Assembly: GCF_022347685.1 (NCBI RefSeq)
Contig: NZ_JAKRGF010000001.1
Span: forward strand, 186,001 to 250,000
DNA length: 64,000 nt
Direction of reading: 5' to 3'
Source of the DNA: Thalassobius sp. Cn5-15
Lineage (GTDB): Bacteria; Pseudomonadota; Alphaproteobacteria; Rhodobacterales; Rhodobacteraceae
Below the pieces are notes generated by a model. The model did no database searches and was not told the origin of the DNA. It was given only the letters and a program-made list of their open reading frames with translations. Position 1 is the stretch's first letter; every line of letters begins with the position of its first letter. Shown here piece after piece: positions 1 through 64,000 of this stretch. The position numbers and the translations under genes are program-made.

Positions 1-942
1 GAAGGTCACGTGCTGTTTTCGGTCGAAAGCTATAGCGCGTATGGCGCCCTGTCGGGCCGGTCCGTTGATGACATGATCGCCGGCGCGCGGGTTGAGGTGG
101 CGCCTTACAAGAAGAACGCGATGGATTTTGTGTTGTGGAAACCCTCCACCGATGATCTGCCCGGTTGGGACAGCCCGTGGGGCCGGGGGCGCCCGGGCTG
201 GCACATTGAATGTTCGGCCATGTCCTATGAGCTGCTGGGTGCGTCCTTCGACATTCACGGCGGCGGCAACGACCTGCAGTTCCCGCACCATGAAAATGAG
301 ATCGCGCAAAGCTGCTGTGCCCACCCGCATGGCGATTTTGCCCGGTTCTGGATGCACAATGAGATGCTGCAGGTTGAGGGCAAGAAGATGTCCAAATCGC
401 TGGGCAACTTCTTCACCGTGCGCGATCTCTTGGATCAGGGCGTGGCCGGTGAGGTGATCCGCTTTGTCTTTCTGTCGACGCACTACGGTAAGCCGATGGA
501 CTGGACCGAGAAGAAGCGCGCCGAGGCGGAGGCAACGCTGTTGAAATGGCGCCGCTTGGTCGAGGGTGTCCCGGCATCCGCACCGTCTGAAGAGGTGGTT
601 GCTGCGCTGGCAGATGATCTGAACACCGCTGGGGCCATTACCGAACTGCACCGGATTGCGGGCGCAGGCGATGCGGGGATGTTGAAAGCATCGGCTGCGT
701 TGTTGGGGCTGCTCTCGGATGAGATGGGCGATTGGGTCAGCAGCGGTGACGTGGATTTGAGTGGTTTGGCTGATAAGCTGGCAGGTCTACGCGCGACCGC
801 AATGGAAACCAAAGACTTCGCCCCTGTGGATGCGCTGAAATCGGCGTTGATGGCGGCCGGTGTCGAAGTGCGGATGAGTAAGGCTGGGGTGGAACTGCTG
901 CCCGGTGCCGGATTTGACGCAGCGAAGCTGGAAGGGCTTTAA
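1..942 (+). CDS. cysS: Cysteinyl-tRNA synthetase, C-terminal part (5' truncated by window)
   Basis: Class I aminoacyl-tRNA synthetase that charges tRNA-Cys in the cytoplasm. The reading frame is open from base 1, so the N-terminus with the HIGH motif lies outside the window; 313 codons are visible. The KMSKS signature sits at 385-399. Zinc-site residues are seen in the HIEC segment and the FPHHENE segment, both typical of CysS. The C-terminal part is the helical anticodon-binding region. It is followed by a large inverted repeat before cimA. Assignment is secure; only the start is missing. Confidence 0.97.
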
Positions 943-972
943 ACCGAACGCTGATTGCAAGAACCCGCCCGG

Positions 973-1052
973 GCTTGTCCGGGCAGCGCCCGACCCGCCC
1001 CCATGGGCGGGCGCTTCACGCCCACCCCGGGCCGGGCGCTGCCCGAACAAGC
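973..1052. repeat. Long GC-rich inverted repeat between cysS and cimA
   Basis: A 20-base left arm at 973-992 pairs with a 20-base right arm at 1033-1052 with one mismatch. Inside lies a second perfect stem (CCCGCCC at 994-1000 with GGGCGGG at 1005-1011). It can fold as a branched hairpin in RNA or a cruciform in DNA. There is no T-run, so it is not a classical intrinsic terminator. It may be a dispersed REP-like intergenic element or attenuate read-through; that is inference. Confidence 0.65.
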
Positions 1053-1067
1053 TAAAGAGCCAGACAC

Positions 1068-2684
1068 ATGAGCAAAGAACGCCTTTACATCTACGACACC
1101 ACATTGCGCGATGGACAGCAGACGCAGGGGGTGCAGTTTTCCACCGCGGAAAAGCACCAGATCGCGCAGGCGCTGGATGAATTGGGGGTGGACTACATCG
1201 AAGGTGGTTGGCCCGGTGCAAACCCCACTGACAGCGAGTTTTTTGAAGACAAGCCGAAGCTGAAGGCGCACTTTACTGCCTTTGGCATGACCAAACGCGC
1301 CGGCCGGTCTGCTGAAAACGATGAGGTTCTGGCGGGTGTGATGAACGCGGGCACATCCTCAGTCTGTTTGGTGGGCAAGAGCCATGACTTCCACGTGGAA
1401 ACCGCGCTGGGGATCACGCTGGCGGAGAACACCGAAAACATCGCGCGTTCGATCGAACATATCGTGAAGGCAGAGCGTGAGGCGCTGTTTGACGCCGAGC
1501 ACTTCTTTGACGGTTACAAGGCCAATCCTGAATACGCACTGGAGGCGATCCATGCCGCCTATACCGCGGGCGCGCGTTGGGTGGTGCTGTGTGACACCAA
1601 TGGCGGTACATTGCCACAAGAGGTAGGCGATATCGTCCGTGCAGTTATTGCATCGGGCATTCCCGGCGATCACGTGGCAATCCACACCCATAATGACACC
1701 GAAAATGCCGTTGCGGGATCCTTGGCCGCCGTCGATGCGGGGGCACGGCAGATCCAAGGCACGCTGAACGGCTTGGGAGAGCGTTGCGGAAATGCCAATC
1801 TGACCACGCTGATCGCCACGCTGTTGCTGAAGGAACCTTATGCCAGTCAGTTTGACATCGGCATCACCCGTGAGGCGTTGACCGGTCTGGTGAAGGCGTC
1901 GCGCCTGTTGGATGATATCCTTAATCGCGTGCCGCATCGGCAGGCGGCCTATGTGGGCGCTTCGGCTTTTGCGCATAAATCGGGGCTGCATGCCAGTGCG
2001 ATCCTCAAAGATCCCTCAACCTACGAACATATTGACCCCGCCAGCGTCGGCAACGCGCGGATCATTCCGATGTCCAATCAGGCCGGTCAATCCAACCTGC
2101 GCCGCCGTCTGACGGATGCGGGTATCGCGGTTGAGGCAGATAATCCTGCATTGGGGCGTATCCTTGAGGTGATCAAAACGCGCGAGGCGGAAGGTTACAC
2201 CTACGATAGCGCACAGGCGAGTTTTGAGCTGCTGGCGCGTCAGGAACTGGGCGAACTGCCTGCGTTTTTTGAGGTGAAGCGCTACAAGGTCACCGTCGAG
2301 CGGCGCAAGAACAAGTATAACGAGATGGTTTCCCTGTCCGAGGCCGTGGTCGTTGTGAAAGTGGACGGGGAAAAGAAACTCTCCGTCTCGGAATCTTTGG
2401 ACGACACTGGCAGCGATCGTGGTCCGGTAAACGCATTGGCCAAAGCGCTGGCGAAGGATCTGGGGCGCTATTCTGAGGCGCTGGCCGATATGCGTCTGGT
2501 TGATTTCAAGGTGCGGATCACCCAAGGCGGAACCGAGGCTGTGACGCGCGTCATCATCGACAGTGAGGATGGTGAGGGGCAGCGGTGGTCTACCGTTGGT
2601 GTCTCGGCCAACATCGTTGATGCGTCGTTTGATGCGCTGCTGGATGCGATCAACTGGAAACTCCTGCGCTGCGAGGCGGGTTAA
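1068..2684 (+). CDS. cimA: Citramalate synthase
   Basis: Condenses pyruvate with acetyl-CoA to (R)-citramalate, opening the threonine-independent route to 2-oxobutanoate and isoleucine. The 538 residues match the family length. The N-terminus has the DTTLRDGQQTQG motif of the HMGL-like/isopropylmalate synthase TIM barrel; HTHNDTENAV and GTLNGLGERCGN supply metal and substrate residues. The C-terminal third resembles the LeuA-type dimerisation/regulatory domain. Three bases separate it from the next gene, so the two are probably co-transcribed. Main alternative: a related 2-isopropylmalate or homocitrate synthase, less likely from the N-terminal signature. Confidence 0.92.
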   Translation: MSKERLYIYDTTLRDGQQTQGVQFSTAEKHQIAQALDELGVDYIEGGWPGANPTDSEFFEDKPKLKAHFTAFGMTKRAGRSAENDEVLAGVMNAGTSSVCLVGKSHDFHVETALGITLAENTENIARSIEHIVKAEREALFDAEHFFDGYKANPEYALEAIHAAYTAGARWVVLCDTNGGTLPQEVGDIVRAVIASGIPGDHVAIHTHNDTENAVAGSLAAVDAGARQIQGTLNGLGERCGNANLTTLIATLLLKEPYASQFDIGITREALTGLVKASRLLDDILNRVPHRQAAYVGASAFAHKSGLHASAILKDPSTYEHIDPASVGNARIIPMSNQAGQSNLRRRLTDAGIAVEADNPALGRILEVIKTREAEGYTYDSAQASFELLARQELGELPAFFEVKRYKVTVERRKNKYNEMVSLSEAVVVVKVDGEKKLSVSESLDDTGSDRGPVNALAKALAKDLGRYSEALADMRLVDFKVRITQGGTEAVTRVIIDSEDGEGQRWSTVGVSANIVDASFDALLDAINWKLLRCEAG

Positions 2685-2687
2685 GCG

Positions 2688-3461
2688 ATGGCCGAGGCGG
2701 ATTTCATCGCTTGCGCCGATCTGGTGCTGCGCGGCGATCCTGATCGGTTTATGGCCGTCATGGCTGCACCTGTGGCAACGCGCGATCTGCTGTTTGCGCT
2801 TTATGCGGCGAATGTGGAGATTGCGCGCGCCCCTTGGGTGACGCAGGAAGAGATGATTGCAGAAATGCGCCTGCAATGGTGGCGCGATGCCTTTGAGGCG
2901 CTGGGGCAGGGCAAGCGTCCGCGCGGGTCAGAGGTGACGGCGGCCTTGGCTGAGGTGTTGCCAGCGGATCAGGCTGGGTTGATGGATCAACTGTGTGCGG
3001 CGCGGCGCTGGGACATCTACAAGGATCCCTTTGAGGACGCTGCGGATTTTGAAAGCTATTTGCAGGACACCTCGTCCAACCTGTTGCAGGTGGCGGTGAA
3101 TACGCTTGGTGGTGGGGATGCGTCTGTGGTGCGTGATCTGGGCTATGCGCAGGGGCTGGCCAATTTCCTGCGTGCCATTCCCGCGCTGGAACAGTCAGGC
3201 CGTGTGCCATTGCTGGACGGTCGGCCAGAGGCGGTGCAAGCCTTGGCCGCCGGGGGGCTGGAACGGCTGGCGCGGGCGCGGCGGCGGCGCGGCGATATTC
3301 ACCGCGATGCGGCGCCGGTGCTCTTGGCCGGTTGGTTGGCTGGTCCGGTGCTGAAACGCGTGGTGGAAAACCCGATGGCGGTTCTGGAGGAGGCACTGCT
3401 GCCGTCAGAGGCGGCGAAGCGGTTTGGCCTGATGTGGCGCAGTGTCAGCGGGCGTTGGTGA
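2688..3461 (+). CDS. Squalene/phytoene synthase family protein
   Basis: A 257-residue all-alpha protein of the squalene/phytoene synthase superfamily. Visible are LLFALYAANVEIARAP, the LQWWRDAFEAL helix and the YLQDTSSNLL segment, which replaces the second aspartate-rich motif. The canonical DXXXD substrate motifs of true phytoene synthases are degenerate. This resembles the NDUFAF6-like branch linked to respiratory complex I assembly in mitochondria and found widely in alphaproteobacteria, rather than a carotenoid enzyme. No carotenoid genes are nearby. It starts 4 bp after cimA. Family confident, function open. Confidence 0.75.
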   Translation: MAEADFIACADLVLRGDPDRFMAVMAAPVATRDLLFALYAANVEIARAPWVTQEEMIAEMRLQWWRDAFEALGQGKRPRGSEVTAALAEVLPADQAGLMDQLCAARRWDIYKDPFEDAADFESYLQDTSSNLLQVAVNTLGGGDASVVRDLGYAQGLANFLRAIPALEQSGRVPLLDGRPEAVQALAAGGLERLARARRRRGDIHRDAAPVLLAGWLAGPVLKRVVENPMAVLEEALLPSEAAKRFGLMWRSVSGRW

Positions 3462-3524
3462 GGTGCGCGAAGGGCTGCGCCTGATTGTGAGGAGCCAACG
3501 CGTGCTGCGTTTCATCTAGCTCTC

Positions 3525-4766
3525 TCACGCCAGCTCATCCTTGGGTTGGAACATCAGCCAGATCAGCGCGCCACCGGCCAGCATCAGGAAGGGTGCCATG
3601 GCGATATTGACCGCAGCCCAGCCCACGGCCGCCTCGCCGCCAGAACAGTTCATCAAACCGCCGGACGCCAGTGATGCCAGTGTCACACCACCGAACACCA
3701 GCAGGTCGTTGAGGCCCTGCATGCGGCCGCGTTCCTCTACCGTATGCGATGCCGCCAGCAGCGAGGTCGCACCGATAAAGCCAAAGTTCCAGCCGATGCC
3801 CAATAGCACCAGCGCGATGAAGAAGTTTTCCAGTTCCACCCCTTGCAGGGCGACAACACCGGCACCGGCAAGGATGACAAGACCTGCGGCGATGATCTTC
3901 TGTGTGCCGAAACGGGCAATCAGGTGACCGGTGAAGAAGCTGGGAATATACATCGCCAACACGTGCGCTGTAACGATATCGGCGGCATTATCCTGATCGA
4001 ACCCACAGCCCACAACCGCCAACGGGGTGGAGGTCATTACAAGGTTCATCAGCGCATAAGAGACCATGCCACAGATCACCGCCACGGCGATCACCGGCGT
4101 GGTGATCAGCTGCCAGCGCGTGCGACCCTGCGGTGCATCGGCACTGGGTTTCGGTGGGGTGGGGATGTCGAGAAACAGGAACAACAGCGATCCGATCAGG
4201 TTGATCGCAATAATCGCCACATAGGCGCCAAGGAAGGGCACGACATAGGCGTCTGACGTCAGTTTCACCAGCTGCGGGCCGATGATCGCGGCGGCCAGAC
4301 CACCTGCCATCACGTAGGAAATCGCCTTGGGCCGGTAGGCATCCGATGCGGTGTCTGCGGCAGCAAAGCGGTAGAACCCATGCGCCGACATATAGGTGCC
4401 GGTGAGGAAACTGCCGACCAGAAACAGCGGAAAGGATGAGATTGACAGCGCATAGGCGCCGACCGCTGCGCCCGCCGCGCCAAATCCGGTGCCCATCATG
4501 AAGCCAATACGGCGACCAAACCGTTGCATCACCGCCGCCACGGGGGTGGCCGATAGCATCGAGGACAGCACAATCATGGTGATCGGCAGGGTGGCGAAAC
4601 AGATGTTTGACGCCAGACTCTGCCCCGCGAGCCCACCAATGGTGAACAGCATCGGCATCTGCGCGCCCAAAAGGGCCTGCGCCAGCACAAGGATAACGAC
4701 ATTGCGCTTGGCCTTGCGGTTATCTTCGGGAGCAGATTGGTCGGGTGATGTGGTCGCGGTACTCAT
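3525..4766 (-). CDS. MFS transporter
   Basis: A 413-residue polytopic inner-membrane protein with about 12 hydrophobic segments and a short charged N-terminus (KAKRN). Features typical of the major facilitator superfamily are the RFGRRIG loop between helices 2 and 3 and the RFGTQK loop in the second half. The substrate cannot be read from the sequence. It lies convergent to the cimA pair and upstream of nothing else on its strand; the 144 bp separating it from the cobB stop must hold its promoter. Confidence 0.88.
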   Translation of the reverse strand: MSTATTSPDQSAPEDNRKAKRNVVILVLAQALLGAQMPMLFTIGGLAGQSLASNICFATLPITMIVLSSMLSATPVAAVMQRFGRRIGFMMGTGFGAAGAAVGAYALSISSFPLFLVGSFLTGTYMSAHGFYRFAAADTASDAYRPKAISYVMAGGLAAAIIGPQLVKLTSDAYVVPFLGAYVAIIAINLIGSLLFLFLDIPTPPKPSADAPQGRTRWQLITTPVIAVAVICGMVSYALMNLVMTSTPLAVVGCGFDQDNAADIVTAHVLAMYIPSFFTGHLIARFGTQKIIAAGLVILAGAGVVALQGVELENFFIALVLLGIGWNFGFIGATSLLAASHTVEERGRMQGLNDLLVFGGVTLASLASGGLMNCSGGEAAVGWAAVNIAMAPFLMLAGGALIWLMFQPKDELA

Positions 4767-4910
4767 GCAGGTTTGCTAAACCCTATACCGCAACGCCGCA
4801 AGCGTCGTGACGTCGCTGTGGTCCCTACGGTGCTGCGACTGACCTGTGCAAAAGTGCACATTTTGGAATATTTAAGGTGGCTGCCATCAGGCCCGCTATC
4901 AGGTCGCGTA

Positions 4911-6245
4911 TCAGGCTTTGTCAATCACGTGACCGAAGGACCCATAGACACTTCCGTCGATCAGGCCCATGTCGGGCAGAGCGTTACCCTCGGCATCTTG
5001 GGCTGTGAACAGCGGCGTTCCTTCGGCTTTCAGCGTGGTGGCATAGTGAAACTCATGCGCTTTCCACGTGCCCTGCAGCGGTCCTTCGGTTGCTGAAAGT
5101 TCGCGGTACCCAAGGTGAAGTTTTCGTTGGGCAAAAGAAGTTTCCAACCGCAACAGACCCGCCATTTGGTGACGGGTGCCCTCGGCATCAATCAGCCCCT
5201 CGCCCAGTGTCATGTAGCCGCCACATTCACCATAAATTACAGTGTCTTGTGCGGCTTTTCTGAGGCTGTTGAGGAAGGTCGTGTTGCTGGCCAGGCGGCC
5301 CGCGTGCAGTTCTGGATAACCGCCGGGCAGGTACAGGAAATCACAAGACGGCACCGCCTCATCCGCCAGCGGGGAGAAGGCCGTGACCTCCGCCCCTGCA
5401 GCGTGCCAGTCCGCCAGCAGATGCGGATAGGAAAACGCATAGGCCTGATCGCGTGCTACCGCGATGCGTTGCGCGGGCGGGATCATGCGCGGCGGTGTTT
5501 GCGGCAGGGAAGCCCTTTGCGGTGTCGGCGCCATCAGCGCCATCAGCGCCTCTTGATCCAGACTATCCGCCAAAGCATCGGCCGCCGCCTCAAGGAAACT
5601 CTCCAGATCCGAGCGCTCCCCAGCCTGCACTAGGCCAAGGTGGCGCGAGGGCATCACCAGCGCCTTGTTCCGGCGCATTGCCGCCAGCACCGGCAGGCCA
5701 AGGGGGGCCAGCGCACGGCGCAGCATTGCCTCATGACGATCAGATCCCACGTTGTTCAGGATCACCGCACCAACGCGCACGGCGCTGTCAAAACGGGCAA
5801 ATCCCGCGACCAACGGCGCGACGGATCCGGCCATACGACCCGCATCCAACACCAGCACCACGGGCAGTGAAAACAGACGGGCCAGATCGGCCACCGCGCC
5901 CTTGCCCTGCGGCGGGGCACCGTCAAACAGGCCCATCGCACCCTCAACGATTAAAGCGCTGTCTTCGCCTGCAGCAAGGCTGCGCAAACGACCCGGTGTC
6001 ATCGCCCAGGCGTCAAGGTTCAGGCAAGGCGCGCCGGATGCGGCCTCGTGAAACTTGGGATCAATGTAGTCAGGACCGGATTTAGCACCACGCACGTTGA
6101 TGCCTTGCCGCGCCAGCAGACGCAGCAGTGCGAGAGTCAGCGTGGTTTTGCCCGCGCCAGAGGAGGGCGCGGCGATGATCAGGCCTTTTCCCGCGACGTT
6201 GGGGCCAGCGATACTTTGGCCCGCGATATCCGGCGCAGCGCTCAC
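4911..6245 (-). CDS. cobB: Cobyrinate/hydrogenobyrinate a,c-diamide synthase
   Basis: Glutamine- and ATP-dependent amidation of corrin side chains a and c in cobalamin synthesis. The N-terminus has a P-loop-like APSSGAGKTTL, then KSGPDYIDP, typical of CobB/CbiA. The C-terminal class I GATase domain has its nucleophile in YGECGGYM. I choose the GTG at 6245, which overlaps the cobA stop as GTGA, giving 444 residues; a longer in-frame extension to 6359 lies inside cobA and looks like shadow coding. Tight overlap implies translational coupling to cobA. Whether the natural substrate already contains cobalt cannot be told from sequence. Confidence 0.92.
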   Translation of the reverse strand: MSAAPDIAGQSIAGPNVAGKGLIIAAPSSGAGKTTLTLALLRLLARQGINVRGAKSGPDYIDPKFHEAASGAPCLNLDAWAMTPGRLRSLAAGEDSALIVEGAMGLFDGAPPQGKGAVADLARLFSLPVVLVLDAGRMAGSVAPLVAGFARFDSAVRVGAVILNNVGSDRHEAMLRRALAPLGLPVLAAMRRNKALVMPSRHLGLVQAGERSDLESFLEAAADALADSLDQEALMALMAPTPQRASLPQTPPRMIPPAQRIAVARDQAYAFSYPHLLADWHAAGAEVTAFSPLADEAVPSCDFLYLPGGYPELHAGRLASNTTFLNSLRKAAQDTVIYGECGGYMTLGEGLIDAEGTRHQMAGLLRLETSFAQRKLHLGYRELSATEGPLQGTWKAHEFHYATTLKAEGTPLFTAQDAEGNALPDMGLIDGSVYGSFGHVIDKA

Positions 6246-7093
6246 GCCTCTTCTGCGGGGCGGCCGCGGCCCAGCGGGTCCAGATTGCGCGGCACTTCGC
6301 CTGCGGTCAGCGCCTGCCAGTCCAGCACCTGCCGCATCAGCACCGATCGGCCAATGCACAGGATCGCGGGCGGTTTCAGGCCCGATGCCTTGATGTCAGC
6401 GGACATGCTGCCCAGCGTGGTTTCCAGCACCTGCTGATCCTCTGTCGTGGCGGAACAGACGACCGCGCAGGGTTCATCGGCGGGGCGACCGGCGGCCAGC
6501 AGTTCACCGGCGATGCGATCCACATGTTTCATGCCCATGTAGATGACCAGCACCTGCGCCCCCTCGGCGATCGCCTTCCAGTTCAGCGACGACGGGGTGT
6601 CGCCGGTCTGATCGTGACCGGTGATGAAGGTCACCGACTGGTTCACGTCGCGGTGGGTCACTGGAATGCCCGCATAGGCCAGCCCGCCGATACCGGCGCT
6701 GATGCCAGGAATGATACGTACGTTGATGCCCTGTTGGACCAGCGTCTGCGCCTCTTCGCCGCCGCGACCAAAGACAAAGGGATCGCCACCCTTGAGGCGC
6801 AGCACGCGTTTGCCTTCTTTGGCCAGATCCACCAGCCGCAGCGAGATGTCGCGCTGTTTCGCCGACGGTTTGCCGCCGCGTTTGCCCGCGTAGATATGTT
6901 CCGCCTGTGGCGCCCACCGCAGCACGGTTTCCTGCACCAGTGCGTCATAGATCACCACATCCGCCTGTTGCAGCGCGTTGATTGCGTGCAGGGTCAGCAG
7001 CCCCGGATCACCGGGGCCCGCGCCACAAAGCCAGACCCAGCCAGGTTCCATGGTGGGCCAATCATACTGCGGGAGGGTGAGTGAATCTGTCAT
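6242..7093 (-). CDS. cobA: Uroporphyrinogen-III C-methyltransferase
   Basis: SAM-dependent methylation of uroporphyrinogen III at C2 and C7 to precorrin-2, the branch to cobalamin and sirohaem. The 283-residue protein has the family hallmarks: VWLCGAGPGDPGLLT near the N-terminus, the VLRLKGGDPFVFGRGGEE segment, the PGISAGIGGLAYAGIPVTHR motif and VIYMGM. There is no fused CysG or HemD domain. It is divergent from cbiD, with 100 bp between the two starts, and overlaps cobB downstream. The product is also called SUMT. Confidence 0.95.
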   Translation of the reverse strand: MTDSLTLPQYDWPTMEPGWVWLCGAGPGDPGLLTLHAINALQQADVVIYDALVQETVLRWAPQAEHIYAGKRGGKPSAKQRDISLRLVDLAKEGKRVLRLKGGDPFVFGRGGEEAQTLVQQGINVRIIPGISAGIGGLAYAGIPVTHRDVNQSVTFITGHDQTGDTPSSLNWKAIAEGAQVLVIYMGMKHVDRIAGELLAAGRPADEPCAVVCSATTEDQQVLETTLGSMSADIKASGLKPPAILCIGRSVLMRQVLDWQALTAGEVPRNLDPLGRGRPAEEA

Positions 7094-7193
7094 GCGCCCT
7101 ATATGCCCGCAAGCGCGCCGTTGGTGAAGTCCGTAAACGACATATTGGCGGCGCTAACGTCGCGCTTTATAGTCCGGCCAAAGGAAGGCGCGA

Positions 7194-8264
7194 ATGAGCA
7201 GGAAACCTCAGAAAGATCCCAAAGAGTTGCGCCGTGGCTGGACCACCGGCGCCTGCGCCACGGCGGCCACTCGTGCCGCGCTGAAAATGCTATGGGGTGA
7301 AGCGGTGCCAGCCCGTGTGCGCATCACCCTGCCACGCGGCGAGCGGCCGGAGTTTGAGGTGGTCAATGCCCGCCGGGGCGACGGCTGGGCCGAGGCGGGG
7401 ATTATCAAGGACGCAGGCGATGATCCCGATGTGACTCACGGCACGCTGATTCTGGCGCGGGTGGAGGCATCCGACGGTGGCGTGGTCTTCGTCGGCGGGC
7501 AGGGCGTGGGGCAGGTGACAAAACCCGGCTTGCCGATCCCCCCCGGTGAACCCGCGATCAATCCCGTGCCGCGACAGATGATGACCCAGACTGTCGAAGA
7601 GGTCGCTGCACGTTTAGGCCGTGCGCCTGATATCCAGATCACCGTGTCTGTGCCTGCGGGCGAGGAACTGGCGAAGAAGACATGGAACCCGCGACTGGGC
7701 ATCGTTGGCGGTCTGTCGATCCTTGGCACCACGGGGATTGTGCGGCCCTTTAGCTGTGCGGCCTGGATCGCGTCCATCCATCGCGGCGTGGATGTGGCAC
7801 GGGCCGAGGGTTTGGGCCATGTGGCGGGCTGTACTGGGGCGACGTCTGAAAAGGTGGTGCAGGGGCTTTACGGCCTGCCTGACCACGCGATGCTGGATAT
7901 GGGCGATTTTTCTGGCGGGTTGTTGAAATATGTGGCCAAACATCCGGTCCCGCATATCACCATCGGTGGCGGCATTGGCAAGATCACCAAACTGGCCCAA
8001 GGGGCGCGGGATCTGCATTCGGGGCGTTCTCAGGTGGATTTTCAAATGCTGGCCAACTGGCTGGATAATCCTGATCTGGCCAACTGCAATACGGCGCTGC
8101 AAGCCTATACAATCACAGGAAAACCCATGGCAGATCTGATCGCTGAAAAGGCGCTGGTGCAGGTGCGTGCCATGCTGCCCGATGAGGTCGGCGCAGACAT
8201 CGTGATCATTGATCGTGCGGGCAACCTTTTGTCGCGCACCGCTGCGCCCGCAGGTGGCGCATGA
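7194..8264 (+). CDS. cbiD: Cobalt-precorrin-5B C1-methyltransferase
   Basis: Methylates C1 of the corrin ring, a step best described in the anaerobic (early cobalt) cobalamin route. The N-terminal GWTTGACATAATRAAL segment is the CbiD signature and the 356 residues match family length. The start has a good ribosome-binding site (AAGGAAGG, 6 nt upstream). The stop overlaps the next gene as ATGA. The neighbouring genes carry Cob-type names, so the organism either uses CbiD in place of CobF or has a mixed pathway. Confidence 0.93.
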   Translation: MSRKPQKDPKELRRGWTTGACATAATRAALKMLWGEAVPARVRITLPRGERPEFEVVNARRGDGWAEAGIIKDAGDDPDVTHGTLILARVEASDGGVVFVGGQGVGQVTKPGLPIPPGEPAINPVPRQMMTQTVEEVAARLGRAPDIQITVSVPAGEELAKKTWNPRLGIVGGLSILGTTGIVRPFSCAAWIASIHRGVDVARAEGLGHVAGCTGATSEKVVQGLYGLPDHAMLDMGDFSGGLLKYVAKHPVPHITIGGGIGKITKLAQGARDLHSGRSQVDFQMLANWLDNPDLANCNTALQAYTITGKPMADLIAEKALVQVRAMLPDEVGADIVIIDRAGNLLSRTAAPAGGA

Positions 8265-9016
8265 CGATCCTTCTGTTGGCGGGCACGGGCGAAGGGCGCA
8301 AGCTGGCCGAAGGGCTGGCGGCGGCAGATGTGCCGGTGATTGCCTCGCTCGCCGGGGTGACGGAGGCGCCGAAACCCTTGCCAGTGCCAACCCGCGTGGG
8401 CGGTTTTGGCGGCGAGGCGGCATTTGGTGCGTACCTGCGGGAGACTGCAATTACGGCCATTTTGGACGCCACGCATCCTTTCGCCAGTGCCATGTCGCAC
8501 CGCGCGGCCAAGGTCGCGGCCGAGATGTCTTTGCCCTACTGCCAACTGCTGCGCCCTGCGTGGGTTCCCGAAGCGGGGGAGTTCTGGACCTGTGTGGCCT
8601 CACCAACTGCAGCCGTGACGCGGATCGCGGCGGGGGCGAAGGTGTTTCTGGCTACAGGCCGTAAGTCGTTGCCGGATTTCATGGGATCGGAGTCCATGGG
8701 GCTGTCGCATTGTGACGTGACGCTGCGGGTCGTTGATCCGGTCGCAGGTGACTTTCCCCTGCCACAAGGCCGCTATCTGGTCGCCCGCCCGCCGTTTTCT
8801 GAAGCGGATGAGCGGGAGGTGTTTGAACGCCTGCGCATCGACACGCTGGTCGTCAAAAACGCCGGTGGCCGTTTTGGTCGGGCGAAACTGGCGGCAGCGC
8901 GGGCGCTGGGTATTCGGGTGATCATGATCGACCGGCCAACGCAGCCCGAGGGGTTGAAGGTGGATACGGTCGCGGCGGCACTCGACTGGGCGATTGCACA
9001 AAGGAGCACGTCGTGA
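8261..9016 (+). CDS. cobK: Precorrin-6A reductase (CobK/CbiJ family)
   Basis: NADPH-dependent reduction of the corrin macrocycle (precorrin-6A or the cobalt form). The N-terminus reads ILLLAGTGEGRKLAEGLA, followed by the family motifs ILDATHPFA and FLATGRKSLPDF; 251 residues is normal. It overlaps cbiD by ATGA, and its own stop overlaps the glycosylase start as GTGA. CbiD followed directly by this reductase supports consecutive pathway steps. CobK (precorrin) and CbiJ (cobalt-precorrin) cannot be separated by eye. Confidence 0.92.
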   Translation: MTILLLAGTGEGRKLAEGLAAADVPVIASLAGVTEAPKPLPVPTRVGGFGGEAAFGAYLRETAITAILDATHPFASAMSHRAAKVAAEMSLPYCQLLRPAWVPEAGEFWTCVASPTAAVTRIAAGAKVFLATGRKSLPDFMGSESMGLSHCDVTLRVVDPVAGDFPLPQGRYLVARPPFSEADEREVFERLRIDTLVVKNAGGRFGRAKLAAARALGIRVIMIDRPTQPEGLKVDTVAAALDWAIAQRSTS

Positions 9017-9645
9017 GCGTCGGGCGTATTATTGAAACGGACGCCTGCGTGGCGGAAGGGGTTCAATGGCTGTGCCAGAACGACCCGCGTATGGCGGTGG
9101 CCTATCAGGCGACGGGCCCCTTACCATTGCGCCGTAAACCGGACGGGTTTGGCGAGTTGTTGTCCGCGATCGTCAGCCAGCAGGTCAGCGTGGCCTCGGC
9201 CAATGCGATCTGGAAACGCTTGCAGGAGGCAGGGTGCACCAGCCCTGCGGGCGTGTTGGCCTACAGCTTTGACGAGTTGCGCGCCCTCGGCCTGTCACAG
9301 CAAAAAGCACGTTATGCGCTGGCGCTGGCCGAGGCGGGGATTGATTACGATGGGCTGCGATCTGCACCGGATGCAACGGTGATTGAAACGCTGACTGCCG
9401 TCAAAGGCATCGGTGTCTGGACGGCAGAGATCTACGCGATGTTCTCACTTGGCCGCGCAGATGTCTTTGCCCCCGGTGATCTGGCGCTGCAGGTGGCGGC
9501 GCAGCATCTCTATGGGATGGAGGCGCGGCCCAAAGAGCGAGAGCTGCGCAGGCTAAGCGAAAATTGGCGGCCATGGCGCGCCGTTGCAGCGCGTCAGCTC
9601 TTTGCCTATTACAGGCATGTCAAACAACGGGAAGGTATCAGATGA
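9013..9645 (+). CDS. AlkA-like DNA-3-methyladenine glycosylase (HhH-GPD)
   Basis: Base-excision repair glycosylase of the HhH-GPD superfamily, 210 residues. FGELLSAIVSQQVSVASA starts the glycosylase fold, VKGIGVWTAEIYAMF is the helix-hairpin-helix plus following helix, and the aspartate in FAPGDLAL is the expected catalytic residue. The GTG start overlaps the cobK stop (GTGA) and has AAGGAG upstream. There is no N-terminal Ada-type domain, so it is the short AlkA form. Being locked into a cobalamin operon is unusual. The preferred lesion is unknown. Confidence 0.88.
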   Translation: MSVGRIIETDACVAEGVQWLCQNDPRMAVAYQATGPLPLRRKPDGFGELLSAIVSQQVSVASANAIWKRLQEAGCTSPAGVLAYSFDELRALGLSQQKARYALALAEAGIDYDGLRSAPDATVIETLTAVKGIGVWTAEIYAMFSLGRADVFAPGDLALQVAAQHLYGMEARPKERELRRLSENWRPWRAVAARQLFAYYRHVKQREGIR

Positions 9646-10307
9646 CACGTGTATTGCAGGCAGGCCGTAAAGAGGCCAAATCAGGGGTGACACGGTCGGT
9701 CGTGGTCTTTCTGCACGGCTATGGCGCCAATGGGGCTGACCTGTTGGGGTTGGCCGATCCGCTGGCCGATCATCTGCCAGACACGTTGTTCATCGCGCCC
9801 GATGCGCCGGAAAACTGCGCCGGTGCACCTATGGGATACCAGTGGTTTCCGATCCCGTGGATCGATGGATCATCTGAGGAAGAGGCAGAGCGGGGCTTGA
9901 TGCAGGCCTCGGAAGATCTGAACGCTTTCCTTGATGCGTTGCTGGTCGATGAGGATCTGCTGCCGGAACAGATGGTGCTGTTCGGCTTTTCCCAAGGCAC
10001 GATGATGTCGCTGCAGGTGGCGCCGCGTCGTGAGGATGAGATTGCGGGCATCGTCGCGTTTTCCGGCCGTCTGCTGGCGCCGGAACTCTTGAAGGATGAG
10101 GCGGTGAGCAAACCGCCGATCCTCTTGGTGCATGGTGATCAGGACGACGTGGTGCCGCCGCAGTCCCTGCCTGAGGCGGCAGAGGCGCTGGATGAGGCTG
10201 GGTTCAAAGAGGTTTATGCCCACATCATGAAGGGCACCGCGCATGGTATCGCGCCCGATGGTCTGTCGGTGGCGCTGGCGTTTATGCGCGACAAACTGGG
10301 GCTTTAA
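9642..10307 (+). CDS. Alpha/beta hydrolase, phospholipase/carboxylesterase family
   Basis: A 221-residue serine hydrolase of the small carboxylesterase type. It shows FLHGYGANGAD (oxyanion hole), the nucleophile elbow GFSQGTMMS, the acid in HGDQDDVVP and the histidine in GTAHGI. The ATG at 9642 overlaps the glycosylase stop (ATGA); an in-frame extension to 9564 lies inside that gene. No signal peptide is seen, so it is cytoplasmic. It is the last gene of the cbiD-cobK-glycosylase chain and is followed by paired hairpins. Substrate unknown. Confidence 0.88.
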   Translation: MTRVLQAGRKEAKSGVTRSVVVFLHGYGANGADLLGLADPLADHLPDTLFIAPDAPENCAGAPMGYQWFPIPWIDGSSEEEAERGLMQASEDLNAFLDALLVDEDLLPEQMVLFGFSQGTMMSLQVAPRREDEIAGIVAFSGRLLAPELLKDEAVSKPPILLVHGDQDDVVPPQSLPEAAEALDEAGFKEVYAHIMKGTAHGIAPDGLSVALAFMRDKLGL

Positions 10308-10320
10308 GGGCGGTCGCGAC

Positions 10321-10357
10321 AGGGGGCCCTTTGCCCCCTGCTTGGCCTGCGGCCAAG
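10321..10357. terminator. Tandem hairpins between convergent genes
   Basis: Two short perfect stems lie back to back: AGGGGGC/GCCCCCT at 10321-10327 and 10333-10339, then CTTGGCC/GGCCAAG at 10341-10347 and 10351-10357. They sit between the hydrolase (+) and gluQ (-). No T-run follows on either strand, so a termination role is only likely. Confidence 0.45.
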
Positions 10358-10393
10358 TCCGCCGCAGCAGTCAGCAGCATTGAAAGACTGGGG

Positions 10394-11248
10394 TTAGAGG
10401 CCGACCATTCGGCGGATGTCAGCGGGGCTGGCGCCATCTGCGCGGTATTTGGCGATGGCGCGCGCATCATCACGTTTGGCCAGTCGTTTGCCCGTCGCGT
10501 CGCGGATCAGGCGGTGATGATGGTAGCAGGGTGTTGGGAGGCCCAGCAGCTGTTGCAGCAGCACGTGGATTTGCGTGGCCTCAGAAATGTCTTGGCCGCG
10601 CACCACATGGGTGATGTTCTGATGCGCGTCATCCAGGATGACGGAGAGGTGGTACGATCCCAGAAAATCGCGCCTTGACAGGATGATATCACCCACAGTT
10701 GAGATGAGGTCTGGGGTGGGGGTGATCACGGTCTGCGGGTGCGCGCCGGTCTCTTCATAGCTGATCGTATCTGTGTTCAGGGTCGCTATTGCGCGCGCCA
10801 TGTCGAGGCGTAACGCGGCGCTTTCGGGCATTTTTTCCGGGCGTGGTTTGTTACGGCAGGTGCCGGGGTAGATCAGGCCGTCGGGACCAAAGGCGGGGTC
10901 GCCCCCTTCCTGCGGGGCGGTGAGCGCGGATTGGATATCGCGCCGCGTGCAATCACAGGCGTAGAGCAAGCCGCGTTCCCACAGGCGTTCCAGTGCCGCG
11001 TGGTAGGCTGGCAGACGGTCGGATTGGCGCAAAGGTGCCGCGTCCCATGTGAGGCCAAGCCAGCGGATGTCTTCATAGATCTGATCTTCCCACTGTGCGC
11101 GCGCACGGGTGCGATCAATATCCTCAATCCGCAATAGAAACCGTCCGCCTGCCGCGCGGGCCATGTCATGGGCTAAGAGGGCAGAATAAGCGTGACCCAG
11201 ATGCAATGGCCCTGTGGGGCTGGGGGCGAACCGGGTCACGAAGGGCAT
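10394..11248 (-). CDS. gluQ: Glutamyl-Q tRNA(Asp) synthetase
   Basis: Attaches glutamate to queuosine at position 34 of tRNA-Asp. It is a truncated GluRS-like catalytic domain without an anticodon-binding domain, 284 residues. The N-terminus has RFAPSPTGPLHLGHAYSAL (HIGH-type) and LLRIEDIDRTR; the KMSKS-like loop is GKRLAKRD. Two cysteines in YACDCTRRD and a later Y/C segment fit the zinc site. I start at ATG 11248, which overlaps the trmFO stop as TAATG; the extension to 11281 lies within trmFO. Queuosine use is supported by queA at 45.8 kb. Confidence 0.93.
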   Translation of the reverse strand: MPFVTRFAPSPTGPLHLGHAYSALLAHDMARAAGGRFLLRIEDIDRTRARAQWEDQIYEDIRWLGLTWDAAPLRQSDRLPAYHAALERLWERGLLYACDCTRRDIQSALTAPQEGGDPAFGPDGLIYPGTCRNKPRPEKMPESAALRLDMARAIATLNTDTISYEETGAHPQTVITPTPDLISTVGDIILSRRDFLGSYHLSVILDDAHQNITHVVRGQDISEATQIHVLLQQLLGLPTPCYHHHRLIRDATGKRLAKRDDARAIAKYRADGASPADIRRMVGL

Positions 11249-12615
11249 TAGACTTGCCCGCTGTCCTGTGTATCCAGCCACTCTTGGAACACCTGCTTGG
11301 CGCGGTCTGTGTAGGCTTTGTAGCGGTCTTTGCGGCCGCGACGGCCACCCTTCAGGCCTTCGACAGGACGGAATAGGCCGAAGTTCACGTTCATCGGTTG
11401 AAACGTCTTGGCCTCGGCCCCGCCGGTGATGTGGTGGATCAGGGCGCCCATGGCGCTGTCCTGCGGGGCTGTTGGCAGATCCTGCCCGAGGATCTCTGCT
11501 GCGGCGAGGCGACCAGCCAAGAGGCCCATCGCGGCGCTTTCCACATAGCCCTCAACCCCGGTGACCTGCCCGGCGAAGCGGATGCTGCCGCCCGTTCCCA
11601 GACGCGATTTCAGGCGCATCTGATCATCCAGCAAGGTGGGCGAATTCAGGAAGGTGTTGCGGTGGATGCCGCCCAGGCGGGCGAAACTGGCATCTTCCAG
11701 TGCCGGGATCATTTTGAACACTTCGGTCTGGGCGCCGTATTTCATCTTGGTCTGGAAACCAACGATGTTGAACAATGTCCCCAGTGCGTTGTCGCGGCGC
11801 AGCTGCACCACGGCGTAGGGTTTGTTTTCGGGATCATGCGGGTTGGTCAGGCCAACCGGTTTCATCGGGCCAAAACGCAGCGTGTCGTGGCCGCGTTCTG
11901 CCATCACCTCGATCGGCAGGCAGCCGTCAAAATAGGTCGCGGTTTCGCCATCATGAAATTCGGTCTTCTCCGCCGCCATTAGGGCCGCGATGAAGGCGTC
12001 ATACTGATCCTTGGTCATCGGGCAGTTGAGGTAGGCTTTCTGCTCTTCCTCTGTCTCACCCTTGTCGTAGCGCGACTGCATCCATGCCACGTCCATGTTG
12101 ATCGTATCTGCATAGACAATCGGCGCGATGGCATCAAAGAAGGCCAGACGTTCGGATCCTGTTTCCGCCTGAATGGCCGCGCCCAGCTTGGCCGAGGTCA
12201 GCGGGCCGGTGGCGATGATCCAATGCCCTTCGCTGGGCAGCTCTGTCACTTCGCCATATTCAACGTTGATATTGGGGTGATCCAGCAGCGCCTGCGTGAC
12301 GCTTTCAGCGAAGGGATCGCGGTCAACGGCCAATGCGCCACCCGCAGGCAGGCGGTGTTTCGCGGCCATCTGCATGATCAGCCCGTTGGCGGCGCGCATT
12401 TCCCAATGCAACAGCCCCACCGCATTTTGTTCATGGTCGTCCGAGCGGAAGGAGTTTGAACACACCATCTCCCCGAACGATCCCGTCTGATGCGCAAAGG
12501 TTTCCACCTCCGGGCGCATCTCATGCAGGATCACTTCGACACCCATGTTTGCAGCCTGCCAGGCCGCTTCCGATCCGGCGAGGCCGCCGCCGACGATATG
12601 CAGTTTTTTATCCAT
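11248..12615 (-). CDS. trmFO: Folate/FAD-dependent tRNA (uracil-54-C5)-methyltransferase
   Basis: Makes ribothymidine at position 54 of tRNA using methylenetetrahydrofolate and FAD. The N-terminal Rossmann motif is [14 protein letters not shown], and [10 protein letters not shown] with following residues is the TrmFO signature. Later segments ([36 protein letters not shown]) are conserved in the family. Length 455 is typical. It lies upstream of and overlaps gluQ, giving a two-gene tRNA modification operon. Confidence 0.95.
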
Positions 12616-12675
12616 GGCCGCGATGTAGGGCAGATTGACCGTTTTGGAAAGAGCTGAGAAATGCGAACGCGTGGT

Positions 12676-14001
12676 TTACGGCTGATCCATCGGCAGCCCC
12701 GACGGCACGCTGTCCGGCACCCCAAGGCGCCCCTCAAGCGATGCCTCATCCGTCAGCGCGCCCAAGAAGGCGAGGATGGCGCGCATCTGGGCCTCTTCCA
12801 GATCAATGCCGGGCAGTTCGATGGCAGCGGCAATGTCCAGCAGTTCGACCTCATCATCAAGCGCGGCAAAATCGTTGAGGGGCAGGGGGTGCAGGCGGGC
12901 CTGTGTGCGATCATAGGTCAGCAGGCTGTCCACTGGTCCCATATGATGCAGCAGCATTGCCTCAAGGTCGGCGAAGGCCCCGGCGTGACCGTAGGGCGCG
13001 GTTTCGGTGATGTTGCGCAAGGATGGCGTGCGGAAGCGGTAGAAATCAACCAGCTGCCCCGTGACCATGTGACGACCAGTGTCGCTATAAGGCACCTCAC
13101 CTCCCTTGCCGGGACCAATCTGCGGCGTGCCGATGGCGTGGAAGTCCTGATCCGTCTGCAACAGGCCGGCGTGACAGCCCGAACATCCTGCCTGCCCATA
13201 AAACAGTGCCATGCCTTTCTGCGCCTCTTGGCTCATCGCCGTGTCATCGCCCGCCAGATAACGATCAAAGGGGCTGTTCACCGCGCGGAATTCATAGGCG
13301 ATGAATGCGGCGATGGCGTTGGCGATGTCGGGCATGGCGATGGCGCGCTCGCCCTGTAGGGCGGTGAAGCGTTCGCGGTATTCTGGGATCGCCGCCACCC
13401 GCGCGGCCAGTAACGCCCATGCCGTGAACGGGTCATTATTATGTACCGCGTCGGCGACGGGGTTTTCGCCCTCTTGTCCTGCCATTTCCTCCGGTGACAG
13501 GATCGGCAGCATTGCCTGTGCCGCCAGCACGCTATCCACCGCCCCGGGCAGCGGGCGGTCGGGGGGCATCTGGAACCCGAACGGGGCCGAGGCGTCGGTT
13601 GCGACCCGGCCATCATGAAACATCACGGTGATGTCGCTGGCGCCAAGGTTCCATAGCGCGGGCGCATTGCGCGGAATGCGCCCCGGTACGGTTTCGCCGT
13701 CGCGCAGACGACGATCAGGGCCCAGGCCGATGCCGCCATCGCCGATCGACAGTGACATGTCGTCAGAGGTGCCAAGGCTGGGATGGTGGCAGGTGACGCA
13801 GGCGACAGTGCGGTTGCCCGACAGTACGGGATCATAAAACAGCTTCTGCCCCAAAAGTACCTGCGCCAGATCTGGTTCGGGAAAGGTTGCGTGGGTCGCC
13901 GCGGCCGGTAGATCTAACAGATCCCGTTCGACTGCGTCTTCGGCCAGTGAGAGTGTGGCCGTGAGAGATGTGACGCCAAAAGCGGCGACCCAGGCTCGCA
14001 T
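12676..14001 (-). CDS. Di-haem cytochrome c peroxidase family protein
   Basis: Periplasmic di-haem protein of the bacterial cytochrome c peroxidase/MauG superfamily, 441 residues. With the ATG at 14001 the first 20 residues form a signal peptide ending near SLAED. Haem attachment sites are CVTCH (followed by HPSLG) and CSGCH. The segments LFYDPVLSGNRTVAC, RNAPALWNLG and RTPSLRNITETAPYGHAG are hallmark CCP features. It probably reduces H2O2 with electrons from soluble c-type donors or acts as a MauG-like oxidase. An extension to 14151 would precede the signal peptide and is rejected. Confidence 0.9.
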   Translation of the reverse strand: MRAWVAAFGVTSLTATLSLAEDAVERDLLDLPAAATHATFPEPDLAQVLLGQKLFYDPVLSGNRTVACVTCHHPSLGTSDDMSLSIGDGGIGLGPDRRLRDGETVPGRIPRNAPALWNLGASDITVMFHDGRVATDASAPFGFQMPPDRPLPGAVDSVLAAQAMLPILSPEEMAGQEGENPVADAVHNNDPFTAWALLAARVAAIPEYRERFTALQGERAIAMPDIANAIAAFIAYEFRAVNSPFDRYLAGDDTAMSQEAQKGMALFYGQAGCSGCHAGLLQTDQDFHAIGTPQIGPGKGGEVPYSDTGRHMVTGQLVDFYRFRTPSLRNITETAPYGHAGAFADLEAMLLHHMGPVDSLLTYDRTQARLHPLPLNDFAALDDEVELLDIAAAIELPGIDLEEAQMRAILAFLGALTDEASLEGRLGVPDSVPSGLPMDQP

Positions 14002-14157
14002 GATCAAGGGGCCGTGATTTGGCCCACAATTAGGCAATAGCAGGCGGAATTGCGGCAGCAAAGTGGTCACTTGGAAAAAATCCACATGGAATTTGGAAAC
14101 AATTGCCTCAATTTGCGCGAGATCAGCCGCGAAGGTAACGGCGGTGCGCAAGTGAAC

Positions 14158-14943
14158 CTATTGATCCCATTCAGGTTTACGTTTCTCAAGGAAGGCCTCA
14201 ATGCCTGCCTCTGTCTGGTGGTGCAGCATGTTTTCAACCATCACATCGCCCGTGTAATCGTAGGCGTTGCTGAGGCCCATCTCCAACTGTTTATAAAAGG
14301 CTTCTTTGCCAATCTTCACTGCGGCGCCCAGTTTTTCGGCAACAAGCTGGGCCAGCGCCTCTGTTTCTGCGTGCAGATCCTCGGGCGCCACCGCGCGGTT
14401 GATCAGGCCCAGGCTCTCCGCCCTCTCGGCGCTTATGAACTGACCGGTGGTCAGCATCTCAAACGCCTGTTTGCGCGGGATATTGCGGCTCAGGGCGACC
14501 ATTGGCGTCGAACAGAACAGCCCGATGTTCACCCCGTTGACGCCAAAGCGCGTGCCGCTGGCGGCGATGGCCATGTCGCAGCTGGCGACCATCTGGCAGC
14601 CTGCGGCGGTGGCAATGCCCTGCACCTCGGCAATCACTGGCTGGGGCAGGCGCTGGATGGTTTGCATCATGGTGGCGCAGCGGTTGAACAGATCCTTGAA
14701 ATAAGCGCGGCCCCCATCGGCGTCTGCACGGGCGGCGGTCATCTGTTTCAGGTCGTGTCCTGCGCAAAATGCCTTGCCTGCACCGGATAGGATGACAGCG
14801 CGAATGCTGCTGTCGCTGGCCAGTTCGTCAAACGCCGATTGCAGGGCGGTCAGCATCTCATCGCTGAGAGGATTTAGTTTCTCTGGCTGGTTCAGTGTCA
14901 GTCGCGCCACCGCACCGCTGTCGCTACGTTTTAAAATCGCCAT
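14158..14943 (-). CDS. Enoyl-CoA hydratase/isomerase family protein
   Basis: Crotonase-fold protein of 261 residues. The oxyanion-hole segment is FCAGHDLKQM, followed by QPVIAEVQGIATAAGCQM. The usual catalytic glutamate region reads FGVNGVNIGLFCSTP, as in the ECHDC3-like branch, where hydratase glutamates are replaced. Classical hydratase activity is therefore doubtful. The start is ATG 14943, behind a strong GAGGAGGGCAAG site. It is divergent from the thioesterase gene, with 68 bp between starts, suggesting a shared promoter region and acyl-CoA substrate. Confidence 0.85.
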   Translation of the reverse strand: MAILKRSDSGAVARLTLNQPEKLNPLSDEMLTALQSAFDELASDSSIRAVILSGAGKAFCAGHDLKQMTAARADADGGRAYFKDLFNRCATMMQTIQRLPQPVIAEVQGIATAAGCQMVASCDMAIAASGTRFGVNGVNIGLFCSTPMVALSRNIPRKQAFEMLTTGQFISAERAESLGLINRAVAPEDLHAETEALAQLVAEKLGAAVKIGKEAFYKQLEMGLSNAYDYTGDVMVENMLHHQTEAGIEAFLEKRKPEWDQ

Positions 14944-15011
14944 CTTGCCCTCCTCCTCAGGTTGGCTCAATCCTAGCCTGTATGAATGAGGGAGGCCAGA
15001 GGAGGAGTGTT

Positions 15012-15431
15012 ATGTCCTTGGAAATGAATGCCGCAGAGCTGGAGGAGTTTATCGCGAAGGTGTTTCCCCAGATCAAAGATGATTTTGTCATTGAGGAGCT
15101 GGAGGAGATGCGCATCAAGGTGCGGCTGAAGGTGCAGGACAAACATCTGCGCCCCGGTGGCACCGTGTCGGGTCCGTCGATGTTTGGGCTTGCGGATGTG
15201 GCGGTGTATTTTGCCATCATGGCGATGATCGGACCCAAAGCGCTGGCGGTGACAACGTCTTCGTCGCTGGACTTTATGCGCAAACCTGTGGCGCATGCGG
15301 ATCTGCTGGCCGAATGTCGCCTGCTGAAGCTGGGCAAGGTGCTGGCGGTGGGGGATGTTCTGTTGTTTTCCGACGGGATGGAGGCGCCGGTGGCGCGCGC
15401 CTCGATGACTTATTCGATCCCGCCACGCTAA
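15012..15431 (+). CDS. PaaI-family hotdog thioesterase
   Basis: A 139-residue hotdog-fold acyl-CoA thioesterase. The family core HLRPGGTVSGPSMFGLADVA and the strand SSLDFMRKPV are visible. The start follows GGAGGAG with good spacing; the longer frame to 14895 would overlap the divergent hydratase. The C-terminal beta strand ends in ARASMTYSIPPR, as in YbdB/PaaI-like proteins. It likely hydrolyses an aryl- or acyl-CoA; the pairing with an ECHDC3-like protein suggests acyl-CoA housekeeping. Confidence 0.85.
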   Translation: MSLEMNAAELEEFIAKVFPQIKDDFVIEELEEMRIKVRLKVQDKHLRPGGTVSGPSMFGLADVAVYFAIMAMIGPKALAVTTSSSLDFMRKPVAHADLLAECRLLKLGKVLAVGDVLLFSDGMEAPVARASMTYSIPPR

Positions 15432-15444
15432 GGGCTTGATCGGC

Positions 15445-15480
15445 AAAAGAAAAGGGGCCGGGGAAGGATCCCCCGGCCCA
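15445..15480 (-). terminator. Intrinsic terminator of the DUF1127 gene
   Basis: Perfect stem GGGCCGGGG (15455-15463) / CCCCGGCCC (15471-15479). A-rich bases at 15445-15454 become the U-tract on the minus strand. It lies directly downstream of the DUF1127 gene and also faces the thioesterase stop. Confidence 0.75.
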
Positions 15481-15508
15481 AGTGGTGTTCCAGCATGGAC
15501 GGGGAATG

Positions 15509-15742
15509 TCATGCACGCCAGAACGGGCGACGGGCCTCCGTATAAGCCGCGTCACGTGACAGGCCGACATCCGCGAGTATGTGATCGGGCAGCGCACGAA
15601 GCGCTTTGCGCGTATGATGGCGGCGATGCCAATGTGTCAGGGTAATGGCGAAGCTCAGTGCGAGCTGCGCCGCAAGTGGCGCAGTTTGTCCAAGATCATA
15701 GGTGATCACGTCATAGACGGTCGATGTTCTTGCGTCTGGCAT
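15509..15742 (-). CDS. DUF1127 domain micro-protein
   Basis: A 77-residue protein whose C-terminal half is a DUF1127 (YjiS-like) domain: arginine/histidine-rich WHRRHHTRKALRALPDHILADVGLSRDAA, a pattern common in alphaproteobacteria. The N-terminal half is partly hydrophobic (AAQLALSFAITLTHW), possibly an amphipathic or membrane-associated helix. ATG 15742 has GGGAG 8 nt upstream. It is divergent from the MocR gene and shares its operator region. DUF1127 proteins in this group have been linked to RNA turnover and phosphate/stress responses; here the role is inferred only. Confidence 0.8.
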   Translation of the reverse strand: MPDARTSTVYDVITYDLGQTAPLAAQLALSFAITLTHWHRRHHTRKALRALPDHILADVGLSRDAAYTEARRPFWRA

Positions 15743-15755
15743 TGAATTGCTCCCA

Positions 15756-15803
15756 ATTGTATTGACACAATATAGCAATCTGGCTACAAGTATATTGATA
15801 CAA
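15756..15803. promoter_or_regulatory. Candidate MocR operator: two direct repeats
   Basis: TATTGACACAA (15760-15770) and TATTGATACAA (15793-15803) are direct repeats 33 bp apart, about three helical turns. The first is also embedded in an inverted repeat ATTGT-N6-ACAAT (15756-15771). They lie between the divergent DUF1127 and MocR starts. Direct-repeat operators in divergent intergenic regions are typical of MocR/GntR regulators. Binding is inferred. Confidence 0.6.
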
Positions 15804-15837
15804 AATCACAGCACAATCCGTCTAGGAAAACATTGTT

Positions 15838-17214
15838 ATGGGTACAAATTGGTTGCCAGATCTGTCGAATGCCGGTCGATCTAAGTACAAAGCGCTGGCC
15901 AATGCGATCCGAGATGGCGTTGCGGTTGGCGACCTGCGCAGTGGCGAGAAGCTGTTGCCTGTGCGTGAGCTGGCCTACCAGCTGTCGGTTACGCCGGGCA
16001 CAGTGGCGCGGGCCTATTCCGTGCTGACGGAGGAGGGCGTGTTGAGCGCTGGCGTGGGGCGCGGCACCTTTGTGGCCGAAACCACGACACGCAGCGATCC
16101 GTCTTACGACTGGCCCCAAATCCTCAGCCTGCGCAGCCCGCTGTTGCCGGACATGGGGCAGGGCGAATTGATCCGCGACGCGATGCGCAAAACGGCGGAC
16201 ACTATCGGCGCCCGCGATCTGCTGAGTTATCCGACCCGCGCGATGGATCTGCCGCTGCGCCGGGCCTTGCGACGGTGGATGTCGGATCTGCCTGTCGGGG
16301 CCTTCACAGCGGAGGAGCTGGTGCTGACTCACGGCGCGCAGAACGCGCTGTTGATGGTGATGCAAACTGTGCTGAAGGGACCCGATCCGGTGATCGCGGT
16401 GGAGGAACTGACCTATACGGGGTTCCGCCGCGCCGCTGCGCTGTGCAATGCCCGCGCTGTGGCGGTGCGCACCGATGAAGAGGGGCCTGTGGTTGCCGAT
16501 CTGGAACGGTTGGTGCGTGAAGAGGGGGTGCAGCTGTTCTGCACCTCGTCCGAAGTCAGCAATCCCACCGTGCGCTTTACCTCTGCCCGCCGTCGCCAGG
16601 AGGTGGCGCAGCTGGCGCGGCGCCTTGGGCTGCATATTGTGGATGATGACTGCTACTCGATCGGCAATCATCAGGCGGAAAGCTACTACTCGCTATTGCC
16701 TGAACGGGGCTGGTACGTGTCCTCCCTATCCAAGGCGCTGACACCTGCGCTGCGGGTGGGTTACGTCGTGCCGCCGAAGGAGTATGTTGCTGATCTGGAA
16801 CGCACGGCGCATTTCAACTCGTTCGGCTTGTCGCCTGTGCTCAGCGATCTGGCGCTACACTTTATGGAGGATCCGCGCATGCTGACGGTTGCGGCCAAGG
16901 TCCGGGCGCGGATCAGTGAACTGGTGCGTACCGCGGTGAATCACCTTGGCGCCTACGACCTGAGTTGGAATGAGGATGTGCCGCTGCTGTGGTTGCGCCT
17001 GCCTGAGGGGTGGCGTACTGCCAGTTTCCTGCATGCTGCGGAAAGCAGTGGCGTTCTGTTGCGCAGCGCAGAGGATTTCGCCCTGCGTGATGGTCGCGCG
17101 CCGCATGCGGTGCGGATTGCGGTGAATGGTATGGTTGATCAAGAGAGGTTTGAAGCAGGTATTCTGCGTCTGGCCGAGTTGCTGGACAATCCGCAGGAAG
17201 AAATCGGCGTCTGA
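15838..17214 (+). CDS. MocR-type (GntR-aminotransferase fusion) transcriptional regulator
   Basis: A 458-residue two-domain regulator. The N-terminal winged helix (about residues 15-75) contains GEKLLPVRELAYQLSVTPGTVARAY. The remainder has the fold-type I aminotransferase form, with a likely PLP-binding lysine at position 299 in SSLSKALTP followed by LRVGYV. Such proteins sense PLP, amino acids or amines. The regulated target is unknown; the adjacent DUF1127 gene is divergent and shares the candidate operator, so autoregulation or regulation of that micro-protein is plausible. Confidence 0.9.
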   Translation: MGTNWLPDLSNAGRSKYKALANAIRDGVAVGDLRSGEKLLPVRELAYQLSVTPGTVARAYSVLTEEGVLSAGVGRGTFVAETTTRSDPSYDWPQILSLRSPLLPDMGQGELIRDAMRKTADTIGARDLLSYPTRAMDLPLRRALRRWMSDLPVGAFTAEELVLTHGAQNALLMVMQTVLKGPDPVIAVEELTYTGFRRAAALCNARAVAVRTDEEGPVVADLERLVREEGVQLFCTSSEVSNPTVRFTSARRRQEVAQLARRLGLHIVDDDCYSIGNHQAESYYSLLPERGWYVSSLSKALTPALRVGYVVPPKEYVADLERTAHFNSFGLSPVLSDLALHFMEDPRMLTVAAKVRARISELVRTAVNHLGAYDLSWNEDVPLLWLRLPEGWRTASFLHAAESSGVLLRSAEDFALRDGRAPHAVRIAVNGMVDQERFEAGILRLAELLDNPQEEIGV

Positions 17215-17304
17215 TCGCCGGCTAGGTGGTGGATAAATGCGGGGTATTTTAATACCTATTTTATAACCATCTGATTTTGCTTGTTAAAAACTGCATTGCT
17301 GCAG

Positions 17305-17332
17305 TTGACCCGAATTTCAGGGGCTGTATAAA
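17305..17332 (+). promoter_or_regulatory. Sigma-70 type promoter for rplM-rpsI
   Basis: TTGACC (17305-17310) and TATAAA (17327-17332) are separated by 16 bp, about 66 bp upstream of the rplM start. This is the best -35/-10 pair in the intergenic region. No experimental start site is known here. Confidence 0.6.
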
Positions 17333-17397
17333 CCCGCAATCGAATTCGGAAATCGGGCGTGGCCCTGTTTCCTTCACTGAACAAGGGTACTCCCGCG

Positions 17398-17859
17398 ATG
17401 AAAACCTTCTCTGCTACTCCGGCAGACATCGACAAGAAATGGATCATCATCGACGCCGAAGGCGTGGTGCTGGGCCGTCTTGCTTCGATCGTCGCCATGC
17501 GTCTGCGTGGCAAGCACAAGCCGTCCTTCACTCCTCACATGGATATGGGCGACAACGTGATTGTCATCAACGCTGACAAGATCCAACTGTCCGGCAACAA
17601 GCGTGCCGACAAAAAATATTACTGGCACACTGGCCACCCGGGCGGCATCAAGCACCGCACCGCCGGTCAGATCCTGGAAGGCGCCTATCCTGAGCGCGTC
17701 GTAACCGCAGCCGTCAAGCGCATGCTGCCGGGCAACCGCCTGTCGCGCAAGCAGATGACCAACCTGCGCGTTTACGCTGGTGCAGAGCACCCGCACGAAG
17801 CCCAGAGCCCTGAAGTTGTGGACGTGAAGTCCATGAACTCCAAGAACACCCGGAGCTAA
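17398..17859 (+). CDS. rplM: 50S ribosomal protein L13
   Basis: Primary large-subunit rRNA-binding protein, 153 residues. Family hallmarks are [55 protein letters not shown] and the AVKRMLPGN segment. The start at ATG 17398 gives the expected [12 protein letters not shown]-terminus; the longer frame back to 17359 is not family-like. It forms the universal L13-S9 operon with rpsI 4 bp downstream. Confidence 0.98.
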
Positions 17860-17863
17860 TGAG

Positions 17864-18352
17864 ATGACCGATCAAATCAATTCGCTCGAAGAGCTGGGTG
17901 CAGTTGCAGGCGACGCCGCAGCAGTGACCGAAGTAGAAGTAAACCGTGAGCCGGTTCGTGACGAACTGGGCCGCGCCTACGCAACCGGCAAGCGTAAAGA
18001 CGCTGTAGCCCGTGTATGGATCAAACCGGGTTCCGGTAAAGTATCCGTAAACGGCCGCGACATGAGCGTGTACTTTGCACGCCCTGTTCTGCAGCTGATC
18101 CTGCGTCAGCCGTTCGAAGTTGCTGGCGTTGAAGGTGAGTTTGACGTTGTTGCCACCGTTAAAGGCGGCGGCCTGACCGGCCAGGCGGGCGCGGTTAAGC
18201 ACGGCATCTCCAAAGCTCTGCAGCTGTACGAACCGTCGCTGCGCGGTGCGCTGAAAGCGGCCGGCTTCCTGACCCGTGACTCGCGCGTTGTTGAACGTAA
18301 GAAATACGGTAAGCGTAAAGCACGTCGTTCCTTCCAGTTCTCGAAGCGTTAA
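17864..18352 (+). CDS. rpsI: 30S ribosomal protein S9
   Basis: Small-subunit head protein whose C-terminal tail contacts P-site tRNA. It has 162 residues including an acidic N-terminal extension of about 30 residues common in alphaproteobacteria. The core begins at [21 protein letters not shown] and ends with the basic tail [18 protein letters not shown]. It follows rplM directly and ends at a strong terminator. Confidence 0.98.
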
Positions 18353-18375
18353 TTCGTTTCTCTGGAATTTGGTTC

Positions 18376-18405
18376 AAAGGGTCGCCTTCGGGCGGCCCTT
18401 TTTCG
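18376..18405 (+). terminator. Intrinsic terminator of rplM-rpsI
   Basis: An 11-bp stem (18376-18386 with 18391-18401, one G-U pair) closes a TTCG tetraloop and runs into TTTTTCGTTTT. It is a textbook rho-independent terminator 24 bp after the rpsI stop. Confidence 0.92.
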
Positions 18406-18530
18406 TTTTGAAGCGCGGAAACTTTTACGCGAATTGTATTTTATTTAGGTGTTAACCATCTCTTTACCCTGATCTGAGAGTGTATGGCGGTTCCTGGCGC
18501 TGAACGTCCAAAGGTGGAGGGTGTGGGGTG

Positions 18531-19205
18531 ATGCGGTTGCCGTCTGCAAAATCACTGCGTCTTTACGCTGTACTGTCGGTTGTGCCTGCGGCGCTGTTGG
18601 CTGCATGGGCGCTGCTGGCGGGGCAGGGGCAGCATGTGCTGGCACACGGGCCTTTGCTGGCGAAACATCAAGGTACGGCCTGCGCCAGTTGCCATATCCC
18701 GGCGCCGGGCAGTACGCGTCAGCAGATACAGGCGGAATTGCGATATCTCACGGGGCTGCGGGCGACGCCGGTGGATTTTGGCTATCAGCCGGTGCAATCG
18801 GCGCAATGTTTGACCTGTCACGAACGGGCCAATGACCGCCACCCGATCTATCGTTTTCGCGAACCCCGATTTCGTGATGCAGCGCAGGTGGTGGAGGCGA
18901 CCAGTTGCATGGGGTGTCATTCGGAACATGGCACGGTGAAAATCAGCAGCGGCACCACCTTTTGCGCTGCCTGTCATCAGGATCTGAAGCTGAAGGCAGA
19001 TCCGATAGATGTGCCTCATATCACATTGATTAAACAGGAAAACTGGGGGAGCTGTATGACCTGTCACGACTTTCACGGCAATCATCGTTATGATGTGCCG
19101 AACCGGATGGCGGATGCGCTGCCGCTGGGATCCTTGCGCAGCTATGTGAGCGGCGGCGCTGATCCTTATGGCGGTTTCAAGCAGGTCCGCGGGCAAATGC
19201 CATGA
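18531..19205 (+). CDS. Five-haem c-type cytochrome
   Basis: A 224-residue secreted or membrane-anchored cytochrome. Residues 10-30 form an uncleaved-looking signal/anchor helix. Five CXXCH haem sites follow: CASCH 51-55, CLTCH 93-97, CMGCH 126-130, CAACH 145-149 and CMTCH 175-179. The spacing, with CMGCHSEHG, resembles doubled-CXXCH / cytochrome c3-like families. Its stop overlaps the next gene as ATGA. ATG 18531 is preceded by GGAGG; a GTG three bases earlier is possible. It probably moves electrons in the periplasm; no enzymatic domain is seen. The donor and acceptor are unknown. Confidence 0.82.
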   Translation: MRLPSAKSLRLYAVLSVVPAALLAAWALLAGQGQHVLAHGPLLAKHQGTACASCHIPAPGSTRQQIQAELRYLTGLRATPVDFGYQPVQSAQCLTCHERANDRHPIYRFREPRFRDAAQVVEATSCMGCHSEHGTVKISSGTTFCAACHQDLKLKADPIDVPHITLIKQENWGSCMTCHDFHGNHRYDVPNRMADALPLGSLRSYVSGGADPYGGFKQVRGQMP

Positions 19206-20053
19206 GTGGTCTGCGTGTGTATTCTGGGGTGATGGCGGGGTTTGCCTGTCTGGGGGTGTACCTTTTTGCCGCCGCACCGCCGCCCCTGCCGGAGGCAACG
19301 CAGGTGGCGCAATCGGGCTGCACCCGCCCCGTTGCGCAGCTGTTTGACAGTGTGAACGCGATCAATCAAGCCGCGCGGGATGTCTATACCCGCGATATCG
19401 TTGGTCCCGGATTGAAGGCGGGGTTGAAGTTCGACGAGGAGTGGCAACACCCCACAGTGGAGGCGGGGCCGCTCCCCGCGTTATTCCTGCGCCTCACCGC
19501 CGCCAAGCTGGAGGCGATGCCCATTCGCCTTGGCCTTTATCTGGGATCTGATGCGCCGATCAACAAATCGAACCTGTTCAGCGATGCGCAATTGCAGCAG
19601 TTTGTCAGCGTAAAGGCCAGCCGCACCCCGGTTTTTGCAGCGGAGGAGGGCATTGGTCAGATCGCTATGTATCCCGATATTGCCGCCGCGCAGCCCTGTG
19701 TCAGCTGTCATAATGATCATGCCGACAGCCCTAAGGTGGACTGGAAACTCAACGATGTGATGGGGGCGACCACATGGCTTTACCCGCGGGCCGATGTGCC
19801 TGCGGAGGAGTATCTTGAGGCGGTGGAGGCGACGTTTCACGCCGTGGCGCTGGCCTACGGGGACTATCTGGACAAGGCGCAGGGCTTTGCCACACCGGTG
19901 CGCTTTGGCGATGCATGGCCTGTGGTTGGGCAGGCACAGCTGGTTTTGCCGGATCGGGCCCATTTTTTGACACGTGTCCGCAAGGAGGCAGCGGCGGCGT
20001 TGGCAGTTGGGTTGCTGCCGGATCAGAACGGAGACGCGCCATGCACAGAATGA
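19202..20053 (+). CDS. Tll0287-like (DUF3365) haem-binding domain protein
   Basis: A 283-residue exported protein: an N-terminal hydrophobic helix (residues 8-25), then a domain matching the Tll0287-like/DUF3365 family. The diagnostic segment is CVSCHNDHADSPKVDWKLNDVMG (haem site at residues 166-170). Such domains have a PAS-like fold and in other bacteria occur as sensors or free periplasmic haem proteins. Here there is no kinase or cyclase fused. It overlaps the multihaem cytochrome upstream and the membrane protein downstream, so the three are co-translated. Function unassigned. Confidence 0.78.
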   Translation: MSGLRVYSGVMAGFACLGVYLFAAAPPPLPEATQVAQSGCTRPVAQLFDSVNAINQAARDVYTRDIVGPGLKAGLKFDEEWQHPTVEAGPLPALFLRLTAAKLEAMPIRLGLYLGSDAPINKSNLFSDAQLQQFVSVKASRTPVFAAEEGIGQIAMYPDIAAAQPCVSCHNDHADSPKVDWKLNDVMGATTWLYPRADVPAEEYLEAVEATFHAVALAYGDYLDKAQGFATPVRFGDAWPVVGQAQLVLPDRAHFLTRVRKEAAAALAVGLLPDQNGDAPCTE

Positions 20054-20532
20054 TCAAGACATTGCGCCGTGTGCCCTATGCAGGGGGTATTCTGTTTTCG
20101 CTGATCTGTGTGCAGGCGGCGCTATTGGGGATGGTTAATCTGCCGCTGCGGCTGAACCTGCCGCGATTTGATGTGCAGGTCGTGACCGGCTGCGCGCTAC
20201 TGGCCTGCCTGTCCGTGCAATGGGTGTTGTTTGCCAAAAGGGTGCTGCGCCAAAACCGCAACATGCGCCAGCATCTGGTGCTGCATCGGTGGTCTGGGGT
20301 GACGGTGACGCTGCTCTTTGCCGCCCATGCGATCCGCATGGGGCACTTGTGGATGTCCCTCCTGACGGTGGTGTTTTTTCTGGTCGCCCTGACCGGCGTG
20401 TTGAACCGTGAAGTGCTGGGATACCGGTCCAACCTGATCTACCTGATCTGGCTGACCTGTCATATCGGGTTGTCAGCGGCCCTGTGGCCGCTGATCGGTG
20501 TTCATATCTGGGTGGCGCTGGCCTATCAGTAG
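20041..20532 (+). CDS. Small histidine-rich membrane protein, cytochrome b-like
   Basis: A 163-residue protein with about four or five membrane segments. Histidines lie in or beside the helices at 78, 82, 96, 102, 141 and 155, a pattern compatible with bis-histidine b-haem ligation as in ferric-reductase-like or cytochrome b561-like proteins. No named family is certain. The start at 20041 has GGAGA 8 nt upstream and overlaps the previous gene by 13 bp; ATG 20050 (ATGA overlap) is an alternative. It may be the quinone-side partner of the two haem proteins. Confidence 0.65.
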   Translation: MHRMIKTLRRVPYAGGILFSLICVQAALLGMVNLPLRLNLPRFDVQVVTGCALLACLSVQWVLFAKRVLRQNRNMRQHLVLHRWSGVTVTLLFAAHAIRMGHLWMSLLTVVFFLVALTGVLNREVLGYRSNLIYLIWLTCHIGLSAALWPLIGVHIWVALAYQ

Positions 20533-20551
20533 GCTAGCGCATAGATCTGTT

Positions 20552-21037
20552 TTACCCTTGCAGAAGGCCTTCGGCTTCAACCTGCGCCCACATTTCTTCC
20601 CAGACTTTTTTCATCCGGCCTTTGTGCTTCACTGCTTTCGCGGCCTCCACATTTGCCATCATGCCATCGCCTTTGACGATGATCAGACCGGCCATGCCCA
20701 TTGCCGTGTGGGGCGTACATTTGTAGCCATAGACGCCGGGTACGGTCAGGGTCAGGTCAAAATCCTTGCTGATCTTGCTTTTCCACGGCTCCACGCCCTC
20801 GGGGATCATGCCTTTGATGGATTCACTGTTGTGACCCTTATGGACCGAGGCAAAACGCACGGTGTCGCCTGCCTCGACCACTTGGATCAGCGGCTTGAAG
20901 ATCATGCGACGTTTCTTGTCGTCGGGATCTTTGTTCAACATATCAACGGTATAGGTCTGCTGTGCCAGTGCGGGGCCTGCAACCAGCATGGCGGCACCGG
21001 CCAGAATGATCTGACGGCGATTGAGTTCGAATGTCAT
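20552..21037 (-). CDS. Pseudoazurin (type I copper protein)
   Basis: Periplasmic blue copper electron carrier, 161 residues. Residues 1-25 are a signal peptide ending ALAQQ. Copper ligands fit H69 (KGHNSE), C107, H110 and M115 (GYKCTPHTAMGM). The family C-terminal helices follow. Pseudoazurins donate electrons to nitrite or N2O reductases and to cytochrome peroxidases. It converges on the multihaem cluster with only 19 bp between stops, suggesting a shared redox theme though separate transcription. Confidence 0.93.
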   Translation of the reverse strand: MTFELNRRQIILAGAAMLVAGPALAQQTYTVDMLNKDPDDKKRRMIFKPLIQVVEAGDTVRFASVHKGHNSESIKGMIPEGVEPWKSKISKDFDLTLTVPGVYGYKCTPHTAMGMAGLIIVKGDGMMANVEAAKAVKHKGRMKKVWEEMWAQVEAEGLLQG

Positions 21038-21206
21038 TGGGTGTGTCCTTGCCAACATTCATCGGGGCGATGAACATAATTTCCGGCGGTCTGCCCGTCC
21101 CATGCAGCGCAGGGGTGGGGTTGGATGGCTTATAGTGATGCCTAAACCCTTGGATTTGCCGGGGCAATGCGACCAGCGAGCGCAGGGGCGTAGCGCAGAT
21201 CCGGAT

Positions 21207-21824
21207 TTAAAAATCGGGATCAATCAGCCCAAGACCACGCAAGTAAATTCCGATGCCGCTTTCCAGCAGGGCGTCGGCCTCAAAGGGCGATTGGGTGCCG
21301 GGGGAGTTGCGTGCAAACAGCTCTACCACGCCGTGACTCATCGCCCAGATATGGGCGGAAAACATTGCGGCAGGGGGGCGTTTGTCAGCCGGAATATGTT
21401 GGGATAGATCGGTGGCTGCCTTTTCCATCACACCCCGCGCACGGGTGGCGATCAGCGCCAGTTCCGGTGTGCGGTTGACGGAGATTCCGCTTTCAAACAT
21501 CGCGATATAGTGGCCGGGATGTTTGCGCGCAAAGGCCATATAGGCACGGCCGGTTGCCGCAAACGCGGCCAAGGCAGAGGGTTGGCCGCTGTCATAGGCA
21601 AATTGCATTACATCGGCAAAAATCTCATAGCCCTGACGCGCGGCTTCGGCGATCAGGTCCTCGCGGCCGGCGAAATGGCGGTAGACCGCCGCTGGCGTGA
21701 CACCAGCGGTTTTCGCTGCCTCCGACAGGGTGAAACCGGTGGGGCCTTTTTGTTCGATCAACTGCAAGGCTGCATCGACCAGCGCCTGCCGCAGGTTTCC
21801 GTGATGATAGCCGCGTTTAGACAT
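21207..21824 (-). CDS. TetR/AcrR family transcriptional regulator
   Basis: A 205-residue regulator. The N-terminal helix-turn-helix is clear: GFTLSEAAKTAGVTPAAVYRHFAGREDL. The C-terminal ligand domain resembles the TetR_C (WHG) type. It starts 6 bp after the ppk2 stop, so it is probably in the same transcript and may regulate it. The ligand is not predictable. Confidence 0.9.
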   Translation of the reverse strand: MSKRGYHHGNLRQALVDAALQLIEQKGPTGFTLSEAAKTAGVTPAAVYRHFAGREDLIAEAARQGYEIFADVMQFAYDSGQPSALAAFAATGRAYMAFARKHPGHYIAMFESGISVNRTPELALIATRARGVMEKAATDLSQHIPADKRPPAAMFSAHIWAMSHGVVELFARNSPGTQSPFEADALLESGIGIYLRGLGLIDPDF

Positions 21825-21830
21825 GGATGA

Positions 21831-22700
21831 TCAGACGTCCCATATCTCTGGGCCTCCGCAGATGGATGGATCGGGCGTGTCGAGTTTGGCCGCGTCTTTG
21901 TAGGTGTAGTCGATGGCGGACAATACATGGCGGATTGCGGCGAGGCGCGCGCGCTTTTTGTCATCTGTGCGCAGGATTGTCCACGGGGCCGCCGTGCAAT
22001 GGCTGCGGGTCAGGGTTTCATCAATAGCGGCGCTATAGTCGTCCCAGCGCTTCAGCCCCTCGACATCAATCCAGCTGAGTTTCCATTGTTTCAGCGGATC
22101 GCGTTCGCGCGCCAGAAAGCGGCGCAGTTGTTCGCCGCGCCCGACATTGAGCCAGAACTTGAACACCAGGATCCCGTCATCGACCAGCATTTGTTCAAAT
22201 GGCGTGACCTGGGCAAAAAATCTTTCGCGCTCAGTCGCTTCGCAGAACCCAAAGACATGTTCCACAACGCCACGATTGTACCAGCTGCGGTCGAAAAAGG
22301 TGATCTCTCCGGCGCTGGGAAGGTGGTCGATGTAGCGTTGGAAATACCACTGGCTTTGTTCGGCATCGCTGGGTTTGGAGAGGGCGACAACATTGGCGCC
22401 GCGCGGGTTCAGATTTTCGCGGAACCGTTTGATGGTGCCGCCCTTGCCAGCAGCGTCGCGCCCTTCAAAGACGATGGCAATGCGGGCGCCGCTGTCACGC
22501 GCCCAGGATTGCAGTTTGACCAGTTCGATCTGCAGCGCGGCCATGTCACGGGCGTAGTCTTTGCGCCGCATCTCACGTTTGTAGGGATAGCTGGGCGACA
22601 GGATGTCGTCCTTGTCAGCCTGCGCGATGGCCTCGCGAAGATCACGCGGGGCGGTGTTGTGGTAAAAGGCGCTGATCGCCCCGTCAAAAGGTAAGTCCAT
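21831..22700 (-). CDS. ppk2: Polyphosphate kinase 2
   Basis: Transfers phosphate between polyphosphate and nucleotides. Length 289 fits a single-domain class I PPK2. Walker A is [10 protein letters not shown] (79-88); the lid and Walker B regions read [19 protein letters not shown] and [17 protein letters not shown]. The N-terminal [20 protein letters not shown] helix is typical. A GGAGG site precedes ATG 22700. With a TetR gene 6 bp downstream it forms a small operon. Nucleotide preference (GDP or ADP) is not readable. Confidence 0.93.
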
Positions 22701-22745
22701 TAGGGGCCTCCTGCGCTGATAACCTACGGGTATTATGGGTGGAAT

Positions 22746-23702
22746 TTACGCGCTGCGCAATCCGGCGCGGCGGGCGGCGCGGTGAATGGCGCCCATGACA
22801 TCTTCGCGCGCGATATGATGTGGCATGTGGCCAACACGGGGGATCAGTGTCAGGCTGGAGGTGCCGACCTTGTGCGACAGGGGCAGGGCGTGGATTTCCA
22901 TTGGCACAATGTCGTCGTCTTCGCCGTGCACGATTTCCGTCGGGGTGGTGATCGAGGAATAGAGCGGCTCCAGTGCCGACAGCTCGCGCGCGAGATTGAC
23001 CCGATGCATGGCATTCACCCGCAGTGCATTGCGGCGCAGGCTGAGGCGGGCACCAATGTGGCTGAGGTAGCCCAGTGGCGGGCGCTGAGGGGCGAAAATT
23101 TCACCCAGCTCCCGCTCGATCAGACTGTCAGGGACAAAGGCCGTCATCAGTGGCGCGGAAAACTGCGACATGACCGGATTAGAATTCAGCCAGTAATATA
23201 TCGGCATTGCGCTGTCGAAGGGCAGAGCGGGCGCGCTGACGGTGACAAGCGCTGCCAAACGGTTGGGAAAGCGCACGGCCCAAGCGAGCGCAACCGCGCC
23301 GCCATAGGAATGGCCAACCACAATAGGCATCGGTGCGCCAAGTGCGCCAGCGGCCTTTTTCAGCACCCTTGCCTGTTCCACAACGGAGTTGTCAGAGGGC
23401 AGCACATCACTATAGCCCATGCCAGGGCGATCCATGACCAGCACGCGATAGCTGCTGGACAGGCGATCGGCCAGCGATAGGGTAAAGTCACGCGTATTGC
23501 CCGAAAGCCCGTGGATCAGCACCAGATCGGGGCCGCTGTCGCCCTTGATCACCACATGCAGCTTGCGCCCGTCCACCTCAATGAACTGACCTTCAGGCGG
23601 ATGGTTTTGCACCGCCTCCTTCTCTGCCGTGGTGGCGCGGATATGCACCCAGCCAGTGAGGCCCGCAAGCATCGTCAGAAGGTAGGTCAGCGCATCGGTC
23701 AC
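22746..23702 (-). CDS. Alpha/beta hydrolase
   Basis: A 318-residue serine hydrolase with an N-terminal hydrophobic helix (about residues 4-20) that may anchor it to the membrane. It shows [12 protein letters not shown] (oxyanion), DRPGMGYSD, the nucleophile elbow [10 protein letters not shown], the acid in HGEDDDIVP and the histidine in RVGHMPHH. The GTG start at 23702 overlaps the metA stop as GTGA. It resembles haloperoxidase/epoxide-hydrolase-like members; substrate unknown. Translational coupling to metA is the only contextual clue. Confidence 0.85.
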
Positions 23703-24655
23703 TGGGGTTTGACCCGCCCGTCCGACCCGTCCTTGATGCCGATATCGGCCATGTCAAAGGGTGTGGTCTGATAGATCTGGTTGATCCAGTTGCCGTAAAG
23801 CAGATGCGCGTGGCTGCGCCAGCGGTTCTGCGGGTCGTTGGTGGGATCATCGTCCGGGTAGTAGTTCATCGGCACGTTGATCGCACTGCCCGCAGCGACG
23901 TCGCGGTCATATTCTTCCTTCAGGGTGCCGCTGTCATATTCAAAGTGGTTGAAAATATAGAGCGCGCGGTGACCTGGATCTTCGACCAGACAGGGGCCAA
24001 CCTCTTCACTGCCCAGAAGGGTGGTGAGGGCGGGGACCGCATCCACCTCTGCCTGATGGATTTCGGTCCAGCGGCTGACGGGGATCACGCAGTCATCGGA
24101 AAAGCCGCGCAGGTAAGGCGAGGCCGGCGCGCGGTTCTGGTGGCGGAAACAGCCGAACGCCTTGTGGTCCAGCATGTATTTTTTCACGCCGTGGAAATAA
24201 TTGATCATGGCCATGCCACCCCAGCAGACGCCGAAGGTGGACTGTACATGCGTCTGGGTCCAGTCAAAGATCTGCTTCAACTCGCCCCAGTAATCCACAT
24301 CATCAAACGGCAGGTGTTCAATCGGCGCGCCGGTGATGATCAGCCCGTCAAACTTGTCGCCGGAGGCCAGCACATCTGAGAACGGACGGTAGAAGCTGGC
24401 CATGTGTTCGGCAGCCGTGTTGCGGGTTTTGTGATCGCTCATCCGGATCAGCGTCAATTCAATCTGCAACGGCGTGGCGCCGATCAGACGGGCGAATTGA
24501 TTTTCCGTCTGGATCTTCTTCGGCATCAGGTTGAGGAGGCCGATTTTCAGCGGTCGAATGTCCTGCCGTGTGGCCCGATCATCCGACATCACCATCACGC
24601 CTTCGCGCGATAGCACGTCATAGGCGGGTAGGTCGGCGGGCAGTTTAATCGGCAT
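23699..24655 (-). CDS. metA: Homoserine O-acyltransferase (MetA family, likely acetyl-CoA specific)
   Basis: Acylates homoserine in methionine synthesis. The 318 residues carry the MetA signatures [16 protein letters not shown] and [10 protein letters not shown], with Cys144 the nucleophile; the His-Glu part of the triad lies in the C-terminal half. In the loop [15 protein letters not shown] the residue aligned with position 111 of characterised enzymes is Glu113; glutamate there is associated with acetyl-CoA, glycine with succinyl-CoA. I therefore infer a homoserine O-acetyltransferase. No SAM riboswitch could be recognised upstream. Confidence 0.93.
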
Positions 24656-24754
24656 TTTATCCGGGCTCCTCTTTGGGGATTATTGGGGTCAGTTCACGCA
24701 GCGTGCCAAATGGGGCGCGGTGCAAAGGGGGCGTTGGGTAATAAGGCGCGGACC

Positions 24755-25627
24755 CTATGCGGGGTTTGCACTACGCTCAAGGGCGATCGCGATCAACTTA
24801 TCGAAATCATCGGCGGTCTTCACCTGAGCCACCTCATCCATATGCAGTGTTATGCCCCAATTGCGCGCCATCGCTTCATACCGGGGCTGACGGTGGGCCA
24901 GTGCCTGCGCGTAGGCCCAGCGGATGAATTCATCGGGATCAACCTGTTCTTCGTGCATCTGGAACAGGTTCAGATATTCGTTCCACACCCGATCGAGGAA
25001 GGCAGGCTGATAGGACATCGGTTTCGGCGCTTTGTCGAAACGGTGGATCAGCTCATCGGTGTGATCCTCGCTGCCTTTTAGCCAGATCAGCAGGGTGTTG
25101 TTGGCCAGCGCTTTCAGGATCGGGTCATTGGCGTCCTCTGGATCGACCCATTCGCAGATCGACCCGCCAGTGTCGCAGATGAAATGCGGATAACCATAAA
25201 GCGCCTCTGCCCGTTCGATGAAATAGCCAGTGTCATTCAGTGCTTTCACCTCGGCCTGACGGAACTGTTCCTGACGGCGGGTGTATTCGGCATAGGACAG
25301 CCCGCCCTTGTCGGGGGTGCCGGGTTTGCCCAGATAAGCAGCCACGGGGGTGAGGTTTTCAAAGGTGATGTTCGATCCGATATAAATCGAATCCGACATC
25401 AGCAGTTCGCGCAGAAACGGCACCTTCATCGCCTCACGCTTGGCGTTATCGGCGATATATTCACCCATGTAGTGCGTGCCGATGCGGTAATCGATTGAGT
25501 AGTGGAACCAGTCGCCCTGATCACGCAGCAGGTTTGACAGGTAGGTCTTGCCAAGGCCAGACATACCAAAGAACAAAATCCGTTTATGCGGCGCATCGCG
25601 CCAGTCCTGTGCACTACGATAAATCAT
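24755..25627 (-). CDS. Orphan P-loop ATPase/kinase-like protein
   Basis: A 290-residue protein with a clear Walker A, GMSGLGKT at residues 21-28, after ILFF, giving a P-loop fold. DTGGSICEW and LLIWLKG could hold the second acidic motif, and the rest is rich in charged helices. It recalls small-molecule kinase or zeta-toxin-type folds, but no known family is certain; related proteins are annotated simply as ATPase in Rhodobacterales. It precedes metA on the same strand with a 99-bp gap. Confidence 0.6.
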   Translation of the reverse strand: MIYRSAQDWRDAPHKRILFFGMSGLGKTYLSNLLRDQGDWFHYSIDYRIGTHYMGEYIADNAKREAMKVPFLRELLMSDSIYIGSNITFENLTPVAAYLGKPGTPDKGGLSYAEYTRRQEQFRQAEVKALNDTGYFIERAEALYGYPHFICDTGGSICEWVDPEDANDPILKALANNTLLIWLKGSEDHTDELIHRFDKAPKPMSYQPAFLDRVWNEYLNLFQMHEEQVDPDEFIRWAYAQALAHRQPRYEAMARNWGITLHMDEVAQVKTADDFDKLIAIALERSANPA

Positions 25628-25700
25628 GACATTCCTTCACTTCCTGATCGTTCCTAGACAGCGGGTGGGAAGGCGTCAACGGTTGTGGCGCTGAACATAG

Positions 25701-25732
25701 AAAAACCGGGCAATGTCGGCATTGCCCGGTTT
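25701..25732 (-). terminator. Intrinsic terminator of the FadL-like gene
   Basis: A perfect 13-bp stem (25703-25715 with 25720-25732) with a TCGG loop. The A-run at 25701-25705 becomes the U-tract on the minus strand. It lies 24 bp past the porin stop. Confidence 0.92.
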
Positions 25733-25755
25733 GATTCACAACCGTCTGATCGGGA

Positions 25756-26835
25756 TCAGAAGCGGTGGGTCAGCTGCAGGCCAACGGCGTTTGCAGTGTT
25801 GTCGGTGAACTCGCCCGAGACGGGGGCGCGGGTGGTCGCATCACCCAGCCAAACGCGGCGCACACCAAGGGTGAGGTTGGTTTTCTCGGTCAGGCTGTAG
25901 CGTGCGGCGATGGTCAGCGAGGTGAACCCATCGGTCGGGCCGAGGTTGCCTGTCAGATCATCTGTGCTCTTCTCGTAACCTGCAACGGCGCTGAGGGACA
26001 GTTTGTCGTTCAGACGACGGCCCAGACCCAGAGTGTAGGACACGGTGTTGCTGTCATAAGAGGCCAGATTTGCACCCAGAGTTTGCGGGGTGATGTCGAA
26101 CACGGTCCATTCAACCCAGCGGGCAGACGCCAGCAGCAAGGTGCCCGGCGCGATACCTGTCTGGAAGTCGAAGTTCACTGACTTCGGCTTGCGAATTTCC
26201 AGATCGGTGTTGAACACCGTGCCGGTGCCGAACTGTTCTTCGACGTTGAAATCGTGCTTGATCTCAGAGTTGAAAGTCAGGGCAGCGCGCAGTGCGATAT
26301 CTGGAATTTCGTAGGTTGCACCAACAAGGAAACCATAGTCGGTCTGCGTGTCTGTGTTCAGACGATAGATGCCGCCACGTGTGGGCAGGCCGGTGATTTC
26401 ACCTTCGGTACGCAGGGCGCGGACACCACCGTGAACGGCAACGTTGTCATTGATGCGGTAGCGCAGAACAGCGGTGATCGCATTTGAGTCAACGGTTGCG
26501 GTTGTGCCAGCCAGCGGATAGCCGGTGCCGGTCGGGTAGGACACGTCTGAACCGAAGGGTTGGTCAAACAAAATACCCAGCGAGATTTTGTCATTCAGCT
26601 GCTGTTTGTAGCCGATAGCGACCTGAGTGTAATCTTCTGTGATATTGCCGGTTCCAAGAGCGCCACCGCCGACCGAGCCAGAGACGTTGGGGCTGATCGA
26701 ACCAAAGCGCAGATCGACCACATTGCCCTCTTCGAACATGAATGAGATGCCCTGACCGGTCCGGTCGATACCACCTGCGTGCACGGCGCCAGCCGTGAGA
26801 GTCGCTACCGCGACCCCTGCCAAAAACTTGTTCAT
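25756..26835 (-). CDS. OmpP1/FadL family outer-membrane protein
   Basis: A 359-residue outer-membrane beta-barrel of the FadL/TodX type, transporting long-chain fatty acids or hydrophobic compounds. The N-terminal signal peptide MNKFLAGVAVATLTAGAVHAGG is followed by IDRTGQGISFMFEEGN (FadL hatch-like). The C-terminus ends in THRF with terminal Phe for the BAM complex. Start ATG 26835 has GGGGAGGA upstream; an earlier in-frame ATG lacks this. It is monocistronic, with its own terminator. Confidence 0.9.
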   Translation of the reverse strand: MNKFLAGVAVATLTAGAVHAGGIDRTGQGISFMFEEGNVVDLRFGSISPNVSGSVGGGALGTGNITEDYTQVAIGYKQQLNDKISLGILFDQPFGSDVSYPTGTGYPLAGTTATVDSNAITAVLRYRINDNVAVHGGVRALRTEGEITGLPTRGGIYRLNTDTQTDYGFLVGATYEIPDIALRAALTFNSEIKHDFNVEEQFGTGTVFNTDLEIRKPKSVNFDFQTGIAPGTLLLASARWVEWTVFDITPQTLGANLASYDSNTVSYTLGLGRRLNDKLSLSAVAGYEKSTDDLTGNLGPTDGFTSLTIAARYSLTEKTNLTLGVRRVWLGDATTRAPVSGEFTDNTANAVGLQLTHRF

Positions 26836-26959
26836 GCATTCCTCCCCTGCATGGTAGATTTGTCTTATGTGCATAGCCAAGCAGAAATCCGCCTGTCAAT
26901 GTGACCCTAGCGTAAACTCGGCCCAGAGCGTGCTTCCAGCCCTTGAAGGTTGATTTTTG

Positions 26960-27817
26960 CTACCGTGACAATTCTGCACGGATGTTGAGGGAATTTGCGG
27001 CGAAAATGACCAAAGCGCCGACCAGAACCCAGAGGTCCAGCGCCTCGCCGTAAACGAGAAGGCCCAGTACAGCGATCAACGGAAGGCGCAGGAAATCTAC
27101 CGGCATCACCACGCTGGCAGGGGCCAGTTTAAGGGCTGTTGTCATGCAGAAATGTGCCACCAATCCCGCCAGCGCAATCAGCGCCAGCCAAGGCAAGTGA
27201 GCGGTGGAGGGCAGGGTGATATCCCCATCGTAACCCGCCGTTATCAATCCTAAAAGTGCCTGCATGAGGGTGAGATAGAAGAGGATGCAGGTTATGGTTT
27301 CGGTTCGTGTCAAGCGGCGGGTGAACACCGCCGATCCGGCAAACCCGATGGCTGCCAGCGCGGCAGCGATTTGCCCGACGGACAGCGTGTCGGCTGTAGG
27401 GCGCGCGACGATCAGGATGCCGATGAACCCCAGCCCCCCTGCGACGGCACGGGGTGTTGTGATCTTCTCTCCCAGCAGCAGTGCCGAAAGCAAAATTGCC
27501 CAGAGAGGCGAGGTGAACTCCAGCGCGAAAACTTGTGCAAGCGGGATGATCGGCAAGGCGTAAAACCACAGGTTCTGGCCGGTAAAATGGCACAGGTTGC
27601 GCAGAAAGTGCAGGCCGAGGTTGCGGCGGGTGATCTCCCGCAGATGGCCGGTTGCTCCGGCAACGCTTAGCACCACGACCACACCGATTATGCTGCGGTA
27701 CAACATGATCTCGAACGTATCCAGATCCAGACTGATCGCGCGGCCCGCAATGGCCATGGACGAGAAAGAGACAATCGCGCCGCTCATCCAGAGGGCGGCC
27801 TGAAGCGTGCGGTTCAA
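26960..27817 (-). CDS. EamA/DMT family transporter
   Basis: A 285-residue inner-membrane protein with about ten hydrophobic helices and two EamA repeats, as in drug/metabolite transporters (RarD/S-adenosylmethionine uptake branch). FTSPLWAILLSALLLGEKITTPRA and PVDFLRLPLIAVLGLLVYGE are typical repeat ends. A TTG start at 27817 overlaps the ABM gene stop (TTGA); an internal ATG at 27784 is a weaker choice. The substrate is unknown. Confidence 0.85.
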   Translation of the reverse strand: MNRTLQAALWMSGAIVSFSSMAIAGRAISLDLDTFEIMLYRSIIGVVVVLSVAGATGHLREITRRNLGLHFLRNLCHFTGQNLWFYALPIIPLAQVFALEFTSPLWAILLSALLLGEKITTPRAVAGGLGFIGILIVARPTADTLSVGQIAAALAAIGFAGSAVFTRRLTRTETITCILFYLTLMQALLGLITAGYDGDITLPSTAHLPWLALIALAGLVAHFCMTTALKLAPASVVMPVDFLRLPLIAVLGLLVYGEALDLWVLVGALVIFAANSLNIRAELSR

Positions 27818-28092
27818 ACCTCGGAAATCTCATATTCACGCGGCAATCCCGCAGTGACCTTTGCCCAGACGCTGGCCGCGCCCCGCGCCTGATGGGCGTC
27901 AAATGCGGCACGGTCGGAAAACAGTTCATCCACTTCAAATCGCCCACCGCTGCCTTCGGTGACCTCAAAACGCAGGCAGCCGGGTTCGGCGCGGGTCAGC
28001 CGGATATGGTCGGGCAGCGCAGCGCGCACCGCCTCCAGTCGCTCTGGCGGGCAGATCATCGCGCCTGTCAGGTGGATGTGTTTGTGACTCAT
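27814..28092 (-). CDS. Antibiotic biosynthesis monooxygenase (ABM)-domain protein
   Basis: A 92-residue ferredoxin-like alpha+beta-barrel protein of the ABM/YgiN family. ERLEAVRAALPDHIRLTRAEPGCLRFEVTEG and DELFSDRAAFDAHQA are the expected core. Members act as cofactor-free quinol or polyketide monooxygenases or as regulatory dimers. It has AAGGAG before its ATG and overlaps the EamA gene by four bases, so a shared small-molecule theme is possible. Confidence 0.82.
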   Translation of the reverse strand: MSHKHIHLTGAMICPPERLEAVRAALPDHIRLTRAEPGCLRFEVTEGSGGRFEVDELFSDRAAFDAHQARGAASVWAKVTAGLPREYEISEV

Positions 28093-28160
28093 GACTCACT
28101 CCTTCCGCTGCACCATCGCGGGCAGGTGTCTTTGCCGCAAGTGTTTTGTGCGCGACAAAG

Positions 28161-28192
28161 AAAAACGGCGACCCCGAAAGAGGCCGCCGTTC
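28161..28192 (-). terminator. Intrinsic terminator of guaA
   Basis: A 10-bp stem with one mismatch (28164-28173 with 28182-28191). The A-run at 28161-28165 becomes the U-tract on the minus strand. It lies about 20 bp after the guaA stop. Confidence 0.85.
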
Positions 28193-28212
28193 AGAAAGTT
28201 CAGATCGCGGGA

Positions 28213-29772
28213 TCACTCCAGCTCGATGGTGCCCGGCGGTTTCGAGGTGACGTCATAGAAGACGCGATTGACGCCTTTCACCTCGTTGATGATACGGGTC
28301 ATCGTTTCGCCCAGGAAATCGTGGCTGAACGGATAGTAATCCGCAGTCATACCGTCGACCGAGGTCACAGCGCGCAGGCCCACGGCGTAATCGTAGGTGC
28401 GGCCATCCCCCATCACACCCACGGTGCGCATCGGCAGGATGGCGGCAAAGGCTTGCCAGATCTCGTCATACAGACCGTGTTTGCGAATCTGGTCGATGTA
28501 AACCGCATCTGCTTCGCGCAGTATGTCCAGCTTGTCGCGGGTGATTTCACCAGGGCAGCGGATCGCCAGACCCGGTCCGGGGAAGGGGTGGCGGCCAATG
28601 AAGCTGGCGGGCAGGCCCAGTTCGCGACCCAGTACGCGGACCTCATCCTTGAACAATCCACGCAGCGGTTCGACCAGTTTCAGGCCCATTTTCTCGGGCA
28701 GGCCGCCGACGTTGTGGTGCGATTTGATGGTAACCGAGGGGCCGCCGGAGAAGCTGACCGATTCAATCACATCAGGATAGAGTGTGCCTTGGGCAAGGAA
28801 TTCGGCACCTTCGATCTGGTCGGCGTATTTCTGGAACACGTCGATGAACAGCTTGCCAATGATCTTGCGCTTGGTCTCTGGATCGCTGACACCCTCCAAC
28901 TCACCAAGGAACAGGTCGCTTTCGTCGGCGTGGATCAGGTTCAGGTTGTAGTTGTCGCGGAACATCGCGACGACTTCCGCCGCCTCATTCTTGCGCAGCA
29001 GGCCATGGTCCACAAACACACAGGTCAGCTGATCGCCGATCGCTTCGTGCAGCAGGATGCCGGTGACAGAGCTGTCAACGCCCCCAGACAGGGCGCAGAT
29101 GACTTTCTTGTCGCCGACCTGTGCGCGGATGTCTTCGATCATTTCCTGACGGTAGGCGCCCATGGTCCAGTCGCCAGAGAAACCCGCCAGTTTGACGAAG
29201 TTTTCATAAAGCGTCGCACCTTTGGGGGTGTGGTGCACCTCGGGGTGGAACTGAACCGCATAGAAATGACGTTTGGTATCGGCGGTGATCGCGAAAGGCG
29301 CGTTGGGCGAGGTGCCGTAGACCTCAAAGCCGGGTGCGATTTCGCTGACGTGATCGCCGTGGCTCATCCAGACCTGTTCGTCACCCTCCGCGAACCAGCC
29401 ATCCAGAATGTCCAGCTGACTTTGCGGGGTGACAAAGGCACGACCAAATTCGGCGGTGCCGTGGCCGCTTTCGACCTTGCCGCCCAGCTGGTGCATCATC
29501 ACCTGCTGACCATAGCAGATGCCAAGGATCGGCACGCCGAGATCAAAGATTCCTTCCGGTGCGCGCGGACTGCCCTCGCGGGTGACGCTGTCCGGCCCTC
29601 CGGAGAAGATCACAGCCTTGGGCGCCATGTCGCGCACAAAGTCGATGGTGACCTTCTGATAGGGGTGGATTTCGCAATAGACGTTCAACTCGCGCAGGCG
29701 ACGCGCAATCAGCTGCGTGACCTGGCTGCCAAAGTCGATGATAAGAAGGCGGTCGTGTGATGTCTGGGTCAT
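28213..29772 (-). CDS. guaA: GMP synthase (glutamine-hydrolysing)
   Basis: Amidates XMP to GMP. The 519 residues comprise an N-terminal class I GATase (nucleophile Cys86 in GICYGQQ, His/Glu in [11 protein letters not shown]), the ATP-pyrophosphatase domain with the PP-loop SGGVDSS, and the C-terminal dimerisation domain ending GTIELE. All signatures are intact. It is transcribed alone, with its own terminator. Confidence 0.98.
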
Positions 29773-30129
29773 GTTTGCCTAGTAGGCAAGCCAGCCCCGT
29801 TTCGCAAGAGCCTGTTGCGGCAAAGGTGCGGAAAAACCGACGCGGGATGACGGTTGGGCGCAGGGTGGCTCGGGCTTTGCTGAGCGCGTATTGCGCGCCC
29901 TTTATATGTTTGCGGCGTGTCGATACGGTGAATGCGGCGGGGTGCGTCCAAAAGCGACGCTTCTTATGCCGCAATGCGGCGTCTGACGCTGGGGCAAATG
30001 CTGGCTTGCCATAAATACGGATGGTTTATGTCGCTTTTGGGTTTCAGGTGACGTTCCCGACAAGAAATCATACCAGCCCCCACGTTAGGCTGAACGGGAA
30101 ACAGTTATTCAGAACTTGAGGGGGGCAAA
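29773..30129. other. Intergenic region between guaA and the MttB homologue
   Basis: 357 bp between divergent genes, so it should hold both promoters. I found no tRNA, riboswitch or convincing open frame. It contains short GC-rich palindromes (for example GCCGCA-TGCGGC near 29970) but nothing I can name. Confidence 0.5.
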
Positions 30130-31674
30130 ATGTCCGAAGCAGGATCGCGCAGACGCGCAAGAGGTGGCGGCGGTGCAGCACGCCGTGCAGAGCGTAGCGC
30201 AGTATCGTTTGAAACCGCCAAGTATATCGAGCGGAATATCCCTAACTTCGAGGTTCTGACCGAAGAGGCGCTGGAGATCATCGAAGCAAACGCGGAAACC
30301 ATCCTCGAAGAGGTTGGTGTCAACTTCGTGAATAACCCTGTTGCGCTGGACCGCTGGCGCGACGCGGGTGCTGACGTTGACGGCGAACGTGTGCGGATCC
30401 CGCGTGGGCTGGCCCGCCAGCTGTGTTCGACCGCCCCCAAGCAGTTCACCCAGCACGCCCGTAACCCCCAGCGTAACGTTGTCATTGGTGGCAAGAACCT
30501 TGTTCTGGCGCCGATCTATGGCCCGCCCTTTGTGCATGACGCCAAAAAGGGCCGTCGCTACGCTACGATGGAAGATTTCCGTAACTTCGTGAAGCTGGGC
30601 TACATGTCCAAATGGCTGCACCACTCGGGCGGGACCGTTTGTGAACCCACCGACATCGCGGTGAACAAGCGTCACCTCGACATGCTGCAGGCCCACATGA
30701 CCCTGTCGGACAAGCCGTTCATGGGCTCGGTCACCGAACCCAGCCGTGCGCAAGACAGCGTTGAAATGTGCGAGATCCTGTTCGGCAAAGATTTCGTGCA
30801 GGAAAACACCGTGATGACCTCGCTCATCAACATCAACTCGCCGATGACTTTCGACGATGTGATGATGGGCGCGCTGGAAGTCTACGCACAGAACAATCAG
30901 GCCTGTATCATCTCGCCCTTCATCGTGGGCGGTGCCATGGCGCCGGTATCGGTTGCTGGTACGCTGACGCAGGTTCTGGCCGAAACACTGGCCGGTATCG
31001 CCTACAGCCAGTTGATCCGTAAGGGTGCGCCGGTGATCATGGGGGCCTTCGTCTCCTCGATCGATATGAACTCGGGCGCACCGACCTTCGGCACCCCTGA
31101 GGCCAGCCAAGTGACCTACGGCGTTGGCCAGCTGGCCCGTCGTCTGGGGCTGCCTTACCGTTCGGCTGGATCCTTCTGTGGTTCCAAACTGCCCGATGCG
31201 CAGGCGGCCTATGAAACCGCAAACAGCCTGAACATGGGTCTGCTGGCTGGTGTGAACTTCATGTTGCACTCCTGCGGTTGGCTGGAAGGTGGTCTGGCGG
31301 CGTCTTATGAAAAATTCGTCATGGACGCGGACCAACTGGGGGCGCTGCACAAGATGGCCGAAGGCGTTGCAATCGACACCAACGCGCAAGCGATGGATGC
31401 GATCCGCGAAGTGGGCCCCGGTGGTCACTACCTTGGCTGTGCGCACACGCAGGCAAACTTCAAAACCGCGTTCTGGCGTTCGGAACTGCTGGATTACAAA
31501 CCGTTTGAAACCTGGGCCGATGAAGGCAGCCGTGACACCATGGCACTGGCCGGTGAACGGGTTGAAAAGATGCTGAACGACTATCAGCAGCCTGCACTTG
31601 ATCCAGCGATCAACGAAGCGCTGAACAGCTTCGTGGTCAAGAAAAAGGAATCGATGCCTGACGTGATCGGCTAA
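30130..31674 (+). CDS. MttB superfamily methyltransferase (non-pyrrolysine)
   Basis: A 514-residue protein of the trimethylamine methyltransferase (MttB) superfamily, a TIM-barrel corrinoid-dependent methyltransferase. Core segments are FVHDAKKGRRYATMEDF, GSVTEPSRAQDSVEM and GGAMAPVSVAGTLTQVLAE. The frame is open throughout with no internal TAG, so there is no pyrrolysine. Non-Pyl members demethylate glycine betaine, proline betaine or related quaternary amines. The basic arginine-rich N-terminus (about 25 residues) is an oddity. No corrinoid protein or MtgA gene is beside it, so its substrate and partner must be elsewhere. Confidence 0.88.
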   Translation: MSEAGSRRRARGGGGAARRAERSAVSFETAKYIERNIPNFEVLTEEALEIIEANAETILEEVGVNFVNNPVALDRWRDAGADVDGERVRIPRGLARQLCSTAPKQFTQHARNPQRNVVIGGKNLVLAPIYGPPFVHDAKKGRRYATMEDFRNFVKLGYMSKWLHHSGGTVCEPTDIAVNKRHLDMLQAHMTLSDKPFMGSVTEPSRAQDSVEMCEILFGKDFVQENTVMTSLININSPMTFDDVMMGALEVYAQNNQACIISPFIVGGAMAPVSVAGTLTQVLAETLAGIAYSQLIRKGAPVIMGAFVSSIDMNSGAPTFGTPEASQVTYGVGQLARRLGLPYRSAGSFCGSKLPDAQAAYETANSLNMGLLAGVNFMLHSCGWLEGGLAASYEKFVMDADQLGALHKMAEGVAIDTNAQAMDAIREVGPGGHYLGCAHTQANFKTAFWRSELLDYKPFETWADEGSRDTMALAGERVEKMLNDYQQPALDPAINEALNSFVVKKKESMPDVIG

Positions 31675-31702
31675 GACTGACAGTCACATCGATACCAAAA
31701 CC

Positions 31703-31735
31703 AAAGGCGCACCTTGCATCAGGGTGCGCCTTTTC
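31703..31735 (+). terminator. Intrinsic terminator of the MttB homologue
   Basis: A perfect 11-bp stem (31703-31713 with 31723-31733), 9-nt loop, followed by TTTTCC. It begins 29 bp after the stop codon. Confidence 0.9.
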
Positions 31736-32041
31736 CATTGGGGCAAGCCTCTGAAAACGTGGGAGCTGTTAACGCTGTTTTCGGCTGTTTCAGTGTGCCG
31801 CCGCGCGAGGGGATTCGCCCGTTTTGACCGGTTTCGGGTGCAATATCATCGCCTTGAAAGGTGTTGCGCATCCAATAGCTGCGCACGGCGCTTTTCCGCC
31901 TTGTTCATACTTTAGCAATCAAGATTGAAGCACGCCCCGGCCGTTAACGAATGCCTAACCGCTTCGCTGAAGGGTCTGGGGCGCAGCTGCACGGGGGCAG
32001 AGAACCCAAGGGGCAGCACCCATCTAAGGAGGTTAAAGAGA
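31736..32041. other. Intergenic region before the DUF6456 gene
   Basis: About 306 bp with no supported gene. It should contain the promoter of the DUF6456 gene; the only clear signal is AAGGAGG just before its start. A frame open back to 31925 exists but has no ribosome-binding site. Confidence 0.5.
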
Positions 32042-33163
32042 ATGCAATTGAACGCGCCATCACCGACTCGTCCGCATGGGGCAGCCGACCCCGAAGCGGG
32101 TGACATACCTGATTGGGTGCCGCCGTCCGCGCGTCTTTATCTGGCGCATGTGGAGCACGGCCAGCCAATGCGCCGTCTGGCGCGCCTGTCGGGCTGCCAT
32201 GCCTCAACCGTGATGCGTCAGATTCGTAAACTGGAATCCCAGCGTGATGATGTGCTGGTCGATTTGGCCCTGCAGCGTCTGGGCACCAAGCACCCGTTCA
32301 AAGAGGAGGCCGTCATGCGTCAACCCCAGCTCACCGATGGTGCAGATGCCAAGACAGCCCGCAAGGGGCAGGCGTTTTTTGCAGAGGCGCAGCCGTTGCT
32401 CAGCGGTCTGGCGCAGAAAGGGCAGGTGTTGGCGGTGGCCTCTGACATGGAAAAGGCGGTGCTGGTTGATGCAAGCGGTGTGCGCAAATCTGTGGTCGAT
32501 CGCGCGTTGGCCGAGGCGCTGGCGCTACGGGGGTGGATCGAATGCGCCCAGCCGGGGCGGGTGTCACGTTATACGCTCAGTGCGGAGGGGCGCCGTCAGT
32601 TGACGCTCAATGCGGCCACGGGGCCTGCCGGTTTTGCCGAGGCGCAGGCAGGGTTTCGTACGATGGCACAGGGCGCGTCGTCCCGTCCGCAACCGAGGTC
32701 GCCCTATCAGGATCTGCGACAGGATCTGCGACAGGGGGAACGGGTGGCGCACGCGGAAACCCCGCTGGCGCTGTTGGCTCGGCGACGGGATAAGTCCGGC
32801 CAGTTGTTTCTGGGGCCGCGCATGGTCGCGGCCGGTGAACGATTGCGGGAGGATTTTGAACTGGCCTCTCTGCGGGCCGAGGATGAGGCGCTGTGGAACC
32901 CGCTGGCCGGCGGCGACGCCCAGCCGGATGATCAACCCGCAATTGCGGCTGCACGGGTGCGGATCGTTCGCGCGTTAGACGCGCTGGGGCCGGGGTTGGC
33001 GGATGTGGCGCTGCGCTGTTGCTGTTATCTGGAGGGTCTGGAAGCTGCTGAACGCCACATGGGATGGTCCGCCCGCTCCGCCAAAATCGTGTTGCGCATC
33101 GCTCTGGAGCGTCTGCATCAGCACTACGTGGACGAAGGCGAGGGGGGCGCGCTGATCGGCTAG
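32042..33163 (+). CDS. DUF6456 domain protein with N-terminal helix-turn-helix
   Basis: A 373-residue predicted DNA-binding protein. Near residues 25-75 an HTH-like segment reads LYLAHVEHGQPMRRLARLSGCHASTVMRQIRKLE. The C-terminal DUF6456 domain (about residues 235-370) has TPLALLARRRDKSGQLFLG, RMVAAGERLREDFELA and a final helical bundle. This architecture is characteristic of alphaproteobacteria; the role is unknown, probably transcriptional. AAGGAGG lies 9 nt before ATG 32042. It stands alone. Confidence 0.78.
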   Translation: MQLNAPSPTRPHGAADPEAGDIPDWVPPSARLYLAHVEHGQPMRRLARLSGCHASTVMRQIRKLESQRDDVLVDLALQRLGTKHPFKEEAVMRQPQLTDGADAKTARKGQAFFAEAQPLLSGLAQKGQVLAVASDMEKAVLVDASGVRKSVVDRALAEALALRGWIECAQPGRVSRYTLSAEGRRQLTLNAATGPAGFAEAQAGFRTMAQGASSRPQPRSPYQDLRQDLRQGERVAHAETPLALLARRRDKSGQLFLGPRMVAAGERLREDFELASLRAEDEALWNPLAGGDAQPDDQPAIAAARVRIVRALDALGPGLADVALRCCCYLEGLEAAERHMGWSARSAKIVLRIALERLHQHYVDEGEGGALIG

Positions 33164-33345
33164 ACGTTGATCAGCCAGCTTACCCTATAAGGCGCGATCG
33201 GCATCAATCCGAAGGGACACAAATCCGAAGGGGCAAAGACGATAACGCTCACAAGCTGTTCAATACTGGACGGTCACCTTCGGGAGCGCCCTGAAGGAGC
33301 GCGTCCGCCTTTGATCCGTTGCAAGCGACCAGCGCTGTGGCCGCG

Positions 33346-33383
33346 CAAAAAGAAACCCCGCGACGGCAGGCCAGTCGCGGGGG
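33346..33383 (-). terminator. Intrinsic terminator of the peroxiredoxin gene
   Basis: A perfect 9-bp stem, CCCCGCGAC (33356-33364) with GTCGCGGGG (33374-33382). An A-rich stretch at 33346-33355 gives the U-tract on the minus strand. Confidence 0.85.
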
Positions 33384-33410
33384 TCTGAAGTCTGTCAAAG
33401 GGGGCAGGGC

Positions 33411-33959
33411 TTACTCTGCCGCAACCTCTGCGCCTGCTTCCAGATGCTTCAGCAGGTTCTCGGGCGAGCTTTCGCCGTAGGGGTCTTCACCGTGGTTGTC
33501 GCTCAGGCCGGGCTCTTCGAACCATGCCTCAACCTGACCGTCGTTGATGATCGCCGCATAGCGCCAGGAGCGCATGCCGAAGCCGAGGTTATCCTTGGCG
33601 ACCAGCATGCCAGCCTTGCGGGTGAACTCACCGGACCCATCGGGGATCACTTTGACGTTTTTGATGCCCTGACCTTCGGCCCATTTGTTCATCACGAAGC
33701 TATCGTTGACCGACATGCAGTAGATCTCTTCGATGCCCAGTTCGTTGAACTTGGCAAAGTTGTCTTCAAAGCCCGGCAACTGATAGGTGGAACAGGTGGG
33801 GGTGAAGGCACCCGGCAGCGAGAAAAGGATCACGCGCTTGCCAGAGAAGTAGTCATCGCTGGACATGTCCTGCCAACGGAACGGGTTCGGGCCACCAACG
33901 GATTCGTCACGAACACGGGTGCGGAAGGTAACTGCGGGTACTTTTTGGCCTGCTTGCAT
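33411..33959 (-). CDS. Peroxiredoxin (Prx5-like)
   Basis: A thiol peroxidase of the AhpC/TSA superfamily, Prx5 branch, 182 residues. The peroxidatic cysteine is Cys56 in PGAFTPTCSTYQLPGFE. The family helix NDSFVMNKWAEGQG and FGMRSWRYAAIIN follow. No fused glutaredoxin domain is present, so reduction is by a separate thiol system. ATG 33959 has GAGGA upstream; a longer frame (MTLIEDRP...) has no better site. Cytoplasmic H2O2/organic peroxide detoxification is expected. Confidence 0.93.
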   Translation of the reverse strand: MQAGQKVPAVTFRTRVRDESVGGPNPFRWQDMSSDDYFSGKRVILFSLPGAFTPTCSTYQLPGFEDNFAKFNELGIEEIYCMSVNDSFVMNKWAEGQGIKNVKVIPDGSGEFTRKAGMLVAKDNLGFGMRSWRYAAIINDGQVEAWFEEPGLSDNHGEDPYGESSPENLLKHLEAGAEVAAE

Positions 33960-34274
33960 CGGTCTATCCTCGATTAAGGTCACAACTCTGACGCTTCTTT
34001 ATAACGATTCCAAACTTGGGGCTAGAGCGCAATTTCGCCGCACTGCAGAAATATGATTTTTATTAAAATATGATTAATAAGTAAGCGTTTGCTGCACTGC
34101 AATTGGCCTGATTTCTGCAATGCAAAAGAGGCGGGATTAACCCTCATAGCGTCGCATTTCATCTGTTTATTGAGAGGTATGCACTGGGCGCATAGCTTGC
34201 ATCTGGGAATGGTGCTTTTCGTATCGCAACGTTATAGTAAGGAAATCAGACAGGTGAATATCAGGATAGCTTCC
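33960..34274. other. Divergent intergenic region, peroxiredoxin / lipA
   Basis: 315 bp carrying both promoters. It is AT-rich at 34050-34090. TGCAGAAAT (34044-34052) and ATTTCTGCA (34111-34119) form a 9-bp inverted repeat 58 bp apart that could be a looping operator or chance. No gene is supported. Confidence 0.45.
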
Positions 34275-35225
34275 GTGCGCGATCTCAAGATTCCTCAGCA
34301 GCGGCACCCCGAAAAGGCCCACCGGCCCGACAATGCCCAGCCAAAGAAACCCAGTTGGATCCGCGTTAAGGCGCCGGTGTCCGACGGGTATAAAGAAACC
34401 CACAAGATCATGCGCGAAAACAAACTGGTCACAGTTTGTGAAGAGGCGGGATGTCCCAACGCAGGTGAATGCTGGTCGCAGGGCCACGCGACCATGATGA
34501 TCATGGGCGATATCTGTACCCGCGGCTGCACCTTCTGCAACATCGCCACTGGCAAACCCGATGGTTTGGACGCGTTTGAGCCGGGCCGCGTTGCTATGGC
34601 GGTGCAGAAACTGGGGCTTAACCACGTTGTGATCACCTCTGTTGACCGGGACGATCTGAAAGATGGCGGTGCGGAACATTTCGCCCAGACCATCCGCGCG
34701 GTGCGTCATCGGTCACCGAAAACCACGATTGAAATTCTGACCCCCGACTTTCTAAAAGCCGCTCCTGGCGCCTTGGAAACCGTGGTCGCAGCCAAGCCCG
34801 ACGTTTTCAACCACAACCTTGAAACCGTTCCGGGCCTCTACCTCGAAGTGCGCCCTGGCGCGCGTTATTTCCACTCGCTGCGCCTGTTGCAGCGGGTGAA
34901 GGAACTGGACCCAACGATCTTTACCAAATCCGGCATTATGGTGGGGCTTGGGGAAAAGGCTCCTGAAGTACGGCAAGTGATGGACGACATGCGCGCTGCG
35001 GACATCGACTTCCTCACCATCGGCCAGTATCTGCAGCCGACCCCGAAACACCACGCGGTGGACCGTTTCGTGCATCCTGATGAGTTCAAAGCCTATGAGA
35101 AAGCCGCCTATGGCAAGGGCTTCCTCATGGTCTCCGCCACTCCGCTGACCCGTTCGTCCTATCACGCAGGCGATGACTTTGCCCAATTGCGCGAGGCGCG
35201 GTTGAAAAAACTGGGGCAGGCATAA
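34275..35225 (+). CDS. lipA: Lipoyl synthase
   Basis: Radical-SAM enzyme inserting sulfur at C6 and C8 of octanoyl chains on lipoyl domains. It has 316 residues from the GTG at 34275 (AGGA 8 nt upstream), giving the conserved N-terminus [18 protein letters not shown]. The auxiliary cluster cysteines are 55, 60 and 66 ([12 protein letters not shown]) and the radical-SAM cluster 81, 85 and 88 (CTRGCTFC). A longer frame from 34089 carries an unrelated sequence. The lpd gene at 49 kb uses the same cofactor. Confidence 0.96.
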
Positions 35226-35258
35226 GGTTGTCATCCTGACAGACCGAAAAACACACCC

Positions 35259-35302
35259 AAAAGCCGCCCCGGTATCAAGACCCGGTATCAGGAGCGGCTT
35301 TT
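35259..35302. terminator. Bidirectional terminator between lipA and hpt
   Basis: AAAAGCCGCcCC (35259-35270) pairs with GGaGCGGCTTTT (35291-35302), with A-run and T-run flanks. The loop has the repeat CCGGTATCA twice. It serves convergent lipA (+) and hpt (-). Confidence 0.8.
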
Positions 35303-35329
35303 CCTATTTCAGTGCTGTGATGCGGTCGC

Positions 35330-35881
35330 TTAGACCTCATCTTCCTCAACAAAACGCACCTTGCCAATGAAAGGCAGGTTGCGGTTGCGTTGGGCGTAAT
35401 CGATGCCGTAGCCGACGACAAATTCATCTGGAATCTCAAAGCCGATCCAGTCGGCCTTTACGTCCGCCTCACGGCGCGACGGTTTGTCCAGCAGCGCAAT
35501 GGTGCGCAGTTTGCGCGGGCTGCGACCTTTGAGCAGGCGCAGGACATGGGTCAGGGTGAAGCCGGTATCAACGATGTCTTCCACCACCAGCACATCACGG
35601 CCTTCAACCTCGCCCCGAATATCTTTCAGGATGCGCACCTCACGGGAACTTTCCATATCGTTACCGTAGGACGACGCTTCAAGGAAATCGACCTCCACCG
35701 GCAGGCCCAATTCACGCACGATATCGGCGATAAACACAAAGCTACCACGCAGAAGACCAACAACAATAAGTTTGTCGGTGCTGCCAAATTCAAATTCAAT
35801 CTCACGCGCAAGGGATTCGATCCGGGCGGCGATTTGCTTGGCTGAGATCATTTCGTCGATAACATAAGGACGCTTGGACAT
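35330..35881 (-). CDS. hpt: Hypoxanthine phosphoribosyltransferase
   Basis: Purine salvage: hypoxanthine (and guanine) to IMP/GMP. It has 183 residues. The PRPP loop [17 protein letters not shown], the [17 protein letters not shown] segment and [19 protein letters not shown] are diagnostic. ATG 35881 follows GAGGG; the frame to 36058 runs into the divergent neighbour and is not used. Confidence 0.95.
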
Positions 35882-35961
35882 GAGACCCTCTTGCAATTTC
35901 GCCGCCACTCTACGAAATGAACCTGTGAGATACCATGTGAAAAGATGGAAAAGACCGCGAA

Positions 35962-36411
35962 ATGCCGACACATTCCGAAACACGCCAGATGCCCTATACG
36001 GCCCAGCAGATGTATGACCTTGTGGCGGATGTGGCGACCTATCCCAAGTTCTTGCCATGGTGCGCCGCCGCCCGCATCCGCAAGGTAACGCCGCAAGGCA
36101 ACGGGACAGATGTGATGGAGGCGGATCTGGTCATTTCCTTCAAGGTGTTTCGTGAACGGTTCGGAAGCCGCGTGGTGCTCTCGCCTGAGGGCAAGCGGAT
36201 TGACACCGAATATCTGGACGGCCCGTTCAAATATATGAAAAGCTACTGGCATTTCACGGACCGCGAGGACGGGCAGTGCGATGTGTCTTTCTTTGTGGAT
36301 TTCGAGTTTAAGAATGCCGTTCTGCAGGGCATCATCGGCGTGGTGTTCAATGAGGCAATGCAGCGCATCGTGCGTGCCTTCGAAAGCCGCGCGGCGACGC
36401 TCTACGCTTGA
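35962..36411 (+). CDS. RatA/COQ10-like START-domain protein
   Basis: A 149-residue SRPBCC/START-fold protein. It opens with [34 protein letters not shown], the classic Coq10/RatA N-terminus, and ends in a long helix with [16 protein letters not shown]. Family members bind coenzyme Q or, in E. coli RatA, have been described as inhibiting 70S assembly. In alphaproteobacteria it is usually treated as ubiquinone-binding. It is divergent from hpt. Confidence 0.88.
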
Positions 36412-36515
36412 TCTTGGAACACAGGGCGCGATGCCGCTGACGGATTTCTGGCGCTTCGCGGTCTTTTCCTGCCTAACACGGATGGGATAGCCTGCGGTTG
36501 CAGGGGGATCCGGTG

Positions 36516-37810
36516 ATGCGCAGCTTTACCCAAAAACTGGCGGAATTTGCCACGACAACGGCGTTTGAGGACATCAGCGCTGAGGCGCGGTCAATGGTGC
36601 AACTGTCGTTGATCGACTGGGCGGCCTGTGCGCGGGCGGGCCTTGGCGATCCGGTTGCGGCGATCTTGCGCGCTCAGGCGATGGAGGAGGGCGGCGCGCC
36701 CCAGGCAGGTTTGGTTGGTGGCGGGGCGGTGCCCGCACGGATGGCTGCGTTAGCGAACGGCACCATCGGTCGGGCCGCCGAATTTGACGATCTGTGTCTG
36801 GGCACGGGCATTCATCCCTCCGCCAGTGTTGTGCCCGCGGCGTTGGCGGTGGCGCAGAAAACGGGGGCGGATGCCCGATCTTTTCAAACGGCCTGCGCGG
36901 TTGGGATGGAGGGGGCAATGCGTATGGGCATGTGGCTGACAGCCTCTGCGTCAGGGGGGGAAACGGCGTACCCTCCGTTTGATCTGACAGGGATTTCGGG
37001 GGGTGTCGGCGCTGTGCTGGCCGCGGCGCATCTGTTGCAACTGACCGCCGCTGACACTCAATTCGCGCTGGCTTTGGTTATGGACCGTGCGCGCGGGGCC
37101 GCTGTGGAGGCTGGTGCAATGGGGCCAGCCTATGACGCGGGCCTTGCTGCCAGCTATGGGGTTGAGGCCGCAGGATTGGCCGCGCAGGGGGGGCAGTTGC
37201 GCAGCCTGCATTGAATGCTGTGCCAACGGCGCCCCCCTCTGCCCCGAATGCTCTGGCCAGTTTGGGTGCGATCTGGATGGTCGCGGGGATCAGTCATCGG
37301 TTTCACGCTTGTGATCAAGGGATCCAGCCGGCACTGCTGGCGTTGCAGGACCTGCTGCCACTGCGCGCAGAGGATTTGCGCGTGATCGAGGTCGTTGTGC
37401 ATCCGCGTCGGGTGCGGGGATGTGCGGATGCTGCGCCGATGACCGGCTCGAGCGCACGCTATTCTATTGCCACGGTCTTAGCGATGGCGATCCTTGGTTA
37501 TGACACCACGCAACCAGCCCGGTTCAGCGATGCCACCTGCGCCGATCCAGCGGTACAGGCCCTGCGCGCCAAAGTGCGCGTTCGTGTTGACCCCACGACC
37601 AGCGAAACGGCGGCCCGCCTCAGGGTGCAAAGCCGCAAGGGCCTGTTTGAGGCGTCCCATGACATGATTGCGCCTCTGGACCTTGCGCAGCGTAAGGCGC
37701 AGGTCTTGCGCAAGGCAGGGGCGCTGGTGGGGGACGAGAGAGCTGCCGCGCTTTGGCTGGCAGTTGACGGGCTGCAATCCCCCGATAATTTTGCGGCCCT
37801 CCTGACCTAA
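36516..37810 (+). pseudogene. MmgE/PrpD family protein, interrupted by a frameshift
   Basis: Two overlapping frames together encode one MmgE/PrpD protein (2-methylcitrate dehydratase superfamily) of about 430 residues. Frame one runs 36516-37214 and holds the helical N-terminal domain (FDDLCLGTGIHPSASVVPAAL). The second half, in the -1 frame, carries the C-terminal domain (GAIWMVAGISHRFHACDQG) and ends at 37810. The frames join at a run of seven G at 37187-37193; one extra G would restore a continuous product. It may be a real mutation, a sequencing error in a homopolymer, or slippage. A TTG at 37211 overlaps the stop as TTGA, so reinitiation cannot be excluded. True substrate unknown. Confidence 0.7.
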
Positions 37811-37900
37811 AGGTTTACGGTTCGACGTCTGCGGGCCATCTGTGCGATTTCGGGCGGCACATGTCCCGCCCCACCCATTTTTCCTGTCTCCTACCTCCCG

Positions 37901-37925
37901 AAGGATATATCGCGACTATATCCTT
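37901..37925. repeat. Perfect 9-bp inverted repeat
   Basis: AAGGATATA (37901-37909) and TATATCCTT (37917-37925) are exact inverted copies with a 7-bp spacer. There is no T-run, so an operator is more likely than a terminator. Regulator unknown. Confidence 0.6.
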
Positions 37926-38041
37926 TCTAGGTCCGTGCCAGCGGTTCGAGAGGGCGCATTTTAGCACCATCCGGCAAAAGGCCGCGCCGTCCCCGCCGGA
38001 ACGGCCTATGCGCCTTAGGACCATCGAGAGGGCGGACCATA

Positions 38042-38066
38042 CTTTATCTCAATTGAGGCGATAAAG
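38042..38066. promoter_or_regulatory. Nested palindrome upstream of the CZB gene
   Basis: CTTTATC (38042-38048) pairs with GATAAAG (38060-38066) around the perfect palindrome CTCAATTGAG (38048-38057). Its place about 75 bp before the start suggests an operator. The binding protein is unknown. Confidence 0.5.
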
Positions 38067-38140
38067 GCGGATATCTATATTCGTTTGTAGAGAGCACGAG
38101 CACACAATCGCATAAGCGACAAACGAGAAAGAGAAACACC

Positions 38141-38518
38141 ATGACCCAGATGACCGTTCTGAACACCGCTGAGATCATCAACAACAGCATCGTTGCACAT
38201 TACGTTCTGGGTCATCAGCTGCGCGCCGCTGCTATCGACGGCAACCGCAGCCTGCCGGTGCGCGCCTATAAGAACGCCGAGAAATGTGGTCTGGGTAAAC
38301 TGATCTCCTTCCTGAAAGACAACGCACAGATGACCACCCGCGCCAAAGAAGTTGACGCGCTGCACCTTGACCTGCACGACGCCGCCTGCGGAGTTGCGGC
38401 GCTGATCGCCACCGGCAATTTCGACGCGGCGATTGATGAACTGGCCACTGGCTACTACGCCGATGCAGCTGCGGCCCTGACCAAGGCACTGTCGCACTGG
38501 AAAGTTGAGATTTCGTAA
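38141..38518 (+). CDS. Free-standing CZB (chemoreceptor zinc-binding) domain protein
   Basis: A 125-residue soluble helical protein that is essentially only a CZB domain. The zinc-site pattern of three His and one Cys fits H20 (IVAHYVLGHQLR), C49 (KCGLGKL), H75 and H79 (ALHLDLHDAA). CZB domains usually sit at the end of chemoreceptors or diguanylate cyclases and sense zinc or hypochlorous acid through the cysteine. Here no signalling domain is fused and no chemotaxis gene is near. It has its own terminator. Assignment rests on motif spacing by eye. Confidence 0.72.
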   Translation: MTQMTVLNTAEIINNSIVAHYVLGHQLRAAAIDGNRSLPVRAYKNAEKCGLGKLISFLKDNAQMTTRAKEVDALHLDLHDAACGVAALIATGNFDAAIDELATGYYADAAAALTKALSHWKVEIS

Positions 38519-38550
38519 ACGCCACAAACTTTCTCGGCTCTCTCAACCGA

Positions 38551-38580
38551 AAAGCGCCCCCGGATCGGAGGGCGCTTTTG
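38551..38580 (+). terminator. Intrinsic terminator of the CZB gene
   Basis: AAAGCGCCC (38551-38559) pairs with GGGCGCTTT (38570-38578), followed by TGTTTTGC. It lies 33 bp after the stop. Confidence 0.85.
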
Positions 38581-38723
38581 TTTTGCTCAACGGCGCTGGC
38601 GTTAGGGGAATATTCATAAAAGGCGCATAAAATCTGTCGGGCAGGTGCGTTACGGTCCCGTATTAATACTGACAGGTAAAGGAGGAAGGGGCAGTTCAAA
38701 GGTCAGCTGTGAAGTCAGCCAAC

Positions 38724-38753
38724 GAAAAAGGCGCCCCGAAACGGGACGCCCTT
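38724..38753 (-). terminator. Probable terminator of the bactofilin operon
   Basis: An imperfect stem around GCGCCCCG (38731-38738) and CGGGACGCCC (38742-38751). An A-run at 38725-38729 gives the U-tract on the minus strand. It is just past the bactofilin stop. Confidence 0.7.
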
Positions 38754-38775
38754 GGAACTCTCACTGAGCGGTCGC

Positions 38776-39267
38776 TTAGCCCTGCGCAGCAGGGGCTGCA
38801 GGGGCGGGGACAGTTTTGCCGCCGGACAGGGGATCGTCCTGACGCTGAACCGAGCCTTCGAAATGTGCGCCGCTTTCGATGGCGATGGTTTTGTGAATGA
38901 TGTCGCCTTCGACCCGGGCGGTCGAGGTCAGGCGGACCTTGAGGCCGCGCACGCGGCCCACGATGCGGCCATTGATCACCACGTCGTCTGCGACGATCTC
39001 GCCCTTGATGGTGGCGGTTTCGCCGACAGTCAGCAGGTGCGCGCGGATGTCGCCTTCGACGGTGCCTTCGACCTGAATGTCACCGGTGGTTTTCAAGTTG
39101 CCGGTGATGTGCAGGTCAGAGGACAGGACCGATGCGGCAGGCTTGGCCTTTGCCGGGGTCGGTTTGAAGTCAGGCTTGGGCGCGGCCGGGATGGCCTCAA
39201 GCGCTGCCGATTTCGGAGTTTCGGTGGCCTTGGGGCCGGGTTCGTTGATTTTGCTCTTAGAAAACAT
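38776..39267 (-). CDS. Bactofilin family cytoskeletal protein
   Basis: A 163-residue bactofilin. A proline/alanine/lysine-rich N-terminal tail (about 45 residues) precedes the right-handed beta-helix core, seen as short hydrophobic/glycine repeats such as ITGNLKTTGDIQVEGTVEGDI and VINGRIVGRVRG. The C-terminal tail is again low-complexity. Bactofilins self-assemble into membrane-associated filaments that place cell-wall enzymes. It overlaps the M23 peptidase gene by 11 bp, the classical partner arrangement. Confidence 0.93.
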   Translation of the reverse strand: MFSKSKINEPGPKATETPKSAALEAIPAAPKPDFKPTPAKAKPAASVLSSDLHITGNLKTTGDIQVEGTVEGDIRAHLLTVGETATIKGEIVADDVVINGRIVGRVRGLKVRLTSTARVEGDIIHKTIAIESGAHFEGSVQRQDDPLSGGKTVPAPAAPAAQG

Positions 39268-40582
39268 CGTTTGCCGCCTTGATATACGTCATGGGGTTTT
39301 GGGGTTTGCCACCTACGCGCACCTCGTAGTGGAGATGGGTCCCGGTTGAACGTCCGGTATTCCCCATATCACCGATACGATCCCCGCGCGAGACCCTTTG
39401 GCCGACCTTCACGCGAATTTTCGACAAATGAGCGTAGCGGGTTTCGATGCCGAAGGCATGTTGGATTTTAATCAACCGTCCGTAGCCCGAGGACCAGCCG
39501 GCATGGATGATGACGCCATCGGCGGTGGAATAAATCGGGGTGCCGCGGGGGCCAGCGAAGTCAGCGCCCTTGTGCAGGCGGCGACCGCCGGTTTTCGGGT
39601 CACGACGATAGCCGAAACCACTGGTGAAGCGCACCGTGTCCTTCACCGGTTTGGCAAAGGGTGCCTTGGAGGCGGCGATACGGTAGAGGTTTAGCTGATC
39701 CAGCTGACGCAGGATGCGGTTTGCGCGCAGTTCATCCAGTGAGGGTTCTTCGCCCTTGGTGGAAAATGACAGAGGCACCAGCGGGCCGCCCTGACCAGCG
39801 TGGTTCGCACGGACCTGACTGATCAGGCTTTTGGTCGACAGGCCAGCGGCGCGGAACATTTTGTCCAGTGGTTTGACGGAAATGGTCATCGCATCTTCAA
39901 GCTGGCGGAAGATCTGGTCGTTCTGATCCTCCATCAGTTTGATTTGGAACTGCAGATCTTCGGCATCGCGCAGCGCCTGCTGCGCGTCGGCCAGAATCTG
40001 GTCGCGCTCCTGTGCGGTGTTGGCCAGAGCCGCGACCATGAAGTCCAGCGTTTCGTCATGGCCCTGCGGCGCAGCACCGGAGGTGTCGGCATCGGTTATC
40101 TGTTGCAGCACCGCCAGACGACCGCGGGCTTGGTCGCGTTCACCCATCGCGTCGCGCAGGTTGGCTTGAATGACTTCAATGCCGGTTTCCAGTTCGGCGC
40201 GCGAAATTTCGGAGGCCAGCAGTTTGCTCTGCATGTCAGAGATTTGTTCCAGCGCCAGATTGAACCGTGCCTGTGCGGCGATTGCTTCGGCTTCGCGGGT
40301 GTCGCGTTCTGCGGCCAGCTGGTTCAGTCTGTTTTCATAGGAGCGTTGATCGCGTTTGGCCTGTTCGCGGAAGTTGCCAGCGCCAATATTATCCATCAGC
40401 AGGATTGCTGTCGCCACAATCGCCCAGGCGACCACTGTGGCGCTGCCAGCGAAGCCGATCAGCTGCGTCATCGGGCGCAGACGAATAAAGCGTGTGTCGC
40501 TGTCAGAACGCAGGAAAACCCTACGTTCCGGAAACCAGGTTTCCAGCATAGCATTGATGCGAATAGCGAGACGTGTTCTCAC
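39257..40582 (-). CDS. M23 family peptidase with transmembrane helix and coiled coil
   Basis: A 441-residue cell-wall endopeptidase. A cytoplasmic N-terminus precedes one membrane helix (about residues 43-65, TVVAWAIVATAILLM), a long periplasmic coiled coil (about 75-260, rich in QAxxA/RD heptads) and a C-terminal LytM/M23 domain. Zinc ligands fit H337 and D341 (HKGADF) and the HLH at 416-418. The catalytic residues are intact, so it is probably an active DD-endopeptidase. The 11-bp overlap with bactofilin suggests filament-guided wall remodelling, as in the CcmA-Csd1 and LmdC systems. Confidence 0.93.
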   Translation of the reverse strand: MRTRLAIRINAMLETWFPERRVFLRSDSDTRFIRLRPMTQLIGFAGSATVVAWAIVATAILLMDNIGAGNFREQAKRDQRSYENRLNQLAAERDTREAEAIAAQARFNLALEQISDMQSKLLASEISRAELETGIEVIQANLRDAMGERDQARGRLAVLQQITDADTSGAAPQGHDETLDFMVAALANTAQERDQILADAQQALRDAEDLQFQIKLMEDQNDQIFRQLEDAMTISVKPLDKMFRAAGLSTKSLISQVRANHAGQGGPLVPLSFSTKGEEPSLDELRANRILRQLDQLNLYRIAASKAPFAKPVKDTVRFTSGFGYRRDPKTGGRRLHKGADFAGPRGTPIYSTADGVIIHAGWSSGYGRLIKIQHAFGIETRYAHLSKIRVKVGQRVSRGDRIGDMGNTGRSTGTHLHYEVRVGGKPQNPMTYIKAANDVF

Positions 40583-40804
40583 GTAGCCGTCCTTTGTATG
40601 TCCCCACTCGTCGATGGTCCGTTTCTATGGCGGATCCACCGGAGTGGTGTTTACCAGCCCCATGAGCCAAGGCAACATTTTTAGCAAATGGTCGCTGGAA
40701 TAGTGGTTGTTTTCCGCCTAGTTGGCGAAAAATTGCCGATATTCTGCGGGTGTTGCAGACAAGGGGGCAGACAGGGGGGGCAGACAGCGGACAGCGCTGC
40801 ACAG

Positions 40805-41641
40805 TCAGGCGCCGCGCTGCTTTTGCGGGGTTTGGTCGGCCAGCGGCCAGTAGAAATCTGGCGGCAGGCCAGCCTCGGCGCGTTTTTCCTCATTGAACGG
40901 TGGCTTCAGCGCGCCGTGAAAATAGGTGCGCACCAGGCGGTGGAATTCGTCTTTGGGATCCAGATCGTGCCGACCGCAGAGGAAGTGGAACCATTTTGAC
41001 CCGTAGGCCACATGGCCCACTTCTTCGGCGTAGATCACTTCTAGGGCTTCGATGGTTGCGCTCTCTTTGGCTTTCTTGAAAATCTCGATCATGCCGGGTG
41101 TTACATCGAGGCCGCGGGCCTCCAGCACCATTGGCACCACGGCAAGGCGGCCCATGATGTCATCCACCGTGTCCTCTGCCGCGCGCCACATGCCAGCGTG
41201 GGCCGGCATGGCGCCATAGTGGCTGCCCATCGCTTCAAGACAGTCGCATACCATATTGAAATGCTTTGATTCTTCATCTGCGGATTTTACCCAGTCATCG
41301 TAAAATCCCAGCGGCATTTTGACATGTCCGAAACGGGCAATGATGTCCCAGTGCAGATCCACCGCGTTCAATTCGATATGCGCCACCGCGTGTAGGATCG
41401 CTTTGCGTCCCTCAGGGCTGCCGGGGCGGCGGCGGGGCACGTCGCGGGGATCCAGCAGTTCGGGTTTTTCAGGACGGGCGGGGCGCAAAGGCGGTTCGGC
41501 CTGACCCACTGGCAGCGGCGTGCCAGCGCTGCGGGCGGCAAACCAATCGGCTGCATATTGATGCGATAGCGCGGTTTTTTTACGGCCATCGGCGGTGGTT
41601 AGAACCTCCACCGCCATCTGGGTTAGGGTTTTCTGTGTCAT
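40805..41641 (-). CDS. DUF455 ferritin-like protein
   Basis: A 278-residue protein of the DUF455 family with a ferritin-like four-helix core. Metal-site-like motifs are HAVAHIELNAVDLHWDI, the DEESKHFNM helix and EVIYAEEVGHVAYG. The carboxylate/histidine pattern fits a di-iron site. The function of DUF455 proteins is not established. ATG 41641 is my choice; an ATG at 41656 lies inside a hairpin and has no better ribosome-binding site. Confidence 0.8.
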   Translation of the reverse strand: MTQKTLTQMAVEVLTTADGRKKTALSHQYAADWFAARSAGTPLPVGQAEPPLRPARPEKPELLDPRDVPRRRPGSPEGRKAILHAVAHIELNAVDLHWDIIARFGHVKMPLGFYDDWVKSADEESKHFNMVCDCLEAMGSHYGAMPAHAGMWRAAEDTVDDIMGRLAVVPMVLEARGLDVTPGMIEIFKKAKESATIEALEVIYAEEVGHVAYGSKWFHFLCGRHDLDPKDEFHRLVRTYFHGALKPPFNEEKRAEAGLPPDFYWPLADQTPQKQRGA

Positions 41642-41647
41642 ATGAGG

Positions 41648-41677
41648 CGCCCCCAAACGTCATGGTTCGGGGGCGCT
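41648..41677. terminator. Hairpin between bcp and DUF455
   Basis: GCGCCCCCaAAC (41648-41659) pairs with GTTcGGGGGCGC (41666-41677). The T-run follows on the plus strand (CTTTTCTC), although both flanking genes are on the minus strand. It may instead modulate read-through or translation of the DUF455 gene. Confidence 0.5.
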
Positions 41678-41681
41678 TTTC

Positions 41682-42137
41682 TCATAGTGCTTTGACCGCG
41701 TCCAGCACCTCTTCGACGTGGCCTTTAACCTTCACTTTACGCCATTCGCGCACAATGGTGCCGTCCCCCGCGATCAGGAAGGTAGAGCGTTCGATGCCCA
41801 TGAATTTCTTGCCGTACATGGATTTTTCTTTCCAGACGCCGAAATCCTCGCAGACTGTGCTATCCTCGTCAGACAGCAAAGATATGCCGAGGGCCTTCTT
41901 CTCGCGGAATTTTGCATGGCTGGTAAGGCTGTCTTTGGATATGCCGAAGACCTGAGCGCCCAGTGCTTCAAACTCGGCTTTGTGCGCAGTGAAATCCTGT
42001 GCTTCGGTGGTGCAGCCGGGGGTGTTGTCACGGGGGTAGAAGAACAGAACAACCGGTGCTGGACGCAAGGCTGACAGGGTCACAGAATCGCCGCCGTCCT
42101 GCGGCAAAGTGAAATCAGGGGCAGATGTGTGTGTCAC
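41682..42137 (-). CDS. bcp: Thioredoxin-dependent thiol peroxidase (Bcp/PrxQ)
   Basis: A 151-residue PrxQ-type peroxiredoxin. The peroxidatic cysteine is Cys42 in YPRDNTPGCTTEAQDF. The resolving cysteine found five residues later in E. coli Bcp is absent (Gln47 here), so resolution would use Cys96 (STVCEDFG) or an external thiol. SLLSDEDSTVCEDFGVW and STFLIAGDGTI are typical. It is a second peroxidase in the window besides the Prx5-like gene. Confidence 0.94.
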   Translation of the reverse strand: MTHTSAPDFTLPQDGGDSVTLSALRPAPVVLFFYPRDNTPGCTTEAQDFTAHKAEFEALGAQVFGISKDSLTSHAKFREKKALGISLLSDEDSTVCEDFGVWKEKSMYGKKFMGIERSTFLIAGDGTIVREWRKVKVKGHVEEVLDAVKAL

Positions 42138-42328
42138 AGACGTGTCCTTATGCGAGGAGTTGATTTGAAGTGGTTCGACACACGGTATAGTCCTAAGACG
42201 GACAGAATAAAGGGCGCATGGGTAAAATGCCGCTGCGAAAGGTCGATGGTCTATTTAGGGGCTGGCGACGCGGATCATGGTGGCGCGGACTGGTTCCGTC
42301 CTGAACAAGAAGAGCAGGAGCGCAGGCG

Positions 42329-45300
42329 GTGAAACCCGCACAGGATCAAGAGACAGATCAAGAGGCAAATCAAGAGGCTGAGATGTCGGGGGCTGTTGCT
42401 TCTGAGGTTTCGGAATTGGCGGGCGGTGAGCCGGCCAACAGCACGGATGCGCCTGCTGACCCGTCTGACGCCGCCGGTGCGTCAGAGCCCGCGCCGCGTC
42501 GTCGTCGGGTGTGGCGGATCTGTTTCTGGTCGCTGGGCTGTACCAGTGGTTTTGCCCTGCTATTTGCGGCCCTTGTGTTCTGGCTGATTGGTCGTGAGAT
42601 GGACGTGCCGGATTGGGTGCATACGCGGCTGGAGGCGCGTCTGTCGCAGATGCTACCTGCGGGTCAGGTGCGGTTTGATGATCTGAAGGTCGAGCTGGGC
42701 ACGGGTATCCGTCCGCGCGTCACGCTGCATGGGGTGGAAATTGACGATGATCAGGGGCGCCAGATGGTGCTGCTGGATGCGTTGACGGTGCGGTTGGCAA
42801 CGGATCCGCTGTTTGACGGCCAGCTGCGACTGGGGCGTTTGCAGGTGTCGGGCGCAGAAATGGTGATACGCCGCCTCAGCGATGGGTCGTTTGACATTGC
42901 GTTTGGCAATGCCGTGCCCGCCGTCGGCACGGGCGCCAGTCCAGCAGAGATTGTCGCCGAAATAGACAACTGGCTGCAAAGCGATGAATTGCGCCATGTG
43001 CAATCGGTTATCGCTGACGGTGTGATCCTGCGCTATGAGGATGCCCGTGTGGGGCGTGCCTGGACTGTGGATGGCGGTCGTGTGGATCTGACCCGTGACG
43101 GCGATGATCTGCGCCTGCGCGGTGATCTGTCGGTGCTGGGCGGACATGAATATGTGACCACAATTGAAACCACTTTCGATAGTCGCATTGGGGAAACTGC
43201 CGCACGCTTTGGCATGCTGTTTGAGGATATGGCAGGGCCGGACATTGCCTTGCAGTCGGCGGCGGTGGCGTGGTTGGGTGCGGTGCAGGCGCCGATCTCT
43301 GGCGCGTTGCGCGGATCGTTGAACGAAGATGGCAGTCTGGGCGCGATCAGCGGCACCTTGCAAACCGCCGGTGGCGCGATTCAGCCCAGCCCACAGGCTA
43401 AGCCAGTGCCGTTTCGCTCGGCCCGCAGCTACTTCACCTATGATCCTGCCGGTCAGATCCTGCGGTTCGATGATCTGGCAGTGGACAGCGACTGGATCGC
43501 GTTAGAGGCAGACGGTCAGGCGACACTGCGCGGTATGGAGGGTGGTCTGCCGCAAGGGTTTGAGGGGCAGTTCCGCCTCAGCAAACTGTCGGCAGCACCC
43601 GAAGACTACTTGGCCGATCCCATCGCGGTGGATCAGGCATTGATGAGTTTCCAGCTGGATCTGGATCCCTTCGCCCTGACATTGGGCGAACTGGCGCTGA
43701 CGGCCGAAGGTCAAACCATTGTCGCACAGGGCCGCGCAGAAGTAGGGCAGGCTGGTTGGGCGCTGTCACTGTCGGCGCAGGCGCAGACGCTGGATGTGCC
43801 GGCGCTGTTGCGGATGTGGCCCGAAACGCTGAAGCCCAAGTCGCGCACTTGGGTGGCGGAAAATATCTATGAGACCACGGTGACCAACGGCCATTTCGCC
43901 TTTCGCAAACCAGCGGATGGCGACGCACAGACCTATGCCAGCTTTGAATTTGCCGACACGCGTCTGCGCTACAGCCGCAAACTGCCGGTGGTCGAACAGG
44001 CGCATGGGCACGCGGTCCTAGAGGGCAACCGATTCACTGCCGTGGCTGACGGTGGCTATCTGACCCCGCCAAAGGGGGGACAGATTGATGTCACCGGCAC
44101 CAGTTTTGTGATCCCTGACATTCGCATCAAACCTGCGCCCGCGGAGGTGAGCCTTGCCGCCAGCGGCAAGCTGCGCGCGGCGCTATCGCTGTTGAATCTG
44201 CCGCCTTTGTCGGTGCTGGATAAGGCCGGGCGGGATCTGGATCTGGCGTCGGGCGAAGTGGTGGCGCGGGGGGAATTGCGGATGCCCCTGCGTAAGAAGT
44301 TGCCGCCAGACTTGCTGCGCTTTCAGGTGGCGGCGGTGCTGTCGGATGTGGCCAGCACCACATTGGTGAAGGATCGCCAGTTGCGCGCCGATCGTCTGGA
44401 GCTGCGTGCGGACAATGACCGTATGGTGATCACCGGCCCCGGCACGCTGGAAGGGGTGCCTTTTGATGCGGTTTATGAAAGCAGCCTGAAAAAGGCAGAT
44501 CGTGGCAAGGCGCAGCTGACCGGTTCGATCGAAATCAGCAATCGCGCGTTAGATGCATTTAACATCGACCTGCCCAAAGGCACGTTGCGCGGCGTTGGGC
44601 GTGGTCAGATGGATGTGACCCTGCAAAAGGGCCGCCCGCCTGAATTCCAGCTGACCTCTGATCTGGCAGGTGTCGGCCTGTCGCTGCCGCCGCTTTACTG
44701 GTCCCTGCCGCAATCGCGCAACGGATCGCTGACTGTGGCCGGACGGCTGAGCAAACCTGCCCAGATCAACACCCTCAGCCTTGAGGCGGCGGGGTTGCGG
44801 GCGCGCGGCGCACTGTCGCTGCGGCCTGATGGCGGGATGAAAGAACTGACCTTGTCCCAGTTGCAGGCAGGGCGCTGGCTGGACGCCAAGGTGACGCTAA
44901 AAGGGCGCGGCAAGGGTAAAACGCCGGAGGTGCTGCTGCAGGGGGGCACCGTTGATCTGCGACATGTGCCCAAAGCAGGAGAGCGGGCCACTCAACGGCA
45001 GGCCAGTGCATCGGGCGCGGTGACGCCTCTTAGTGGTGGTTTGGATCAGCTGCGCATATCTGACAGTCTGCGGCTGACAAACCTCGCCGGTCAGTTTCTG
45101 GCTGGTCGCGGCCTCAACGGGGATTTCACCGCGCAGGTCAACGGGCAGGCACCGGTGAATGGCACTGTTTACAGCGCGGGCAGTCGCAGCGCCTATGAAT
45201 TGCGCAGCCCCGATGCGGGCGCGGTGTTCAAGGCGGCGGGGCTAATGAAACAGGCCCGCGGCGGTGAAATGATCCTGCGCCTGACAGAGGTCGATACCCC

Positions 45301-45760
45301 CGGTCACTATGACGGTGAGCTGAACGTCACGGGCACCCGCGTCATTGAGGTGCCGGTGTTGGCCAGCCTGCTGCATGCGGTCAGCGTTGTGGGGCTGGTC
45401 GAACAGATGGCGGCGGGCGGCATCCTTTTTTCCAATGTTGAGGCGCGGTTCCGCCTGACACCGGATCGCCTGATCCTCAGCCGTGCATCGGCGGTTGGTG
45501 CCTCTATGGGGCTGTCGATTGACGGCTATTACGACCTGAAGGAGCGGCAGATGGATTTTCAGGGCGTGCTGTCACCGGTCTATATGGTGAACGGCATCGG
45601 GTCGCTGTTGACGCGCAAGGGGGAGGGGCTGATCGGCTTTAACTATTTGTTGCGCGGCAGGGGGGATGATCCGCGGGTCATTGTCAATCCGCTGTCGCTC
45701 TTTACGCCCGGCATGTTCCGGGAGATTTTCCGTCGCCCGCCGCCAAAGGTTGACCAATAG
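42329..45760 (+). CDS. AsmA-like / YhdP-family DUF3971 protein
   Basis: A very large inner-membrane-anchored envelope protein, 1143 residues. A charged, Glu/Gln/Ala-rich N-terminus of 60 residues is followed by one membrane helix (63-88) and a very long periplasmic region with repeating beta-rich segments. YhdP/TamB/AsmA proteins are thought to bridge the periplasm and move phospholipids to the outer membrane. GTG 42329 has GGAG upstream; ATG 42383 is an alternative that drops 18 residues. It precedes queA by 55 bp. Confidence 0.88.
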   Translation: MKPAQDQETDQEANQEAEMSGAVASEVSELAGGEPANSTDAPADPSDAAGASEPAPRRRRVWRICFWSLGCTSGFALLFAALVFWLIGREMDVPDWVHTRLEARLSQMLPAGQVRFDDLKVELGTGIRPRVTLHGVEIDDDQGRQMVLLDALTVRLATDPLFDGQLRLGRLQVSGAEMVIRRLSDGSFDIAFGNAVPAVGTGASPAEIVAEIDNWLQSDELRHVQSVIADGVILRYEDARVGRAWTVDGGRVDLTRDGDDLRLRGDLSVLGGHEYVTTIETTFDSRIGETAARFGMLFEDMAGPDIALQSAAVAWLGAVQAPISGALRGSLNEDGSLGAISGTLQTAGGAIQPSPQAKPVPFRSARSYFTYDPAGQILRFDDLAVDSDWIALEADGQATLRGMEGGLPQGFEGQFRLSKLSAAPEDYLADPIAVDQALMSFQLDLDPFALTLGELALTAEGQTIVAQGRAEVGQAGWALSLSAQAQTLDVPALLRMWPETLKPKSRTWVAENIYETTVTNGHFAFRKPADGDAQTYASFEFADTRLRYSRKLPVVEQAHGHAVLEGNRFTAVADGGYLTPPKGGQIDVTGTSFVIPDIRIKPAPAEVSLAASGKLRAALSLLNLPPLSVLDKAGRDLDLASGEVVARGELRMPLRKKLPPDLLRFQVAAVLSDVASTTLVKDRQLRADRLELRADNDRMVITGPGTLEGVPFDAVYESSLKKADRGKAQLTGSIEISNRALDAFNIDLPKGTLRGVGRGQMDVTLQKGRPPEFQLTSDLAGVGLSLPPLYWSLPQSRNGSLTVAGRLSKPAQINTLSLEAAGLRARGALSLRPDGGMKELTLSQLQAGRWLDAKVTLKGRGKGKTPEVLLQGGTVDLRHVPKAGERATQRQASASGAVTPLSGGLDQLRISDSLRLTNLAGQFLAGRGLNGDFTAQVNGQAPVNGTVYSAGSRSAYELRSPDAGAVFKAAGLMKQARGGEMILRLTEVDTPGHYDGELNVTGTRVIEVPVLASLLHAVSVVGLVEQMAAGGILFSNVEARFRLTPDRLILSRASAVGASMGLSIDGYYDLKERQMDFQGVLSPVYMVNGIGSLLTRKGEGLIGFNYLLRGRGDDPRVIVNPLSLFTPGMFREIFRRPPPKVDQ

Positions 45761-45815
45761 GCCGCGTCGTTTACATAGGCCGCTGCCAGAGCAACCGCGT
45801 AAGTGATGTGAACCT

Positions 45816-46868
45816 ATGAAACTCGCTGATTTTGATTTCGACCTGCCCGAGGAATTGATTGCCACCCGTCCGGCCAAACCTCGCTCCTCTGCGCGGATGC
45901 TGGTCTGTCAGGGGCAGGCGATCAGTGATCACCACGCGATTGACCTGCCGCAGTTCCTGCGTCCCGGTGACCGGCTGGTGCTGAATGACACCAAGGTGAT
46001 CCCCGCGCGCCTTTTCGGTCAGCGTCCCCGTATGGGCGAGTTGGGGGAAACGCGGGCCAAAATGGACGTGACGCTTTTGGAACCCCGGGCTGATGGCGCA
46101 TGGGCGGCACTGCTGAAACCACTGAAGAAAATCCGTGAGGGCGAGGTGATCGAATTTTCGCCAGCTCTTTCTGCGACGCTGGAAGGCAAGGCAGACGGTC
46201 AGGCGCATTTGCGGTTCAATTTGACGGGTGATGATTTTGACGCGGCTCTGGCCGAGGCAGGCGCGATGCCGCTGCCGCCATACATCGCGGCCAAACGTCC
46301 TGCGGATCAGCAGGACAAAGAGGATTATCAGACCCTATGGGCCAAACACACCGGCGCGGTTGCCGCGCCCACCGCATCGCTCCATTTCGATGAGGCGCTG
46401 ATGCAGGCCTTGGCTGCGCGTGGCGTTGAGGTGACGCATGTGACGCTGCATGTCGGCGCGGGCACCTTCCTGCCGGTGAAGGTCGAGGATGTCACAACCC
46501 ACAAAATGCACGCCGAATGGGGGCAAGTGACAGCGGCTGCTGCGGCAGAAATCGCGGCGACCAAAGCGGCGGGCGGTCGGGTGATCCCTGTCGGCACCAC
46601 CGCCCTGCGCCTGATCGAAAGTGCAGGCCGGTCTGGCGCGATTGAACCGTGGGAAGGGGAGACGGATATTTTCATCTACCCAGGGTTCACGTTCAACGTC
46701 ACCGATGCGCTGATGACCAATTTTCATTTGCCGAAATCAACGCTGTTGATGTTGGTGTCCGCCCTGATGGGGAAAGATGTGATGGACAGCGTCTATAAAC
46801 ATGCGGTGGCGGATGGTTATCGCTTTTTCTCATATGGCGATGCGTCGCTGCTGATCCCCGAAGGGTGA
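45816..46868 (+). CDS. queA: S-adenosylmethionine:tRNA ribosyltransferase-isomerase
   Basis: Adds the cyclopentene-precursor ribosyl group from SAM to preQ1 at tRNA position 34, forming epoxyqueuosine. The 350 residues start [20 protein letters not shown] and show [33 protein letters not shown] and YPGFTF...[14 protein letters not shown], all QueA signatures. It works with gluQ (10.4 kb) in the queuosine pathway. Confidence 0.96.
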
Positions 46869-47001
46869 TATTGGGGCGTCATCCGTCGTCTTGCGCTGCG
46901 CCGCCTGCGCAGGTGCAGGAGGTTAACAAACCATTGCGCCCATATGTGTGGCAAACACGCCGCAGTGCAGCGCGATTGTGCCGGCGCGCGCCCCAATGAC
47001 G

Positions 47002-47037
47002 TGAAAACGACCCGGCCAAAGTCGTTTTCATCAGTTT
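47002..47037 (+). terminator. Probable terminator after queA
   Basis: TGAAAACGAC (47002-47011) pairs perfectly with GTCGTTTTCA (47021-47030), then TCAGTTTTTCC. It is 134 bp past the queA stop, so it may serve queA or shield the next gene. Confidence 0.65.
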
Positions 47038-47117
47038 TTCCGATTTTGCAGTAAGCTAGTCAGCGAATCTGTTTGAAACCCCAGCACATTGCGATGTGCG
47101 CAATCGGGATTAACCTG

Positions 47118-48386
47118 ATGATCCAGATCCTTTCCAGCGCCTGGGCGCTGTTCCTTGGCCTTATGCTCTTGATGGTTGGCAACGGCCTTCAGGGGACGCT
47201 TTTGGGTGTGCGCGGCGATATCGAGGGGTTTTCGACCCTAGAAATGTCGATGGTGATGTCGGCCTATTTCATTGGCTTCCTTGGTGGATCGCGGATGGCG
47301 CCGGAGATGATCCGCCGTGTGGGGCATGTGCGGGTCTTTGCGGCGCTGGCATCGATGATTTCGGCGGTGCTGATCCTTTATCCGGCGCTGGTGCATCCGG
47401 CGACTTGGATTTTGGGGCGTGTGGTCATCGGGTTCTGTTTTTCGGGCGTGTATGTGACCACCGAGAGCTGGATCAACAACGCGGCCAGCAATGAAAACCG
47501 TGGCAAGGCGCTGTCGCTATACATGATCGTGCAGACCTTCGGCATCGTGGCGGCACAGGGCCTGCTGCTGGTTGCGGATCCGTCGGGGTATGAGCTGTTT
47601 ATCATCATCTCTGTCCTCGTTTCCGTGTCCTTTGCGCCCATTTTGCTGTCCATCAGTCCAACACCTGCGTTTGGCTCGGCGAAACCCTTGTCAATCAAAG
47701 AGTTGCTGAAGGTGTCACCGCTGGGTTGTGTGGGTATGTTCCTGCTGGGCGGTGTGTTCGCAGCACAGTTCGGTATGGCGGCTGTTTACGGCGGCGCAGC
47801 GGGATTGACGGTGCCACAAATCTCGATCTTTGTGGCAGCGTTCTATGTGGGCGCGGTGCTGTTGCAATACCCATTGGGCTGGATTTCGGACCGCATGGAT
47901 CGACGTTTGTTGATCGCGATTGTGGCCGGCCTGGGCGGTGTGGGCGGTGTGATCGGCATCTTCAGCAACAACGCGTTTGAGGTGCTTCTGGTTGCGGCCT
48001 TTGTTGTCGGTGGCATGGTGAACCCGCTTTATTCGTTGTTGGTGGCTTATACCAACGACTTCCTCGATCCAGACGATATGGCCGCCGCCTCTGGTGGTTT
48101 GGTGTTTATCAACGGGGTGGGTGCGATTCTGGGGCCGCTGATCACGGGTTGGCTGATGGGCGTTGTGGGGCCTGAGGGGTATTTCGTGTTGATCGCGGTG
48201 CTGCTGTTTGCCACCGGTGCTTATGCGATTTACCGGATGACCCAGCGCGCAGCGATCCCGACCGAGGACACAACCAGCTATCAACCGGTTATGGCATCGG
48301 CCACGCCGGTCGCGGTGGAGTTTGCCCGTGAATACGCCATCGAGAGTGCCAGCGAGGACGACGATACTGTGAGCGCAAACACTTAA
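47118..48386 (+). CDS. MFS transporter (YcaD-like)
   Basis: A 422-residue 12-helix permease. The N-terminus from ATG 47118, MIQILSSAWALFLGLMLLMVGNGLQGTLLGVRG, is what family members show; a frame back to a TTG at 47073 adds 15 residues and is less likely. WISDRMDRRLLI is the inter-domain MFS loop. The last 40 residues are a polar cytoplasmic tail. Substrate unknown. Confidence 0.88.
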   Translation: MIQILSSAWALFLGLMLLMVGNGLQGTLLGVRGDIEGFSTLEMSMVMSAYFIGFLGGSRMAPEMIRRVGHVRVFAALASMISAVLILYPALVHPATWILGRVVIGFCFSGVYVTTESWINNAASNENRGKALSLYMIVQTFGIVAAQGLLLVADPSGYELFIIISVLVSVSFAPILLSISPTPAFGSAKPLSIKELLKVSPLGCVGMFLLGGVFAAQFGMAAVYGGAAGLTVPQISIFVAAFYVGAVLLQYPLGWISDRMDRRLLIAIVAGLGGVGGVIGIFSNNAFEVLLVAAFVVGGMVNPLYSLLVAYTNDFLDPDDMAAASGGLVFINGVGAILGPLITGWLMGVVGPEGYFVLIAVLLFATGAYAIYRMTQRAAIPTEDTTSYQPVMASATPVAVEFAREYAIESASEDDDTVSANT

Positions 48387-48480
48387 AATTAATACAAACC
48401 GTTGTAAAAGTTGACTGTCCCTCAGCGGCTGTTCGTGATTAACGTTGCGTTACGAACAGCTCTGTAGACAGGAGGCGGGC

Positions 48481-49119
48481 ATGGCTGGAACAATGACAAA
48501 AACCAAAAAACAGACGTCGCTGAACATCAAATGCACCCCCGAAGAGGTGCTGACCTTCTGGCTGGATGAAGTGGGCGAAAAGAGCTGGTATCTCAGCGAT
48601 GCTGAGCTGGACGCCAAAATCACGGCACGCTTTGGTGAAGCATGGCAGGCTGCGCGGGCAGGGCGGTTCGGCATGTGGCTGACCTATCCCAGCGGCGCGC
48701 TGGCCTATATCATTTTGCTGGATCAGTTTCCGCGCAATATGTTCCGTGGCAGTGGGCAGGCCTTTGCCACCGATGCCAAGGCGCTGGCGGCGGCAAAGAT
48801 CGCGATTGATCATCACTGGGACATGAAGATCGACGCACCTGCGCGCCAGTTCTTCTACCTGCCGCTGATGCATTCGGAAAACCTTTGTGATCAGGAACGT
48901 TGTGTGCGGATGATGAAGGAACGTATGCCGCAACAAGGTGGCAGCAATCTGCTGCACGCCAAGGCGCACCGTAAGGTGATCCGTGATTTCGGTCGTTTCC
49001 CTTACCGCAATGCGGCGCTTGGCCGTCACAACACACCGCATGAACGCGCTTTCCTGGCCGAGAGTGGTTATGGCGATGTGGTGCGCGAGTTGCAGGGGGC
49101 TGCAGCGGCCGCAGTATGA
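48481..49119 (+). CDS. DUF924 family protein
   Basis: A 212-residue alpha-helical protein of the DUF924 family. Diagnostic segments are EEVLTFWLDEVGEKSWY, ITARFGEAWQAARAG, IILLDQFPRNMFRGSGQAFATD and FFYLPLMHSENL. The fold resembles tetratricopeptide-like bundles; the biochemical role is unknown. ATG 48481 has AGGAGG upstream and is preferred over the longer frame from 48445. It is followed by a strong terminator. Confidence 0.9.
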   Translation: MAGTMTKTKKQTSLNIKCTPEEVLTFWLDEVGEKSWYLSDAELDAKITARFGEAWQAARAGRFGMWLTYPSGALAYIILLDQFPRNMFRGSGQAFATDAKALAAAKIAIDHHWDMKIDAPARQFFYLPLMHSENLCDQERCVRMMKERMPQQGGSNLLHAKAHRKVIRDFGRFPYRNAALGRHNTPHERAFLAESGYGDVVRELQGAAAAAV

Positions 49120-49176
49120 TCTGCACGCCATCTGGGACGGGCTTGATGTAAAATTCTGACTGTTTAACAACAGCTT

Positions 49177-49214
49177 GCCCCCGCAGTGCGCAACAATGCG
49201 CTGCGGGGGCTTTT
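49177..49214 (+). terminator. Intrinsic terminator after DUF924
   Basis: GCCCCCGCAG (49177-49186) pairs perfectly with CTGCGGGGGC (49201-49210), followed by TTTTGGTTTG. Confidence 0.9.
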
Positions 49215-49238
49215 GGTTTGTTGTGACGTTACGGAAAA

Positions 49239-49256
49239 TAGTTTAATATCAAACTA
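49239..49256. promoter_or_regulatory. 18-bp palindrome before lpd
   Basis: TAGTTT (49239-49244) and AAACTA (49251-49256) flank AATATC, about 22 bp before the lpd start codon. The shape suits a MarR-type dimer operator. It is near-perfect, but no regulator gene is adjacent. Confidence 0.5.
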
Positions 49257-49277
49257 AATCAGGAATCGGAGGGGCTG

Positions 49278-50675
49278 ATGGCTTCCAAATCGTTTGACGT
49301 CGTGGTGATCGGGGCTGGTCCCGGTGGGTATGTGGCTGCCATTCGTGCGGCGCAGCTGGGTCTGTCTGTGGCCTGTGTAGAGCGGGAGCATCTGGGCGGC
49401 ATCTGCCTGAACTGGGGCTGTATTCCTACCAAGGCGCTGCTGCGTTCAGCCGAGGTTTACCACCAGTTTGAACGTGCAAAAGAATTTGGCCTGACCGCGG
49501 ATAAATTCAGCTTTGATCTGGATGCGATTGTTGATCGCTCCCGCAAGGTGGCCGCGCAGATGAACGGCGGCATCAAGGGCCTGTTCAAAAAGAACAAAAT
49601 CACCTCCATCATGGGGGAGGCGACGATTGTGTCGAAGGGCAAGGTTTCGGTTAAAACCGACAAAGGTGTGGAAGAGTTGACCGCTCCCAGCATCATTGTC
49701 GCGACCGGCGCCCGCGCGCGCGAATTGCCGGGTCTGGAGGCCGACGGTGATCTGGTCTGGACCTATCGCCACGCGTTGAAACCGGTGCGGATGCCGAAGA
49801 AATTGCTGGTCATCGGATCGGGCGCCATCGGCATCGAATTTGCCAGTTTCTACAACACTTTGGGTGCTGACACGACAGTGGTTGAGGTGATGGATCGCGT
49901 GCTGCCTGTGGAAGATAAGGACATCAGCGCCTTCGCAAAGAAACAGTTCGTGAAGCAGGGTATGAACATCATGGAGAAAGCCATGGTGAAACAGCTGGAT
50001 CGCACCCCCGGAAAGGGCGTTGTTGCCCATATTGAGGTCGGTGGTAAGATTGAGAAGCACGAATATGACACGGTGATTTCCGCCGTTGGCATCGTTGGCA
50101 ACACCGAAGGTCTGGGCCTGGAGGCACTGGGTGTGCAAATCGACCGTACCCATGTGATCACCGATGAATATTGCCGCACCGGTGTTGATGGCGTTTACGC
50201 CATTGGCGATATCGCCGGCGCGCCGTGGTTGGCGCACAAGGCCAGCCACGAAGGTGTCATGGTCGCCGAACTGATCGCCGGTCAGAAGGTTCACCCGATC
50301 AAACCGGGGTCGATCGCGGGCTGCACTTATTGTCATCCGCAGGTTGCCTCCGTCGGGATGACAGAGGAAAAGGCGAAAGACGCGGGCTACAAGATTAAGG
50401 TTGGCAAGTTTCCCTTTATTGGCAATGGCAAGGCTGTGGCAATGGGGGAGGCGGAAGGTTTGGTCAAAACCATCTTTGACGAGAAAACCGGCGAATTGCT
50501 GGGCGCCCATATGGTCGGCGCTGAGGTGACGGAGATGATCCAAGGATATGTCATCTCGCGCCAGCTGGAAACCACCGAAGAAGACCTGATGCACACCGTC
50601 TTCCCGCATCCGACTATGTCGGAAATGATGCATGAAAGCGTGCTGGCGGCCTATGACCGGGCGCTGCATATCTGA
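49278..50675 (+). CDS. lpd: Dihydrolipoyl dehydrogenase (E3)
   Basis: FAD/NAD disulfide oxidoreductase, the E3 subunit of 2-oxoacid dehydrogenase or glycine cleavage complexes, 465 residues. FAD binding is VVVIGAGPGGYVAAIRAAQLG; the redox disulfide is in GGICLNWGCIPTKALL; the NAD Rossmann motif is LLVIGSGAIGIEFASF; the C-terminal HPTMSEMMHESV holds the His-Glu pair. It stands alone here, with its own terminator. Since pdhA/B/C are not adjacent, which complex it serves is open. Confidence 0.96.
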   Translation: MASKSFDVVVIGAGPGGYVAAIRAAQLGLSVACVEREHLGGICLNWGCIPTKALLRSAEVYHQFERAKEFGLTADKFSFDLDAIVDRSRKVAAQMNGGIKGLFKKNKITSIMGEATIVSKGKVSVKTDKGVEELTAPSIIVATGARARELPGLEADGDLVWTYRHALKPVRMPKKLLVIGSGAIGIEFASFYNTLGADTTVVEVMDRVLPVEDKDISAFAKKQFVKQGMNIMEKAMVKQLDRTPGKGVVAHIEVGGKIEKHEYDTVISAVGIVGNTEGLGLEALGVQIDRTHVITDEYCRTGVDGVYAIGDIAGAPWLAHKASHEGVMVAELIAGQKVHPIKPGSIAGCTYCHPQVASVGMTEEKAKDAGYKIKVGKFPFIGNGKAVAMGEAEGLVKTIFDEKTGELLGAHMVGAEVTEMIQGYVISRQLETTEEDLMHTVFPHPTMSEMMHESVLAAYDRALHI

Positions 50676-50700
50676 TTTCGGACGGGAACCTGCAAAAGTG

Positions 50701-50729
50701 AAAGCCGGGCGAATTTGCCCGGCTTTTTC
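50701..50729. terminator. Terminator of lpd (bidirectional)
   Basis: AAAGCCGGGC (50701-50710) pairs with GCCCGGCTTT (50717-50726), followed by TTCG. The A-run on one side and T-run on the other let it serve lpd (+) and the convergent rhodanese gene (-). Confidence 0.9.
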
Positions 50730-50743
50730 GTACCTTGTGTGAT

Positions 50744-51103
50744 TCAGGTCACCGCAATGGTGCCACCTGCTGCGACCCAATCATCCAGACTGCCAATCAC
50801 ATGCACATCGCCATAGCCCATCGCGCCCAGCATCCGACAGGCGTTTTGTGCTCGCCCGCCCGATCCACAGTAAAGCGCAATGGTGGTGTCATAGCGGAAA
50901 CGATGATCATACAGCGGATCGCGCGGATCGGCTGCGGACCGTAGCCGTCCCAACGGCACATGCATCGCGCCCTTTGCCTTGCCCGTGCGGGCCAGTTCGT
51001 CGGGTTCGCGCACGTCAATAATCAATGCACCCCCTGAAATAGCTCGTTGCACGGCATCTTCGGCCTGAAAGTAGGGGGACGGGGCTTGGCGAAACATAAA
51101 CAT
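50744..51103 (-). CDS. Rhodanese-like domain protein
   Basis: A 119-residue single rhodanese domain. DVREPDELARTGKAKGAMHVPLGRL is the conserved beta-strand/loop, and the active site is Cys79 in LYCGSGGRAQNACRML. It likely handles thiosulfate or persulfide sulfur. No signal peptide. The loop CGSGGR, with its six residues, fits sulfurtransferases rather than Cdc25-like phosphatases. It is divergent from uvrA. Confidence 0.9.
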   Translation of the reverse strand: MFMFRQAPSPYFQAEDAVQRAISGGALIIDVREPDELARTGKAKGAMHVPLGRLRSAADPRDPLYDHRFRYDTTIALYCGSGGRAQNACRMLGAMGYGDVHVIGSLDDWVAAGGTIAVT

Positions 51104-51281
51104 TCTGTCGGGTCCTTTGTGCGGTCTTACGCGGGTCGATCGGGCGTTGTTTAATTAGGCCAACACACGGCCGCACATACTCCTCTTAAGGAATGAAAAC
51201 GACCTAAAGACGTGTGGTTTTAGCGACTGCAGCCAAAAGCGCGGATGCGCGTTCTGCCTATACTCGCTGCAAGTTATTAAT

Positions 51282-51296
51282 GTTCCCTTAATGTTC
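51282..51296. promoter_or_regulatory. LexA SOS box before uvrA
   Basis: GTTC at 51282-51285 and GTTC at 51293-51296 with exactly 7 bp between. GTTC-N7-GTTC is the alphaproteobacterial LexA site. It lies 85 bp upstream of the chosen uvrA start, the expected place for SOS control of excision repair. Confidence 0.82.
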
Positions 51297-51380
51297 GCAA
51301 TTTTTGGTTGGAGACTCGGCGCGTAGCGACTATCTGTTAACGGCAACGGTCAACCGATGGCGCAGGCGCAGGGACAAGTG

Positions 51381-54263
51381 ATGGCGGATCTGAAGAAAAT
51401 TGAAGTGCGCGGCGCACGCGAACACAACCTGAAAAGCATCGACGTGGATATTCCGCGCGATGAACTGGTGGTGATTACCGGCCTGTCTGGGTCTGGAAAA
51501 TCCTCGCTGGCGTTTGATACGATCTATGCCGAAGGCCAGCGACGCTATGTCGAAAGCCTCAGCGCTTATGCCCGCCAATTCCTTGATATGATGGAAAAAC
51601 CTGATGTGGATCACATCAGTGGTCTGAGCCCTGCGATTTCTATCGAGCAGAAGACCACCTCGAAAAACCCGCGCTCTACCGTCGGAACGGTGACCGAGAT
51701 TTATGACTATATGCGGTTGTTGTTCGCACGTGTTGGCACCCCCTACAGCCCGGCCACCGGCCTGCCGATTGAGGCGCAGCAGGTGCAGGATATGGTGGAC
51801 CGGGTGATGACGATGGAGTCGGGCACACGCGCCTATCTTCTGGCCCCGATCGTGCGCGACCGGAAGGGTGAGTATAAGAAAGAGTTTCTGGAACTGCGCA
51901 AACAGGGGTTCCAGCGGGTGAAGGTGGACGGTGAATTCCATGATCTCGACACCCCGCCGACGCTGGACAAGAAGTTTCGCCATGACATCGACGTGGTGGT
52001 TGACCGTCTGGTGGTGAAGGAAGGGCTGGAAACCCGTCTGGCCGACAGTTTCCGCACCGCGCTGGATCTGGCAGACGGGATTGCCGTGCTGGAAACCGCG
52101 CCGAAGGAGGGCGATCCGGAACGCATCACTTTCAGTGAAAACTTCGCCTGCCCGGAAAGCGGGTTCACGATTTCTGAAATTGAGCCGCGCCTGTTTTCCT
52201 TTAACGCACCATTTGGGGCTTGCCCGAAATGTGACGGTCTGGGGATGGAGCTGTTCTTTGATGAACGCCTCGTGGTGCCAGATCAGAACCTGAAGATTTA
52301 CGATGGTGCGCTGGCGCCCTGGCGCAAGGGAAAATCGCCCTATTTCCTGCAAACGATTGAGGCGATCGCCGCGCACTACGGCTTTGATAAGAATGACAAA
52401 TGGAAGGATTTGCCGAAGAAGGTTCAGCAGGTTTTCCTTTATGGGTCCGGTAAGGAAGAGATCCCGTTTCGCTATGATGAGGGGGGGCGTGTTTATCAGG
52501 TGACACGCACCTTTGAGGGGGTGATCCCCAACATGGAACGCCGCTACCGCGAGACGGATTCGAACTGGGTCCGCGAAGAGTTTGAGCGCTACCAGAACAA
52601 CCGGGCCTGCGGTGCCTGTGGCGGCTATCGCCTGAACCCAGAGGCACTGGCGGTCAAACTTGGCCCTGCTGATGGGGAGGCCGCGCCACTGTTGCATGTG
52701 GGGCAAGTGGTGCAGATGTCGATCCGCGAGGCCTATGACTGGTGCCGCACTGTGCCGGACCATCTGACCGATCAGAAAAACGCCATCGCCGGGGCGATCC
52801 TGAAGGAAATCCGCGAACGTTTGGGCTTCCTGAACAATGTGGGTCTGGAATATCTGTCGCTCAGCCGGAACTCCGGCACTTTGTCGGGGGGCGAAAGCCA
52901 GCGGATCCGTCTGGCCAGCCAGATCGGATCGGGCCTGACGGGGGTGCTGTATGTGCTGGATGAACCCTCTATCGGTCTGCACCAGCGTGACAATGACCGT
53001 CTGTTGGATACGCTGAAAAACCTGCGTGATCAGGGCAATACGGTGATTGTGGTCGAACATGATGAGGAAGCGATCCGTGAGGCGGACTATGTCTTCGACA
53101 TCGGGCCGGGGGCGGGTGTGCATGGCGGCCAGATCGTGTCGCAGGGCACGCCGGAACAGATTGCAGCAGACCCCGCATCGTTGACCGGTCAATATCTGAC
53201 CGGCGCGCGCGAAATTGCGGTCCCCGCGGAGTGGCGAGAGGGCAATGGAAAACATGTCACCGTGGTGAAGGCCACCGGCAACAACCTGCAGGACGTGACG
53301 GCGAAGTTTCCGCTGGGCAAGTTTGTCTGTGTCACCGGCGTGTCCGGCGGTGGGAAATCGACGCTGACGATTGAAACGCTGTTTAAAACCGCCTCTATGC
53401 GGCTGAACGGCGCCCGCCAGACGCCCGCGCCCTGTGACACCATCAAAGGGTTGGAACATCTGGATAAGGTGATCGACATTGATCAGCGCCCCATCGGGCG
53501 CACGCCACGATCGAACCCTGCGACCTACACGGGCGCCTTTACCCCGATCCGCGAATGGTTCGCTGGTCTGCCAGAGGCCAAGACGCGAGGTTACAAACCC
53601 GGTCGGTTCAGTTTCAACGTCAAAGGTGGACGGTGTGAGGCCTGTCAGGGCGACGGGGTCATCAAGATTGAAATGCACTTCTTGCCGGATGTCTATGTGA
53701 CCTGCGAAACCTGCAACGGTGCGCGTTATAATCGCGAAACGCTGGAGGTGAAGTTTAAGGGTAAGAGTATCGCGGATGTCCTTGATATGACTGTCGAAGA
53801 TGCGCAGGAGTTCTTTCAGGCGGTGCCGTCGATACGCGATAAGATGGACGCGCTAATGCGGGTTGGTCTTGGCTATATCAAGGTGGGTCAGCAGGCGACC
53901 ACGCTGTCAGGCGGTGAGGCACAGCGGGTGAAGCTGTCGAAAGAGCTGGCGAAACGCTCCACCGGTCGAACGCTCTATATCCTTGATGAACCGACAACCG
54001 GCCTGCATTTTGAGGATGTGCGTAAACTGCTTGAGGTGCTGCACGAGTTGGTTGATCAGGGCAACACTGTTGTTGTGATCGAGCATAACCTCGATGTGGT
54101 GAAAACGGCGGACCACATTATCGATATCGGCCCAGAGGGTGGCGATGGTGGTGGCCGTATTGTGGCCGAAGGTACGCCGGAACAGGTGGCGGAGGTGGCA
54201 GAGAGCCACACAGGCCGCTACCTGAAGCCGATGTTGCCCGGTGGTAAGGTTGCTGCGGAATGA
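51381..54263 (+). CDS. uvrA: Excinuclease ABC subunit A
   Basis: DNA damage-recognition ATPase of nucleotide excision repair. From ATG 51381 (AGGGA upstream) it has 960 residues; ATG 51357 is possible but has no ribosome-binding site. Two ABC ATPases are present: [14 protein letters not shown] near the start and [13 protein letters not shown] in the second half, each with LSGGE signatures ([30 protein letters not shown]). The zinc fingers are CPKCDG with CGACGG, and CEACQG with CETCNG. An SOS box lies upstream; the stop overlaps the NUDIX gene. Confidence 0.98.
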
Positions 54264-54685
54264 GTGAACAAATCCTCCGCCCCGCTTTGGCGGCATTGGC
54301 CGTGACAGTGCATGAGGGGCGGGTTTTGTTGGTGCGGCGCAGAAATGACCCTGATCGCGGCATATGGGGCTACCCCGGCGGTCATGTTGAGAGCGGTGAA
54401 ACCGCGGCCGCGGCGGCTGTGCGCGAACTGCAGGAGGAAACGGCCGTTACGGCGGAGGCTGTGGCAACCTTGGGGGGACTGGATCTGATCGGTCACCACG
54501 CAGATGGCAGTGTTAAGCATCACTATTATCTGGTCGCGGTGGAATGTCGGTATTGTGCGGGTAGACCAGTTGCCGATGATGACGTTGATCAGGCGGTTTG
54601 GGTGCCCGTGGCTGACGTGCTGGAGCATAAAATAGCGCTGAGCGATCATGTGGATGATCTGCTGCGTCAGGTGCTGGACAGATAA
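54260..54685 (+). CDS. NUDIX hydrolase
   Basis: A 141-residue Nudix pyrophosphohydrolase. The Nudix box is [22 protein letters not shown], matching G-X5-E-X7-RE-X2-EE. The N-terminal [16 protein letters not shown] strand and the C-terminal [13 protein letters not shown] fit ADP-ribose or oxidised-nucleotide type members. The ATG overlaps the uvrA stop (ATGA). Being under the SOS promoter, it could be nucleotide-pool sanitation, but that is inferred. Confidence 0.9.
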
Positions 54686-54692
54686 ATCACGA

Positions 54693-54716
54693 AAAGGGCG
54701 CCGGAAGGCGCCCTTG
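54693..54716. terminator. Terminator between NUDIX and DUF2892
   Basis: AAGGGCGCC (54694-54702) pairs with GGCGCCCTT (54707-54715) around a GGAA tetraloop. The T-run is short. It sits between convergent genes. Confidence 0.75.
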
Positions 54717-54737
54717 GTCGTTTGGAGTTTTAGCGGG

Positions 54738-54929
54738 TTATTTCTTCATCGGGCAGGTGTTGATGCCGATAATGGAATAGAGCGGGCAGGTACCAAACAG
54801 GCCTGTAATCAGTGGGATTACCCCGATCCACATCCAAATGCCGTATCCCATGATCGCCCCAAGGGTCAGTAGAGCACCCAGTGCGATCCGCAGGATTTTA
54901 TCCACCCCGCCAACATTGTTTGCAAACAT
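54738..54929 (-). CDS. DUF2892 membrane protein
   Basis: A 63-residue inner-membrane protein with two short helices and the DUF2892 signature NNVGGVDKILRIALGALL and GTCPLYSIIGINTCP. DUF2892 domains form the membrane part of YgaP, where a rhodanese domain is attached, and often sit in sulfide/persulfide-responsive operons. Here it is free-standing; the nearest rhodanese gene is at 50.7 kb. AAGGAGACGG precedes ATG 54929. A palindrome and an FNR-like box lie upstream. Confidence 0.88.
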   Translation of the reverse strand: MFANNVGGVDKILRIALGALLTLGAIMGYGIWMWIGVIPLITGLFGTCPLYSIIGINTCPMKK

Positions 54930-54962
54930 AGCCGTCTCCTTATCTGTCTGTTGAGTATAAAA

Positions 54963-54989
54963 TATAATACATATTGAATGTATTATATG
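54963..54989. promoter_or_regulatory. Perfect 11-bp palindrome before DUF2892
   Basis: ATATAATACAT (54963-54973) and ATGTATTATAT (54979-54989) are perfect inverted copies with a 5-bp spacer, in a clearly AT-rich patch of this GC-rich region. It resembles ArsR-family (BigR/YgaV-type) operators by form only; the regulator is not in this window. Confidence 0.65.
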
Positions 54990-55001
54990 ATCTAAATCAA
55001 T
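54988..55001. promoter_or_regulatory. FNR/FnrL-like box before DUF2892
   Basis: ATGAT-CTAA-ATCAA differs at one of ten conserved positions from TTGAT-N4-ATCAA. It overlaps the palindrome by two bases and lies about 60-70 bp before the start, the usual range for activation. Oxygen regulation is inferred. Confidence 0.55.
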
Positions 55002-55060
55002 TCAGACAGCCGGTGGCAGGGCTGATTTTGCGGTCACACATGCGTGAGACGGTGGCGCAT

Positions 55061-55933
55061 TCAACGGCGCCCGCGCCCCTCAAACCGTGGCAACATGGCG
55101 GAGAAGTCTTTGCCCAGGCCATCCTCTGCCTCGACAAACTGTTCATAAAGCGCACGGGCCAGTTCACCCATTGGGGTGTCGGCGTCGGCGCTTTCTGCTG
55201 CTTGCTGGCTCAGGCGCAGATCCTTCAGCATCAGTTCTGCCGCAAAGCCGGGAGTATAACCGTTGTCTGCGGGCGATTGCGGTCCCACACCGGGGGCAGG
55301 GCAGTAGGCGTTCATTGTCCAGCTGTAGCCCGACGAGGTGGAGACCACGTCAAACATCTTGCCGCGGTCCAGCCCCAGTTTGTCCGCAAGTGCGAAGGCT
55401 TCGCAGGTGGCGACCATCGTGACGCCAAGGATCATGTTGTTGCAGATCTTGGCCGCCTGACCAGCGCCCGCATCGCCGCAATGCACGGCCTTTTGCCCCA
55501 TGATGTCAAACAGCGGCTTTACCGTGTCAAACGCATCCGCGCCGCCGCCTACCATAAAGGTCAGTGTGCCGCCTGCGGCCCCACCAACGCCGCCCGACAC
55601 GGGGGCATCCAGTGCCCCCATTCCTGCCGAGGCCGCCTGTGCGGCAACTGCGCGCGCGCTGTCCACGTCAACGGTCGAACAGTCACACAGCACCGCGCCT
55701 GCACGCATCGCGGGGATCACATCACCAGCAACCGCGCGCAGAATTTGACCGTTCGGCAGCATGGTGACCACCACATCGGCAGCCTCAGCGGCTGCGGTGG
55801 CTGTTTCCGCTTTGCTCACGCCTTCGGGCATTGGGGCAGCCAGGTCGAAGCCTGCAACATCATGGCCCGCAGCAGCCAGATTGGCGGCCATCGGCCCCCC
55901 CATATTGCCCAGGCCAATAAATGCGATTTTCAT
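55061..55933 (-). CDS. mmsB: 3-hydroxyisobutyrate dehydrogenase
   Basis: Oxidises 3-hydroxyisobutyrate to methylmalonate semialdehyde in valine catabolism. The 290 residues start IAFIGLGNMGGPMAANLAAAGHDV (NAD Rossmann motif and family signature). APVSGGVGGAAGGTLTFMVGG and the catalytic lysine region GAGQAAKICNNMI follow. It is 11 bp after the hydrolase gene in a three-gene operon. Confidence 0.95.
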   Translation of the reverse strand: MKIAFIGLGNMGGPMAANLAAAGHDVAGFDLAAPMPEGVSKAETATAAAEAADVVVTMLPNGQILRAVAGDVIPAMRAGAVLCDCSTVDVDSARAVAAQAASAGMGALDAPVSGGVGGAAGGTLTFMVGGGADAFDTVKPLFDIMGQKAVHCGDAGAGQAAKICNNMILGVTMVATCEAFALADKLGLDRGKMFDVVSTSSGYSWTMNAYCPAPGVGPQSPADNGYTPGFAAELMLKDLRLSQQAAESADADTPMGELARALYEQFVEAEDGLGKDFSAMLPRFEGRGRR

Positions 55934-55944
55934 GGTGGTCCTCC

Positions 55945-56976
55945 TCAGATCTTCAGCGCGTCAGCGCCAAGTGGCATCAGCATCTGTGTCACCTCAAGTG
56001 AGGGAACAGCGTCTATTTGCCGGTGTTTCCATGTGGGATTGCGGTCCTTGTCGATGATCTGAGCGCGCACGCCTTCCAGAAAATCGCCCTGATCCATCGA
56101 ACGGTAGGTGAATCGGAACTCCTGCTCCAGCGCCTTTTTGATGTCATCGCTCAGGCGGGCGCGGTGCACCAATTCAATCGTGCATCCGGCAGAAAGGGGG
56201 GAGACGCGGCCAAGCACTTTCAGCGTTTTGGCGGCAAATTCGCTGTCTGTCGCTTTCAGCACTGCCAGGATATCTGACAGGCTGTCACCGGCAAAACAGG
56301 CGTCAATCTCTGCTTGCTGGCTGGCCAGAGGGCTGCTGGGCACGGGATGGGCGGCACGGTCAATTGCGGTCCAGTCGCCGGTTTCAATCAAGGTAGCGGT
56401 CAGTGCCGGCCAGCGGTCTTCGGGGATGTAGTAATCGGCGAAACCAGCGTGGATCGCATCTGCGGCACCAATCCGGCCACCAGTGGCGCCCAGGTATTCG
56501 CCGATGCGCCCCGGTGCGCGGGCAAGGATCAGCGTGCCGCCCACATCGGGGATCAGGCCAATACCGGTTTCGGGCATCGCGATCTGCGTCGTGTCACCGA
56601 CCACGCGGTGGGATCCGTGACAACCTACACCAACGCCGCCGCCCATGGTGAACCCCTGCATCAGGCTGGCCACCGGTTTGGGGAAACTGAACAGTTTGGC
56701 ATTCATCCGGTATTCATCGCGCCAGAAGGTGCGGGGGCCGTCGTATTTGCCCTTGATCCCCGCCTCATACATGGCGGCAATGTCACCACCGGCGCAAAAG
56801 GCGCGGTCGCCTTCGGCGTCGATCAGCACCATTTTGACCGCATCGTTTTCAGCCCAGTCATCCAGCGCCTGTTCCAGCGCCAGCGACATGTCGTGGCTCA
56901 GCGCATTCAGTGCCTTGGGACGGGTGAAAGTGATGCGGCCGATCTGGCCTTCTATACGGGTGCGTATGTCGTTCAT
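55945..56976 (-). CDS. 3-hydroxyisobutyryl-CoA hydrolase (enoyl-CoA hydratase fold)
   Basis: Releases CoA from 3-hydroxyisobutyryl-CoA in valine catabolism. The 343-residue crotonase-fold protein shows FCAGGDIAAMYEAG, MQGFTMGGGVGVGCHGSHRVV and MPETGIGLIPDVGG with catalytic-type glutamate. The extended C-terminal helical part (FRFTYRSMDQGDFLEGVRAQIIDKDRNPTW) is diagnostic of the hydrolase subgroup and separates it from simple hydratases. It sits between the acyl-CoA dehydrogenase and mmsB, 11 bp from each. Confidence 0.92.
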   Translation of the reverse strand: MNDIRTRIEGQIGRITFTRPKALNALSHDMSLALEQALDDWAENDAVKMVLIDAEGDRAFCAGGDIAAMYEAGIKGKYDGPRTFWRDEYRMNAKLFSFPKPVASLMQGFTMGGGVGVGCHGSHRVVGDTTQIAMPETGIGLIPDVGGTLILARAPGRIGEYLGATGGRIGAADAIHAGFADYYIPEDRWPALTATLIETGDWTAIDRAAHPVPSSPLASQQAEIDACFAGDSLSDILAVLKATDSEFAAKTLKVLGRVSPLSAGCTIELVHRARLSDDIKKALEQEFRFTYRSMDQGDFLEGVRAQIIDKDRNPTWKHRQIDAVPSLEVTQMLMPLGADALKI

Positions 56977-56987
56977 ATTGTCCGGTC

Positions 56988-58136
56988 TTATGCGTTTTCG
57001 GCCAAGAGGTGACGCGCTACAATCAGGCGCATGATTTCATTGGTGCCTTCAAGGATTTCATGGACGCGCAGATCGCGCACGGTTTTTTCAACGCCGTAGT
57101 CCGCCAGATAGCCGTAGCCCCCGTGCAGCTGCAGGCACTGGTTGGCGACCTTCGATCCGGCCTCGGTCACGAAACGCTTTGCCATTGCGCAGAACTTGCT
57201 GGCGTCGGGGGCGTTATTGTCCAGCTTCCACGCCGCTTGTCGCAGGAAGGTGCGCGCCGCCTGTAGCTCAATTTCCATATCAGCCAGACGGAATTGCAAC
57301 GCCTGAAACTGGTCAATGGTTTTGCCGAAAGCTTTGCGTTCGCTCATATATTGCAGGGTCTGGGTCAGCGCCGATTGCGCCGCGCCCAGCGAACAGGCGG
57401 CGATATTGAGGCGTCCGCCATCAAGACCGGCCATCGCGTATTTGAAACCGTCGCCTTCAGTGCCAACCAGGTTAGTGGCGGGGATTTTACAGTCATCAAA
57501 CTGCACCTGACGGGTGGGTTGGCTTTTCCACCCCATTTTGTCCTCTAGCCCGCCGAAGGACAGGCCGGGGGTGCCATCCTCCACATAGACGGTGGAGATA
57601 CCGCGCGCGCTGTCATCGCCAGTGCGCACCATGACGATATAGCCATCCGAATAGCCGCCACCAGAAATGAACGCCTTGGTCCCGTTCAGCGTATAGCCTT
57701 CGTTGGTTTTTTCCGCGCGTGTTTTCAGCGCTGCGGCGTCAGAGCCGGATCCCGGTTCTGTCAGGCAGTAGCTCAACACCTTTTGCATGCTCAGCGCTGG
57801 TGCCAGCACCGTTTCACGCAGGTGATCGTCGGCGAAAGTGTCGACCATTTTGGCACACATATTGTGGATCGACAGAAACGCGGCCACAGACGGGCAGGCC
57901 ATCGAGAGCCCCTCGAAAATCAGCGTAGCGTCCAAACGGCCAAGACCGGATCCACCGGACTCTTCGGACACATAGATGCCCCCCAGTCCCAGCGCGCCCA
58001 GCTCTGGCCACAGTTCTTTGGGGATGGTGCCATCCTTTTCCCACTGGCGGGCATAGGGCGCGATATGTTCCTCGCCAAAGCCCTTGGCCATATCAAAAAT
58101 CGCAGTCTGTTCCTCTGTCAGCGCAAAATCCACCAC
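56988..58136 (-). CDS. Acyl-CoA dehydrogenase, probable isobutyryl-CoA dehydrogenase
   Basis: FAD-dependent alpha,beta-dehydrogenation of an acyl-CoA, 382 residues. YCLTEPGSGSDAAALKT is the FAD/substrate signature and the catalytic glutamate lies in EILEGTNEIMRLIVAR. The N-terminus FALTEEQTAIFDMAKGFGEEHIAPYA and SMACPSVAAFLSIHNMC match the isobutyryl-CoA type. First gene of the operon with the hydrolase and mmsB, giving three consecutive steps of valine breakdown. Confidence 0.93.
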   Translation of the reverse strand: MVDFALTEEQTAIFDMAKGFGEEHIAPYARQWEKDGTIPKELWPELGALGLGGIYVSEESGGSGLGRLDATLIFEGLSMACPSVAAFLSIHNMCAKMVDTFADDHLRETVLAPALSMQKVLSYCLTEPGSGSDAAALKTRAEKTNEGYTLNGTKAFISGGGYSDGYIVMVRTGDDSARGISTVYVEDGTPGLSFGGLEDKMGWKSQPTRQVQFDDCKIPATNLVGTEGDGFKYAMAGLDGGRLNIAACSLGAAQSALTQTLQYMSERKAFGKTIDQFQALQFRLADMEIELQAARTFLRQAAWKLDNNAPDASKFCAMAKRFVTEAGSKVANQCLQLHGGYGYLADYGVEKTVRDLRVHEILEGTNEIMRLIVARHLLAENA

Positions 58137-58241
58137 CTGTCCTCCCGTCGCTGGTGATTGCCCGCGGACCCCTCTGCGAATTGCAATCGGGGTGCGGGTT
58201 ATTTGAACATACGTTTAATTAACAAATCCTACACAACTGTT

Positions 58242-58670
58242 TCAAGAGGGAGGAAAAGCACCGTGCACAAGCGATGAAATAGCGTCTGGATCGCGCTCCA
58301 ACAGGGCGGCGGCAGCGTCGGTGGTTTCTACGACACTAATGGTCAGAGTATCGAAGTGCGCCCACAGGCGTTTCAGGTCCTCTGCCACCGACAGCGCCAG
58401 TTTGGTCGGCGCGTAAAAGACCACATGATTTTGGCTTGGGGTTGCCTGTTGCTGCGTCATGACCTTGTTCTGCACCGCAAGCACCGATTGAAATTCAATC
58501 TGAGTCAGGGTGATGCGCGACAGATCATGCAGGTGGTTGCGGTTCGGTCGGTAGTCTGGATGTTTCAGATACTGGCGCAGTGTGGAGAGGGCTTCATCAA
58601 TGATAACAGCGCCTTCGATGCGCATGTAAACCAGATCAAGATCCGGTTCGATACTGTAAGCGATGGGCAA
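58242..58670 (-). CDS. Hypothetical protein, tandem paralogue 1 (STAS-like)
   Basis: A 142-residue soluble protein beginning LPIAYSIEPDLDLVYMRIEGAVIIDEALSTL from a TTG at 58670 (AAGG 9 nt upstream). The pattern of strand, acidic helix, NHLHDLSRITLTQIEF, then VVFYAPTKLALSVAEDLKRLW matches a STAS/SpoIIAA-like alpha-beta fold. It aligns along its whole length with the neighbour at 58866-59288. A frame back to 58862 exists, but its N-terminus is Ser/Pro/Arg/Cys-rich and looks non-coding. Function unknown. Confidence 0.6.
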   Translation of the reverse strand: MPIAYSIEPDLDLVYMRIEGAVIIDEALSTLRQYLKHPDYRPNRNHLHDLSRITLTQIEFQSVLAVQNKVMTQQQATPSQNHVVFYAPTKLALSVAEDLKRLWAHFDTLTISVVETTDAAAALLERDPDAISSLVHGAFPPS

Positions 58671-58865
58671 GTGTTTGGGCCTTGTGTGAATGTGTCTTGG
58701 GTATGCGGCGTAGGTCGGTCCGGCGCAACAGCGTGCGTTCGGGCGCATTTGCGCTGCTGATCGGGGGGCATCGGGCGGGCTGCTGGAAAAAACCGTGCGG
58801 GACTCAGAATGGCATTCAGATCCATTTTTGGGCACGAAACTGTGGCGTGCGGGGGAAGGCATGGA

Positions 58866-59288
58866 TCAGCTTGGAAGTTCTGCAACCTTCTGGGGCAGCG
58901 AGGTTAGGGTCAGTCCCAGCATCGCGATGGCTTGTGCCTCGCTGGTGGCGTTGGTGGCGGTCACTGTGGGGTGAGGTTGCCACAGCGCAATGCAAGGTTT
59001 GATCAGGTTGGTCAGCGGCAGGCTGGGGGCCAGATAGATGATCTTGCGCGGTGTGTCGCCTGCGCCCAGCACCCGATCCAGAGAGGGCTGCAGCGTCACG
59101 CGTTTGGCCATGTCGATGGTGCCATCCGTTGCCCCGCGCAGATCACAAAGCAAATTCTGACCTTCACGTGCGTCAGGGTGTGTGGCGTAGATTTGCAATG
59201 CTTCGCTATAGTCCGCTTCGGTCACGATATCGCTGAAATAGAACAGAGCAAGGTTTTCGGGCAGTAAGATCTTGAGGCTGACGGTCAT
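58866..59288 (-). CDS. Hypothetical protein, tandem paralogue 2 (STAS-like)
   Basis: A 140-residue protein starting MTVSLKILLPENLALFYFSDIVTEADYSEAL. QNLLCDLRGATDGTIDMAKR and KIIYLAPSLPLTNLIKPCIALW correspond to NHLHDLSRITLTQIEF and VVFYAPTKLALSVAEDLKRLW in paralogue 1, so a duplication is likely. The fold looks like a STAS/SpoIIAA domain. ATG 59288 has GGGA upstream; the longer frame to 59420 is less convincing. No partner kinase or sigma factor gene is nearby. Confidence 0.65.
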   Translation of the reverse strand: MTVSLKILLPENLALFYFSDIVTEADYSEALQIYATHPDAREGQNLLCDLRGATDGTIDMAKRVTLQPSLDRVLGAGDTPRKIIYLAPSLPLTNLIKPCIALWQPHPTVTATNATSEAQAIAMLGLTLTSLPQKVAELPS

Positions 59289-59805
59289 CTCAAAAGTCCC
59301 CGTGGTCAGAGTGGTTTTGCCGAAAGATTGGCTGCTTTTGACCGCAGTGGCAGGGCGCTGGAACCAGATTAACCGGATCGGACCGACGCTGTTTTCTGGC
59401 GTGTCTGCGGGACAGGGCAACTGGCTGTCGTATGGCGTTAGGTGGGGTCTGTTCTGGGGTCTGATGGGGCCGTTTCAGAGGGGCGATATGCACCCTGGGG
59501 TTGAGTGGAATCTGATGTGCGCTCAGATGCTTAGTGGGCATGGAAGACATAGAGTTGGGTGTAATCCATGGCAGCGACCTGTCGGCACCGGCCTGTTCGC
59601 GAAAGCAACAGCGCGCGCCAACGGAGTACACGTATATGTCGTGTGGTATGCTCAACTTTTAATGTATCCTTGTCTGCACATATCCACAGCCTGCGGGGTA
59701 AGTTTCGATAAATCAAGAAATTTTGAACAAGTTTTTTTGAAAATCGAAAATAAAAAGAGGCATGTGGTGATCCACATGCCTCTTTCGTTCAGGTTGATTG
59801 GCCCT
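59289..59805. other. Intergenic region with no supported gene
   Basis: 517 bp. Open frames on both strands here have codon patterns unlike the neighbours and no ribosome-binding sites. The segment 59640-59760 is distinctly AT-rich, and the mmsA terminator closes the region. No tRNA or ncRNA could be recognised. Confidence 0.5.
59752..59785 (-). terminator. Intrinsic terminator of mmsA
   Basis: A perfect 14-bp stem (59754-59767 with 59772-59785), TGAT loop, and the A-run at 59752-59756 as U-tract on the minus strand. It lies 20 bp past the mmsA stop. Confidence 0.93.
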
Positions 59806-61305
59806 TTAGTCCATCGCCTTGAAGGCAAACTCGCCACCTTCTTTGATGCCAGAGAACCAGCGCGCGGTGACCGTTTTGGTTTTGGTATAAAACCGCAGCG
59901 CATCAGGACCGTATTGGTTGAGGTCGCCAAAGGCCGACTTTTTCCAGCCGCCAAAGGTAAAGTAGCTGAGCGGCACCGGAATGGGGAAGTTGATACCAAC
60001 CATGCCGACGTTCACCCGATTGGCAAAATCACGTGCGGTGTCGCCATCTGCGGTGAAGATCGAGGTGCCGTTGCCGTAATCATTGTCGATGATCAGGTTC
60101 AGCGCGTCCTCGTAGCTGTCCATGCGGACCTGAGACAGAACAGGACCAAAGATTTCCTCTTTGTAGATGTCCATGTCGGCGGTCACATTGTCGAAATAGG
60201 TCGGGCCAACGTAGTGGCCGTTTTCATAGCCCTGCAGGCTGAAGCCACGACCATCGGTGACCAGATCCGCACCCTGTTCCACGCCAGAGGAGATCAGGCC
60301 GTTGATGCGGTCCTTGGCTTGTGCGGTGATGACGGGGCCGTAATCTACGTCCTCTTCGGAGGTGTATGGACCAACCTTCAGCGCCTCGATGCGGGGCACC
60401 AGCCGTTCGCGAAGGGCGTCAGCCGTTTCCTGCCCCACAGGCACCGCAACCGAGATCGCCATGCAGCGTTCGCCAGCGGCGCCGAACCCTGCACCGACCA
60501 ATGCGTCGGCGGCTTTGTCCAGATCGGCGTCGGGCATGATGATCATGTGGTTTTTGGCACCACCGAAACACTGGGCACGTTTGCCGTTGGTGGCAGCGCG
60601 GCCATAGATGTATTGCGCAATCGGCGTAGAACCGACGAAGCCCACAGCCTGAATGGTTTCATTGTCAAGGATCGCGTCAACCGCTTCTTTGTCGCCGTTC
60701 ACAACCTGCAGCACGCCATCGGGCAGGCCTGCCTCTTTCAGCAGTTCAGCCAGACGCAACGAGGTGGAGGGGCAGCGCTCTGATGGTTTCAGAACCATTG
60801 CGTTGCCGGACACCAGCGCCGGCGCCATTTTCCACAGCGGGATCATGGCGGGGAAGTTAAACGGTGTGATGCCCGCAACCACGCCCAGCGGCTGGCGCAT
60901 GGAGTAAAGGTCGATACCGGGGCCGCCGTCGTTCATGAACTCGCCCTTCAGCATGTGCGGTGCACCCATGCAGACTTCGACCACTTCCAGACCACGTTGC
61001 ACGTCACCGCGCGCATCTGGCAGTGTCTTGCCGTGTTCGCGGCTGACCAGTTCGGCCAGTTCGTCCATGTGTTCGTTGATCAGGTCGCCAAACTTCATCA
61101 TCACACGGGCACGACGCTGCGGGTTGGTGGCAGCCCATGCAGGCTGTGCGGCGGCGGCTTTGGCGATGATTTCGTCCATCTCTGCCACGCTTGCCAGCGG
61201 CACGCGGCTGGCGGCTTCGCCAGTTGCGGGGTTGCTGTTTTCGGTAAAGCGGCCGGATGTGCCCGGGACCAGCTGGCCGTCGACGTAGTTCATGATTTCC
61301 TGCAT
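59806..61305 (-). CDS. mmsA: CoA-acylating methylmalonate-semialdehyde dehydrogenase
   Basis: Converts methylmalonate semialdehyde to propionyl-CoA, the last valine-specific step. From ATG 61305 (AGGAGG 8 nt upstream) it has 499 residues; the frame to 61398 is an upstream extension. The aldehyde dehydrogenase motifs are VGSTPIAQYIYGRAATNGKR, FGGAKNHMIIMPDADLD and the catalytic cysteine in GAAGERCMAIS, typical of the CoA-dependent MmsA subgroup. A divergent LysR gene probably regulates it. Confidence 0.95.
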   Translation of the reverse strand: MQEIMNYVDGQLVPGTSGRFTENSNPATGEAASRVPLASVAEMDEIIAKAAAAQPAWAATNPQRRARVMMKFGDLINEHMDELAELVSREHGKTLPDARGDVQRGLEVVEVCMGAPHMLKGEFMNDGGPGIDLYSMRQPLGVVAGITPFNFPAMIPLWKMAPALVSGNAMVLKPSERCPSTSLRLAELLKEAGLPDGVLQVVNGDKEAVDAILDNETIQAVGFVGSTPIAQYIYGRAATNGKRAQCFGGAKNHMIIMPDADLDKAADALVGAGFGAAGERCMAISVAVPVGQETADALRERLVPRIEALKVGPYTSEEDVDYGPVITAQAKDRINGLISSGVEQGADLVTDGRGFSLQGYENGHYVGPTYFDNVTADMDIYKEEIFGPVLSQVRMDSYEDALNLIIDNDYGNGTSIFTADGDTARDFANRVNVGMVGINFPIPVPLSYFTFGGWKKSAFGDLNQYGPDALRFYTKTKTVTARWFSGIKEGGEFAFKAMD

Positions 61306-61342
61306 GGAAAACCCTCCTGATGACTTTGCGCTCAGCATAGTA

Positions 61343-61399
61343 TTGCAAAAAACGCACGAAAAGACGAAAGATACCAAAACGGATTTGCGAAAACGCAAA
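61343..61399. promoter_or_regulatory. Candidate LysR operator pair between mmsA and the LysR gene
   Basis: TTTGCG-AAAA-CGCAAA (61384-61399) is a perfect palindrome. A degenerate copy, TTGCAAAAAACGCA, lies at 61343-61356. The corresponding TTGC positions are 42 bp apart, about four helical turns, as expected for recognition and activation sites of a LysR-type regulator. Binding is inferred. Confidence 0.6.
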
Positions 61400-61474
61400 C
61401 CATACGACAGCGTAGGGCAAAGGATGTTTTATAGACCCGCGCCAAAACGTCAAAACGACAGGAGAGAAGGGCGG

Positions 61475-62380
61475 ATGACACCGAATTGGGATGATATGAA
61501 GGTGTTTCTGGCCGTCGCACGGCTGGAAAGCCTATCGGCGGCAGGGCGTGATCTGAAGGTGGATCCGGCGACAGTGGGGCGCCGCATCGCGCGGTTTGAG
61601 GAACAGATGGGGGCGCCGCTCTTTGCGAAATCGCCGCAGGGCTATGCATTGACCGATGCAGGCCAGCGCCTGTTGGTTCATGCCGAACGTGCCGAACAGG
61701 CGATGACCGGCGCAGTTGAGGAACTGGCCGGGCAATCGGGCAACCTTTCGGGGACGATCCGCATCGGGGCACCTGATGGCTGTGCGAATTTCCTATTGCC
61801 GAGGGTTTGCGCCAAAATTGCCGAGGCAAACCCCGACCTCAACATCCAGATTGTTGCCTTGCCGCGCCTGTTCAACCTGTCAAAGCGCGAGGCGGATATG
61901 GCCATCGGTGTCAGCGCGCCAGAGGCCTCAACCCGTCTAACGGTGCAGAAAATCACCGACTACAAGCTCTACCTGGCGGCGGCGCGGGGTTACCTTATGA
62001 AGCATCCGCGTATCCAGTCGCTGAAGGATCTGAAAGACCACCAGATGGTGGGATACATTCCAGACATGATCTTTGACAAGGAATTGGATTACCTTGGCGA
62101 ACTGGGGATCGGCCATGTCAATATGGCGTCGAACTCTGTCTCGGTGCAGTTTAACGCTTTGCGCGCGGGGGCAGGCATCGGCGTGGTGCATGGTTTTGTG
62201 CTGTCCAACGCGCCGCGTCTGCGCAAGGTGCTGGGGGATGAGGTCAGCCTGACCCGTAGTTTTTACCTGATCCGCCACGCCGATGATCGCCGTCTGGAAC
62301 GGATGAACCGGTTTGCTGATGCGTTAAGCGAAGGTCTGCGGGCCGAAGTGGCGCGGCTGGAAAGCAGTATCCCTGACTGA
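61475..62380 (+). CDS. LysR family transcriptional regulator
   Basis: A 301-residue LysR-type regulator. The N-terminal HTH is MKVFLAVARLESLSAAGRDLKVDPATVGRRIARFEEQMGAPLF. The C-terminal effector domain has the periplasmic-binding-like fold, from IRIGAPDGCANFLLP. ATG 61475 follows GGAGAG; the longer frame to 61292 overlaps mmsA. Divergent orientation and the palindromes between the genes suggest it controls mmsA in response to a valine catabolite. Confidence 0.92.
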   Translation: MTPNWDDMKVFLAVARLESLSAAGRDLKVDPATVGRRIARFEEQMGAPLFAKSPQGYALTDAGQRLLVHAERAEQAMTGAVEELAGQSGNLSGTIRIGAPDGCANFLLPRVCAKIAEANPDLNIQIVALPRLFNLSKREADMAIGVSAPEASTRLTVQKITDYKLYLAAARGYLMKHPRIQSLKDLKDHQMVGYIPDMIFDKELDYLGELGIGHVNMASNSVSVQFNALRAGAGIGVVHGFVLSNAPRLRKVLGDEVSLTRSFYLIRHADDRRLERMNRFADALSEGLRAEVARLESSIPD

Positions 62381-62487
62381 TGCCCGTGACGAGCCTATGG
62401 TAGAATGAACCACCCGCGCTGACTTGACACTCGCTGTTTGCTGGTCAACCCTGAAGGGGTAGATCATATGTATGGAGGAGAGTGTGC

Positions 62488-62922
62488 ATGCTGGTTAATC
62501 AAATTCTGAAGGCAAAAGGCGATACTGGGGTTGTCACTGTGAAACCCGGAACTGGCGTGGCAGAGGTTGCGCAGATTCTGGCGGAACGGCGCATCGGGGG
62601 TGTTGTTGTGTCGTCAGATGGAAAATCGGCAGAGGGCATTATCTCGGAACGTGATATCGTGCGGGCACTCGCGGTGCGCGGGCCCGATTGTATGCAGGAA
62701 TGCGTTGATGACATGATGACACGCAAACCTGTGTGTGGCGCGCGCAGTGACAGTGCCGATGACGTGATGAAACGGATGAGCGAAGGCCGCTTTCGTCACA
62801 TGCCGATCATGGAAGATGGCGCATTGGTCGGTATCGTGACGATCGGCGATGTTGTGGCGGCCCGCCTCGAAGAGCTGTCAATGGAACGCAATGCCCTCGA
62901 AGGCATGATTATGGGCCACTGA
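62488..62922 (+). CDS. CBS-domain pair protein
   Basis: A 144-residue protein made of two tandem CBS domains. EGIISERDIVRALAVRG ends the first and ALVGIVTIGDVVAARLEEL the second. Such stand-alone CBS pairs bind adenine nucleotides as energy sensors. ATG 62488 follows GGAGGAG. The partner enzyme is unknown. Confidence 0.9.
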   Translation: MLVNQILKAKGDTGVVTVKPGTGVAEVAQILAERRIGGVVVSSDGKSAEGIISERDIVRALAVRGPDCMQECVDDMMTRKPVCGARSDSADDVMKRMSEGRFRHMPIMEDGALVGIVTIGDVVAARLEELSMERNALEGMIMGH

Positions 62923-63123
62923 CCCCTGTCAGCCCACCAATGACCAAGAACCGCTCATGCCCCGCAAATGGGGCGTGATGCAGCTTTTGATAGTGCAGCG
63001 TTCCGCCAGCAGATTTCCGCAATGCAGCATTTGTGCTTGCATTTCGCCGCGCAATAATATTGCGTGCCCGCGAGAGGAAATTGCGCGAAGAGCCTGTTCG
63101 CGCCAGTGAGGGGGGAATTCTCC

Positions 63124-63618
63124 ATGCGTATTGGCCTTTATCCCGGTACTTTTGACCCGGTTACTTTGGGGCATTTGGATATCATCCGCCGTTCGGCCAC
63201 GATGGTTGACCGTCTGGTGATCGGGGTTGCGATCAACCGCGACAAGGGGCCGCTGTTTTCACTGGAAGAACGGGTGGCCATGATCGAAGAGGCGACACGC
63301 GACATCGCCACTGAAGTAGGCATTGAAATTGTCGTACATCCTTTTGAAAACCTGCTGATCCACTGCGCCCGCGACGTTGGTGCGCAGGTGATTATCCGCG
63401 GTCTGCGTGCTGTTACTGATTTTGAATATGAATACCAGATGGTTGGCATGAACCGTGCAATGGACGCCTCGGTAGAGACGGTGTTTCTGATGGCCGAGGC
63501 CCGGCATCAGGCGATCGCCTCTAAACTGGTAAAAGAAATCGCGCGACTGGACGGCGATATTTCCCGTTTTGTAACCCCTGAGGTGCGGGAAAAGCTGCTG
63601 GACAAATTACATAGGTAA
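63124..63618 (+). CDS. coaD: Phosphopantetheine adenylyltransferase
   Basis: Penultimate step of coenzyme A synthesis. The 164 residues start MRIGLYPGTFDPVTLGHLDIIRR, with the T/HXGH nucleotidyltransferase motif, and continue with IIRGLRAVTDFEYEYQMVGMNR and the HQAIASKLVKEIARLDGDIS motif. A G-rich ribosome-binding site precedes ATG 63124; the frame from 63064 is not needed. It is 4 bp before the next gene. Confidence 0.96.
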   Translation: MRIGLYPGTFDPVTLGHLDIIRRSATMVDRLVIGVAINRDKGPLFSLEERVAMIEEATRDIATEVGIEIVVHPFENLLIHCARDVGAQVIIRGLRAVTDFEYEYQMVGMNRAMDASVETVFLMAEARHQAIASKLVKEIARLDGDISRFVTPEVREKLLDKLHR

Positions 63619-63622
63619 GAAC

Positions 63623-64000
63623 ATGGCCAAACAGGACACCGACGCACCGGACATTGTAGAGACACTCTTTACCATTCCGGTGCAGCGGTTGATCTTGTGG
63701 CTGTCACTGGCCGCTGGCGCGATGGTGCTGATCATCTTGATCTGGGCGATGACCCATAATCGCTATGTGGTGACGGTTGATGTGCGCGGCATGGATGCCC
63801 CGCGCCTGTGTTGGGAAGAGAGCGAGGGCGGCCTGTTCAGCGGCGCCCGAGAGGCCAAGCGGTCACGCGCTCCGCGCCGCAGTTATCTGGGTTATTGCGG
63901 TGGGGTGCTGACCACCCACGGCGCTTTTGCGCTGCCGCATACCCATCCGCGCCCCTGGGTCGGCCAGAGCCGTGCAGAAATCTACGATCGGCTGAAACGC
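63623..64000 (+). CDS. Hypothetical membrane protein, N-terminal part (cut by window end)
   Basis: An open frame of 126 codons that runs off the window. It begins MAKQDTDAPDIVETLFTIPVQ, has one hydrophobic helix at about residues 24-42 (LILWLSLAAGAMVLIILIW), then a soluble part with VVTVDVRGMDAP and GYCGGVLTTHGAFALPHTHP. It is 4 bp from coaD and probably co-transcribed. I do not recognise the family. Confidence 0.75.
   Translation, partial: MAKQDTDAPDIVETLFTIPVQRLILWLSLAAGAMVLIILIWAMTHNRYVVTVDVRGMDAPRLCWEESEGGLFSGAREAKRSRAPRRSYLGYCGGVLTTHGAFALPHTHPRPWVGQSRAEIYDRLKR

Follow-up and report, generated by a model that had tools for sequence, protein, structure and literature searches.

A conserved gene trio for a pentahaem cytochrome, a Tll0287-like haem protein and a dihaem-b-type membrane protein in Thalassobius: a probable electron conduit with a possible role in nitric oxide chemistry

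The window, which is the whole stretch of 64,000 nucleotides of Thalassobius sp. Cn5-15 that was analysed, contains three overlapping genes on the plus strand, downstream of rplM/rpsI, and a blue copper gene that converges on them. The features of the locus are as follows.

18376..18401, plus strand: terminator-like hairpin, 3' of rpsI and 5' of the trio; a consensus match only, with 5 such sites in the whole stretch against 3.6 expected
18531..19205, plus strand: pentahaem cytochrome c (P0001), predicted to have an N-terminal membrane anchor and a periplasmic haem domain
18681..19067, plus strand: five-CXXCH stretch of P0001, base positions computed from residue numbers
18681-18695, 18807-18821, 18906-18920, 18963-18977 and 19053-19067, plus strand: CXXCH sites of P0001
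19202..20053, plus strand: Tll0287-like / sCache_heme monohaem protein (P0002), above the cut-off of PF11845
19697..19711, plus strand: CVSCH haem-attachment motif of P0002
20041..20532, plus strand: multi-transmembrane protein of 163 residues with a dihaem-b histidine pattern (P0003)
20284..20328, plus strand: first H-x13-H pair of P0003, His82 and His96, invariant in 16 of 16 sequences
20461..20505, plus strand: second H-x13-H pair of P0003, His141 and His155, invariant in 16 of 16 sequences
20552..21037, minus strand: pseudoazurin (TIGR02375), convergent neighbour, probably outside the system

The genes of P0001 and P0002 overlap by 4 bp (19202-19205) and those of P0002 and P0003 by 13 bp (20041-20053), and the gap between the P0003 and pseudoazurin genes is 19 bases. 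An earlier, sequence-only reading had described this layout, and the open reading frames, the overlaps and the TIGR02375 match bear it out. Its five-haem cytochrome is also seen in the five CXXCH motifs of P0001, and its six histidines in the small membrane protein are those that remain when His2 is left out of the seven in total. A scan for sigma-70 promoters found none, with 1.1 expected. A Dnr/FNR-type TTG-N8-CAA site was absent from 19 of 19 regions of about 300 bases upstream of trio loci, where some of the starts are those of the longest open reading frame and the region of the Methylomirabilota locus L015 precedes the pentahaem gene, not the genes for nitric oxide (NO) dismutase (Nod).

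The haem motifs of P0001 are CASCH, CLTCH, CMGCH, CAACH and CMTCH, and the protein has one hydrophobic stretch, at its N-terminal end. The alignment of 14 pentahaem sequences (A3) has 44 invariant columns, including six histidines outside the CXXCH motifs (46, 104, 133, 163, 182 and 185 of P0001), and the motif CHDFHGNH is invariant across the relatives. Judging from the alignment, these six histidines can supply second axial ligands, and their number suffices for bis-His ligation of all five haems. A search by sequence gave no usable solved relative of P0001, only a weak match to cytochrome c3 (E 0.007). The pentahaem of one locus, L008, has lost its fourth CXXCH.

The membrane protein was aligned in 16 sequences (A2), and among the nine invariant residues the only histidines are His82, His96, His141 and His155. 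The pairs H82/H96 and H141/H155 lie on predicted helices 75-96 and 131-161, with the H-x13-H spacing of bis-His dihaem-b proteins. The AlphaFold model of P0003 is a helical bundle (pLDDT 81). A fold search with it picks up superoxide oxidase, cytochrome b6 and FdnI, among others, with 5oc0 at Z 12.4 (rmsd 3.2, 125 aligned), 2e74 at Z 11.8 (rmsd 2.9, 122 aligned) and 1kqf at Z 10.2 (rmsd 3.9, 124 aligned), but unrelated helical bundles score alike, and it is therefore the histidines that carry the dihaem-b argument. They agree with the b-type membrane protein of the sequence-only reading, two such pairs being the signature of two b haems. None of the named cytochrome b families (Ferric_reduct, Ni_hydr_CYTB, DUF4405) reached its curated cut-off in the members scanned. 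The best score below threshold was 24.0 bits against 26.7, for DUF4405 in L021; P0003 itself gave 13.2 against 28 for Ferric_reduct and 13.9 against 30.5 for DUF420, and the membrane protein of the Allomuricauda locus L019 has a weak, sub-threshold match to Ferric_reduct. No usable solved relative was found by sequence for P0003 or for the profile A2.

P0002 scores 30.1 bits with PF11845 (curated cut-off 24.1), as expected for the Tll0287-like haem protein that had been proposed. It has a hydrophobic helix at the N terminus and about 80 residues beyond the Cache part, and C166, C169 and H170 are invariant in 15 of 15 aligned sequences. The AlphaFold model has a pLDDT of 74, with residues 176-187, after the haem motif, below 50, and a fold search with it gives 5b82 (Tll0287) as the first match (Z 8.4, rmsd 3.3, 130 aligned) and Z 6.4 in the following row. 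The axial haem ligand of Tll0287, which we take to be Cys46, falls near Tyr62 of P0002 (from the range 41..202 on 27..186); this mapping is only approximate, because no usable solved relative was found by sequence for P0002, for the profile A1 or for two other Tll0287-like proteins. All 15 aligned sequences have Tyr or Trp in the column of Tyr62, and Tyr is found there also in the chemoreceptor-type sCache_heme protein L006 and in three proteins of the sister system described below. It appears from this approximate mapping that the sCache haem of the trio is without the axial Cys of Tll0287, and this terminal haem may bind NO.

The accessible parts of a preprint on the sCache_heme family (PMC12889525) describe two homologues: one of signalling type, lacking the Cys, binds NO tightly, and one of redox type, with the Cys, does not. 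When the Cys of the redox-type protein was changed to Ala, NO release stayed fast, and so loss of the Cys is not by itself enough for tight NO binding. Stand-alone sCache_heme proteins are there nearly half of a large family of unsettled role; redox roles are assigned to the stand-alone domains, and sCache_heme is also the input domain of many sensor proteins.

In all, 29 loci with a gene of this Tll0287 type were read, from Rhodobacteraceae, Lysobacter, Ectothiorhodospiraceae, Methylomirabilota and Bacteroidota, and each of the 29 has the pentahaem and membrane genes next to it. A search of named genomes gave 15 loci that encode a relative of the Tll0287 protein, more came from relatives and other groups, and one from a plasmid. 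The genes run pentahaem, Tll0287, membrane except in Flammeovirga, where the sequence is Tll0287, membrane, reductase, pentahaem. The trees of the three proteins are correlated, with pairwise patristic r of 0.90, 0.90 and 0.84 for 28 loci (L094, near-identical to L015, was left out, and the membrane proteins were chosen by a proximity rule). The 16 Rhodobacteraceae form one clade in all three trees (support 1.0, 0.999 and 1.0), and of 25 splits the trees have no more than 9 to 11 in common. The trio is a gene unit beyond chance, and its order is conserved in relatives, a point on which the sequence-only reading had made itself dependent.

Shimia, Cognatishimia and other Rhodobacteraceae genomes have the trio at the same rpsI locus. 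Within the family it is found at several chromosomal sites, which fits transfer or movement of the trio as a block. It is rare, present in 7 of 295 sampled genomes of the family. Further sampling gave 3 of 398 genomes in the Thalassobius phylum (its own genome included), one partial and 7 full-length matches from 95 genomes in the phylum of G715, only G719 itself in its phylum (1 of 395) and only G720 itself in its order (1 of 299). The trio was not found in phages, and tblastn of a plasmid collection with P0002, P0001 and the Allomuricauda membrane protein gave one record each, the same Flammeovirga locus. We found no description of the gene set in the papers searched, those on Tll0287 and DUF3365 included, as judged mostly by titles and abstract openings and with few subscription journals covered, nor in the accessible parts of PMC12889525, PMC9230427 and PMC7726332.

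Some of the loci show where the electrons may come from. In three Lysobacter loci (L016, L018, L020) and in Allomuricauda (L019) the pentahaem is on one open reading frame with an FAD/NAD(P)H-type reductase; a [2Fe-2S] domain and an FAD domain were confirmed in L018 and L019, and L016 is only 3.4 kb long and starts inside the reductase, at a contig end. Flammeovirga has a separate ferredoxin-NADP reductase gene between the membrane and cytochrome genes. This reductase as a query matched only L096, L019 and L018 of the 29 loci, a search that was not exhaustive as it missed L016 and L020, both with the fused domain, and a NirB-like query matched 0 of 29. No reductase was seen beside the trio in the loci read from Rhodobacteraceae, Ectothiorhodospiraceae and Methylomirabilota, this window included, and the donor in these lineages may therefore be quinol or an unlinked reductase. 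Quinol seems the likeliest donor in the Thalassobius genome.

A sister system was found in G005 and G016, where a NirB-like FAD/BFD-[2Fe-2S] reductase is fused to a P0003-like domain that keeps both histidine pairs (hhalign probability 89.5, E 2e-6). The fusion is followed by genes for a decahaem cytochrome, an sCache_heme protein and a globin. The operon of G013 is incomplete and has an Rrf2 regulator, and globins are present in the sister loci L104, L105 and L106. In L104 a small cytochrome c adjoins the sister sCache_heme gene, and the best named match of its Rrf2 regulator is NsrR with 109.8 bits (cut-off 182), close to RirA with 105.3 bits. No description of these operons was found in the literature searched. 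A reductase that is fused now to the pentahaem and now to the dihaem-b domain is strong evidence for one chain, and the likely wiring is from reductase or quinol to the b haems, the five c haems and the sCache haem.

Genes related to NO are found near 9 of the 29 trio loci: NO dismutase at six, H-NOX with a kinase at two and an Hmp-like globin at one. The dismutase genes lie beside 6 of 7 Methylomirabilota loci (L015, L017, L090-L092 and L094, with none near L093), and compared with 3ayf the Nod of L015 has HN in place of HH and Q in place of E. In L057 and L059 an H-NOX gene with a hybrid kinase is directly downstream (HNOB E 2e-35 and 5e-39), and the best match of the globin in L096 is Hmp. 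None of the NO neighbours tested for was seen in the other 20 loci, the Thalassobius window included. The gene unit, the haem motifs, the conserved ligands, the fusions and these neighbours are all read directly from the sequences.

At the level of genomes, five of the 23 with the trio have qNOR/Nod; none of the five belongs to Rhodobacteraceae, and 3 of 3 Lysobacter are among them. The Thalassobius genome gave no match for HNOB, qNOR/Nod, the Nod query or NosZ, and none for NirK at the E 1e-3 threshold. In the family, NOR is not enriched (3 of 16 trio-bearing against 17 of 47 trio-lacking genomes; the NOR/Nod-query search was made in 20 of the 23 genomes with the trio and in 47 other genomes), nor is HNOB at the search threshold (12 of 16 against 39 of 47). 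An HNOB of class I (E <= 1e-31) is enriched: 12 of 16 trio-bearing genomes have one, as do 6 of 47 trio-lacking genomes (Fisher p 8e-6; p = 0.003 with seven Shimia-like genomes counted as one), but the cut-off was set after seeing the table and the 47 genomes were not randomly drawn. H-NOX-kinase pairs are not confined to trio loci; some stand elsewhere, and some belong to genomes that have no trio. For the haem-copper-oxidase-type catalytic subunit of the known NO reductases (cNOR, qNOR, Nod), P0001, P0002 and P0003 gave no match, either to COX1 or to PF22085.

The pseudoazurin (117.9 bits with TIGR02375, cut-off 109.85) had been placed at the end of the relay. It adjoins only 2 of the 29 trio loci, those of Thalassobius and of G002 in the same genus, and is probably a bystander; as a member of the system it was rejected on this count. 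The earlier idea of one complex or relay is supported for the three genes in so far as they act as a unit in 29 of 29 loci and include a dihaem-b histidine pattern, but not for the copper protein as electron outlet. The suggested co-occurrence with denitrification genes was not borne out either, since nirK (TIGR02376) is above cut-off in 1 of 23 trio genomes and nosZ present in 8 of 23, with neither in the Thalassobius genome, where a link via nirK, nosZ, qNOR or cNOR has no support. It is very improbable, given these counts, that the trio is a copper-dependent relay passing electrons to pseudoazurin and on to NirK or NosZ, even with the converging gene 19 bp away here and likewise in G002.

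We propose, with a probability of about 0.42, that the trio is a transmembrane electron conduit ending in an sCache haem that handles or reports NO. The conduit part is well supported, and a role in NO chemistry, though unproven, is the reading we favour. The three proteins would be the membrane and periplasmic part of the conduit. The dihaem-b protein would receive electrons on its cytoplasmic or quinone side. The two b haems would carry them across the membrane, and the five c haems of the membrane-anchored pentahaem, acting as a wire, would lead them to the single c haem of the membrane-anchored sCache protein. The input in Lysobacter, Allomuricauda and Flammeovirga would be the NAD(P)H-FAD-[2Fe-2S] reductase of the same gene unit, and in Rhodobacteraceae, Ectothiorhodospiraceae and Methylomirabilota presumably quinol or an unlinked reductase. 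At the ferrous sCache haem, periplasmic NO would be reduced, otherwise disposed of, or reported. We infer the direction of the electrons, the ligation, NO as terminal ligand or substrate, and the product of the reaction.

It is also conceivable that the trio is a plain export conduit, driven by quinol or NAD(P)H in the manner of a ferric reductase or with a small periplasmic acceptor, and without NO chemistry. The sCache haem would then only be the final step before a soluble acceptor, for instance a cytochrome, a copper protein or a metal. The small cytochrome c near the trio in six Methylomirabilota loci, the one beside the sister gene in L104, the adjacent pseudoazurin in the genus Thalassobius and the weak Ferric_reduct match of L019 all point this way, as do the redox roles that the accessible parts of PMC12889525 give to stand-alone sCache_heme. 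The candidate acceptor genes vary by lineage, however, whereas trio loci of three lineages have NO genes as neighbours and the sister system repeatedly has globins, and the axial Cys of the redox type appears to be missing. We therefore regard this explanation as possible, if somewhat doubtful.

The trio might instead be a periplasmic sensor of NO or redox state, in which the conduit keeps the sCache haem ferrous and the signal goes to a kinase or another regulator. This would fit the use of sCache_heme as a sensor input (PMC12889525, accessible parts), the Tyr that the trio proteins share with the chemoreceptor-type L006 at the place of the Cys, and the position of H-NOX and hybrid kinase in L057 and L059. 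It is nevertheless distinctly unlikely: of the 29 loci two are matched by the H-NOX query and none by the Rrf2 query, the H-NOX-kinase pair is not confined to trio loci, and a wire of seven haems seems, in our judgement, heavy for sensing. The conduit with an NO role remains the preferred reading. Its boldest form, which we hold to be unlikely, is an undescribed class of respiratory or detoxifying NO-converting enzyme, with the Cache sensor fold as a periplasmic haem-c active site powered by NAD(P)H or quinol via dihaem-b and a pentahaem or decahaem wire. Such an enzyme, if it exists, would need no haem-copper oxidase and would serve organisms that have canonical NO reductases as well as those that do not. 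The conduit would give the stand-alone sCache_heme proteins concrete partners and a testable job, and suggests an electron route to periplasmic NO chemistry outside the known NO reductases; the reductase fusions make the electron path directly testable. A further point of interest is that NO dismutase genes adjoin the trio in six of the seven Methylomirabilota loci.

Known exporters of the MsrPQ, CbcL and NapC types take electrons from flavin or quinol and pass them by way of b or c haems to a haem or an enzyme in the periplasm. The trio presumably works alike, but with other protein families and another terminal module. P0003 resembles cytochrome b6/bc1, FdnI, CybB and the ferric-reductase domain in its predicted helical bundle and its two histidine pairs 14 residues apart; it differs from the bis-His dihaem-b proteins in that the members scanned are below all Pfam cut-offs and that each of the 29 loci supplies it with a pentahaem and an sCache partner. 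The NO-detoxification system of Bradyrhizobium is said to have a globin as partner, and we know of no multihaem cytochrome or sCache_heme protein in its globin/reductase system. The Flammeovirga locus is similar in that both have a globin and a reductase in an NO context, the Bradyrhizobium pair being, in the accessible part of PMC4724949, a single-domain haemoglobin and an NAD(P)H reductase.

In the sister operons of G005 and G016 the same four functions are clustered. There the reductase is fused to the dihaem-b domain, a decahaem takes the place of the pentahaem, the sCache_heme protein is shorter, and a globin is present. With the Tll0287-like/DUF3365/sCache_heme proteins (PF11845; PMC12889525, accessible parts) the trio protein shares the family score, the CXXCH and the fold, but it has dedicated pentahaem and dihaem-b partners and an extra C-terminal region, and is apparently without the Cys of Tll0287 at the axial-ligand place. 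The sCache_heme family and the principle of the inner-membrane exporter are known, and what appears to be new is the combination of pentahaem, sCache_heme and dihaem-b proteins.

In six Methylomirabilota loci (L015, L017, L090, L091, L092 and L094) the trio of pentahaem, Tll0287-like and putative dihaem-b genes is preceded by one or more NO dismutase (Nod) genes and a small cytochrome c gene. There are two Nod genes in each of L090-L092, where a 95-aa protein is also encoded close to the cytochrome c gene; the only one of these proteins tested, that of L090, had no Pfam match. Outside these Nod-bearing loci, the trio-type Tll0287 protein has a partial match in genome G1177 (L089 / L095), and no pentahaem or dihaem-b gene was found among the ORFs listed for the neighbourhood of this match.

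One pentahaem homologue deviates in its fourth haem motif, which reflects either the loss of a haem or an assembly error:
L008 4778-5464, pentahaem homologue with CSACL in place of CXXCH

Several trio-bearing Rhodobacteraceae genomes also have H-NOX and kinase pairs, separate from the trio (L063, L064, L068, L072, L075 and L078), which, judged by eye, adjoin a gene resembling lactate-dehydrogenase-type flavoenzymes.

A peroxidase gene in the window could encode a partner of the pseudoazurin:
12676-14151, minus strand, di-haem cytochrome c peroxidase / MauG-type gene (PF03150)
Inspection by eye shows a comparable gene close to the trio of the congeneric genome G002 (L053 13890-15281).

A sister gene cluster was located in three loci:
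L105 3990-9161, sister gene cluster
L106 1759-6479, sister gene cluster
L104 6005-9722, sister gene cluster, with reductase and decahaem genes both incomplete
In L105 and L106 the dihaem-b domain is fused to a NirB-like FAD/[2Fe-2S] reductase. The other genes of the cluster encode a decahaem cytochrome, a short sCache_heme protein and a globin, and L104 additionally has a small cytochrome c gene and a gene for an Rrf2 regulator resembling NsrR/RirA.
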